Source of the DNA: Bdellovibrionales bacterium
GTDB taxonomy: Bacteria > Bdellovibrionota > UBA1018 > CAIMNF01
Length of the DNA stretch: 38,309 bases
Direction of reading: 5' to 3'
Assembly: GCA_018969905.1 (NCBI GenBank)
Contig: JAGWXK010000013.1
Coordinates: 1 to 38,309 of the forward strand
Position numbers and translations under genes: made by a program. Under the pieces are notes generated by a model that ran no database searches, had not been told where the DNA came from, and saw only the letters and a list, made by a program, of their open reading frames with translations. Each line of letters starts with the position of its first letter. The first letter of the stretch is position 1. Below, piece after piece: positions 1 through 38,309 of the stretch.

Positions 1-233
1 AATTCATAGGGAGAGGGCGAGTTCATCTGAAGCCAAAGATCGGACCATTTCATGCGCTCTCTTTGCTTGAGCCATTCATCAAGACTCCAGCGAGTCTGGG
101 CTCGAACTTCGGCGCGCTTTGAGGACCAGCCAAAAGCGGAGGACCTGGAGCCTCCGTCTTGGGCTTGCGCGGAGCCCATTGATGGGAGCCCATTAAATAC
201 TAAGGTCAGAAGGAGCATCGTCAGTCGAGTCAT
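1..233 (-). CDS. Exported protein of unknown function, C-terminus outside window
   Basis: Reading the minus strand from the ATG at 233 gives an open frame of 77 codons that runs off the left edge without a stop. The first 24 residues form a signal peptide (basic start MTRLTM, a leucine-rich core, then an AQA-type cleavage site), so the product is probably periplasmic or outer-membrane. The mature start is polar and rich in Trp, Arg and Ser. I do not recognise the family. No strong Shine-Dalgarno sequence precedes the ATG; another ATG lies 5 bases upstream but its frame stops at once. The coding signal (signal peptide plus an uninterrupted frame) is reasonable but short. Confidence 0.55.
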   Translation of the reverse strand, partial: MTRLTMLLLTLVFNGLPSMGSAQAQDGGSRSSAFGWSSKRAEVRAQTRWSLDEWLKQRERMKWSDLWLQMNSPSPYE

Positions 234-569
234 CCCATGATTGTGCCTAAAATAGCTGGAGCCTAAAAGGGCTGTTCTAATGCCGTCACTTTTTTGATCA
301 CTACAATCTGATCCAGCAGGAATGCTACGGCCTCATACCAGAACTGCCTGGGGGGTATTGCCACTCGTACCCCGGGCATTTTTTCAGCATTACGAAAATA
401 TTCACCCTACAATACTCCCGGTGATCAGTGAATTCTATGTACCTTCAATCGTCTACAAAAGCCCGAGCCATATTTCCTCACATTTCTTGGTGGTTGAGAT
501 TCTGGGCTTGTGCTGAAACGACTACACATGGTGTCAGCCCGTTTTGGTGCTTCTGTCTTGTTCGACATT
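234..569. other. Gene-free stretch, no clear content
   Basis: I see no convincing gene here. Short frames on the plus strand have no ribosome binding site and no recognisable composition. On the minus strand, 234-300 is the leader of the exported gene that starts at 233 and contains a direct repeat TTTTAGGC about 16 bases apart, the second copy of which could serve as part of a promoter. The stretch may be decayed sequence. Confidence 0.4.
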
Positions 570-704
570 TTACCCTGTGGCCAAAAGATGGGTGGAACCC
601 TGATCTCTTTCGGAGCCAGTCATTTGCAATGACTGGCAGAGGCCCAAGCCAATTTTTTTAGGAATGAGTGTGCGAGGCTCAGGCGGACGGTCCTGACTAT
701 TCAT
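570..704 (-). CDS. Possible 44-residue protein, unknown function
   Basis: A 45-codon frame starts at the ATG at 702-704 and ends with TAA at 570-572. The start is preceded by AGGAG at 711-715, 6-7 bases away, a good ribosome binding site, which is the main reason to list it. The product begins MNSQDRPPEP, is polar, has one Cys, and lacks a signal peptide or membrane segment. I recognise no family. A perfect 10-bp hairpin (615-637) lies inside the frame. It may be a real small protein, a remnant of a larger gene, or chance. Confidence 0.3.
   Translation of the reverse strand: MNSQDRPPEPRTLIPKKIGLGLCQSLQMTGSERDQGSTHLLATG
615..637. repeat. Perfect 10-bp inverted repeat (hairpin)
   Basis: GCCAGTCATT at 615-624 and AATGACTGGC at 628-637 are exact reverse complements around a 3-base centre. 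A T-run (652-658) follows on the plus strand, but 14 bases after the stem, too far for a standard intrinsic terminator. It could be an operator or a structured RNA element. Confidence 0.6.
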
Positions 705-896
705 GGTTTTCTCCTGATTTGGTTTGGCGACCAATCGAAAGATTCTGTCATGCGCACTCGGGCGACCTGTGATGCAACGCTCCTTCAGTCAAGCCGAGCC
801 ATCCACTTTTTAAAGACTCCCGGGTGAATCTTCACGGACTCCATGGGATAACTCGGTTACATAATTTTTCGTCGAAATTCTGGCGCTGTTGATATT

Positions 897-925
897 TTGA
901 AACGCAAATTAAGCAGTTTTAAAAA
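897..925 (+). promoter_or_regulatory. Possible sigma-70-type promoter for the secreted twin genes
   Basis: TTGAAA at 897-902 and TAAAAA at 920-925 are separated by 17 bases, in an AT-rich stretch about 75 bases before the GTG at 999. The -35 matches five of six consensus bases, the -10 only four of six. An alternative -10 (TATGAT, 934-939) has no good partner. AT-rich DNA gives such matches easily. Confidence 0.3.
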
Positions 926-998
926 AGAATGAATATGATAATTTATCCAAAGTAGGTTAATTGGTTTGAGTGAAATACAAATTAAGGGGGATTATTTT

Positions 999-1538
999 GT
1001 GAATAAAGGAAAAGTTTTATTTTTTGCTGTTTTGATTTTTGTGAAAACAGCGGGCTCAGTTTTTGCAAGTGTGAATCAGCCAAAGTCTTTACCGGCGGCA
1101 CCCACTTTCTCCAATCCCAACTTTATGAGTTACATTCAGGGTGCGGTTCCAGGAAAATCGGTTGTGTGTCCAGGTAATGATATGAATAGTGTTTCGGGAA
1201 GTGTTTGTGCGACGAACTTCTTTATGGGTCCATATAAGAAGGTATTCATGTTGCATAATCGAATCGTAAACAATACCTCGCCTTGCCCCTCTGGTACAAT
1301 CTACTTAATGTGTCCATCTGCTGATCCGTCTCAAAATACGGCCTATTGTGGTGGAGGCAGCCATGATCGATGCATTAACACTTCAACTGGCACATCCTCT
1401 GCTGTTACTTGTTCGGGTTCAAGGTATTCGACAACCAGTGGTAGCGGATATATTTATTGGGCCAAAGCACCGAGTTCTCCAGGTGGTGCGTTAGACAAGT
1501 GTTTGAATATCCAAAAACAATCAATCAGCCTGCAGTAA
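999..1538 (+). CDS. Secreted cysteine-rich protein, unknown function
   Basis: The start is taken as the GTG at 999 because AAGGGGG (984-990) sits 8 bases before it; a TTG at 966 would extend the frame but lacks this site. The 179-residue product opens with a signal peptide (VNKGK, then a hydrophobic core, cleavage near VFAS). The mature part is rich in Ser, Thr, Gly, Asn and Cys, with short motifs VVCPG, CPSGTIYLMCP, CGGGSHDRC and VTCSG. The even cysteines suggest disulphides and an extracytoplasmic location. The protein downstream (1569-2000) has the same motif order, so the two are probably diverged duplicates in one transcript. DNA here is visibly more AT-rich than the rest of the window, which suggests separate ancestry. 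No function can be assigned. Confidence 0.75.
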   Translation: MNKGKVLFFAVLIFVKTAGSVFASVNQPKSLPAAPTFSNPNFMSYIQGAVPGKSVVCPGNDMNSVSGSVCATNFFMGPYKKVFMLHNRIVNNTSPCPSGTIYLMCPSADPSQNTAYCGGGSHDRCINTSTGTSSAVTCSGSRYSTTSGSGYIYWAKAPSSPGGALDKCLNIQKQSISLQ

Positions 1539-1568
1539 GCAGTGTAATCAAATTTTACGGAGGAATTT

Positions 1569-2000
1569 ATGTTTAAGAATGTACTTTTATTGTTCATTTT
1601 GGTTATTAATGTAGCGCAAGCTGGGACCTTTACACTCCCGGATCAATCAAATTTTGATTTGACCTCACTAACGGCAAACGGTGGCGTTGTTATGCCAAGT
1701 CAGAAGGTAACCTGTTCTGGCAATGGACTTTGGACAAATCTTATACCTTCCCCTGCTTTGTTTTATTGTTATAATTTGGCCACACGGTCCCCGCTTGATT
1801 GTCTTGCCGGTCAAACTTATGTGAGTTGTCCAGGAACCACTGGGTGCACTTCAAATGTTGATAAGTGTATGACTCCAAACTCACCGAGCCCTTATGCTAC
1901 TGTCTTGTGTCCTTCTGGATTTAGCTTGATTTCACAAGATGGAGTTGATGTTTGTGTTAAGGCCACGCCTGTTGCTCCAGCAATTGAGGCTGGTCCTTAA
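1569..2000 (+). CDS. Secreted cysteine-rich protein, paralog of the upstream gene
   Basis: The ATG at 1569 follows GGAGG with 5 bases spacing, 30 bases after the preceding stop, so the pair is likely one transcript. The 143-residue product has a typical signal peptide (MFKNVLLLFILVINVAQAG, cleavage near AQA). The mature domain contains VTCSG, CLAGQTYVSCP, a DKC pair and VLCPSG, matching in order the motifs of the gene at 999-1538 (CPSGTIYLMCP, DRC, VTCSG). It ends in an Ala/Pro-rich tail. Low GC and the lack of recognisable family suggest a lineage-specific or acquired secreted protein. A hairpin with T-run about 200 bases downstream may end the transcript. Confidence 0.75.
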   Translation: MFKNVLLLFILVINVAQAGTFTLPDQSNFDLTSLTANGGVVMPSQKVTCSGNGLWTNLIPSPALFYCYNLATRSPLDCLAGQTYVSCPGTTGCTSNVDKCMTPNSPSPYATVLCPSGFSLISQDGVDVCVKATPVAPAIEAGP

Positions 2001-2201
2001 TTGCTACGTTAAGCCTAAAGACAAGGGGCCATAAGACCGCAGGAATAATGCTTCGCTTAGATTGAAAGTTCGGCAGGAAAACTCGTGTTCTTGTACTCTC
2101 ACAGTTGTGCTGCCCTAGCTCATTCGGCCGAGTCTCCCATTACCGTCGTGACTCATTTTTCGACCTTCATAAGGTTTGGGGCAATCCTGTGGCCAAATCA
2201 C

Positions 2202-2242
2202 GAACCGCTTGACTGAACAGAGTCGGGATTCCGGTTCTTTTT
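2202..2242 (+). terminator. Possible rho-independent terminator
   Basis: GAACCG (2202-2207) can pair with CGGTTC (2232-2237), with an inner GACT/AGTC pair (2211-2214 and 2221-2224), followed directly by TTTTT (2238-2242). It lies 200 bases after the second secreted gene, inside the 383-base gap 2001-2383. The stem is interrupted, so termination is uncertain. The rest of 2001-2200 shows nothing I can name. Confidence 0.4.
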
Positions 2243-2293
2243 GGCTTCACTCAGCTTGGGCTACAGATCTATTTTGCGAACCAGGTTAAATCC

Positions 2294-2346
2294 GGTCTTT
2301 GGGCATTTTGAGGATTTAACTTAATGATTTCAGTAGCCCAAAGACC
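2294..2346. repeat. 11-bp inverted repeat, possible operator
   Basis: GGTCTTTGGGC at 2294-2304 and GCCCAAAGACC at 2336-2346 are exact reverse complements separated by 31 bases. The right arm ends one base before a TTGACA -35 hexamer at 2348. This position suits a repressor or activator site controlling the gene at 2384 and possibly the carbon-transport genes beyond. It is not followed by a T-run, so it is not a standard terminator. Confidence 0.5.
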
Positions 2347-2347
2347 T

Positions 2348-2376
2348 TTGACATCCCCCTAACGCGGTGCTAAACC
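2348..2376 (+). promoter_or_regulatory. Possible promoter with perfect -35
   Basis: TTGACA (2348-2353), a 17-base spacer, then TAAACC (2371-2376) as a weak -10. Transcription would start about base 2383, right at the ATG at 2384, implying a leaderless or very short-leader message. Consistent with this, no Shine-Dalgarno sequence precedes that ATG. Confidence 0.4.
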
Positions 2377-2383
2377 CCTTTCC

Positions 2384-3121
2384 ATGATGAAATTCATGAA
2401 ATTCGTTGTGCTCCTCGCCCTTCTCCAAAACCTTCCTGCTCGCGCGGAAGTTCTCGATCCAACCGCGATGGATTCGGCAATGACCAACCAAGGGATTGCC
2501 CTTGCGGAAGAGGCAGAGCTTGCAACCCTTCCTGGTGACGAGTCTTTGGCTCATCCCCGTCAGATCCGTGTGAAGGAGATCCGCGAGTACCTGAAAACCG
2601 CAGATGTTACAAAAACCTGCATGGATGAAATGATCCGGCTTCGTGGAAGAATGATTCTGAAACTTTCGCTGAAGCCTGTGGAAGGGGTCGTTGAATTTGC
2701 GGGTGGAATCTATCTTGGATTTTTTGCCGGTGCGATGATTGCTGGACGTACCAATGGTTGGGATGCCCTGGTCGGCGGGGTGCTGGGCGGTCTTGCGGGC
2801 GCCGGGGGTGCCATCATCTATACCGGCGTCGATACGAGCGTGACTGCGGTCAGGCTTCATCGCTTGAATTTGATTTTGAAGGCTTTGGGCGAGCAGGTGC
2901 TTGAGCGAGAAGGTTCAAAGACCGAAGCTCTTTATGATTTCTATCAAGGCAGGTCATCGAATGTTCCAATGGCAAAAGAAGCGTTCGTCGCAAAGCTCCT
3001 GGAAGCTGATCGAAGCGGTGCGCTTTGCGATGGCTCCATGGTGCCTCATCGCATTTTCCGTAGGGGGCTTCGTGCTCGAGTGGCAGGAGCCAAAGAGTTC
3101 GTCAATGCGATCATGCAGTAA
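2384..3121 (+). CDS. Exported protein with glycine-rich membrane segment
   Basis: The 245-residue product begins with a signal peptide (MMKFMKFVVLLALLQNLPARA, cleavage near ARAEV). Three in-frame ATGs (2384, 2387, 2396) can start it; none has a clear ribosome binding site. After a polar acidic section, residues about 105-150 form a very Gly/Ala-rich hydrophobic stretch (FFAGAMIAGR, then VGGVLGGLAGAGGAI) resembling glycine-zipper segments that insert in membranes. The C-terminal third is basic and helical. I do not recognise a family. Its stop overlaps the start of the next small gene (TAATG), and both lead into the SulP-DAB cluster, so it may be an accessory envelope protein of that cluster; this is context only. 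Confidence 0.7.
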   Translation: MMKFMKFVVLLALLQNLPARAEVLDPTAMDSAMTNQGIALAEEAELATLPGDESLAHPRQIRVKEIREYLKTADVTKTCMDEMIRLRGRMILKLSLKPVEGVVEFAGGIYLGFFAGAMIAGRTNGWDALVGGVLGGLAGAGGAIIYTGVDTSVTAVRLHRLNLILKALGEQVLEREGSKTEALYDFYQGRSSNVPMAKEAFVAKLLEADRSGALCDGSMVPHRIFRRGLRARVAGAKEFVNAIMQ

Positions 3122-3519
3122 TGCGCACTAGGCAAGAAGGTCCATTGACTGAAGAATCCGGATCGCATAAGGTTTTAGGGTTGCTACTCAAGACTCTTGG
3201 CTTTGCATTTCTCGGATTTCTTCTCTTTTCCAGTGCCCCGGCAACGGATGAATCCGTTTTCATCAGCAAGGCTGTTTTTCATCATTCCGTAGATCTACAA
3301 TCAAACGCCGTTGAAATTGAAGATGAGCTCCAGGAAGAGCGGGTCTCCATTTCCGATCAGAGCCCTGATTCTCCGGATTCCTTCAATGCGCCAAGTCCGA
3401 GTGCAAACGGGAGGGTTTTTCCTCTTTCGTTTGTGAAGGTTTTCTTTCGGGGATTCATAAAAAATCCAAATTTCGTTTTTTGTGCTAATTCCCCTCGTGC
3501 TCCTCCGCCGTTCATCTGA
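3121..3519 (+). CDS. Small membrane-anchored protein, unknown function
   Basis: The ATG at 3121 overlaps the stop of the preceding gene by one base (TAATG), pointing to translational coupling. The 132-residue product has a short polar N-terminus, one hydrophobic segment at about residues 18-41 (VLGLLLKTLGFAFLGFLLF), then an acidic Ser/Pro-rich region and a basic C-terminus. The shape suggests a single-pass membrane protein or an uncleaved signal anchor. No family is recognised. It lies 64 bases upstream of the SulP gene. It has no ribosome binding site of its own, and the C-terminal half has low-complexity flavour, so it may not be a conserved gene. Confidence 0.5.
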   Translation: MRTRQEGPLTEESGSHKVLGLLLKTLGFAFLGFLLFSSAPATDESVFISKAVFHHSVDLQSNAVEIEDELQEERVSISDQSPDSPDSFNAPSPSANGRVFPLSFVKVFFRGFIKNPNFVFCANSPRAPPPFI

Positions 3520-3583
3520 TTTACCCCAACACCCATTCGCACAATCTTTTTTCAAAAATTAGCATTTCTACGGAGATTCTTTC

Positions 3584-5164
3584 ATGAAATCGAAGTTAAG
3601 TTACGTTGATCTGTTTTCGGGATTTTCAGTTTTTCTCATCGCCCTTCCGCTCTCAGTGGGTATCGCTGTGGCTTCAGGTGCGCCGCCGTCCGCCGGGTTG
3701 CTTGCAGCCATGGTCGGAGGAATGATCGGTTCATGGCTCGGAGGCTCTGCCCTGACGATCAACGGCCCCGCTGCGGGTCTGATTGTCATCGTGGTAGGGG
3801 CGATCCTTGACCTTGGCCAAGGCGATGCACGCGTCGGGTTTCAGCGGGCAACTGCAGCGATCTTGGTTGCGGGTCTGTTTCAAATTGCCTTCGGGGTTTT
3901 GAAGCTTGGCAAATACGGGGTATCGGTTCCGACTTCTGTGCTTCACGGAATGATGTCGGCAATCGGGATCAGCATTGTCGCGAAACAAGCGCACGTGGCC
4001 TTCGGGGTCGCACCCGAAAGCAAATCGATTCTCGGGCTCATCTCCGAGATTCCCCATAGTTTCGCCAATTTCAATCCCGAGGTACTGGTAGTGGCCCTTT
4101 TTTCGGCGGTGATTCTGCTTGCGATGATGAATCTTCCCGAAAAGGTCACGCGATTGCTGCCAGCACCCCTGGTTGTGGTGATGGTGGGGATGGGGCTTGC
4201 CGGTTTCCTTGACTTTGAGCATGAGCATACCGTGGCGGCCCACATGGCAACCATGGTGGCAGGGCCGAAATTCCTGCTGAACATCCCGGATCATCTTTCT
4301 TCGCTCATTCTGCTCCCGGACTTCTCGGTTTGGGCCTCTGGAATGTTCTGGAAATGGGTAATCACGATCGCGCTCGTCGCAAGCCTTGAATCGCTTCTGA
4401 GTGCCGTGGCGGTGGATCGAATGGATCCTTGGAAACGAACCTCCGATTTGAATCGGGAATTGGTCTCGAAGGGGGTCTGCAATTCGCTTCTTGGAATGAT
4501 CGGAGGGCTTCCCATCATCGCGGAGATTGTCCGCTCGACCGCGAACATCAAGAATGGAGCAACCGGAAAGACGAGCAATTTCATTCACGGAGTCTTGATT
4601 CTGGTTTTTGTGGCGCTAGCTCCGGGCCTTTTGCATAAGATTCCGCTTTCAGCCCTTGCAGTCATTCTGATCTTCGTGGGACTTCGGCTTGCAAATCCGA
4701 AACAGCTTTTTCACCTCGCTGAGATCGGACACGGACATGCCTTGGCGTTTGTCGCGACCCTCGCTGTGACTCTTTATGAGGACCTTTTGCTTGGAGTTTT
4801 CTGCGGCCTTCTCGTGGAGCTTGGCTACGCGATCTTTTTCGGCAAGAGTGTCGGTGCGCTTTTCAAGATTCGCTTTCAGAAGGAGCATCATGATTCCCAT
4901 CTTGAACTGAAGGTGAACGGGCCTGTGGTATTTACCAACTGGACGGGAATCTCGGATGAGATTGAGCGCGTGAACAAGAAGAAGAAGGTCCGTCTGGATT
5001 TTTCCGAGGCGCTGCTTGTCGATCACTCGACGATCGAGCAACTCGACCGCCTGAGAAGTCAGGGATACACCGCGGATCACCTCGAGGTGGTGTTTCATCC
5101 GACCCATGAAAAAATTGCGCATCATCCGATGTCCGGGCTGGTCAAGAAAAGGGGGAAGAAATGA
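3584..5164 (+). CDS. SulP-family inorganic anion (probably bicarbonate) transporter
   Basis: The 526-residue protein is an inner-membrane transporter of the SulP/SLC26 family. About ten to fourteen hydrophobic segments fill residues 8-425. The SulP signature region is visible near residues 31-66 (GAPPSAGLLAAMVGG, then LTINGPAAGL). A short degenerate STAS-like domain follows at about 440-520 (VRLDFSEALLVDHSTIEQLD). SulP proteins carry sulfate, bicarbonate or other anions; the sequence alone does not settle the substrate. Bicarbonate is favoured because the next genes are a porin, dabA and dabB. The start has CGGAG 8 bases upstream. The stop overlaps the porin start (ATGA). Many SulP genes of this kind are paired with carbonic anhydrase; none is present here, DabA perhaps taking that role. 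Confidence 0.9.
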   Translation: MKSKLSYVDLFSGFSVFLIALPLSVGIAVASGAPPSAGLLAAMVGGMIGSWLGGSALTINGPAAGLIVIVVGAILDLGQGDARVGFQRATAAILVAGLFQIAFGVLKLGKYGVSVPTSVLHGMMSAIGISIVAKQAHVAFGVAPESKSILGLISEIPHSFANFNPEVLVVALFSAVILLAMMNLPEKVTRLLPAPLVVVMVGMGLAGFLDFEHEHTVAAHMATMVAGPKFLLNIPDHLSSLILLPDFSVWASGMFWKWVITIALVASLESLLSAVAVDRMDPWKRTSDLNRELVSKGVCNSLLGMIGGLPIIAEIVRSTANIKNGATGKTSNFIHGVLILVFVALAPGLLHKIPLSALAVILIFVGLRLANPKQLFHLAEIGHGHALAFVATLAVTLYEDLLLGVFCGLLVELGYAIFFGKSVGALFKIRFQKEHHDSHLELKVNGPVVFTNWTGISDEIERVNKKKKVRLDFSEALLVDHSTIEQLDRLRSQGYTADHLEVVFHPTHEKIAHHPMSGLVKKRGKK

Positions 5165-6348
5165 GGTTCGACAGATTCCTTTTCTCAGCACTCCTCGCCG
5201 CGTCGCTTGGAATGGAAACTCCTGCTTACGCTGAGTTTTTCCTAAAGGGGTACGGATTCCTTCTGCCAAACGTCGTGCTCACTTCGGACGGCGTGGAGTC
5301 GTTTTCCCAGCCCAATTCCTCAGCCTATACGGCAGCGGTGAATCCGGTCTTTAGCAAGACTCGCCGCGATTCCACGCTCTCCTGGCAGGCGGCCCAATCC
5401 AGGGTCGGCCTCAAGGTGAGTGATCCCGGAATCGGTGTGGACGGGGTTCTTGAGTTTGATTTTATCGACTTTACCAAAGCCTCGCCCACCACTGCGGCAA
5501 ATCCGAGGGTTCGCAGGGCTTTCGTAAAATGGCAATCCGAATCAGGGTGGAGCTATCAGCTGGGACAAGATTGGGATCTTGTTTCCTCAACCATTCCTTT
5601 TACCTATAACTTTGTCGGGCATTATTTTGAGTCAGGCGACATCGGCTTCATGCGGATGCAGTTCATCGGGCAGAAAAGACACGGGGATTGGGAATCTTCC
5701 TTTGCCCTCGGGATGATCACCCAGAATTCAGCATCGGGACCAAGTGGAGTGGAACTCGGGGAGTGGCCGACACTTGCGTTCCGTCAGACGTATCTGGGAA
5801 TCGAGGGAACCAAGATTGGAACCTCCTTGCTTGTAGCATCTCTTCGCCCGTCAGCGACCGATTCTTTTCGGATTTTCGGGGGTGCCTTTGCGCTTACGGG
5901 TGAGGGAAAAATTTCGGAAACTTCATGGATCAGCAAAGTCTATGCAGGGCAAAACACATCGAATCTTGGAATGCTCGGACTTGCCTTTGGAGATCGACAG
6001 CATCCCCGCACCCGGGAGGCCGGATTTTATCTGTCCTTAAAGCATCCGGTAAATGAGTCGACCCGCATCTTTGGAGGTGTGGGTGGAGCCTTTGTGCTGA
6101 ATCCAAGTGACATGAGCTCCTCTTACAAATACGACACCGGAAAGCCTGTGCTCGGTTCCACGGGGCCCGGGATCGAGCGAAACCTTACCGCAAGAATCGG
6201 GGTCGATCATGACCTTGCAAAGGGGCTGGTGGCTTTCTCCGAACTTGCGTATCTCGATACCCGGCATCATCTGGCTTCGACCGAAGACGGAACCAATCCT
6301 GCGCGAAGTGCATGGGTTCTGAATTCAGGGGTAATGCTCAATTTTTAG
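5161..6348 (+). CDS. Outer-membrane porin-like beta-barrel protein
   Basis: The start ATG at 5161 overlaps the SulP stop (ATGA), so translation is probably coupled. The 395-residue product has a signal peptide (MRFDRFLFSALLAASLGM, cleavage near AYA), then alternating beta-strand patterns and ends in phenylalanine (MLNF), the usual outer-membrane insertion signal. The early part (WQAAQSRVGLKV, then GVLEFDF, RRAFVKW, YQLGQDWDL) resembles DcaP/OprO-type proteobacterial porins with a barrel around a diffusion channel. Sitting between SulP and dabA, it likely lets bicarbonate or other anions through the outer membrane; that is inference. I know of no standard porin member in DAB operons. Confidence 0.8.
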   Translation: MRFDRFLFSALLAASLGMETPAYAEFFLKGYGFLLPNVVLTSDGVESFSQPNSSAYTAAVNPVFSKTRRDSTLSWQAAQSRVGLKVSDPGIGVDGVLEFDFIDFTKASPTTAANPRVRRAFVKWQSESGWSYQLGQDWDLVSSTIPFTYNFVGHYFESGDIGFMRMQFIGQKRHGDWESSFALGMITQNSASGPSGVELGEWPTLAFRQTYLGIEGTKIGTSLLVASLRPSATDSFRIFGGAFALTGEGKISETSWISKVYAGQNTSNLGMLGLAFGDRQHPRTREAGFYLSLKHPVNESTRIFGGVGGAFVLNPSDMSSSYKYDTGKPVLGSTGPGIERNLTARIGVDHDLAKGLVAFSELAYLDTRHHLASTEDGTNPARSAWVLNSGVMLNF

Positions 6349-6369
6349 TATGCGAAAGGGCTCGTACTC

Positions 6370-8739
6370 ATGCACATGAAAGCAAATCCCTGGAAAATCA
6401 GCGAAGACCTGCTTGAGCACCTTCTTCATTACGTTCCAAGCCAGGGTCCGATCAAGGACTTCATTCACCACAACACTCTCCATGCATTTCAAAAGGAAAA
6501 ATTCGATTCAGGAGTGCTCCGGGCCGCCCGGTTGTTTGGTGCAAATCCAAGACTGCATCCCAGTGAATTTCGGGAGTTTCAAAAAGCGGGACGCTTGTCG
6601 GACGAGTGCCTCAAAGCTTTCGGTCTTGAACGGATTCCCGAAGATCCGACCCCGGCTCCCGGGGGATGGGTTCAGGATGGAATCCGGGTGCCGGGCTTCC
6701 AATCCTCCGGAGTTGACATTCTTCAAAAAACCCGTGGCCCGCTTTTCCGTATTCTCGCGAATTATCTTGATCAGGGGGTTGCAGCCCACTCCCACAGATC
6801 TTTTCCTCGTTTCTGGGACTGGCTCTCGCACTACTTTGAGGGCAAAGCCCTTAACTTCGAATTGCTGGGTCACCCCTACCTTCAAGCCGCGCTTAAAAAA
6901 GAGCCGCTTGCGGTGATCGAGGAGTCGCTTCCTTTGCTATTGGATAGGCCCGAGTACAGTGCAAGGTATTTGCTTGAAATCCTTCTAGGGCATCCCGGGT
7001 GGTCCGGGCTGGTTCATCAGGTGGAGCGTAAGCCGGAGGGCTTGTTTGATGCCAAGCCCATCACCATTGTCGAGTTTCTGGCTCTGGAAATCGCACTCGA
7101 TGTTGCAGTTTCCCGAGAGATCAAAGGATTTACCGCTTTTCAGGGGAAGGGGCTGCCCACGGATCCCCGGGAGATTGATTCAACGGAAACCGCGACTGAA
7201 AAATCATTGAGACTCGCACAAGAGGCGCTTGAGTGGAGTTTTTATCTTCGGAAGATCACGAAAATCGAAGCCAACGCGACGAATCCGCTTCCGCAACGAA
7301 ACAATCATGTGCAGGTGTTCTTTTGCATCGACGACCGCGAATGTTCCATCCGTCGGCATCTTGAAAGACTTGATGAACATGTTTCGACCTATGGAGCCGC
7401 AGGTTTTTTCGGTCTTGACTGCAAGATCCTTGAGGCCGGATATCCCTACATGGTTCAGTCCTGTCCTGTGGTTTTGACCCCGAAGGTTCTGATCGAGGAG
7501 GAGTTCATCGAGACTCCGGAAGAGTCGTTCACGCGGCAAATGCCCGAACACCACCACCACCATCTCTCGAGAACCTATACGCATCCGCTCAAGGCATGGG
7601 TCAATTCCTTTTGGAAGGGCCTTCAGCTCTCACGGGATCTGGTCTCTCAGGTCTTTCATCCCACCGCACAGGAAGCGGAAAAACCGACCCGGCTCAAGAT
7701 TCACTACAGTGGCGAGCGTGATGGAATGCGCCTGGGCTACACCCGGCAGGAAATGGCGGACCGGGTGTTCTCGGTGCTTCGAAATGTGGGGTTCAAGCGG
7801 GAATTTTCGAAGCTCGTGATCATCATGGGGCATGAGTCCAGTTCCAACAACAATCCCCACTATGCGGCCTATGATTGCGGGGCCTGTTCCGGGAGAACTG
7901 GTGCGCAGAACGCGCGAGCTTTTGCAATGATGGCAAACGATCCCGAAGTCAGGAAAATGCTCATTGAGAAGGGGCTTCCCCTTCCTCAGGATTGCTGGTT
8001 TGTCGGCGCGGTTCACAATACCACTCGCGACGAGGTGAGGTATTTTGATGTGCAGGACATTCCCGACCACATCCAGCTTTTGTTCGCGCCATTTCTTAGA
8101 ACCTTTGAGAAGGCCCTTGCTTTGAATGCCAAAGAGCGAACCGCCAAGTTTGATTTGTTTTCCAAAAATGGAACACCAGAGCAGGCCCACGATCATGTGA
8201 GGCTGCGATCGGTAGCACTCTTTGAGCCACGGCCTGAATTGAATCATGCCACGAACGCAATGTGTGTGGTAGGCCGTCGCAAGCTGACCATGGGGCAGAA
8301 TTTTGATCGCAGGTCTTTCTTGCACTCCTATGATCCGAGTACCGATCCGGATGGGCAGGTGCTTACCGGAATTCTCAACGCCGTGGTGCCGGTTTGTGGC
8401 GGGATCAATCTTGAGTATTATTTTTCAAGAATGGACAACCAGGTCTATGGAGCGGGCACCAAGCTTCCGCACAATGTCGTCGGCTTGTTCGGGGTTTCAA
8501 ACGGAGTGATCGGGGATCTCAGGACGGGGCTACCTTCCCAGATGATCGAAGTGCATGATCCTTTGCGGCTGCTCATCATTGTGGAGCAGGAGCTGTCCAC
8601 AGCACTTTTGGCGGTGAAACGAAATCCCGCGACGTATGAATGGATCCAGAATGAGTGGGTCCACTACGCATGCTACAACACCGCTGATCACAAGGTCTAT
8701 CGTTTGCAAGGCGAGGAATGGAAAAGGGTGATCCCATGA
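6370..8739 (+). CDS. dabA: DabA, inorganic carbon transport subunit (DUF2309/UPF0753)
   Basis: The 789-residue protein belongs to DUF2309. DabA is the cytoplasmic, carbonic-anhydrase-like subunit of the DAB complex, thought to hydrate CO2 to bicarbonate using ion-gradient energy through DabB. The zinc-site residues known from Halothiobacillus DabA are kept: C319 and D321 in VFFCIDDRE, H488 in GHESSS, and C503 in YDCGAC. Their spacing (169 and 15 residues) is close to the reference. The N-terminal region has the family's IHHNTLHAF motif. A run of histidines near residue 395-400 is an oddity of unknown meaning. The start at 6370 follows AAAGGG at 9 bases; an ATG two codons later is the alternative. 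The stop overlaps the dabB start (ATGA). Confidence 0.95.
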   Translation: MHMKANPWKISEDLLEHLLHYVPSQGPIKDFIHHNTLHAFQKEKFDSGVLRAARLFGANPRLHPSEFREFQKAGRLSDECLKAFGLERIPEDPTPAPGGWVQDGIRVPGFQSSGVDILQKTRGPLFRILANYLDQGVAAHSHRSFPRFWDWLSHYFEGKALNFELLGHPYLQAALKKEPLAVIEESLPLLLDRPEYSARYLLEILLGHPGWSGLVHQVERKPEGLFDAKPITIVEFLALEIALDVAVSREIKGFTAFQGKGLPTDPREIDSTETATEKSLRLAQEALEWSFYLRKITKIEANATNPLPQRNNHVQVFFCIDDRECSIRRHLERLDEHVSTYGAAGFFGLDCKILEAGYPYMVQSCPVVLTPKVLIEEEFIETPEESFTRQMPEHHHHHLSRTYTHPLKAWVNSFWKGLQLSRDLVSQVFHPTAQEAEKPTRLKIHYSGERDGMRLGYTRQEMADRVFSVLRNVGFKREFSKLVIIMGHESSSNNNPHYAAYDCGACSGRTGAQNARAFAMMANDPEVRKMLIEKGLPLPQDCWFVGAVHNTTRDEVRYFDVQDIPDHIQLLFAPFLRTFEKALALNAKERTAKFDLFSKNGTPEQAHDHVRLRSVALFEPRPELNHATNAMCVVGRRKLTMGQNFDRRSFLHSYDPSTDPDGQVLTGILNAVVPVCGGINLEYYFSRMDNQVYGAGTKLPHNVVGLFGVSNGVIGDLRTGLPSQMIEVHDPLRLLIIVEQELSTALLAVKRNPATYEWIQNEWVHYACYNTADHKVYRLQGEEWKRVIP

Positions 8740-10427
8740 TTGGTTTGTTTGTGGTTTTTCTTCCGCTCGTGGTTTCAGCGCTCCTTTTGATTTTTTATCG
8801 CGCCCCGGAAGACAGGGTCGGATCTTGGTTGAATCTTTATTCCTGGCTTGGAATTTCTCTCACGCTGGTGCTCTTGCTGGGGCGGGCGTTCGGAGTTTTG
8901 CCCGAGCTTGTGGATGAGGGACTCTGGTTTCAGGAGCTCGGGGTGCCGGTCGAGACGGACTTTCTTTTTGATTTGAAAGCGCTTTGTTTGATCGGACTCT
9001 CTTCGTTCCTGTTCTGGATCATTCTGCGTTTTGCGCGGGTTTACATGCATCGCGAAGCCGGATTTCACCGATTCTTCCGTACCTTGCTTTTGTCGCATTT
9101 CGGACTCAATATGATTGCCACGGCGGGGAACTTCGAATTGTTTTTCATCGGTTGGGAGGTGCTCGGTCTTTCCTCGTTCCTCTTGATTGGATTTTACCGG
9201 GACAGGGCCACGCCGGTTTTGAATGCGTTCAAGATTTATTGCGTCTACCGGATCTGCGATATCGGGATCCTGATGTCAGGGTTTGTAATTCATCACGAAT
9301 TCGGCTTGGGCGGGCAGTTTCCGGAGCTCAGTCCCTCCAAAATTTCACATATGGTAAGTGCCGAGCCTGTGATGGCAGCAATTCTTGGGGCCTCCATTCT
9401 CCTTGCGGCCCTCGGCAAGTCTGCGCAATTTCCCTTCAGTTTCTGGCTCCCCAGAGCCCTTGAGGGCCCAACCCCTTCCAGCGCAGTTTTTTATGGGGCC
9501 CTGTCGATTCATGCCGGGGTCTATCTATTGCTCAGGACCCAGGCGATTTGGTCATCGATTCCTTACGTATCCTTCTTTGTGTTCCTATTTGGGGGCATGT
9601 CAGTTCTGGTAGGGACGATGTCGGGTAGGGCTCAGGCTAATATCAAGGGGCAGATCGGATATGCAAGTGTGGCCCAGGTCGGGATCATGCTGATGGAAGT
9701 AGCGCTCGGGTGGAATGATCTTGCGCTCCTGCATCTTTGCACTCATGCAATTTTGCGCGCCTATCAGTTTTTGACGTCGCCTTCGATTGTGGCGCATTTC
9801 ATTCGTCATCCGGTGCGGGATCAGCACCAATCCGGATTCGGATTTTTCAGAAGACCCTGGATGAGGCGCCTTTCGGTAGGGGAGTTTTTCATTGAGGAGT
9901 TCTGGAATCGGGTTTTGGTTCGCCCTGTGATGAGTCTCGGAAGCTCGATTCCGCTGCTGGCTCTTCTTTTGCTTGGATTATCTTACGGACTGTGGAGTCT
10001 TGGAAGCTCACTCAAGGTGTACCTCGTCATGAGCGGAGCATTTGTGCTTTCGATTCGGGCCATCTCCCGAAAGAGTCCGAAAGAGGCGATTCTCTTTTCG
10101 TTTGTGAGCATGATGCTGGTCATCTATTCAGGGACCAGGGGATTCCTGGATCCCGAGACTTTTCGACTGTTCCTTTGGGTGATGATCGCGGGAGCGCTGC
10201 TTTGGCTTTCCGGGCAGGAAAAGTTGAAGTTCCTTGCCTGGCTCGTATTCGCAGGTTTTCCGATTTCCCCGTTTTTTCTAGGTGAGGAGCTATTGCTTCA
10301 ACATCTGGGTGATGAGGGGTTTTTCGCCCTGACCCTCTTTTTTGGTACGTTCATCCTAAACGGACTGGTATTGATCCGCTCGTTCCTTCAGGAAACCTGG
10401 CTTGCACAAGCAAGGCCGCTGGATTGA
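8736..10427 (+). CDS. dabB: DabB, NuoL-like membrane subunit of the DAB complex
   Basis: The 563-residue protein is a polytopic membrane protein of the NADH-quinone oxidoreductase chain 5 / Mrp antiporter family. Family marks include FFIGWEVLGLSSFLLIGFY, a conserved Lys-rich channel region (LGKSAQFPFSFWLP) and SSAVFYGALSIHAGVYLL. Its place directly after dabA identifies it as DabB, which couples a cation gradient (H+ or Na+) to DabA activity rather than acting in complex I; no other nuo genes are near. The ATG at 8736 overlaps the dabA stop and has AAAAGGG upstream; an ATG at 8718 is possible but lies inside dabA with no better site. The gene ends 8 bases before a convergent gene. Confidence 0.93.
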   Translation: MIGLFVVFLPLVVSALLLIFYRAPEDRVGSWLNLYSWLGISLTLVLLLGRAFGVLPELVDEGLWFQELGVPVETDFLFDLKALCLIGLSSFLFWIILRFARVYMHREAGFHRFFRTLLLSHFGLNMIATAGNFELFFIGWEVLGLSSFLLIGFYRDRATPVLNAFKIYCVYRICDIGILMSGFVIHHEFGLGGQFPELSPSKISHMVSAEPVMAAILGASILLAALGKSAQFPFSFWLPRALEGPTPSSAVFYGALSIHAGVYLLLRTQAIWSSIPYVSFFVFLFGGMSVLVGTMSGRAQANIKGQIGYASVAQVGIMLMEVALGWNDLALLHLCTHAILRAYQFLTSPSIVAHFIRHPVRDQHQSGFGFFRRPWMRRLSVGEFFIEEFWNRVLVRPVMSLGSSIPLLALLLLGLSYGLWSLGSSLKVYLVMSGAFVLSIRAISRKSPKEAILFSFVSMMLVIYSGTRGFLDPETFRLFLWVMIAGALLWLSGQEKLKFLAWLVFAGFPISPFFLGEELLLQHLGDEGFFALTLFFGTFILNGLVLIRSFLQETWLAQARPLD

Positions 10428-10435
10428 GCGGTCTT

Positions 10436-10855
10436 CTACGACTCGAATCTCCCGCCTAGCATGAGTGCCAGCTCCGCACTCCAAAGCAGGGTCCGCGCCC
10501 AGTTCCAGCGGATCAAATGCTCGATCGTAGCGAGGTCCTTTCCTTGGGCGAGCCTGGAGTGAGCGGGGGCCGAGTGGACTGCGGTGATGACGAAAATTGA
10601 AGTGATCGCAGCAAAGTGAAAAACCCACTCCAAGGTCCCAGGTCCTTGCCAAAGAATGAGTCCAGCTAAAAACGCTTGTCCAAACATGGGCGCGACCAAA
10701 AAAGAAATCCGGTCACAGTGGCGCTTGTGAAATCCTTCAAATTCCGATTCCGGAATGAATTTGAAGTTCGGATAAATCAGGACCTGTACCAGCCAGATCA
10801 GGGCCGCCATCCAGGTCACACAAAAATCATGAATGTTTATCCAATTGAGGTGCAT
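10436..10855 (-). CDS. Four-helix integral membrane protein, unknown function
   Basis: The start at 10855 (MHLNWINIHDF) has GGAGG 7 bases upstream; the longer frame to 10978 has no such site and overlaps the divergent gene. The 139-residue product has about four hydrophobic helices: residues 5-26, 50-70, 73-95 and 115-135. Charged, family-like spots include WLVQVLIYPNF and a FEGFHKRHCDRISF loop. I recall similar small membrane proteins of unknown function beside photolyase and YqjF-type genes, but cannot name the Pfam entry. It is divergent from the DUF2071 gene with 20 bases between start codons, so the two probably share a regulatory region located within each other's coding ends. Confidence 0.8.
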   Translation of the reverse strand: MHLNWINIHDFCVTWMAALIWLVQVLIYPNFKFIPESEFEGFHKRHCDRISFLVAPMFGQAFLAGLILWQGPGTLEWVFHFAAITSIFVITAVHSAPAHSRLAQGKDLATIEHLIRWNWARTLLWSAELALMLGGRFES

Positions 10856-10875
10856 GCGATGACCTCCATGGTAGC

Positions 10876-11577
10876 ATGCCTTTTGTGAATTGGACGATCG
10901 AACAGCGCTGGAGCCATGCCGCCTTTTTGAACTGGAAGGTGCCCGAATCGACCCTTCAGGCTCAAGTTCCCTTTCCACTTGATCTGCATGAGGGGCAGGC
11001 GGTGCTGTCGCTCGTTCCCTTTTACATGGATCAGATCCGGTTTCGGGGCTTGCCTAGGGTTCCCTTCTTTTCGAGTCTTTGGGAGCTGAATCTCAGGACT
11101 TATGTGAGGGTGAACGGGGTGCCTGGAATTTATTTCTTTACCCTTGAAACCCCGCATCGGCTCGGGAACTTCATTGCCCGTACTTTTTTTGATCTTCCGT
11201 ATCGCAAGGCAAGGATTACGGCAAAAGTGGGGGAGAATGACTATCGCTTTCAAGCCATTGGTCGCCTTGCCGATCAATCAAATTATGATCTTGCGCTGGA
11301 GCTTGAAACAGGGTCGGCCATAAGCACCGATCCTTTTCAGACCTGGATCACCGAGCGCTATCACTTGTTCATCAAAAAGGGTGGACTCACGATCCGGGGG
11401 GATGTTCAGCACGAGCCTTGGCAAACCAGTCTGGTTTCAGTGCGAAAGCTTCAGGGTGGAATTTCGATCTTGCCCGCGCTTCCCCCGCTCCCTGAGCTCG
11501 CCCCTTGTTTCTTGGGTGAACCGCTCAGGGTCCGCTTCTCACCCTTTCAAATTCAGGACAACCAGCGGGCCCGGTAG
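10876..11577 (+). CDS. DUF2071 (YqjF-like) protein
   Basis: The 233-residue product fits DUF2071, whose founding member is Bacillus YqjF. Recognisable parts are the N-terminal W(T)IEQRWSHAAFLNWKV, the region EGQAVLSLVPFYM, then LWELNLRTYVRVNG and GIYFFTLET, the family's central signature. The fold is acetoacetate-decarboxylase-like; the biochemical role is unknown. It has no signal peptide, so it is cytoplasmic. The start at 10876 is only 20 bases from the divergent membrane-protein start and lacks a strong Shine-Dalgarno sequence. Its 3' end overlaps that of the convergent photolyase gene by 25 bases. Confidence 0.85.
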   Translation: MPFVNWTIEQRWSHAAFLNWKVPESTLQAQVPFPLDLHEGQAVLSLVPFYMDQIRFRGLPRVPFFSSLWELNLRTYVRVNGVPGIYFFTLETPHRLGNFIARTFFDLPYRKARITAKVGENDYRFQAIGRLADQSNYDLALELETGSAISTDPFQTWITERYHLFIKKGGLTIRGDVQHEPWQTSLVSVRKLQGGISILPALPPLPELAPCFLGEPLRVRFSPFQIQDNQRAR

Positions 11578-12776
11578 GCCCCATCCGGATCATACATGGT
11601 CGCTTGAAGATCAGGATTGAATACCCTGTCCCGCGGATCCGTGCCGACACCGGCAAGGTACAGCCAATTGCCCTGATTGGTTTCCGGATCATAATCAATG
11701 AGGTTTTTTTCGAACCATTCCGCACCCCAAAGCCAGGGAAGTTTCATGGTTTTCGCAAGGTAGCTGGCCACATTTTGTCGTCCACGATTGGACATCCAGC
11801 CGCTTGTCAACAGCTCGCGCAGGTTCGCATCCACAAATGCGTTGCCGGTTTCACCCCGGCACCACCGCGTGAATTTTTCCTGATCCCGGTTCGCTTCGGG
11901 CTCATGGTCCTTTAGCCCCTTCGACTCGAAAAACAACCCGCCTGACTGCAAGGAAAGAAACTTGAAGTAGTCCCGCCATTCGAGTTCATAGACCAGGGCA
12001 TCCAGGCCCTTGGAGGGTCCAAGCTCGGCTTCAATTCTTTCAAGCTCCCAAAACACCTGGCGTGGTGAAATGCAGCCTTGGGCAAGATAGGGCGAGAGTT
12101 TCGAGGAATCGTCGCGAGCGAGAAGGCCGTTTCGGGTTTCATGGTAGTGGAGTGCGGCCCGGGTACCGGTCAGATACTGATGAACCCGGCCTTGCGCGTT
12201 CTTCTCACCTCCTTTGAACTCAAATCCCCGGTTGGTGGCCAGGATGGGGTCGAGCGGGTTTGGAGGAGGGAGCGATCGTGCCGCACGCACACCGGTCTTC
12301 GCACTTCTGATTTTCTTTTGAAAGGGAGTGAAGGTTCTCGGAAGCGCTGAGAGCGAAAAGGGCAAATCGGATTCAGCATACAAGGTCGAGTGATCAAAAA
12401 TCCGGAGCTGGGATTCAGGAAATCCCGAGAGCGCGCCAGCAAGAAATGCTTGATCCCGGAAATTGTATCGCCTCGAGGTGAGGAGCAGGAGCCTCGGATT
12501 TGCAGTGCGGGCATTCCGGATAAAGTCGCCTATTTCGGCTTCGTTGAGCCTATGCAAGGGAATGGATCGGGACTTCAGACTGGATTCCAACTCATCCTGA
12601 CATTCAGTTGCAAATCTCCGGGCCGCCTCGTGGGCAGCTCGGGGGAGTTGCGTGATGGCAAGCCAGGAACCGCCGAGTTTTTCAGCAAGCTCAAGGCCCT
12701 CGTGATCGGAGGTTCTAAGGTCCCGGTGAAACCAAATCACGCCATGGAGAGGCGTTCCGCCAAAATCAAAACTCAT
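11553..12776 (-). CDS. Cryptochrome/photolyase, DASH-type
   Basis: The 407-residue protein has the photolyase N-terminal antenna domain (GVIWFHRDLRTSDHEGL, about residues 12-28) and the C-terminal FAD domain. FAD-domain motifs are visible in order: DSSKLSPYLAQGCISPRQV, YELEWRDYFKFL, GNAFVDANLRELLTSGWMSN, SNRGRQNVASYL and GNWLYLAGVGTDPRD. The final motif (AGVG-DPRD with N-P) is typical of cryptochrome-DASH, which repairs cyclobutane pyrimidine dimers in single-stranded DNA and may sense light. It is somewhat shorter than most DASH proteins. The start is set at the ATG at 12776; no good ribosome binding site is seen, and an upstream in-frame ATG at 12830 is the alternative. It is divergent from the DUF2237 gene. 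Confidence 0.88.
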   Translation of the reverse strand: MSFDFGGTPLHGVIWFHRDLRTSDHEGLELAEKLGGSWLAITQLPRAAHEAARRFATECQDELESSLKSRSIPLHRLNEAEIGDFIRNARTANPRLLLLTSRRYNFRDQAFLAGALSGFPESQLRIFDHSTLYAESDLPFSLSALPRTFTPFQKKIRSAKTGVRAARSLPPPNPLDPILATNRGFEFKGGEKNAQGRVHQYLTGTRAALHYHETRNGLLARDDSSKLSPYLAQGCISPRQVFWELERIEAELGPSKGLDALVYELEWRDYFKFLSLQSGGLFFESKGLKDHEPEANRDQEKFTRWCRGETGNAFVDANLRELLTSGWMSNRGRQNVASYLAKTMKLPWLWGAEWFEKNLIDYDPETNQGNWLYLAGVGTDPRDRVFNPDLQATMYDPDGAYRARWLS

Positions 12777-12874
12777 TTCAAAGAGTTTACCCGCATTGCC
12801 CCAAAAATGAAACCAGTGTGCACTTGCCAATTGGCCGCAATGGCGCGAAAGTGGGCCACCGGAGGCTTGAACCC

Positions 12875-13237
12875 ATGTCGCTTCAAAAAAATGTTCTTGG
12901 TGGCGTTTTGCGTCCCTGCTCGCGGGATCCCCTGACCGGATTTTTCCGAAACGGTTGCTGTGAGACGGATGGCGAAGACGCAGGCGAACACACAGCCTGC
13001 GTGAAGCTCACTGCCGAATTTCTCGAATTCTCCAAGCGTGTCGGGAACGATCTTTCCACCCCGAGGCCCGAATATGATTTCCCGGGGCTGAAACCCGGTC
13101 AGCAGTGGTGTGTGTGCGCCGGACGCTGGATCGAAGCCGCTCGAGCAGGTGTGATTGCGCCCCTTGTGCTGGAGGCAACTCATGAGTCTCTTCTGGATTA
13201 TTTGACTCTTGAGGAGTTGAAAAGGATTTCAGATTGA
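12875..13237 (+). CDS. DUF2237 family protein (cytoplasmic)
   Basis: The start ATG at 12875 (MSLQKNVLGGVLRPC) has GGAGG about 10 bases upstream and matches the usual family N-terminus; the longer frame from 12818 adds unlikely residues. The 120-residue product closely follows DUF2237: RPCSRDPLTGFFRNGCC, then HTACVKLTAEFLEFSKRVGN, PRPEYDFPGLKPGQQWCVCA and a final ATHESLLDYLTLEELK. Conserved Cys residues (three near the N-terminus, two in WCVCA) could bind metal; the function is unknown. Next to the photolyase it may belong to a light or oxidative-stress set; this is inference. A second copy with a signal peptide sits at 31785-32210. Confidence 0.9.
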   Translation: MSLQKNVLGGVLRPCSRDPLTGFFRNGCCETDGEDAGEHTACVKLTAEFLEFSKRVGNDLSTPRPEYDFPGLKPGQQWCVCAGRWIEAARAGVIAPLVLEATHESLLDYLTLEELKRISD

Positions 13238-13280
13238 TTTTTGAAAGAGTTTTGGCACACCCTCAGGGTAAGGAGTGAAA

Positions 13281-14246
13281 ATGAAGATTCATGATTCGAT
13301 TCTCGATACCATCGGAAATACCCCGTTGATTCGACTTCCAAAGCTTACGGATGGTTTGAGGGCAAGCCTCCTGTTTAAGTGTGAGTTTTTCAACCCCTTG
13401 AGTTCCGTTAAGGACCGCATTGCCCACGCAATGATCGAAGGCGCTGAAAAACGCGGTGAACTGAAAGCCGGTATGCGAATCATCGAGCCGACCTCCGGCA
13501 ATACCGGGATCGGTCTTGCTTTTGTTTGTGCCGCGAAAGGATATCCCCTCACGCTGGTGATGCCGGAAACCATGTCGATGGAGCGAAGAACGCTCCTGCT
13601 GATGTTGGGCGCTGATTTGGTCCTCACTCCGGGGGCGCTTGGGATGAAGGGTGCGATTGCAAAGTCATTGGATCTTCTCTCGAAAACTCCGGGTGCCTAC
13701 ATGCCTCGCCAATTTGAGAATGGAGACAATCCTGAAATCCATTTTGAAACAACAGGCCCTGAAATCTGGACAGATACGGCAGGATCAGTGGATGCCCTTA
13801 TCGCCGGAGTCGGAACGGGCGGAACCTTTACGGGAGTCGGCCGCTATCTGAAAAAGATGAAGCCTGCTCTCAAGATGATCGCAGTCGAGCCTGTCGAGTC
13901 GCCCGTGATTTCAGGAGGAGCGCCAGCGCCCCACAAAATTCAAGGAATCGGCGCCGGGTTTGTGCCTGCGAACTTCGATCGCACTCTTCTTGATCTGGTT
14001 GAAAAAGTTTCAAGCGATGAAGCGCTTTCGATGGCAAAACGCGTGATTCGCGAAGAGGGTGTGCCGGCTGGAATTTCATCGGGTGCGGCCATTGCCGCAG
14101 CCTTGCGGGTAGGGGCCCGTCCGGAGTTTGCAGGCAAAACCATTGTTGTTATCCTGGCGAGTTCGACGGAGCGTTATCTGTCGACGATGCTCGGCGAGGA
14201 AGCTCGGGTCAAGGCGCAGTCTCTGGTCGCAGAACCCATGCCTTGA
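13281..14246 (+). CDS. cysK: Cysteine synthase A (O-acetylserine sulfhydrylase)
   Basis: A PLP enzyme making cysteine from O-acetylserine and sulfide. The 321-residue product shows the whole family pattern: ILDTIGNTPLIRL at the N-terminus, the PLP lysine K44 in NPLSSVKDR, the PLP-binding PTSGNTGIGLAFV, the GVGTGGTFTGVGRYLK phosphate loop, and EGVPAGISSGAAIAAAL near the C-terminus. The start at 13281 is preferred because AAGGAG lies 6 bases before it; the GTG at 13275 is inside that spacing. The sequence SVKDR and overall length suit CysK rather than cystathionine beta-synthase. It is 43 bases downstream of DUF2237 and converges with the DUF493 gene 7 bases away. Confidence 0.93.
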   Translation: MKIHDSILDTIGNTPLIRLPKLTDGLRASLLFKCEFFNPLSSVKDRIAHAMIEGAEKRGELKAGMRIIEPTSGNTGIGLAFVCAAKGYPLTLVMPETMSMERRTLLLMLGADLVLTPGALGMKGAIAKSLDLLSKTPGAYMPRQFENGDNPEIHFETTGPEIWTDTAGSVDALIAGVGTGGTFTGVGRYLKKMKPALKMIAVEPVESPVISGGAPAPHKIQGIGAGFVPANFDRTLLDLVEKVSSDEALSMAKRVIREEGVPAGISSGAAIAAALRVGARPEFAGKTIVVILASSTERYLSTMLGEEARVKAQSLVAEPMP

Positions 14247-14253
14247 TCGGAAG

Positions 14254-14538
14254 CTAGAGGATATAGATCAAATCATTGATCTTCTGGGTTTCTTTCGTGA
14301 GTTCGATGATCTCATCCGCGCTCCCCGCAAGGTAGTCATAGGTGAGGGCCACATGCGCATTCGAGGCGCTCATACGTTCGGTGGTCTTGGTAAGACCAAT
14401 GAACTTCTTTTCAAAATCGATGACCGAGTTTCGAAAGATCGGAGAGTTTTTGCCGATGAACTTGTGAATGTAGGTGCAGGGGAACTGGTAGTTCGCCTCG
14501 AGCAAATCCCGGAATTTCTGAAACGGATCAGCACCCAT
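14254..14538 (-). CDS. DUF493 (YbeD-like) small protein
   Basis: The 94-residue product resembles DUF493: an early FPCTYIHKFIG strand, a central helix, and a terminal TKETQKINDLIYIL segment with the last beta-strand. YbeD-type proteins are small ferredoxin-fold cytoplasmic proteins of unknown function. The start at 14538 has AGGAG 7 bases upstream. Upstream on the same strand, only 24 bases away, lies the strong terminator of the beta-barrel gene, leaving no room for a separate promoter unless it overlaps the terminator; expression may depend on read-through. It converges with cysK. Confidence 0.7.
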   Translation of the reverse strand: MGADPFQKFRDLLEANYQFPCTYIHKFIGKNSPIFRNSVIDFEKKFIGLTKTTERMSASNAHVALTYDYLAGSADEIIELTKETQKINDLIYIL

Positions 14539-14562
14539 GCCTTACTCCTAGCAGTTTTCCCC

Positions 14563-14603
14563 AAAAAAAGAAAAGCCCGAGCAAGCTTCCCTGCCCGGGC
14601 TTT
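14563..14603 (-). terminator. Rho-independent terminator of the beta-barrel gene
   Basis: On the minus strand an 8-bp stem (AAAGCCCG, template 14596-14603, pairing with 14572-14579) with a 16-base GC-rich loop is followed by TTCTTTTTTT. It lies 24 bases past the stop at 14628 and just before the DUF493 start. This is a clear intrinsic terminator. Confidence 0.85.
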
Positions 14604-14627
14604 CACGAAACTCATTGAGAGTCGGTC

Positions 14628-15224
14628 TTAGAACCTCATTCCCACGCTTGGGAAAATGATGAATCCACCAGACATCGAGCCGAAGGGAAGTTCGGCGTAA
14701 ATGGTGTCCGTGATTTTTGCGCCAGGATAGATGAGTGCTGCGAACTTTACATTGGTGGAAGATGTGTTCAGAGTCACTCCACCCACGGTGATGTCGTTTA
14801 CGTGCGCAATGCCGATTCCGAGGTCGACTCCGATATACGGGCTAAGAGAACCGCCGTTCGGAAACGTGTAGGTTGCGGAACCCATCACTGGAATCACCCA
14901 GGTTCCGACATCGCCAAGACCGAGCAGGAATCCGGTCTTTACACCGGCTCTAAAGCTCGTGTCTTGAAGAGTCACATCCGTCATGAAGCTGCCCATGACG
15001 CCAAGATTGAAGTTGGATTCGATGCTGCCAAGTCCGAAGCTTGCGCTCGGAGTCCAGCCGTTCGAAGAGGATGAGGTGCTGGTTTGCTCGATTGCAGGGG
15101 CAGGTGCCGCAACCGCTGCGGGAGCCTCGGTCTTCACGGTGGTTTTCTTTTTCTTGGTTGCCGCAAAAGTGGGTTGGCAAACGGAAAGGATCAGGACGAG
15201 GGACAAAAGAGTTTGTTTGAACAT
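14628..15224 (-). CDS. Outer-membrane beta-barrel protein
   Basis: The 198-residue product has a signal peptide (MFKQTLLSLVLILSV, cleavage after TFA), then a low-complexity Lys/Thr then Ala/Pro/Ser linker (residues about 22-58). A beta-barrel of about eight strands follows (SASFGLGSIESNFNLGVMGS, FRAGVKTGFLLGLGDV, YTFPNGGSLSPYIGVDLGIG) and the chain ends in MRF, a proper C-terminal Phe. It resembles OmpA/OmpW-like small barrels (outer membrane protein beta-barrel family) but I cannot name one. AAGGAG lies 7 bases before the start. A possible -10 (TAGGAT) is visible about 40 bases upstream. It follows sbtA by 87 bases and might share its transcript. Confidence 0.8.
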   Translation of the reverse strand: MFKQTLLSLVLILSVCQPTFAATKKKKTTVKTEAPAAVAAPAPAIEQTSTSSSSNGWTPSASFGLGSIESNFNLGVMGSFMTDVTLQDTSFRAGVKTGFLLGLGDVGTWVIPVMGSATYTFPNGGSLSPYIGVDLGIGIAHVNDITVGGVTLNTSSTNVKFAALIYPGAKITDTIYAELPFGSMSGGFIIFPSVGMRF

Positions 15225-15311
15225 GAAATCTCCTTGAGGTTGTGGCTCAGCATCCTATCGAAATTTCATCGTTTTTGGCAAAAGTTTTCTTGCAAACCAA
15301 CGAAAAGAGGT

Positions 15312-16277
15312 TCAGGCCGGCGGAGTGGCGGTGACGATGGAGTAGAAAAGTGGCATTCCCACTGTGATATTTACCGGAAACGTAACCCCTAAAGCCATCG
15401 GGATGTAGAGGCCCGGATCCGCTTTCGGAACGGCCAGGCGAAGGGTAGCCGGAACCGCAATGTACGAGGCGCTTGCGGCAAGAATTGCGAACAGAAAACG
15501 GTTTGCGGGATCTGAGGTGGCCCACTGGCTGCAATAGGCGGTCCAACACCCATTCAGTATCGGCAGGGTCAGGGCCAGGCTGATTGCCCAGGGGCCATAG
15601 GCCAAAAAGGTCTTGATGCGTTTCACGGTCAGCATTCCCATCTCGAGAAGGAAGATGGCAAGAAATCCTTTGAAGATATCAGTGGCAAACGGCTTGATTC
15701 CCTCCGCCTGGTGGGCGTCGGCCACGATTCCGATCACAAGACTCCCAACAACCATCAGAATGCTTCCGTTGGTGAGGGAGTGGTGAAGAACTTTGGTGAA
15801 GGAAACCTTGGAATCCCGATCGTACCAGTTGATCAGGGAAACACCCACGATGATTGCCGGGGCCTCCATGGCGGCCATGACCGCAACCATGTGCCCACCG
15901 GCATGCAAGCCTTGGAGTTCAAGAAAGCTGTTTGCAGCAACAAAAGTGACCGCACTCACGGATCCATATGTGGATGCGATGGCCCCGGCATCCGAAATCG
16001 AGAAAACCCTTTTTAGTGAGAAAAACAACGCGGTCGGAATGATGGAAGCAAGGAAGATTCCGAAGAGCAGCCCCCGACTGACCTCGTCCGTAAAACCGCT
16101 GTGCGCGAGTTCCTGCCCACCCCGGAAGCCGATGGAAAAAAGCAGATAAAGTGAAATGAATTTTATGGTGTGTGGCGGAATTTCAAGGTCACTTTTTACG
16201 AGAGATGCGAAGGCTCCCAAAACAAAAAAAAGGAGAGTCGGGTTCGTTAGGTTTGCGATCAGGATATCGTGTTGCAT
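15312..16277 (-). CDS. sbtA: SbtA-family sodium-dependent bicarbonate permease
   Basis: The 321-residue inner-membrane protein matches the SbtA family (DUF897): about ten hydrophobic helices, with family motifs YLLFSIGFRGG near residue 44, STYGSVSAVTFVAA near 104, HMVAVMAAMEAPAIIVG near 130, and ASASYIAVPATLRLAVP near 263, plus ALGVTFPVNITVG near the end. SbtA is a high-affinity Na+/HCO3- symporter in cyanobacteria; many non-photosynthetic bacteria carry relatives. Its usual PII-like partner SbtB is not seen next to it. The start ATG at 16277 has no clear Shine-Dalgarno sequence; the gene lies 40 bases after an exported-protein gene. With SulP and DAB at 3584-10427 it makes a second kind of carbon uptake in the window. 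Confidence 0.9.
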   Translation of the reverse strand: MQHDILIANLTNPTLLFFVLGAFASLVKSDLEIPPHTIKFISLYLLFSIGFRGGQELAHSGFTDEVSRGLLFGIFLASIIPTALFFSLKRVFSISDAGAIASTYGSVSAVTFVAANSFLELQGLHAGGHMVAVMAAMEAPAIIVGVSLINWYDRDSKVSFTKVLHHSLTNGSILMVVGSLVIGIVADAHQAEGIKPFATDIFKGFLAIFLLEMGMLTVKRIKTFLAYGPWAISLALTLPILNGCWTAYCSQWATSDPANRFLFAILAASASYIAVPATLRLAVPKADPGLYIPMALGVTFPVNITVGMPLFYSIVTATPPA

Positions 16278-16317
16278 AATTTGGAAAGAGGGACCTTGCG
16301 ATGGGGCGGCCCGGATC

Positions 16318-16860
16318 CTAGTTTCGGGACTTCATTCCATCCACGAACTTCTTCAGAAGAGCGCTTTGAATGTTTCTGGACCATGGTTCAACCTGGGTCA
16401 TATCTGAAAAATGATAACTTTGAACAAAATCAGGACCGACCGTCACGGCATCAATCGTATCCGGAATGAGTATCTCTGAAGGCTTTTCGAAGTGACACTC
16501 CACCTGTGCATTCTTCGTGAAGTCCCGAACCACGGGTCTTCCCAGAACATTCTTGGATTCCGGAAACTCGATTCCGACTCCGTCTTCAGTGACTCTGGCG
16601 TCCGGCAGTTCCTGGGGGCCTCTGCCGGTGAATGCGGTTGATCCTTCCTTTCGGGTGACACCGACCCAACTGGTGTAATACCGTGTTCCGTTAACTTCGG
16701 GACTGACCACGAGAGTGGAGGCCACAGGAGGAAATTGGCCCCTGCGAAGATCCAGGTTGTGACAAATCAGGTAACTGGTTTTGAGATCGCTGATGGTTTG
16801 TGCATGGACTGGGCTCAAGAAAAGACCGAGGATCTTGAGGGCAAAAATACTCGAAAACAT
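16318..16860 (-). CDS. Exported protein, unknown function
   Basis: The 180-residue product starts MFSSIFALKILGLFLSP with a signal peptide (cleavage near VHAQT). The mature part has a single pair of cysteines (C33, C122, approximate) and a beta-rich pattern (TLVVSPEV, RYYTSWVGV, GVGIEFPE). No family is recognised. It sits on the minus strand immediately before sbtA (40-base gap), so it may be co-transcribed with it and could be a periplasmic helper; this rests on position alone. GTTCACG precedes the start; no strong ribosome binding site is visible. Confidence 0.7.
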   Translation of the reverse strand: MFSSIFALKILGLFLSPVHAQTISDLKTSYLICHNLDLRRGQFPPVASTLVVSPEVNGTRYYTSWVGVTRKEGSTAFTGRGPQELPDARVTEDGVGIEFPESKNVLGRPVVRDFTKNAQVECHFEKPSEILIPDTIDAVTVGPDFVQSYHFSDMTQVEPWSRNIQSALLKKFVDGMKSRN

Positions 16861-17194
16861 CGTGAACTCCCATTGTCAAAAAGATTGTCGTGCCGCAGTG
16901 GGTACATTTAAAAAATTTTTTTGTCAAGTAATTTGATGTGAATGGCACTCAGGAAGGACAATGATTACGATTGCGAGCCATTCAACCCTCATCATACAGC
17001 GGAATGCATTTGCAAAAAGCGCTGCAATTGGCTAAATGAATAGGAACTAAAACACACACTTCCGCATTAACGTGGTGTCAGTTGGGTTCCGAGCCCGCTG
17101 ATTTTGGAAGTGGAGGAAACAACCGCGGGATTCATCAAATCTTTCCAAACAGAAATTTTTGCATTCCCGCTTTAACGAAAAGAAAGGGAAGGCC
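16861..17194. other. Divergent intergenic region before rpsB
   Basis: Leaders of the minus-strand exported gene and of rpsB meet here. There is an AT-rich stretch at 16908-16940, a possible rpsB promoter at 17010-17038, and a possible weak 5-bp stem CCCGC (17094-17098) with GCGGG (17125-17129) in the rpsB leader. Ribosomal-protein S2 leaders are often regulatory, but I see no known motif. No gene is evident. Confidence 0.4.
17010..17038 (+). promoter_or_regulatory. Possible promoter of the rpsB operon
   Basis: TTGCAA (17010-17015), a 17-base spacer and TAAATG (17033-17038), about 150 bases before rpsB. Both hexamers match the sigma-70 consensus at only four positions. Chosen because a long leader is expected before rpsB. 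Confidence 0.3.
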
Positions 17195-18046
17195 ATGCCA
17201 ACCATCTCAATGAAAGACATGCTCGAAGCAGGAGTTCACTTCGGACATCAAACCAATCACTGGAACCCAAAAATGAAACCTTACGTCTACGGTGCCCGCA
17301 ACGGGATCTACATCGTGGATCTTCAGCAAACGGTTGAGCGCGCGCGCAAGGCTTGCGATTTTCTGAAGTCTGTTGCAGGCGACGGTAAAAAAGTCATCTT
17401 CGTTGGAACGAAGAAGCAGGCTCGTGAAGTGATCGAGACCGAAGCAAAGCGTGCAAACATGTACTATGTGACCGAGCGCTGGCTCGGCGGAATGCTCACC
17501 AACTTCCAAACCGTGAAAGCATCCATCGATCGCCTGAAAAAGATCGAAGCCTTGAAGGCATCCGAAGGCTGGAACGATTACACCAAGAAAGAACAATCCG
17601 GCTTTGATCGTGAACTCGTAAAATTGAAGCGGGGCTTGGGCGGTATCCAGGAAATGAAAAAACTTCCTGGCGCGATGTTCATCGTGGACACCACCAAGGA
17701 ATCCAACGCCATCAAGGAAGCCCGTCGCCTTGGAATTCCTACGATTGCGATCGTCGACACCAACTGTGATCCTTCCGGAATCGATTTCGTGATTCCAGGC
17801 AATGACGATGCATTTCGTTCCGTATCACTTTTTGCAAAAATGATGGCAGATGCCTGCATTGAAGGTGCGGCGATTCACCAGGAAAAACTTCGTGCCGCAG
17901 GTGCTGCAGCATCCGAGAAGGATGATGCAGGCAGCGACAAGAAGGTTTCCCGTTTCGAAGGGGACATTGATCTGAAGGGTGTGGACGCGGCTGACCTCGA
18001 AGCCATGGATCAGACCGAGACTCCTGACGCCACTGAAACCAAATAA
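17195..18046 (+). CDS. rpsB: 30S ribosomal protein S2
   Basis: Small-subunit ribosomal protein S2. The 283-residue product has every family landmark: [19 protein letters not shown] at the N-terminus, [51 protein letters not shown], and the C-terminal [20 protein letters not shown]. The start ATG at 17195 follows AAGGGAAGG; the upstream frame (to 17159) is excluded by the usual N-terminus. The acidic C-terminal tail (from about residue 245) is longer than in E. coli S2 and rich in Asp, Glu and Thr. It is followed after 19 bases by tsf, the normal order. Confidence 0.97.
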
Positions 18047-18065
18047 CCCGAAAGGACGATTGATC

Positions 18066-18971
18066 ATGCAAATCACTGCAGAACAGGTATCAAAATTGCG
18101 TGAGCGCACGGGCGCCGGGATGATGGACTGTAAAAAGGCCCTCACCGAAAACGCGGGTGACTTCGACAAAGCGGTTGAATACTTGCGCAAAAAAGGGATC
18201 GCTTCCGCTGCCAAGAAAACCGGTCGTACCGCTAAAGAGGGAACGGTGTTCTCCCTGATCGACGCGGACAACAAGGCGGCGGTTCTCGTGGAAGTGAACT
18301 GCGAGACCGACTTTGTGGCAAAGACCGAGAACTTCCAGAAGTTCGTCGCTCAGATCGCAAAGCACATTGCAAAAGCCAACCCTGAAACTCCGGCAGCCCT
18401 TCTGGCACAGAAGATGGATGCAGGAAAGACCGTCGAAGACTTCGTAAAGGAAGGAATCGCGTCTTTGGGTGAAAACATGATGGTTCGCCGCTTCGTTCGC
18501 TACCCACTGGGTGGCGGCAAGGAAGTGAAGAGCTACATTCACATGGGTGGCAAAGTGGGCGTATTGGTCGAAGTGGCGCTTGCCAACGCGGGCAAGGCGA
18601 CTGCCGAGCCATTCACCACCTTCATTCGTGATGTTTCCATGCACATCGCGGCGGCAAGCCCGCTTTATCTGAAGTCTGATGAGGTTCCGGCGGATGTGAT
18701 TTCCAAAGAAAAGGAAATCGCACTTGCCCAGCTTCAGGGACAAAACAAGCCTGCCGATGTTCTTGAAAAAATCGCTTCAGGCAAAATCAACAAGTACTTC
18801 GAGGAAACTTGTCTTCTGAAGCAGAAATTCGTGAAAGACGACAAGAAAACGATTGAGGCGCTGACCAACGAAACCGGAAAAGCGATGGGCGAAAGCCTCG
18901 CGATCACCCGGTTCACCCGGTATGTTCTGGGTGAAGGCGTGGAAGTCACCTCGGAAGAAACCCAACACTAA
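18066..18971 (+). CDS. tsf: Translation elongation factor Ts
   Basis: EF-Ts, the guanine nucleotide exchange factor of EF-Tu. The 301-residue product starts [20 protein letters not shown] and has the canonical [19 protein letters not shown] helix, then [19 protein letters not shown], followed by the two-part dimerisation core. The ATG at 18066 follows AAAGGA after about 11 bases. A strong terminator follows 9 bases after the stop, immediately before pyrH, so rpsB-tsf is a distinct transcription unit with possible read-through. Confidence 0.97.
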
Positions 18972-18980
18972 TAAGGCACA

Positions 18981-19013
18981 GGGCCTTGATCGCAGGATCA
19001 AGGCCCTTTTTTT
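18981..19013 (+). terminator. Strong intrinsic terminator between tsf and pyrH
   Basis: An 11-bp perfect stem (GGGCCTTGATC at 18981-18991 with its complement at 18996-19006), loop GCAG, then seven T residues (19007-19013). The pyrH ATG is at 19018, only 4 bases after the T-run. The stem's own AAGG (19000-19003) is the only Shine-Dalgarno-like sequence for pyrH, so the hairpin would hide it. Confidence 0.9.
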
Positions 19014-19017
19014 CATC

Positions 19018-19734
19018 ATGAAGCGCGAACATTACAAAAGAGTTTTGCTGAAGGTCTCGGGCGAGGCCCTTGCGGGCGAGCAGGGATTTGGAATTGACAC
19101 CGATGTTCTGGATGGCATTGCCAATGAGATCCAGGCAATCCAGAAGTCCGGGATCGAGGTGGCAATCGTTGTCGGCGGAGGAAACATCTTCCGCGGGGTA
19201 AAGGGCGCGACCCGTGGAATGGATCGCGCAACTGCGGACTACATGGGTATGTTGGCCACCGTTCTCAATTGTCTCGCACTTCAAGATGCTTTGGAGCGCA
19301 AAGGGGTTTTCACCCGGGTTCAATCCGCAATCGAAATGCGCGCGCTCGCGGAACCGTACATTCGTCGGAAGGCTGTTCGTCACCTAGAAAAGGGACGAGT
19401 TGTGATTTTTGCAGCGGGTGTGGGAAGTCCATACTTCACCACGGATACCACCGCCGCACTTCGAGCGATGGAGATGAATTGTCAGGTGCTTCTGAAAGCC
19501 ACCAGTGTGGATGGAATTTACACTGCCGACCCTAAGCTTCACCCGGAAGCAACCAAGTTCGAGCAGCTGACCTATATGGATGTTCTTCAAAAAGGCCTCA
19601 AGGTGATGGATTCGACTGCTATCTCACTTTGCATGGACAACAAGCTTCCGATCATTGTTTTCAACCTTCGCGCAAAAGGTGCGATGGAAAAAGTTACCCA
19701 AGGCCAGACCATCGGGACCCTGGTCCACATTTGA
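19018..19734 (+). CDS. pyrH: UMP kinase
   Basis: Uridylate kinase of the amino-acid-kinase fold, converting UMP to UDP. The 238-residue product keeps [46 protein letters not shown], and the C-terminal [20 protein letters not shown]. The start is taken at 19018 because the N-terminus matches the family. It is unusual: no free Shine-Dalgarno sequence exists, and a terminator hairpin ends 4 bases before the ATG, so expression must come from read-through, a promoter inside tsf, or leaderless-like initiation. It precedes frr by 27 bases. Confidence 0.96.
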
Positions 19735-19761
19735 TTTGATTCAAGAATAAGGAGAATCGCG

Positions 19762-20316
19762 ATGTCAAACGTAATGAACGAACTTTCAGCAAACACGGAT
19801 AAGAGCATTCAGGCCCTTCAAAAGGACCTGCTTAAGGTCCGCACCGGTCGTGCTTCCACCGCACTGATCGATCATGTGCATGTGGACTACTACGGATCCA
19901 AAACCCCGATCACCCAGGTGGCGAACCTCACGACCCCCGATGCGCGCACCATCCAGATCGTGGCATGGGAACCCTCTATGCTCGGCGCCATTGAAAAGGC
20001 GATTTTTGAAGCGAACGTTGGATTCACTCCGCAGAATGACGGAAAAGTGATCCGCATCACCATGCCGCCGCTTACCGAAGAGCGCCGCAAGGAAATGGTA
20101 AAGATGATCAAGAAGGTGGGCGAGGATACCAAGATCGCAATCCGCAACCACCGCCGCGATGCGAACGAAGCGGTGAAGAAGCAGGAAAAGGACAAGGCGA
20201 TTTCTGCCGATGAGTCCAAGAAGTTTCAGGAGCAGATCCAAAAGAAAACCGACGACAAGGTCGCTGAAGTCGACAAGATCATCGCTACCAAAGAAAAAGA
20301 GATCATGACCCTCTAG
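19762..20316 (+). CDS. frr: Ribosome recycling factor
   Basis: RRF splits post-termination ribosomes with EF-G. The 184-residue product has the family's typical length and motifs: LRTGRAST variant (KVRTGRASTALIDHVHVDYYGS), PDARTIQIVAWEPSML, FTPQNDGKVIRITMPPLTEERR, and a charged coiled-coil C-terminus. AAGGAG lies about 8 bases before the ATG. It follows pyrH and precedes uppS by only 2 bases, the standard order in proteobacteria. Confidence 0.97.
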   Translation: MSNVMNELSANTDKSIQALQKDLLKVRTGRASTALIDHVHVDYYGSKTPITQVANLTTPDARTIQIVAWEPSMLGAIEKAIFEANVGFTPQNDGKVIRITMPPLTEERRKEMVKMIKKVGEDTKIAIRNHRRDANEAVKKQEKDKAISADESKKFQEQIQKKTDDKVAEVDKIIATKEKEIMTL

Positions 20317-20318
20317 TC

Positions 20319-21035
20319 GTGTTGAACGAGTCTCTTCCCCGACATGTAGCAATCATTATGGATGGGAACGGGCGGTGGGCAACCGCCCGCGGCTATCCTC
20401 GTTTCTATGGACATATTCGGGGTGCGGCCCGAGTGAAAGAGATCGTGCGGTTTTCGCGCGAGACCGGAATCAAGGCGCTCACGCTGTATGCATTCTCGAC
20501 GGAAAACTGGAAGCGTCCCGAAGAGGAGCTTTCGGTACTTTGGAAGATCCTGAAGAAATACCTCAAGCGCGAAGTGCATGAGCTGAAAAAACAGGGAATT
20601 CGTCTGCACGTCATCGGGGAGATTGATCGTCTGCCCAAAGATGCGGGAGCGGAACTTAAGGCAGCCATCGAAACCTTGTCAGCAGGACGCGAGATGAATC
20701 TCACCTTTGCTCTTTCCTACGGTGGTAGGGCTGAGATCGTGGAGGCAGCGCGATTGATCGCCAAGGATGCGGTCAAAGGAAGGATTGATCCAGCAAGGAT
20801 CACCGAGGCGGATTTTGCTGCGAAACTCTTTACCGCCGAACTACCAGATCACGGAGATGTGGATCTACTGATTCGAACGAGCGGGGAGATGCGGGTCAGC
20901 AACTTTCTTCTCTGGCAGTGTTCCTACGCGGAATTCGATTTTCCAGAAGTACAATGGCCGGAGTTCACGGTGGAGGAGTTCCGGAAATCGCTAGGGCTTT
21001 TTTCGTCGCGAAAGCGGCGCTTTGGAGGCGTATGA
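20319..21035 (+). CDS. uppS: Undecaprenyl diphosphate synthase
   Basis: Cis-prenyltransferase that makes the C55 lipid carrier for peptidoglycan and LPS synthesis. The 238-residue product shows HVAIIMDGNGRWA with catalytic D15, then TLYAFSTENWKRP, and LLIRTSGEMRVSNFLLWQ (usually RTGGE, here RTSGE). The start GTG at 20319 is 2 bases after the frr stop; a TTG follows as the next codon. The 3' end overlaps cdsA (ATGA), with GGAGG inside uppS serving cdsA. Confidence 0.96.
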   Translation: MLNESLPRHVAIIMDGNGRWATARGYPRFYGHIRGAARVKEIVRFSRETGIKALTLYAFSTENWKRPEEELSVLWKILKKYLKREVHELKKQGIRLHVIGEIDRLPKDAGAELKAAIETLSAGREMNLTFALSYGGRAEIVEAARLIAKDAVKGRIDPARITEADFAAKLFTAELPDHGDVDLLIRTSGEMRVSNFLLWQCSYAEFDFPEVQWPEFTVEEFRKSLGLFSSRKRRFGGV

Positions 21036-21898
21036 GTCAGAATCTGAAGCTCCGTGTATTGACAGCCTTGGTGGGGGTTCCGGTGATTCTGGCTCTGCTC
21101 ACCATGATGGGAATCGAGGGAGTCGCATTCCTCTCCTGGGTCGTTTCGATGGGAATGCTCTATGAGTATTGCCGGATGTGTTTCAATCTCGAGGACTCGA
21201 GGCAAAAAACCGTCCTTGCACTCGCGGCCAATACCTTCATTCATGCGTTCAATTATGTCATTCCGACGGGGCTTGGACTTTCATTCATTACCGTGGTGCC
21301 GTCATTTGTTTTCTTCACCGTCTTTCTTTTCATGGTGCCGCGCTTGTTTCATTACAAGGGCAAGGAGTTTCTCAATACGAATGAAGGGGTTGCGGTTCTT
21401 CGCAGCCATGTTCAGGAGCTGATGGCGCTTTGCTTTGGGATGATTTACTGCGTTATATTTCCGATTTTAATGGTGGGAATCCGTGAGTTCAGTGATGGGC
21501 AACATTGGTTGATCCTTACCTTGATCATCATTTGGGCGAGTGATTCCTTCGCCTATTTTGTGGGCCTCAGATTTGGAAAGCATCGTCTTTATGAAACCAT
21601 CAGTCCAAAAAAATCCTGGGAGGGCGCCTTCGGTGGGGCGCTGGGGGCGGTTTTGCTCTCGGTTCTTTACTCCCGCTTCTTTCTGCCGCGGGAGTCGATC
21701 TACTTCATCGTGCCAGTGGCCATGATCCTGAGTGCAGTGGGAATCATTGGGGATTTGGCCGAGAGCCTCCTCAAAAGGGCCTTTCAGATGAAGGATTCGG
21801 GTTCCATTCTTCCCGGACACGGAGGGTTTTTGGATCGCTTTGACGGGGTAGTTTTTGCGCTCCCGGTCATGTACGGAATTTTACGGTTTTTTGCCTGA
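21032..21898 (+). CDS. cdsA: Phosphatidate cytidylyltransferase
   Basis: CDP-diacylglycerol synthase, an inner-membrane enzyme making CDP-DAG from CTP and phosphatidate. The 288-residue product has about eight hydrophobic helices and the family signature SDSFAYFVGLRFGKHRLY followed by SPKKSWEGAFGG, ending with the LPGHGGFLDRFDGV motif. The start ATG at 21032 overlaps the uppS stop and has GGAGG 3-8 bases upstream; the longer frame is ruled out. Its product feeds pssA (24458-25207). Confidence 0.96.
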   Translation: MSQNLKLRVLTALVGVPVILALLTMMGIEGVAFLSWVVSMGMLYEYCRMCFNLEDSRQKTVLALAANTFIHAFNYVIPTGLGLSFITVVPSFVFFTVFLFMVPRLFHYKGKEFLNTNEGVAVLRSHVQELMALCFGMIYCVIFPILMVGIREFSDGQHWLILTLIIIWASDSFAYFVGLRFGKHRLYETISPKKSWEGAFGGALGAVLLSVLYSRFFLPRESIYFIVPVAMILSAVGIIGDLAESLLKRAFQMKDSGSILPGHGGFLDRFDGVVFALPVMYGILRFFA

Positions 21899-21940
21899 GA
21901 AATCGGTATGATCAGGCTTTAAGAAAAAGGTAGGTGCGTC

Positions 21941-23563
21941 GTGCTTTCAATCCTTGGTTTCGTTTTGGTGTTGATCCCGCTTGTGGTCGTTCATGAGCTT
22001 GGCCATTTTCTTTTTGCAAAGCTTTTCAAGGTCAGGGCAGACGCATTCTCTGTTGGTTTCGGACCTGTGCTCCTCAAGAGGAAATGGGGAGAAACCGAAT
22101 TTCGGCTTTCTGCGATTCCTTTGGGGGGATACGTAAAGCTTCTCGGCGAAGATCCAAGTGTAGAGCTTCCAGAAGAGGACCGGAAGCGCTCCCTTCATGC
22201 CCAAAAGCCTTGGAAAAGGTTTTTCATATTTTTTGGAGGTCCACTTTTCAATTTCATCTGGGCTGCAATGGTCTTCATGGCCATGATGGCGATCGGTGAG
22301 CCACAAATCTCAACGGTAGTGGGAAGGGTTCTTCATGATTCACCGGCTGCCAAAGCCGGAATCACCGCGGGAGACAAGATTCGTGCGATCGATGGAACCC
22401 CGGTTGACAAGCTTGAGGACCTCTACACGCTTCTGACGGACAAGGCATCCACAGAAGTAGAGCTCACCTTGGAGCGCCAGGGTAAGTCTGTCCCCGTACG
22501 CTTTATGACCGGAAGCGAGGAAGGCTTCAGTGTTTATGGAGAAAAGAAAAACGTGGGTACCATTGAGGGGATCATTCCGAGCGGGAGATCGACCCGGATT
22601 GGGATCTCAAGCCCCGATTCAATTGCTGCAAAAGCAGGCATCAAAACCGGCGATGAAGTGGTTTCGATTGCCGGAGGTCCGGTTAAAACGTTCGAGGAGC
22701 TTGAGACCGCATATGCAGGGCTTAAGCCTGCTCCAAGCGCTCCTCTTTTGCTCAGAATCAAGAGCGGGGAAGCCGAGCGCGAGGTCAGCCTTTCCGGAAA
22801 ATGGAGCGGGGATCTTGGAGTCGACTTCGGAATCCATTCCACCGAGCTTTTCATAGAGCAGGCCGTTTCAGGAACTCCCGCTGACAAGGCTGGAATCAAA
22901 AAGATGGACCAGTTGATTGCCGTGAACGGAACCCCGATCCGGAGCTTCTTCGAGCTGAGGCGAAAGATTCAGAAGTCCGGTGAGGATCATGGCAAAGTCA
23001 CTGTGACCGTCGTTCGCGACGGCAAGACCATGACCTTCGAAATCATTCCTCAGGAAACCACAGAGCGCGACCCGCTGCTGAAAAAGCTCAAACAATATAC
23101 AATCGGGGTCATGCCTATGGCCTCGATGCTTGAGCCTGTAATGGTGATCGAGAGGACCCTGAATCCGTTCAAACTCTTGTTCAAGGGCACGGAGCGCATG
23201 ATTGATCTTTCAAAAAAGAACATCGTTTCCATCTACAAGATGATCATGGGGCAGGTTTCTGTGAAGTCACTCGGTGGCCCGATTCTGATCGGCAAGCTCG
23301 CGGGTGATTCGATTTCCCGCGGACTGCTTGATTTCCTCAAGATGATGGCGATTTTGTCCATCGGTCTCGGGGTCCTGAACATTCTGCCGATTCCCGTTCT
23401 CGATGGCGGCCACATTGTGCTTCTGGGAATCGAGGCGGTCCGCGGCAGGGCGCTGTCGCTCAAACAAATTGAAGTCGTGCAAAGTGTCGGCTTGGCGGTC
23501 ATTTTGTTCATCATGATCATTGTGATGAAAAATGACATCTCAAGGCTCCCGATCTTCAACTGA
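21941..23563 (+). CDS. rseP: RIP zinc metalloprotease RseP with three PDZ domains
   Basis: Site-2-type intramembrane protease that cleaves anti-sigma factors and signal peptides in the inner membrane. H18-E19-xx-H22 in VVHELGHFLF is the zinc motif; the second motif NILPIPVLDGGH (about residues 480-492) supplies the third ligand Asp. At 540 residues it is longer than E. coli RseP (450). The extra length is in the periplasmic part, where I see three PDZ-like repeats: about residues 122-200 (SPAAKAGITAGDKIRAIDG), 215-290 (SIAAKAGIKTGDEVVSIAG) and 300-372 (TPADKAGIKKMDQLIAVNG). The start is the GTG at 21941. Gene order lacks dxr, often found between cdsA and rseP. Confidence 0.94.
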   Translation: MLSILGFVLVLIPLVVVHELGHFLFAKLFKVRADAFSVGFGPVLLKRKWGETEFRLSAIPLGGYVKLLGEDPSVELPEEDRKRSLHAQKPWKRFFIFFGGPLFNFIWAAMVFMAMMAIGEPQISTVVGRVLHDSPAAKAGITAGDKIRAIDGTPVDKLEDLYTLLTDKASTEVELTLERQGKSVPVRFMTGSEEGFSVYGEKKNVGTIEGIIPSGRSTRIGISSPDSIAAKAGIKTGDEVVSIAGGPVKTFEELETAYAGLKPAPSAPLLLRIKSGEAEREVSLSGKWSGDLGVDFGIHSTELFIEQAVSGTPADKAGIKKMDQLIAVNGTPIRSFFELRRKIQKSGEDHGKVTVTVVRDGKTMTFEIIPQETTERDPLLKKLKQYTIGVMPMASMLEPVMVIERTLNPFKLLFKGTERMIDLSKKNIVSIYKMIMGQVSVKSLGGPILIGKLAGDSISRGLLDFLKMMAILSIGLGVLNILPIPVLDGGHIVLLGIEAVRGRALSLKQIEVVQSVGLAVILFIMIIVMKNDISRLPIFN

Positions 23564-23565
23564 TC

Positions 23566-24414
23566 ATGACCGAGCAGACTCGAAAATATCTTGCCTGGGA
23601 TACCTCCTCTCTCACGGGAGTCATTTCCGCATTCGAAGTGCGGGGGGCGGAGTGCAGGACTGTGGTGTCATGGTCGCTGGGGCTTGAAACCTCGAAGCAC
23701 TCCGAGAGGTTGCTTTGGAGCGTTGATTCTGTATTGCAAGGCGCAGGGTGGATTCTTTCTGATTTGCAGGGAATCGCAGTAGGGGTGGGGCCCGGTTCTT
23801 TTACGGGGCTTCGGATTGGCCTTACGACCGCGCGAATGTTGGCCCGCTCGCTTTCAATCCGGCTCATTCCGCTCTCCAGTCTTGCGCTTCTTGCGAGAGG
23901 TGCCACGAGTGCACTTGAGGTTCTGCCTCGTTCAGAAAAGGTACTGGTGATCGCATGCACCGATGCGACCAAGGGAGAGTGGTTCACGCTGATGGGTCAA
24001 CACCGGAAAGTGCGGGATTGCGTCGCAATGGCGGATGGTGATCTTCCTGGAATCTGGGGCCGCGGGGTGATTGAATCAGTGCAGACGCCAGATCAGGTAA
24101 TGAGTGAGGTTGGCGAACGACTGAGAAAGGACTCCGGACTCAAGTGGCTGGCAATCGGTCAATCCGTAGAGCGATATCCTGAACTTTGGGCGAAACTTCC
24201 AAAAAAGTCCCGACTTCAGATTTCTCATATGGATTTGCACCGGATTCGGGGGGAATCGCTTGTAGGACTCGCCTTTGAGGCGATTCAGCAAGGCCTCTTT
24301 CGGGATCCGATCCAAGTGAGGCCGCGGTATTTGCGAGCCTCCGAGGCTGAGGTGAAATTAAAGTCCGGACTCTTGAAGCCAAGTCCTGTTCTTCATCGTG
24401 CCGGAACAGGGTGA
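23566..24414 (+). CDS. tsaB: tRNA threonylcarbamoyladenosine biosynthesis protein TsaB
   Basis: TsaB is the TsaD partner in making the t6A modification on ANN-decoding tRNAs. The 282-residue product shows the N-terminal YLAWDTSS ASKHA-like strand, HSERLLWSVDSVL, and the key AVGVGPGSFTGLRIGLTTAR stretch. It is a little longer than typical TsaB (about 230). The ATG at 23566 starts two bases after the rseP stop, so the two are probably in one transcript. Cytoplasmic. No other t6A gene is in the window. Confidence 0.88.
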   Translation: MTEQTRKYLAWDTSSLTGVISAFEVRGAECRTVVSWSLGLETSKHSERLLWSVDSVLQGAGWILSDLQGIAVGVGPGSFTGLRIGLTTARMLARSLSIRLIPLSSLALLARGATSALEVLPRSEKVLVIACTDATKGEWFTLMGQHRKVRDCVAMADGDLPGIWGRGVIESVQTPDQVMSEVGERLRKDSGLKWLAIGQSVERYPELWAKLPKKSRLQISHMDLHRIRGESLVGLAFEAIQQGLFRDPIQVRPRYLRASEAEVKLKSGLLKPSPVLHRAGTG

Positions 24415-24457
24415 TTCCCTTGCTCCTCTGCATTAATCTGATATAGTTTAAGCCAGT

Positions 24458-25207
24458 ATGAAGAAGATCTACATCCTCCCGAATCTGGTGACGACCGCAA
24501 ATCTTGTCTGCGGTTTTCTTTCCATGGTTCATTCGGTTCAGGGTGAGTTCTCCAAAGCCGCATGGTTCATCATCATTGGAGCGATTTGCGATTCTCTCGA
24601 TGGTCGGATCGCCCGCTTCGCCCGCGCCACGTCCGCTTTTGGAGTTCAGTATGATTCTCTCTCGGATTTGACCTCATTTGGAATCGCACCAGCAATGCTG
24701 ATCTTTTCTGCATATCTTCGGGATTTTCAGATCGGGGTAAGTGCCACGGCGCTTTACGCGGTTTGTGCGGCACTCAGGCTAGCGCGTTTCAACGTGAGTG
24801 CCGAGGAAAAGGATCCCACCAAACTTCAGAAAATCCGGAAAGGATATTTTCAGGGTCTTCCCTCCCCAGCATCCGCAGGTCTCATGGTCACCACGGTATT
24901 GATGCAAGGTGAGTTTCAGCTTCTGGATTCAAATCTCATGCAAGGATTTGCCCTCGCTCTTTCGGGGCTTTTGGGGCTGCTCATGGTGAGCAATGTGCCC
25001 TTTCCCTCCTTCAAGGAGGTCAATTGGCGCTCAAAGGGAAAGGCGTGGATTCTCCTGATTCCGGTCGTGTTCATTTTGAGCGTGATCCAAGCCCCCGAGA
25101 TCACTCTTTTTATCGCCGGGTATTCGTATTTGTTGGGAAGCATGGGATGGGCTGTGTATCTTTGTTGGTTCAAAGATTCAAAAAAAGGGGAATCGATTGC
25201 GGTGTAA
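24458..25207 (+). CDS. pssA: CDP-diacylglycerol-serine O-phosphatidyltransferase
   Basis: Inner-membrane enzyme that makes phosphatidylserine from CDP-DAG and serine, the route to phosphatidylethanolamine. The 249-residue product has the CDP-alcohol phosphatidyltransferase signature DSLDGRIARFARATSAFG, then QYDSLSD, preceded by ILPNLVTTANLVCGF. About seven hydrophobic segments follow, which marks the subclass II integral-membrane type rather than E. coli PssA. No clear Shine-Dalgarno sequence is seen. Its stop overlaps by 11 bases the TTG start of the next gene. Confidence 0.93.
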   Translation: MKKIYILPNLVTTANLVCGFLSMVHSVQGEFSKAAWFIIIGAICDSLDGRIARFARATSAFGVQYDSLSDLTSFGIAPAMLIFSAYLRDFQIGVSATALYAVCAALRLARFNVSAEEKDPTKLQKIRKGYFQGLPSPASAGLMVTTVLMQGEFQLLDSNLMQGFALALSGLLGLLMVSNVPFPSFKEVNWRSKGKAWILLIPVVFILSVIQAPEITLFIAGYSYLLGSMGWAVYLCWFKDSKKGESIAV

Positions 25208-27452
25208 AGTGGGGTGGGGAAGACGCTTTACGGTAGCTTCTCTAGCTGCTCTGTTTGTGTCCTCAACTGCTTCTGCCACCGTTTTGATAAATCCCCCCGC
25301 CCCCCTGCGTCAGTTCAACATGGGAGAAGTGAATTATACGATCTATCTCGCGGGAGGGGATGTGCCTGACACTCCCGCTAGTTCGGGATTTTACAATTCG
25401 ACCCAAGGCTACCGATTCATCACCACCACAGCCTCGAACAGTGCCAATTTGATCTGGCTTGATGTGAGCACGAATAAACAGCTGACCGTGAATGAAGGCC
25501 AGCACATCGTGGTTACGGTTTCAACACCGGGTTCTGCCAGTGGAATAAGGCTGAAGGGAGCGGGGATTCTCAGTGACAATATTGCGCCTCCAGATTGCAA
25601 CGGCACCGCTTGTCAGGGGGTTGGTAGTTACTTTTCCGCCCGTTACAATCCTGGTTCTGTTTTGAGGATTTCATTCTCAGTGCAGGACCTTTGTGCCGGC
25701 TCATCGGGAGGTTTGTGCAATACCGCAACGGGCACTCCCGGTTATCAGGACTTCGGTGCGGCAGGGTCGACCCTGACTCAGCCGATCAATGTCACCTTTG
25801 GTGTGGTCAATGATTCGTTTGTAAGCGGGCCCGTCTCCGGGGAAAACACGGATACCGGAGGCTTTACGCTTGGAATCTCAAATATTCCGCCTACGGTGAC
25901 CTGCCCTGCTGTGACAGACGCCTATTTTCCAGGCGATCAGCAGGTTTACATCACCCCTTCAAGCTATGCGGCGACTGTTGGTTCCGGCTCCTCCGGATCG
26001 GGAGTGGACCTGAAGTATCTTGTGTTTCTTGGCGGAATCAGCAATTCCAATCCCTTCACCACAAACGCTGTTCCATCCAACGAAATTGTGTCTTATGTCG
26101 ACACCACTCTTGGAACTCAAGCAGTCACCGGATTCACCAATACGACCAACGGATCGGATAATGCATATACGGCGCGGATTTACGCGCAAAATGCGGTAGG
26201 GATTGTTTCTCCGTTGGACGCCTCGTGTGCCTTGAGTGGAATTACTTCACAACCCATTCAGGGGATCCTGACCGAGAGCAAGTGTTTTATTGCAACGGCG
26301 GCTTATCAGGATGGACGTTCGGCACCCGTCATGATGCTGAGGCGATTTCGGGACCAGATTCTGTCGAAGACGGCTCTGGGCAGGAAATTCATTGAAAAAT
26401 ATTATAAATATTCACCGGCCCTTGCAGAGTGGGCGTGGGATAAGCATTGGGTCAGATCACTTGCCTTACGGGCCCTGGCCCCCCTTGAGCTGTTTGCATG
26501 GACCGCGCTTCAGCTCGTTCCAAGTGCGGAGGCCGCAGATACAACCAAGAAGCCGGTGCAACCCTACATTGACCGGGTGAAAGGATGGCTTGAGAAGGAA
26601 GGTTCTGCAAAATCGGAACCTCAAGAGAGCTACACCGGACAGATGAAAAAAAAACTCGGAGAGAAACCGGAGCCCAAGGGCATTTCTCCTTATATCGATC
26701 GAGTCAAATCGGGTCTTGAGCCGGTGCCGTCTGGTGAAGGATACACGAATCTTGAACGGGCAAATCTTCCTCCGGTCGAGGATCAGGAAAGTGTGATCGA
26801 ACGTGTTCAAGCAGGTATTGATAAGATGCGGGATCCCAAGCGGCCTCCGATCAAGGAGGCGTTTGGATTCATGCTGGGAGTGAGTCCGGGACTTGAGGTG
26901 GTCAATACGGAAGGCTCCAGGACCTTCACACAGATCTACGGAGGCGGCTGGGTGCCGGAATTCACCTTGCATTATGAGCGCCAGTTTTTCCATTCCGAGA
27001 ATTTCGGAAGCTTCGGACTCGGCATAGATTCAGGAGCCTCCATCGCATCAGGCTTTGGTCAGTTGAGGTTCCCCTTCAATGGCACCACTGTTTCACAGAC
27101 CCGTTTCACTTTCGTACAGATTCCTCTCATGGCAAGCGCTTACTATCGGTTTAATCTCATGCGGGTTCTCAGACCGTATGCAGGTGGAAGCGTTGGTCCG
27201 ATCCTTTTTTCGGAATTCAGAAAAGACAATGTGTCTGACAAACGCGGATATTCATTTGCGTATGTCACCCACCTCGGAGCATCCCTCCTCCTTGATTTTT
27301 TCGATCGGTCGACAGCCCGGGAAAGTTATCTCTCGCTTGGCGTCCAGCATAGTTATCTGTTTGTAGAGTATCTCTACCAGAGTTCCTTCAATCAATCGGG
27401 AGTGGTGATTGGCCGCTCGGGCATCTATTCCGGATTCCTCTTTGAGATCTGA
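25197..27452 (+). CDS. Exported CFI-box protein fused to a C-terminal beta-barrel
   Basis: The TTG at 25197 has GGGG 6 bases upstream and overlaps pssA; a GTG at 25209 is the alternative. The 751-residue protein has a signal peptide (cleavage near TASA, about residue 27), then a Ser/Thr/Gly-rich extracytoplasmic region with several Cys. At C363 begins a CFI-box (CFIATAAYQDG) with the usual RRFRDQIL and KYYKYSPALAEW follow-up and a hydrophobic helix. Next comes a basic linker (about 445-555) with repeats PYIDRVKGWL, PYIDRVKSGL and SVIERVQAGI. From about 555 there is an outer-membrane beta-barrel with repeating strands. The CFI-box normally sits at a protein's C-terminus, so this architecture is odd. 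Function unknown. Confidence 0.75.
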   Translation: MRCKVGWGRRFTVASLAALFVSSTASATVLINPPAPLRQFNMGEVNYTIYLAGGDVPDTPASSGFYNSTQGYRFITTTASNSANLIWLDVSTNKQLTVNEGQHIVVTVSTPGSASGIRLKGAGILSDNIAPPDCNGTACQGVGSYFSARYNPGSVLRISFSVQDLCAGSSGGLCNTATGTPGYQDFGAAGSTLTQPINVTFGVVNDSFVSGPVSGENTDTGGFTLGISNIPPTVTCPAVTDAYFPGDQQVYITPSSYAATVGSGSSGSGVDLKYLVFLGGISNSNPFTTNAVPSNEIVSYVDTTLGTQAVTGFTNTTNGSDNAYTARIYAQNAVGIVSPLDASCALSGITSQPIQGILTESKCFIATAAYQDGRSAPVMMLRRFRDQILSKTALGRKFIEKYYKYSPALAEWAWDKHWVRSLALRALAPLELFAWTALQLVPSAEAADTTKKPVQPYIDRVKGWLEKEGSAKSEPQESYTGQMKKKLGEKPEPKGISPYIDRVKSGLEPVPSGEGYTNLERANLPPVEDQESVIERVQAGIDKMRDPKRPPIKEAFGFMLGVSPGLEVVNTEGSRTFTQIYGGGWVPEFTLHYERQFFHSENFGSFGLGIDSGASIASGFGQLRFPFNGTTVSQTRFTFVQIPLMASAYYRFNLMRVLRPYAGGSVGPILFSEFRKDNVSDKRGYSFAYVTHLGASLLLDFFDRSTARESYLSLGVQHSYLFVEYLYQSSFNQSGVVIGRSGIYSGFLFEI

Positions 27453-28280
27453 ATGAAATTCGCACTCAAGCTTGCCTATCTTGGAAAAAATTATTGCGGT
27501 TGGCAGCGGCAGAGTCGTAATCCAGAGAGTTCACCGCCAATCCAAAGCATTCAGGAAACAATCGAAGTCGCACTCTCCAGGATGACGGACATGCCGATTA
27601 CGATCGTGGGGAGCGGCCGAACTGATTCAGGAGTGAATGCGCTCGGCCAAATCGCGCACTTCGTTCTTCCCTCAGAGAAGTTCACTACGGGAATCCTAAG
27701 AAAAGGACTCAATTCTCTTCTGCCTCGCGACATCCGAGTGATAGAAGTTTTCAAAGTTGCGGATGATTTTCATGCGCAACGATCGGCCGCGAAAAAACAA
27801 TACAGCTATTTTTTTCAGCAAGGTCCGACAGCACTCCCTCAGTGGATGGAAACGTCCTGGTGGATTCAAAAAACGCTCAATGTGGATGCCATGAATGAGG
27901 CGGTACTGATGCTGAAGGGCGAGCATGATTTCAAAAGCTTCCAGGCCGCAGGCTCGCCTCCGATGAAAAGTACGGTGAGGAATATTCTCGAAGCTGAAGT
28001 GGTCAGACTCCCGATGCCCGAATATCCGGGCCAGGATTTAAATGAATCAGGTTTTAGTTTGGTTCGAGTTCGTTTGGTGGGGACCGGGTTTCTCAAGCAA
28101 ATGGTGCGCGGGATTGCGGGAACACTCCTTCAAATCGGTGAAAATCAACGAAAAGCATCTGAAATGCAGCTGGTTTTGGAGTCAAAAAGCCGCGAGCTTG
28201 TGGGACCGACTGCACCTGCAAAGGGGCTGACTTTGGAGCGGGTTTGGTATATACCTGACCTTTATGGAAACCCAGATTAA
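27453..28280 (+). CDS. truA: tRNA pseudouridine(38-40) synthase TruA
   Basis: Makes pseudouridine at positions 38-40 of the anticodon arm. The 275-residue product has catalytic D58 in GSGRTDSGVNALGQ, plus FKLAYLGKNYCGWQRQ-like N-terminus (KLAYLGKNYCGWQRQ) and the C-terminal FLKQMVRGIAGTLLQIG motif. It begins on the base after the preceding stop (27452), and its 3' end overlaps tig by 17 bases. These tight joints suggest one transcript through tig. Confidence 0.95.
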   Translation: MKFALKLAYLGKNYCGWQRQSRNPESSPPIQSIQETIEVALSRMTDMPITIVGSGRTDSGVNALGQIAHFVLPSEKFTTGILRKGLNSLLPRDIRVIEVFKVADDFHAQRSAAKKQYSYFFQQGPTALPQWMETSWWIQKTLNVDAMNEAVLMLKGEHDFKSFQAAGSPPMKSTVRNILEAEVVRLPMPEYPGQDLNESGFSLVRVRLVGTGFLKQMVRGIAGTLLQIGENQRKASEMQLVLESKSRELVGPTAPAKGLTLERVWYIPDLYGNPD

Positions 28281-29610
28281 GTTAGAAAATGTGTCGGCCA
28301 TTCAGAAAAAATTCATCGTAACCATCCCTGCGGATCGAGTTACCAGAACCGTCGAGAAAAAATTCATTGAAACCCAGAAAGTCGCAAGCCTGAAGGGCTT
28401 TCGTCCGGGAAAAGTTCCTCTCACCATGGTGAAGCAGTATTATGCCGACGATGTAAAACAACGGGCGCTTCAAACCCTGATCAGCGAATCCTACTCTGAA
28501 GCATTGAAAAAGCATCCTCTTCGAATCGTGGGCGAGCCGCAGATTGAAGGCGTTCCTCATGGGCATGATGATGAGGCGGGACATCAGCATCACCACATCC
28601 ACATTCATGATGGGGAGTCTCTTTCGTTCACTGCAACGGTCGAAATCGTTCCTGAAGTGGAGCCAAAGGATTACAAAGGTCTTTCCCTTGAGAAGAGTTC
28701 TGAAGAAGTAACTTCGGAAGATCTCGGACAAGTGAAGAAAAGTTTGCTCGACCGCAAAGCAGAGCTTACGCCGGTGGAGCGTGCCGCAAAAATGGGCGAT
28801 CATGTGGATTTCAAATACGAAGGCAAGGTCAAAACCGATTCCGGCTTTGAATCAAACCCCGAGTTGAGCGGAAACCGTGCCGCAGAACTTGGAAGCGGCC
28901 AGCTCATGCCTGAGTTCGAGGCCGGCATTGTGGGTGTTAAGCCAGGCGCGAACAAGACCTTCAAGATGACCTATCCGGCTGACTATCGGGATCAGAATCT
29001 TGCCGGCAAAGAAGCCGAGTACACCGTGGATGTCAGGGAAGTGAAGGAAAAGAAACTTCCGGAGTGGACCGAGGAACTCGCGAAAGAGTTCGGGTATGAG
29101 GGGATTGCGGATTTTGAAACCAAGACCCGCGAGCGTCTGTCCAAGGGCAAAAAGGAGGAAGTCGACAATCAACTCCGCAATCACATGATAGAAAAGCTCA
29201 TCGAGAAGAACTCTTTTGAAGTTCCTCAAGCCCTCGTGTACAGCCAGATCCGTGCTCTGGCAGATGACTATGCAAATGAGCTCAAGCGCTATGGCTTCAA
29301 TGATCAGATGGTGCAGTCTGCGATCGTAAGCCAGCTTGAGGATTTCAAAAAGCGCGCGGAGACTCAGGTCCGTGCCGGAATTCTTCTTGATGCCATTGCG
29401 AAGAAAGAAAAAATCGAAGTGAAGCCGTCAGATATGGAGGCTGAGTTGACCAAGATGGCCAAGGGCTACGGAGTGGAAACGAGCACACTTCAGGAGCGCT
29501 TTGATTCGAACCCTAGAGAAAAGTCGAACTTCGAGTTTCGCGTGCGCGAGGAGATGACGATCCAGCTCATTCTGGGAGCTGCAAAGATCAAGGAAAAGAA
29601 GGCCAAGTAA
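28264..29610 (+). CDS. tig: Trigger factor with a histidine-rich insert
   Basis: Ribosome-bound folding chaperone with peptidyl-prolyl isomerase activity. The 448-residue product has the ribosome-docking signature GFRPGKVP at residues 45-52, an FKBP-type PPIase domain (MGDHVDFKYEGKV to VREVKEKKLPEW, about 175-265) and the helical C-terminal domain. An unusual insert at about residues 98-118 (HGHDDEAGHQHHHIHIHDG) holds eight His residues, a likely metal-binding patch, within the N-terminal domain. The ATG at 28264 overlaps truA. No clear terminator follows. Confidence 0.95.
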   Translation: METQIKLENVSAIQKKFIVTIPADRVTRTVEKKFIETQKVASLKGFRPGKVPLTMVKQYYADDVKQRALQTLISESYSEALKKHPLRIVGEPQIEGVPHGHDDEAGHQHHHIHIHDGESLSFTATVEIVPEVEPKDYKGLSLEKSSEEVTSEDLGQVKKSLLDRKAELTPVERAAKMGDHVDFKYEGKVKTDSGFESNPELSGNRAAELGSGQLMPEFEAGIVGVKPGANKTFKMTYPADYRDQNLAGKEAEYTVDVREVKEKKLPEWTEELAKEFGYEGIADFETKTRERLSKGKKEEVDNQLRNHMIEKLIEKNSFEVPQALVYSQIRALADDYANELKRYGFNDQMVQSAIVSQLEDFKKRAETQVRAGILLDAIAKKEKIEVKPSDMEAELTKMAKGYGVETSTLQERFDSNPREKSNFEFRVREEMTIQLILGAAKIKEKKAK

Positions 29611-29725
29611 GTACTTCTTCGTTAAAATTCCACAACAATTTCATTTATTTGGGAAAAATCAACGAAAGAAAAGGATTCCTTGAATCCTCTTGCTGCATCT
29701 GGCAGAACTAGGTGCGGGGTGTGGA

Positions 29726-30940
29726 ATGAGTAAGCGAATGATGGGATTGATCCGGCTCCTTTTTGTTGCGGGTTGTTTATCGAGTTCAGTGTCCTCGGCG
29801 GTCGGGCAAGTACTTGACCAGTTGTACGATAATGTAAAAGCGGCTCCTCATCTTGAGTTAATCAATAGCGCGAAATCGACGATCGACATCGAAATTTATT
29901 CGATGAAAAACACCAAAATCCTGAATGCACTGAAAAGCGCGGTCAAAAGGGGTGTGAAGGTTCGGATTGTGCAGGAACCAAGACCGGTTTCAGAGCGATG
30001 CCTGATATTCACTCCGATCATTGCGGGCGATGATGCAAAATGCGTGGAGCAAAAGTCCTTTGTCGCTTATGTGCGAAAGAATAAGGGTAAATACGTTCCT
30101 TTTGACAAGAAGCTTTGTGGCATTCCAGATAGCAATTGTTTCCAGCATGGAAAAGTGATCATCGTCGACAAGCAGTTGGTTTTGATGAGCACCGGGAACT
30201 TTAATTCTTCAAGTTTCTGTGACGAAGCGGAAAGTCCTACCGTATGCAATCGGGATTATTCGATTGTGTCCCGCGATCGGGATGTGGTGAAAACCATTCA
30301 AAAGGTGTTCGATGCAGATGTTGCGGGCCGTAAGCTTGATGTTTCCGCTGTTCTGCGCACTCCGGAAGCAAGACGCGTTACGATCAGTCCGCTGTCGCTT
30401 GATCCGATTGTGGGCTTCATCGATTCGGCCCGGAAAACCATCCAGCTGCAAAACCAGTACCTAAAGAATCCGGAATACAATGCGGCACTGGTTCGTGCGG
30501 CAAAGCGCGGGGTAAAGGTATTCATCATGGTTGCAAGTGCGTGCGCGTTTGGTCGTCCAAAACCCCATCAGGTCGAGCAGTGGAATCAAACCTATGGCGA
30601 GTTTGATGCGGCCGGGATCCACACCAAAACCTTCAATGCGAGCATTCCGATCGGAGGTCGTCCGGGCTACCTTCACTCCAAGGCAATTTTGGTGGATAGC
30701 GAGCGCGCATGGGTGGGGTCGGTGAATGGTTCGACCACAAGTCTGACTCTCAATCGCGAATACGGGCTCTTCTCAAACGAGGCACAGGTGGTGCGTGAGC
30801 TTGGAACGATTCTTTATACAGACTATGTGCAAAAGGGCACTCAGAGTTGGCGCGATAGCCTTCGCTGCAAGCGCGACTACATCAAGCCTGAGATTCCGGA
30901 TGACGGGGACGATACGGAAGAAGGGCAAGACAAGGACTGA
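29726..30940 (+). CDS. Exported phospholipase D-like protein
   Basis: The 404-residue product has two HKD motifs of the phospholipase D superfamily: HGKVIIVDKQ (H141) with downstream STGNFNSSS, and HSKAILVDSERAW (H317) with GSVNGSTTS. These form one active site acting on phosphodiesters (phospholipid, cardiolipin synthesis or nucleic acid). An N-terminal signal peptide (cleavage near VSSAVGQ) indicates secretion or periplasm, which argues against a cytoplasmic cardiolipin synthase. Cysteines in the first half may form disulphides. It ends with an acidic tail (DDGDDTEEGQDKD). The ATG at 29726 is chosen over an upstream TTG (29690); the ribosome binding site is weak. Converges with the methyltransferase gene. 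Confidence 0.85.
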   Translation: MSKRMMGLIRLLFVAGCLSSSVSSAVGQVLDQLYDNVKAAPHLELINSAKSTIDIEIYSMKNTKILNALKSAVKRGVKVRIVQEPRPVSERCLIFTPIIAGDDAKCVEQKSFVAYVRKNKGKYVPFDKKLCGIPDSNCFQHGKVIIVDKQLVLMSTGNFNSSSFCDEAESPTVCNRDYSIVSRDRDVVKTIQKVFDADVAGRKLDVSAVLRTPEARRVTISPLSLDPIVGFIDSARKTIQLQNQYLKNPEYNAALVRAAKRGVKVFIMVASACAFGRPKPHQVEQWNQTYGEFDAAGIHTKTFNASIPIGGRPGYLHSKAILVDSERAWVGSVNGSTTSLTLNREYGLFSNEAQVVRELGTILYTDYVQKGTQSWRDSLRCKRDYIKPEIPDDGDDTEEGQDKD

Positions 30941-30947
30941 GCCGGTG

Positions 30948-31718
30948 TTACATCCCAATGCGTGATGCAATCGATCGCATGGCGTATTTGAGCCAGGACT
31001 TTCCGTTTTTGGAGCGCAAGCGATTGTTCGTAACCCAGTTACTCGGCTCGTTGTTGTGCCCCTTTTGAACGAATACCATGTTGTGATAGAAGGCCATCCC
31101 TATGACATTGCGATCAAAGTAGCTCGGTCGGTAGGACGGGCGATCGAACTCTTCGAAGTTCATTGAGTCAGTTAGCCCCTTAAAAAAGTTCATTGCGGTT
31201 TTTGGATTCTTTAAGTTGAAGCTATCGCCTCCGTAGGAATTCCAATACGAGGTTTGAAGGTCCTCCACGGCATAAATTCCATCCTGTTTAAGTTTTGGAA
31301 AGAGTATTTTAAAGGTTTCAATGATGTGTTCATTGATGTGGCTCCCATCGTCAATGATGAGGTCTGGTTCACCGATTTCGGCCAGGACACTTCCAAGGAA
31401 GTTGGAATCAATCTGACTTCCTCTGAAAATCTTGATTCGATCTTCTTCGTGTGTGCTTTTATCGTGAATGTCGATTCCGTAAATGAGGCCTTCCTGAAAG
31501 AAGTCCTTCCACATTCTAAGTGATTCGCCGCCAGCTTTTGGATCTTGATAGCCGCCGACACCGATCTCGAGAATCTTAACCTTCTGATTCCTAAGGTGCT
31601 GAAAATGCCGCTCATAGTGTTGGGTGTAGAAGTGGAGTCCCCACTTGTCTGTTTTGTGTTTAATGGCAAGATCTGTAAGCGAAGGGGCAGACATATCGCG
31701 CTTGTACCACAAACTCAT
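30948..31718 (-). CDS. SAM-dependent methyltransferase (macrocin O-methyltransferase-like)
   Basis: The 256-residue product fits class I O-methyltransferases like MycE/TylE: LAIKHKTDKWGLHFYTQHYERHF, the SAM motif KILEIGVGGYQDP, LRMWKDFF, IYGIDIHDKS, then LIIDDGSHINEH and GIYAVEDLQTSYW. Acidic residues in the IDDGSH part are metal and substrate contacts in that family. The substrate cannot be named; sugars on antibiotics or envelope glycans are typical. Start codon is uncertain: ATGs at 31742, 31718 and 31694 are possible, none with a good ribosome binding site. The gene is more AT-rich than its neighbours, suggesting transfer. Confidence 0.82.
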   Translation of the reverse strand: MSLWYKRDMSAPSLTDLAIKHKTDKWGLHFYTQHYERHFQHLRNQKVKILEIGVGGYQDPKAGGESLRMWKDFFQEGLIYGIDIHDKSTHEEDRIKIFRGSQIDSNFLGSVLAEIGEPDLIIDDGSHINEHIIETFKILFPKLKQDGIYAVEDLQTSYWNSYGGDSFNLKNPKTAMNFFKGLTDSMNFEEFDRPSYRPSYFDRNVIGMAFYHNMVFVQKGHNNEPSNWVTNNRLRSKNGKSWLKYAMRSIASRIGM

Positions 31719-31784
31719 GATTTTTTGCGAGCAAATCGGCAAAAATGGGTCCGCCTCCGGGCTACTTTCATTTGTCTGATTGAC

Positions 31785-32210
31785 ATGAGAGCATATTCTT
31801 CAATGAAGGCGTTCCTTGGTTTTTTTGCTTTGAATTTCGCATTATCCTTCGTCTCCATCGCAGCTGACTCGAATGTTCTCGGAAGCAAGATGGAAAAGTG
31901 CGGTGACTCGCCGAAAACGGGATTTTATCGGGATGGGTTTTGCCTAACCGGTCCTGAGGATCATGGCACTCATGTGGCCTGTGCGACGGTCACAAAAGAG
32001 TTTCTCGAGTTCACGAAGAGCAAAGGAAATGACCTGATCACACCGGCGCCTGAGTGGAACTTTCCAGGGCTTAAGCCTGGCGACAAGTGGTGCCTGTGCG
32101 CGCTCCGATGGCGGGAGGCGATGAAGGCCGGATTGGCTCCGAAGCTTGATCTAAAGGCCACGCACTCGAAGATATTGAAATATGCACCCCTGAAAGAATT
32201 GAAGGACTAA
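31785..32210 (+). CDS. Secreted DUF2237 protein
   Basis: A second DUF2237 protein, with the same motifs as the gene at 12875: KCGDSPKTGFYRDGFC, HVACATVTKEFLEFTKSKGN, APEWNFPGLKPGDKWCLCA and ATHSKILKYAPLKELK. It differs by an N-terminal signal peptide (MKAFLGFFALNFALSFVSIAADS; ATGs at 31785 and 31803 both give it), so it should be periplasmic or lipid-linked outside. The first Cys pair (GCC in the other copy) is GFC here. No clear ribosome binding site. It starts 66 bases from the divergent methyltransferase and is followed 2 bases later by a CPXCG protein. Confidence 0.85.
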   Translation: MRAYSSMKAFLGFFALNFALSFVSIAADSNVLGSKMEKCGDSPKTGFYRDGFCLTGPEDHGTHVACATVTKEFLEFTKSKGNDLITPAPEWNFPGLKPGDKWCLCALRWREAMKAGLAPKLDLKATHSKILKYAPLKELKD

Positions 32211-32212
32211 AG

Positions 32213-32395
32213 ATGGAAACGAATTTCAGGGTTCAATGCCCTTATTGCTGGGAAGAGATCTGGATGGAGTTTTTCCCTGAGGATGGCGAGCAGCAGGAAA
32301 GCATCACCGATTGCGAGGTCTGCTGCAATCCGATTCTGTATGTGGTGTCCTTTAGCGGCAGGCGGGGCCGGGTCAGAGCCGAGAAGGCGCAGTGA
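32213..32395 (+). CDS. CPXCG-type cysteine-rich small protein
   Basis: The 60-residue product has CPYC at about residues 9-12 and a CEVCC cluster at about residues 34-38, with an ITDCEVCCNPI pattern typical of the CPXCG family (PF14255-like), probably a zinc ribbon. The usual Gly after the first CPxC is Trp here. Function is unknown. It begins two bases after the DUF2237 stop, so the two are likely translationally coupled. After it, 33 bases remain before the long inverted repeat. Confidence 0.8.
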   Translation: METNFRVQCPYCWEEIWMEFFPEDGEQQESITDCEVCCNPILYVVSFSGRRGRVRAEKAQ

Positions 32396-32428
32396 TTGAG
32401 GGGGGGCGCCAAGCCTGATTTTTACTTT

Positions 32429-32618
32429 CTGTCCCTGAAGGATGGGCATGGCAGAGGTGAGTGGTCTGGAGTTCCTTGGCTTAATTTGATTTTGGCCGAC
32501 TCTCGCGAGGCCGGATTGACGAAAGCGAGGCCGCAGGAGGCGGCTCGGAGGCCAAAACCAAATTAAGCCAAGGACATCCCTGTCAGCCGCATGATCCATG
32601 CCCATCCTTCAGGGACAG
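32429..32618. repeat. 190-bp nested inverted repeat, possible structured RNA or MITE
   Basis: Two symmetric 69-base arms: 32429-32497 and 32550-32618. The outer 23 bases (32429-32451 with 32596-32618) are perfect complements. The inner 24 (32474-32497 with 32550-32573) have a single mismatch. Between them the 22-base segments (32452-32473, 32574-32595) have diverged but keep equal length. The 52-base loop contains a repeated GCGAGGCCG and a small GCCGC/GCGGC hairpin (32530-32544). It lies between the converging CPXCG gene and parB. No T-run follows either arm. Confidence 0.85.
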
Positions 32619-32624
32619 TTTGCA

Positions 32625-32659
32625 AACAAAAACCCCCGAAGTCACAGACCCCGGGGGTT
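32625..32659 (-). terminator. Terminator of parAB
   Basis: On the minus strand an 8-bp stem, AACCCCCG (template 32652-32659) pairing with 32631-32638, is followed by a T-rich tract (TTTTTGTTTG). It lies 27 bases past the parB stop. A standard rho-independent terminator. Confidence 0.85.
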
Positions 32660-32686
32660 CGTCATGTTTTTGATGTGTTTTGAGTC

Positions 32687-33619
32687 TTACTTCAGGCCCG
32701 CAAGCGTCTTTTCTACCGCCTCAGTAAGCTTGTAGAGCTCTTCGCGCATGGCCTCAAGTCGTGCCTTTCCTTCGCCGGCCTTCCAGGTAAAGCCCGGGAT
32801 TTTCACTTTTTTCGGAGTGACTGCAAAGGTGAAGGCTTTCGGACCCGCGGACTCGGTCTTGTTGGTCTTTAGGACCTTGCCCTTGGCCATGAGCGCCAAT
32901 TCGCCTTCGTCCTCGTTTGAGGCTTTTGCGATGATCGCCATGTGTTCTTCCACGGGCGCATTCAAAAGAGTGCGAAGGAGCGAGCGGTTTTTCAGGTTCT
33001 TGCTCTGAAGCATCTCTTTGGTCTCGGCAGGCAAGCGGGTGAACCCGATGCACTCGGTGATGCGGGACTTCTTCTTTCCGAATGCAGTCGCAATCGCTTC
33101 ATGGCTGGTATAAGCGCCTGCGGTAAGAAGAGAGTTGTAGCCTTCGCCTTCTTCAATTGGGTGGAGGTCTACGCGATCGAGGTTCTCGCGGAGTGCGATC
33201 TCATGAACTGCCTTGTCGGTCGAATTGATCACACGTGCCGGAATCCGCTCAAGACCTGCAAGTTTGGAGGCGCGTAAACGGCGCTCCCCTGCGATCACCT
33301 TGTAACGATCTCCATCTTGAACCACCAGGATCGGCTGAAGGACGCCGTGTTCCTTGATGGAGTGGGAAAGTGCTGCGATTTCTTCGTCATCAAAATGCGT
33401 ACGAACCTGAAGTTCGGATGCGTCCACCTTTTCAACGGGAACGAAGTTCACGAGGAAGGTGGTGAGGCCCTTCAGTCCACTGTGGGTGTTGTCGGCGCTT
33501 ACCCGTGCAGTCGAATAGAGTTGCTTCAAATATCCGCTTCCTTGGCGGGTTTTTGCCTCTTTTTTTGAATCCTTTGTTTCTTTTGTCTCTTTGGTATCTT
33601 TGATTTCTTTGTTTTCCAT
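32687..33619 (-). CDS. parB: ParB-like DNA-binding partition protein
   Basis: The 310-residue protein has the ParB/Spo0J CTPase-nuclease domain: LQVRTHFDDEEIAALSHSI, QPILVV, the GERR box in VIAGERRLRASKLAGLERIP, and RENLDRVDLHPIEEGEGYN. A helix-turn-helix follows (SHEAIATAFGKKKSRITECIG). The start of the protein is a low-complexity, charged stretch (KETKETKDSKK). ParB binds a centromere-like site, spreads as a CTP-driven clamp and is moved by ParA. Its partner parA lies 15 bases upstream, and its start has GGAGG. The putative binding array is upstream of parA (34774-35000). The HTH region is closer to plasmid or secondary-type ParBs than to Spo0J; that is impression, not a search result. Confidence 0.92.
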   Translation of the reverse strand: MENKEIKDTKETKETKDSKKEAKTRQGSGYLKQLYSTARVSADNTHSGLKGLTTFLVNFVPVEKVDASELQVRTHFDDEEIAALSHSIKEHGVLQPILVVQDGDRYKVIAGERRLRASKLAGLERIPARVINSTDKAVHEIALRENLDRVDLHPIEEGEGYNSLLTAGAYTSHEAIATAFGKKKSRITECIGFTRLPAETKEMLQSKNLKNRSLLRTLLNAPVEEHMAIIAKASNEDEGELALMAKGKVLKTNKTESAGPKAFTFAVTPKKVKIPGFTWKAGEGKARLEAMREELYKLTEAVEKTLAGLK

Positions 33620-33634
33620 TTGATCCTCCGTGAA

Positions 33635-34693
33635 TCAGGTTAAAAGTTCGTGAGTAAGGTCCGTCAGATCTGTGGATGCGTTTCCTTTTGGATTCACATC
33701 AAGCACCACGGTTCTGCGCTTGGTGGCTTCGTTTAGGTCCGCGCTTCGATTGACCACCGTATTTGCGCAGTTCTCAGGAAACTGCGAGCGGAGTTCGCCC
33801 AAGACTTCCTGGCTGATCACTTCACGGTTGTCGTACATGTTCGGAATGATCTTCACATCGAGCACTCGCTTGAACTCGCGCTGCATCTCATCGATTGTCG
33901 CCATCACGAGCGACATTCCGTGGAAGGAGAGCGGGTTCGTGGCGCAGATCACATTCACGCGGTCGGATGCCACCAGCATCGATCCGTTCAGGATGGAGGC
34001 CGCGGGGTTTGTGTCTGCGATGATCAGGTCATACTGATCCGAGATCTTGGCGATCGCTTCTGCGAGGCGGTATTCGCGGCGGGTCTTGTTGTTGAGCGGA
34101 ATCTCGATGTTGCAAAGCTGCAGGTTTGCAGGAATCAGATCAAGTCCAGGGGACACATTCATGATCGCCTGATCAATCGGCAGGTCATTGATGAGCACGT
34201 CGTAGATGGTCGGGCGCTCATGAGAATCGAGCACATCGAGATTCACGGTCAGGTGCCCCTGGCCATCAAGGTCGATTGCAAGAACCCGGTAGCCCAGAAT
34301 GGATGCAATCATAACGCACTGCGCCGTAAGGGTGGATTTACCGGTTCCGCCCTTTACGTTGTAGAACATCTGGGTTTTGTTTTTTGGGTTTGCCGCAATA
34401 AACTTGGTCGCAGCACTGATCGCATCATTTACGATCATCGCGCTTCCCGCTGCTTCCGCCCCAGCGCCCATCAGCTGTGCGTTCACTTCTGCGTGCTTGG
34501 CTTCATCGAATTCACGAAGCATTTTAAAGAAGTTTTGCACTTCCTCGAGCGAGAGAACCTTGCGGTCCACATTCCCGATACGCTTTCTGTGGGTGTTGAT
34601 GATGCCGTTATTTTCAAATGCCGGGATTAAGGTCTTCTCGATTTTCGCGAGTTGCGCGAACTCATTTGGTGTAAAAACAATATCTTTGAACAT
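33635..34693 (-). CDS. parA: ParA-like partition ATPase with N-terminal extension
   Basis: The start is the ATG at 34693, with AAGGAGG 5-6 bases upstream; the longer frame through the palindromes has no role. The 352-residue protein has about 100 extra residues before the deviant Walker A (FYNVKGGTGKSTLTAQCV; KGGTGKS for the common KGGVGKT). Then come VLAIDLDGQGHLTVNL (Walker A') and YDLIIADTNPAAS (Walker B). Type Ia plasmid ParAs carry a similar N-terminal DNA-binding extension and repress their own promoter. The extension here has an LSLEEVQNFF helix-like part. Upstream is the palindrome array, an obvious operator or centromere candidate. An AT-rich promoter region lies at 34694-34770. Confidence 0.92.
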   Translation of the reverse strand: MFKDIVFTPNEFAQLAKIEKTLIPAFENNGIINTHRKRIGNVDRKVLSLEEVQNFFKMLREFDEAKHAEVNAQLMGAGAEAAGSAMIVNDAISAATKFIAANPKNKTQMFYNVKGGTGKSTLTAQCVMIASILGYRVLAIDLDGQGHLTVNLDVLDSHERPTIYDVLINDLPIDQAIMNVSPGLDLIPANLQLCNIEIPLNNKTRREYRLAEAIAKISDQYDLIIADTNPAASILNGSMLVASDRVNVICATNPLSFHGMSLVMATIDEMQREFKRVLDVKIIPNMYDNREVISQEVLGELRSQFPENCANTVVNRSADLNEATKRRTVVLDVNPKGNASTDLTDLTHELLT

Positions 34694-34773
34694 TGATGCC
34701 TCCTTGATCTGTCTGAACAAGTGTATTCGGAATGCGTCAAAGTACAAACAAAAACTCAACAAAAATAATTGAT

Positions 34774-35000
34774 CGGTCGCCGTGGCGACCGGTGCGAAAA
34801 CGTGCGAAGGGTTGATTTTGATCGGTCGCCGCGGCGACCGACACGTACTGGAGCGGGTTGGTTTTGGATTCTTCGATCGCCACGGCGACCGGCGGAGGCT
34901 GGTTTGGAGTTGGTCTCTGCGTATCAATTCAATCCGGTCGCCGTGGCGACCGCTTCGTTTTGAGTCAGTATTGAGTTTCAATCGGTCGCCGTGGCGACCA
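34774..35000. repeat. Array of five 18-bp GC-rich palindromes (parS-like or operator)
   Basis: Five copies of CGGTCGCC-NN-GGCGACCG occur at 34774-34791, 34823-34840, 34874-34891, 34935-34952 and 34983-35000. The centre is GT, GC, AC, GT, GT. Copy 2 is a perfect 20-bp palindrome (34822-34841). Copy 3 has CGATCGCC for the left arm, and copy 5 ends in A. Most copies are preceded by AT. Starts are 49, 51, 61 and 48 bases apart, near five helix turns. The spacers (30-43 bases) are unrelated. It sits between the ABC permease stop and the parA start. The motif differs from the canonical bacterial parS (TGTTTCACGTGAAACA). Confidence 0.95.
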
Positions 35001-35004
35001 AAAC

Positions 35005-35790
35005 TCATGAGCTTGCGCTTTGGTAGCGCCGCAAGCCTGCGCGCCAAAGGCTGCGAAGAGTGAGCGCGTAGACCCCAAGAATCAGGAACACCAGTAGGTA
35101 GGACCAGCTTGTGGATTTGCCCATGAGTGCTTCGGCGGGCACGCTTCCCATGAAGGCAAAGGGGAGAGCGGTCTTCAAAAGATACTGAATGAACTTTGGA
35201 TAAAGCCCCTGTGGCTTGTTTGCAAGCGCATAGAGCTGGTAGTAGAGACGCGATACGGTGATTCCCCGCTCAAGCCAGAACACCCAAATCACAAAAAAGA
35301 ATCGGATCAGATACTGCGTAAGAAGGCCGATGAGCACCCAAAAACCCACAAGGAGCCAATTCCATCCACCTGTGAATCCGGCGCTCGGACCGTAGTGCTG
35401 AAGAATGAACAGGCCAAGGATGAGGTTTAGGATCTGCGAGAAGTTGATGTCCCGGAAGGTGGCAAGGAAGAGGGGGCTAATGGGCTTGGTGAGAAGAACA
35501 TCAAGATCCCCCTGATTCACCATGAAGGGAAAGGTCCAAAACGATCGTTGAAAGAAGGTGGTGAAAAGCGAATCGCTTGCGATGAAGATTCCAAGAAAGA
35601 AAAACACCTGCTCCCGATTCCAGCCATTGATGATCTGGGTGTTGCTATAGATCACCTCGAAGAAGGCAAGTTCAATGAACACCCACACGAGGTCTGCAAG
35701 GGTGAGCGCGATCGTATTCGTGCGGTAGATGAACTCCCGGACGAGGTTGTTCTTCAGGCTGGTCTTGAATACATCCCAATACGCACGCAT
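35005..35790 (-). CDS. ABC-2-type permease, second subunit
   Basis: The 261-residue product (start ATG at 35790, one base after the preceding stop) has six hydrophobic segments with the uncharacterised ABC-2 pattern (COG3694-like): FFLGIFIASDSLFTTFF, QGDLDVLLTKPISPLF, and a conserved loop of the same type as its partner. It likely makes, with the 35792-36628 permease, the membrane core of an exporter driven by the 36647 ATPase. Substrate unknown. Its stop lies 4 bases before palindrome copy 5. Confidence 0.88.
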   Translation of the reverse strand: MRAYWDVFKTSLKNNLVREFIYRTNTIALTLADLVWVFIELAFFEVIYSNTQIINGWNREQVFFFLGIFIASDSLFTTFFQRSFWTFPFMVNQGDLDVLLTKPISPLFLATFRDINFSQILNLILGLFILQHYGPSAGFTGGWNWLLVGFWVLIGLLTQYLIRFFFVIWVFWLERGITVSRLYYQLYALANKPQGLYPKFIQYLLKTALPFAFMGSVPAEALMGKSTSWSYLLVFLILGVYALTLRSLWRAGLRRYQSASS

Positions 35791-35791
35791 C

Positions 35792-36628
35792 TTAGCCCCC
35801 GATTCCTTGATAGCGATGAATGGATTTCTTCCACGCAAGATGGAGCAAGATCAAAAAAGCAATCGTCCAGAGCACTCCAAGGCCCATTTCCCGAAGCCAG
35901 ATCGAGGAGTCCCACTTGCCGAGCGCCACTTGGGTTGGTCCAAACACATAGAGGTAAAAGGGCGTGCACTTCCAGATCAGGCTGTATTTTTCGGGAACAA
36001 TGGTGAGCGGGATCAGCTCTCCGCAGAAGAGCGCCACCACCATGTTCTTCACCATGAGGGCTGCAAAGGCGTTCTCCCAATAGAAGGCAACGGTCGCAAG
36101 AATGCAGCCAAAGAGGTAGGCGATCACGTTTCCAAGGAGTGCAAGCATCATCGCCATGAGCAGGTTTGGAAGACTAAGAGAGGTAAACAGGGTTGCAATC
36201 GCGCCAAGCGAAAAGCAAAAGAGGAGGGTCAAAAGTTTTTCTCCAAGCCCTTTGAAATACACAAACTCAAGTACGCCCACGGGCCGAAGAAGATAGTTAT
36301 TCAGAGTTCCAGTCCTGATCATCTCTATGATGCTGAAGTCGAGGTCTCCGCCCCGGATCTGGCTGAACAAAAGAGAGGTCCAAGTGTAGGCCATGAGTTC
36401 GCCATACGACATCCCGGCAAAGGATGCGTTCGGGTCGCCTCGAAGGATCGCGGTCCAAAGCATGAGCTGGATGCCGACCGGTACGATGGCTGAGCCGAAA
36501 ATGTCGAGCAGGAATTCTCCGCGATAGGCGAGTGCTTCCTTGATTCCATTTCGGATGGTGGCGATCCGCCAGTTGAGCCCGGGTGAGGATCGAATCGGGC
36601 TCGGGCTTTTCAATGCTTGATCTGTCAT
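35792..36628 (-). CDS. ABC-2-type permease, first subunit
   Basis: The 278-residue product has about six membrane segments and matches the COG4587-like permease family: GIKEALAYRGEFLLDIFG, YGELMAYTWTSLLFSQIRGG and EMIRTGTLNNYLLRPVGV. Together with the next gene and the ATPase before it, it forms a typical three-gene ABC exporter of unknown substrate. CAGGTC precedes the ATG at 36628; the gap to the ATPase gene is 18 bases. The next permease starts one base after its stop. Confidence 0.88.
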   Translation of the reverse strand: MTDQALKSPSPIRSSPGLNWRIATIRNGIKEALAYRGEFLLDIFGSAIVPVGIQLMLWTAILRGDPNASFAGMSYGELMAYTWTSLLFSQIRGGDLDFSIIEMIRTGTLNNYLLRPVGVLEFVYFKGLGEKLLTLLFCFSLGAIATLFTSLSLPNLLMAMMLALLGNVIAYLFGCILATVAFYWENAFAALMVKNMVVALFCGELIPLTIVPEKYSLIWKCTPFYLYVFGPTQVALGKWDSSIWLREMGLGVLWTIAFLILLHLAWKKSIHRYQGIGG

Positions 36629-36646
36629 GACCTGATAACCGTTCCC

Positions 36647-37645
36647 TTAGCTCTGATAGATCCGCTGGATCACGCGTTCGAGCGATGCTTCCTGGATTCC
36701 GATGTCCGCCACCTGAAAGCTTGCGAGGAGCTTTTGAAAATATTCAGTGATCTTGGAGCGAGTAATCGTGATCACATAAGTGGTCGGATCCTCTTCGTCC
36801 ATCGACACCTGTTCGTTTGGAATCGAAAGCACGGATGATACTTCGGTGAGCGTCGGGGCACTCAGCAGCTTCACTTTCAGCACGCACTCATCCTGTTCGG
36901 TCAGGCGCTTTGGATTTCCATCAAAAATGAGCGAGCCTTCCTTGATGAGGAGCACGCGCTTACAGAGCTCGGAAATGTCATCCATGTTGTGCGAGGTCAG
37001 GATGATCGTGGCTCCCTCGCGCTGGTTGTGGGCGCGCAAGAACTCGCGAAGCTTCTTTGAGGCAAGCACATCAAGTCCGATCGTGGGCTCATCAAGAAAA
37101 ATCACCTTCGGCAGGTGAAGGATTGCACCGATCACCTCCATCTTCATCCGCTCCCCAAGGGACAGGCGTCTGATCTGGGTGCTCAGGAGCTTCGTCACAT
37201 CGAGAAGCGAGGTCAGCTCATCCACACGCTTTCGATAGATCTCCCGTGGAATCTGATAAAGAGCCCGGATCAAATCGAAGGCTTCGATAGCGGGGAGATC
37301 CCACCAAAGCTGCGCCTTCTGACCCATCACAATCGAGATTTGCTTTCTGAATTCGATCGAGCGGTCAAAGGGAGTAAAGCCAAGGACCTTCGCTTCCCCC
37401 GAGGTGGGCGGGATCAGGCCCGAGAGGATTTTTAGAAGAGTGGTCTTTCCGGCGCCATTTGCTCCGATGAGTCCGGTGAACTCTCCTTTTTGAATCTGAA
37501 AGGACACCCCCTTCAAGGCCTCATGGGTCAAGTACTCTGGCTTGTAGAGGAGTTTCAGGGTGCCCTTCAGGCCTTCTTCTTTTTTGATCGAGCGGAAGCT
37601 TCGCTTCACGTCCCGCACTTCGATGGCAAAATCACTTGGGTTCAT
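36647..37645 (-). CDS. ABC-2-type transporter ATP-binding protein
   Basis: The 332-residue ATPase has Walker A GANGAGKTTLLKIL, signature LSLGERMKMEV, Walker B VIFLDEPTIGLD and the switch His in LTSHNMDD, as in the COG4586 exporter ATPases that pair with the two permease types downstream. The ATG at 37645 is preferred to the TTG at 37666; it lies 14 bases inside the end of the upstream gene, so coupling is likely. The product drives export of an unknown substrate across the inner membrane. Confidence 0.93.
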   Translation of the reverse strand: MNPSDFAIEVRDVKRSFRSIKKEEGLKGTLKLLYKPEYLTHEALKGVSFQIQKGEFTGLIGANGAGKTTLLKILSGLIPPTSGEAKVLGFTPFDRSIEFRKQISIVMGQKAQLWWDLPAIEAFDLIRALYQIPREIYRKRVDELTSLLDVTKLLSTQIRRLSLGERMKMEVIGAILHLPKVIFLDEPTIGLDVLASKKLREFLRAHNQREGATIILTSHNMDDISELCKRVLLIKEGSLIFDGNPKRLTEQDECVLKVKLLSAPTLTEVSSVLSIPNEQVSMDEEDPTTYVITITRSKITEYFQKLLASFQVADIGIQEASLERVIQRIYQS

Positions 37646-38309
37646 TTGGGATGTAACGCTTTCCAATTATTTTTTCGGGGGCGATAGAGAAGGGGAGGGC
37701 CGCATTGTATCGGAGCTTCAGTGGGATCTGTTCTCCCAAAGTTTCGGGCTTAAAGAGTCTCTCGCTGAATTCGCTCTCGACCGGAAACACAGTGATGAGT
37801 TGTGGGCTTGCTTTAGGAGCATCCTTTTTCTGAATCAAAAGGGAGTGAATCAGAAGACCGCTGTTTCTTCCGTAAGGGTTGTAGTGCGGAAAGGGCACGA
37901 CATCCGTTCGCATTTCGATTTCGCCCACGCCTTCGGCCCCCAGATCAAAGGCAAACTTTTCAACAAGACGTTTTGGACGGACTGATTTGATGTCAAATGT
38001 CACAAGTGCCTTCGGCAGGGCCTTTTTCTTTTCCTTCAGGATCCGGTCCAGCACCGCCAAGTTCGCAGCACTGTCACGAAAGGCGATTCTTCCTGCAAAG
38101 AGAGTGAGATTCAAAAGGAGCGATCCTTTTTCGGGGTGTCCACCAAAAATTCCTTCCTTCAATCCGAATCCCGCTTCGATTTCATGTCGGACATAGCGGG
38201 CACGCTTGTATCCATACGGGGTTTCAAGAATGCTGAAGAGGTATCCATAGGTGTGGTTCAGCCCCGCATGTCCGATCACGTAGGCAGAATCATAGGGAAC
38301 GTTCCAATT
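37632..38309 (-). CDS. Unidentified protein, N-terminus outside window
   Basis: An open frame of 225 codons plus stop extends to the right edge with no ATG required, so the gene starts outside. The visible part has motifs such as GHAGLNHTYGYLFS, GYKRARYVRHEIEAGFGL, VVPFPHYNPYGRNSGLL and SGLLIHSLLIQKK. It has no membrane helix in view, and the residue pattern is mixed alpha/beta. I do not recognise a family. It overlaps the ABC ATPase start by 14 bases, so it is likely the first visible gene of that operon and may act with the exporter. Confidence 0.75.
   Translation of the reverse strand, partial: NWNVPYDSAYVIGHAGLNHTYGYLFSILETPYGYKRARYVRHEIEAGFGLKEGIFGGHPEKGSLLLNLTLFAGRIAFRDSAANLAVLDRILKEKKKALPKALVTFDIKSVRPKRLVEKFAFDLGAEGVGEIEMRTDVVPFPHYNPYGRNSGLLIHSLLIQKKDAPKASPQLITVFPVESEFSERLFKPETLGEQIPLKLRYNAALPFSIAPEKIIGKRYIPNEPK

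Follow-up and report, generated by a model that had tools for sequence, protein, structure and literature searches.

The window, i.e., the whole 38,309-nucleotide stretch of DNA analysed here, raises the question of what kind of entity a long inverted repeat lying between two converging genes represents, and how its arms have stayed complementary. A preliminary description had seen in it a 190-bp symmetric inverted repeat, fitting either a MITE-like element or a structured RNA. The repeat itself is real: its two 69-nt arms (32429-32497 and 32550-32618), 80% complementary to each other, enclose a 52-nt spacer, and its folding energy is -115.1 kcal/mol, where shuffled sequences lie at -66.2 +/- 4.6 kcal/mol (z -10.7; 0 of 200 shuffles equal it), so that it is not a product of chance. 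The outer 23 bp are perfectly paired as described, whereas the inner segment, likewise taken to be perfect, pairs at 24 of 25 positions with one mismatch; the diverged middles between them, about 21 nt per side, are largely unpaired, and the loop folds into two small hairpins, in keeping with its description as structured. A better placement for the boundaries of the element is about 32427/32429 on the left and 32620 on the right. Its features are as follows (G000 denotes the genome of origin, G002 and G009 are genomes of the same genus, and G039 is from a different family of the same order):

32427..32620, no strand assigned: whole element, a probable MITE-type hairpin of ~192-194 bp (inverted arms; G002 site empty; same-ended ortholog in G009)
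32429..32451, plus strand: left outer arm, putative relic of an IS1-like (IS-b type) terminal inverted repeat, TIR (17/25 to the IS-b TIR; complements the right arm perfectly)
32452..32472, no strand assigned: left middle, ~21 nt, largely unpaired (fold)
32473..32497, plus strand: inner stem 5' arm (aligned copies, fold)
32498..32549, plus strand: conserved core (36 invariant columns in 16/16 aligned copies, core plus edges; models R1 and R2)
32502..32529, plus strand: core hairpin P2, CTCGC/GCGAG type stem (fold; covariation over 52 copies)
32530..32544, plus strand: core hairpin P3, GCCGC-AGGAG-GCGGC (fold; covariation over 52 copies)
32550..32574, plus strand: inner stem 3' arm (aligned copies, fold)
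32575..32595, no strand assigned: right middle, ~21 nt, largely unpaired (fold)
32596..32620, minus strand: right outer arm, putative terminal inverted repeat relic (19/25 to the IS-b TIR)

A dispersed hairpin family with a common core

The window repeat belongs to a set of about two dozen related copies dispersed in its genome, which is that of a freshwater, Bdellovibrio-like bacterium. Querying that genome with the 190 bp by BLAST gave 22 matches, a count that includes the element itself twice (forward and reverse), and nearly all are centred on the loop. Among 16 aligned copies the invariant columns fall in the core and its edges, the stem sequence is variable, and 24 of 40 predicted pairs have changed on both sides. 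Model R1, at E<=0.001, recovered 23 copies in G000, 44 in G002, 20 in G009 and 28 in G039, so the element is not single-copy; any match at all was seen in 14 of 40 genomes. Model R2 was built on 52 diverse copies, in whose alignment 97.4% of 2038 cells are paired and 37 of 40 pairs have changed on both sides, pairing in shuffles and slid-partner controls being far below this; both core hairpins, P2 and P3, covary over the same copies. When R2 was run on 368 genomes of the phylum, with only ten candidates scored in each, 19 had matches at E<=1e-6. Of a total of 127 model hits, 111 were used, after 11 opposite-strand shadows and five weak or partial hits (L023, L071, L072, L107 and L044:2954) had been dropped.

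The common plan is a ~52-nt core of two small hairpins and conserved unpaired purines, comprising P2 with its GA/GAAA internal loop, P3 and a GGAG closing element, which sits on a long stem that is variable yet paired. At ten further loci, eleven copies combine this core plan with stems that are unrelated, and the plan recurs without these IS1-like termini in other genera of the phylum. An exact core pattern, run against 84,980 named species genomes, hit 37 stretches; every one of them belongs to a MAG, under the title Bdellovibrionales, Oligoflexia or Bacteriovorax stolpii and, in a single instance, Proteobacteria. Rfam gave 0 matches in the window at gathering thresholds, at which the core matches nothing, and three weak matches at E<=5 over 7 loci, none plausible as the element's family; nor did a literature search, with subscription papers outside its coverage, find anything on this hairpin family. 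A phage origin was rejected, two core patterns having given 0 matches in viral_contigs. GGA in a loop is the target motif of CsrA; the GGA loops had thus suggested a CsrA sponge, an idea that was abandoned because CGA takes the place of GGA in some P3 loops.

The family also includes some elaborate variants: L017:6279-6449 and L054:10184-10354 feature ~58 extra nt that fold within P2. The G039 hairpins (L073-L087) reach ~340 nt with arms up to ~150 bp, many of them near -200 kcal/mol per 411-412-nt stretch (best -249), and display a second conserved motif, GACGTCCTCGCC/GGCTGCGGAATGTC, located in an internal loop.

IS1-like termini, mobility and genomic setting

The element was mobile in the past. 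Copies such as L013:5040-5240 and L037:2710-2910 are 91% identical over the element (~200 bp) between unrelated flanks, and, when subfamilies are aligned together with their flanks, similarity ends at AACTGG...CCAGTT. On searching for this type of terminus with up to 3 mismatches, we found that a 25-bp terminal repeat, AACTGGCCYCTTTGARTGGGCAYGG, bounds three ~1026-bp insertion sequences, two in G000 and one in G009, each encoding a 303-aa transposase. All 22 of the 22 aligned transposases match the NCBIfam IS1 model (NF033558; best E 1.2e-13), with member 1 scoring 25.2 bits, below the curated cut-off of 100, and no Pfam match among the four tested. Homologs of these insertion sequences carry their own related termini, of which the IS-b type of L166/L168 (AACTGCCCCCGAAGATTGGGTAYGC) is nearest to the window element: 17 + 19 of 25 positions agree at the two ends of the latter, and 19 + 20 of 25 in its G009 ortholog, L059. 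Among 84 hairpins of G000, G002 and G009, TIRs of this group scored above shuffles at both ends in 38 (the window element included), at one end in 11 and at none in 35, and they were absent from 16 of 16 hairpins in G039 and 10 of 10 elsewhere; thus, the link to insertion sequences covers part of the family only. Full-length IS-a transposases at >=75% identity number 7 copies, confined to G000, G002 and G009 among the 40 genomes, and the single IS1-like homolog of G039 has a different terminus, so there is no terminus link for the hairpins of that genome.

The window element is short, its type measuring ~194-198 bp, and has no transposase gene inside it. Its site is empty in G002, where the flanks align on both sides, and G009 carries the element. 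These shared termini, together with unrelated sites and an empty site in a relative, point to a MITE-type mobile element, as one half of the preliminary description had it, and we consider it very probable that it is a MITE of an IS1-like insertion sequence; the particular transposase that acts upon it would be the one suggested by the shared termini. The target duplications expected of such an element offered weaker signals: 4 of 37 termini-bounded hairpins reach at least 7 of 9 bases, against 3.1% of shuffled pairings, none was seen at the window site, and perfect 9-bp direct repeats flank only L178 and L179, which are related insertion sequences. The notion that the core resides inside insertion sequences was discarded, as R2 found no core in the 50 IS/terminus loci L133-L182 (its lone match, L222, being a hairpin locus). 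Movement as a REP-type element by a Y1 (RAYT) transposase could draw on the one Y1_Tnp gene in each of G000, G002 and G009, but 30 of the 40 genomes have such genes and the majority of these 30 contain few hairpins or none, so that the two are not co-distributed, and the termini match IS1-like elements instead, which makes this scarcely credible. A retron-like reverse transcriptase was likewise rejected, such enzymes being found in 23 of 40 genomes and none in the hairpin-rich G009.

Certain other loci are of note. In L136, L138 and L139, two termini face each other at a distance of 195-205 bp with no core to be recognised between them; these may be hairpins that have decayed. Relative to L009:1760 and L056:3782, the corresponding G002 place (L040) lacks the element and retains GCCGCAGGA plus a stretch resembling the 3' arm, which could be read either as a remnant or as a host-derived arm. 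At L048:2724-3092 a hairpin has gone in next to the end of an older hairpin that G009 also has, with a near-duplicate flank.

As to the setting, of the converging genes in the preliminary description, the plus strand carries one for a DUF2237 protein together with a 60-aa ORF, and the minus strand carries the gene for ParB. Across 100 elements in four genomes, 29 lay inside ORFs (by automated scoring, many of these ORFs being short and likely spurious) and 3 at contig edges; the remaining 68 scored sites comprise 35 tandem, 28 convergent and 5 divergent ones, and at tandem sites the core strand shows no preference (15 same, 20 opposite). The excess of convergent over divergent sites might be taken to favor a bidirectional terminator or a stabiliser of the mRNA ends of converging genes. 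However, the window element is without a T-run, as had been recognised, and a proper intrinsic terminator adjoins it on the minus strand (32660-32630), outside and separate from it; moreover, G002 retains that terminator without having the element, the sites are mostly tandem, and promoter avoidance fits and explains the convergent bias. Hence, a terminator is improbable. No promoter-like site was found in 31900-33000, and the paired T-tracts that had been remarked upon as flanking the repeat were judged to be trivial.

A further feature of this region is a set of five sites (four exact) of the palindrome GGTCGCCNNGGCGACC at 34773-35004 in the window, clustered just upstream of parA. Exact copies form a single cluster per genome (4 in G000, 5 in G002 and 3 in G009), which adjoins parAB in G000 and G002. 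The palindrome is unlike canonical parS, and the cluster is a candidate ParB-binding centromere.

Copying between arms and inversion of the core

The window element differs from its ortholog L059 by three changes, all in the left terminus, with the other ~170 nt identical, and each of the three equals the complement of the right arm. Because the IS-b terminus and the copy L010 carry the L059 states, those of the window are derived, and the linked changes are most simply explained by a single tract having been copied across from the other arm. The core, for its part, has been inverted in place between collinear flanks in the orthologous pairs L012/L060, L017/L066 and L050/L065. At two loci the outer arms involve a neighboring tRNA gene: the left arm of L227 is an inverted copy, 88% complementary, of 25 nt within a tRNA-Arg gene, and the outer arm of L088 extends by 10 nt into an adjacent tRNA-Ser gene. 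One study names homogenised arms and inverted spacers as the signature of template switching (PMC8604942), and another extends the process to RNA hairpins (PMC8794818). With one clear case of arm copying and the inversions of the core, we can say with good confidence that template switching contributes to the matching of the arms.

Template switching being able to match arms, covariation of the stem is by itself no proof of selection on an RNA. This bears directly on the view that these hairpins constitute an established family of genes for structured non-coding RNA, whose mobility is past and incidental and whose long stem covaries since it is selected as RNA. The near-complete pairing and doubly changed pairs of the 52-copy alignment are what it predicts, as are the covarying core hairpins, the constraint on the core in orthologs and the G-T excess in the inner stems (both presented below), and the presence of the core plan in distant genera without IS termini. 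Against this, copies at unrelated sites bear IS termini, arm copying can yield covariation without RNA selection, and the core, which flips in place between orthologs, has no preferred strand; these last two points also speak against a strand-fixed cis-acting RNA. Accordingly, we see such an RNA-gene family as a serious but unlikely contender.

Constraint on the core and comparison with known systems

Orthologous copies indicate that something retains the core, which is conserved well past its neighbors. Eight G000-G009 pairs show identities of 410/436 in the core, 372/411 in the inner stem, 259/301 in the middle, 341/398 in the outer arms and 3421/3893 in the flanks, and eight G002-G009 pairs of 401/433, 247/304, 162/227, 238/317 and 2902/3574, respectively (i.e., 93% for the core versus 71% for the unpaired middle), with the caveat that these sets include L093/L057, which are maybe not the same element, and the decayed L105/L069. 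Could the core simply be needed for transposition, in a selfish MITE without host function whose arms are matched purely by template switching? The mobility, multiple copies, arm copying and flips all agree with this, and ectopic conversion between copies could imitate core conservation. However, copies that lack termini (L015/L058/L037 and L022/L067/L096) still have cores that are 94-100% conserved next to middles that have mostly diverged, L022 and its orthologs retain their own variant core, contrary to conversion, and the core is found with unrelated outer arms. A purely selfish element is, hence, rather doubtful, and we favor, as fairly likely, the proposal that the core is retained by selection, at old sites too, and is functional at these sites.

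What that function might be is hinted at by the inner stems, where G-T mismatches exceed A-C ones on the core strand (80 versus 44 cells, P 0.0016; 67 versus 41 in unique contexts, P = 0.016), as counted in the 91 of 111 elements that were usable, copies which are related to one another; a looser count of the outer arms yielded no G-T excess (182 versus 189). Modest as this signal is, it hints at a folded single strand. The structured-RNA option of the preliminary description thereby gains support alongside the mobile one, in view of the covariation within the core and of the constraint that its orthologous copies show. We infer that the core works as RNA, with a folded RNA as our best guess for its role, although an RNA-level function can be proposed only tentatively. 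It is conceivable, with comparable reserve, that Bdellovibrionota have in this core a new structured module that is portable: a fold of ~52 nt acting as a single strand, placed on a 25-150 bp stem of free sequence that is renewed by template switching, and riding on the MITEs of several IS1-like elements in one genus and on unrelated hairpins elsewhere.

Taken as a whole, the probable explanation is a non-autonomous MITE-type element with template-switched arms and a selected core. Its outer arms would serve as terminal inverted repeats that the transposase of a resident IS1-like insertion sequence recognises in trans, with insertion typically near gene ends; within the hairpin the DNA polymerase would switch template, keeping the arms complementary and occasionally inverting the core; and selection would retain the core, whose strand would fold, most likely as RNA from read-through of neighboring genes, to be bound by a protein. 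The mobility is ordinary; what is unusual is the invertible, constrained and widely shared core. Such a family would let structural covariation be followed as it arises both from selection and from template switching on DNA, in the form of copied arms and inverted cores, and so allows a test of whether covariation proves an RNA, as it is usually taken to do. It also adds a conserved structured core absent from Rfam, present in some members of a phylum that is noted for its predators.

BOX, RUP and ERIC are dispersed intergenic elements with a stable fold that are presumed to derive from insertion sequences. The present family resembles them in all these respects and differs in sequence and in the organisms concerned; we know of no hypervariable covarying stem with an invertible core in any of them. 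The associated transposases parallel the IS1 family in their uniform match to NF033558, and 9-bp direct repeats flank two relatives, L178 and L179; they depart from it in that the member shown falls far under the curated cut-off and the four tested lack a Pfam match. MITEAba12 is a MITE mobilised by a resident insertion sequence, ISAba12 (PMC6382973), and, like it, the window element is short, gene-less and multi-copy, with inverted termini common to a co-resident insertion sequence. Here, however, the whole element folds into a single long hairpin around a conserved, structured core, the core plan is also found with unrelated termini, and the target duplications are weak. Finally, arm homogenisation and spacer inversion are shared with template-switch homogenised inverted repeats (PMC8604942, PMC8794818); those are single mutation events in genes, whereas here the process appears to operate across a dispersed repeat family.
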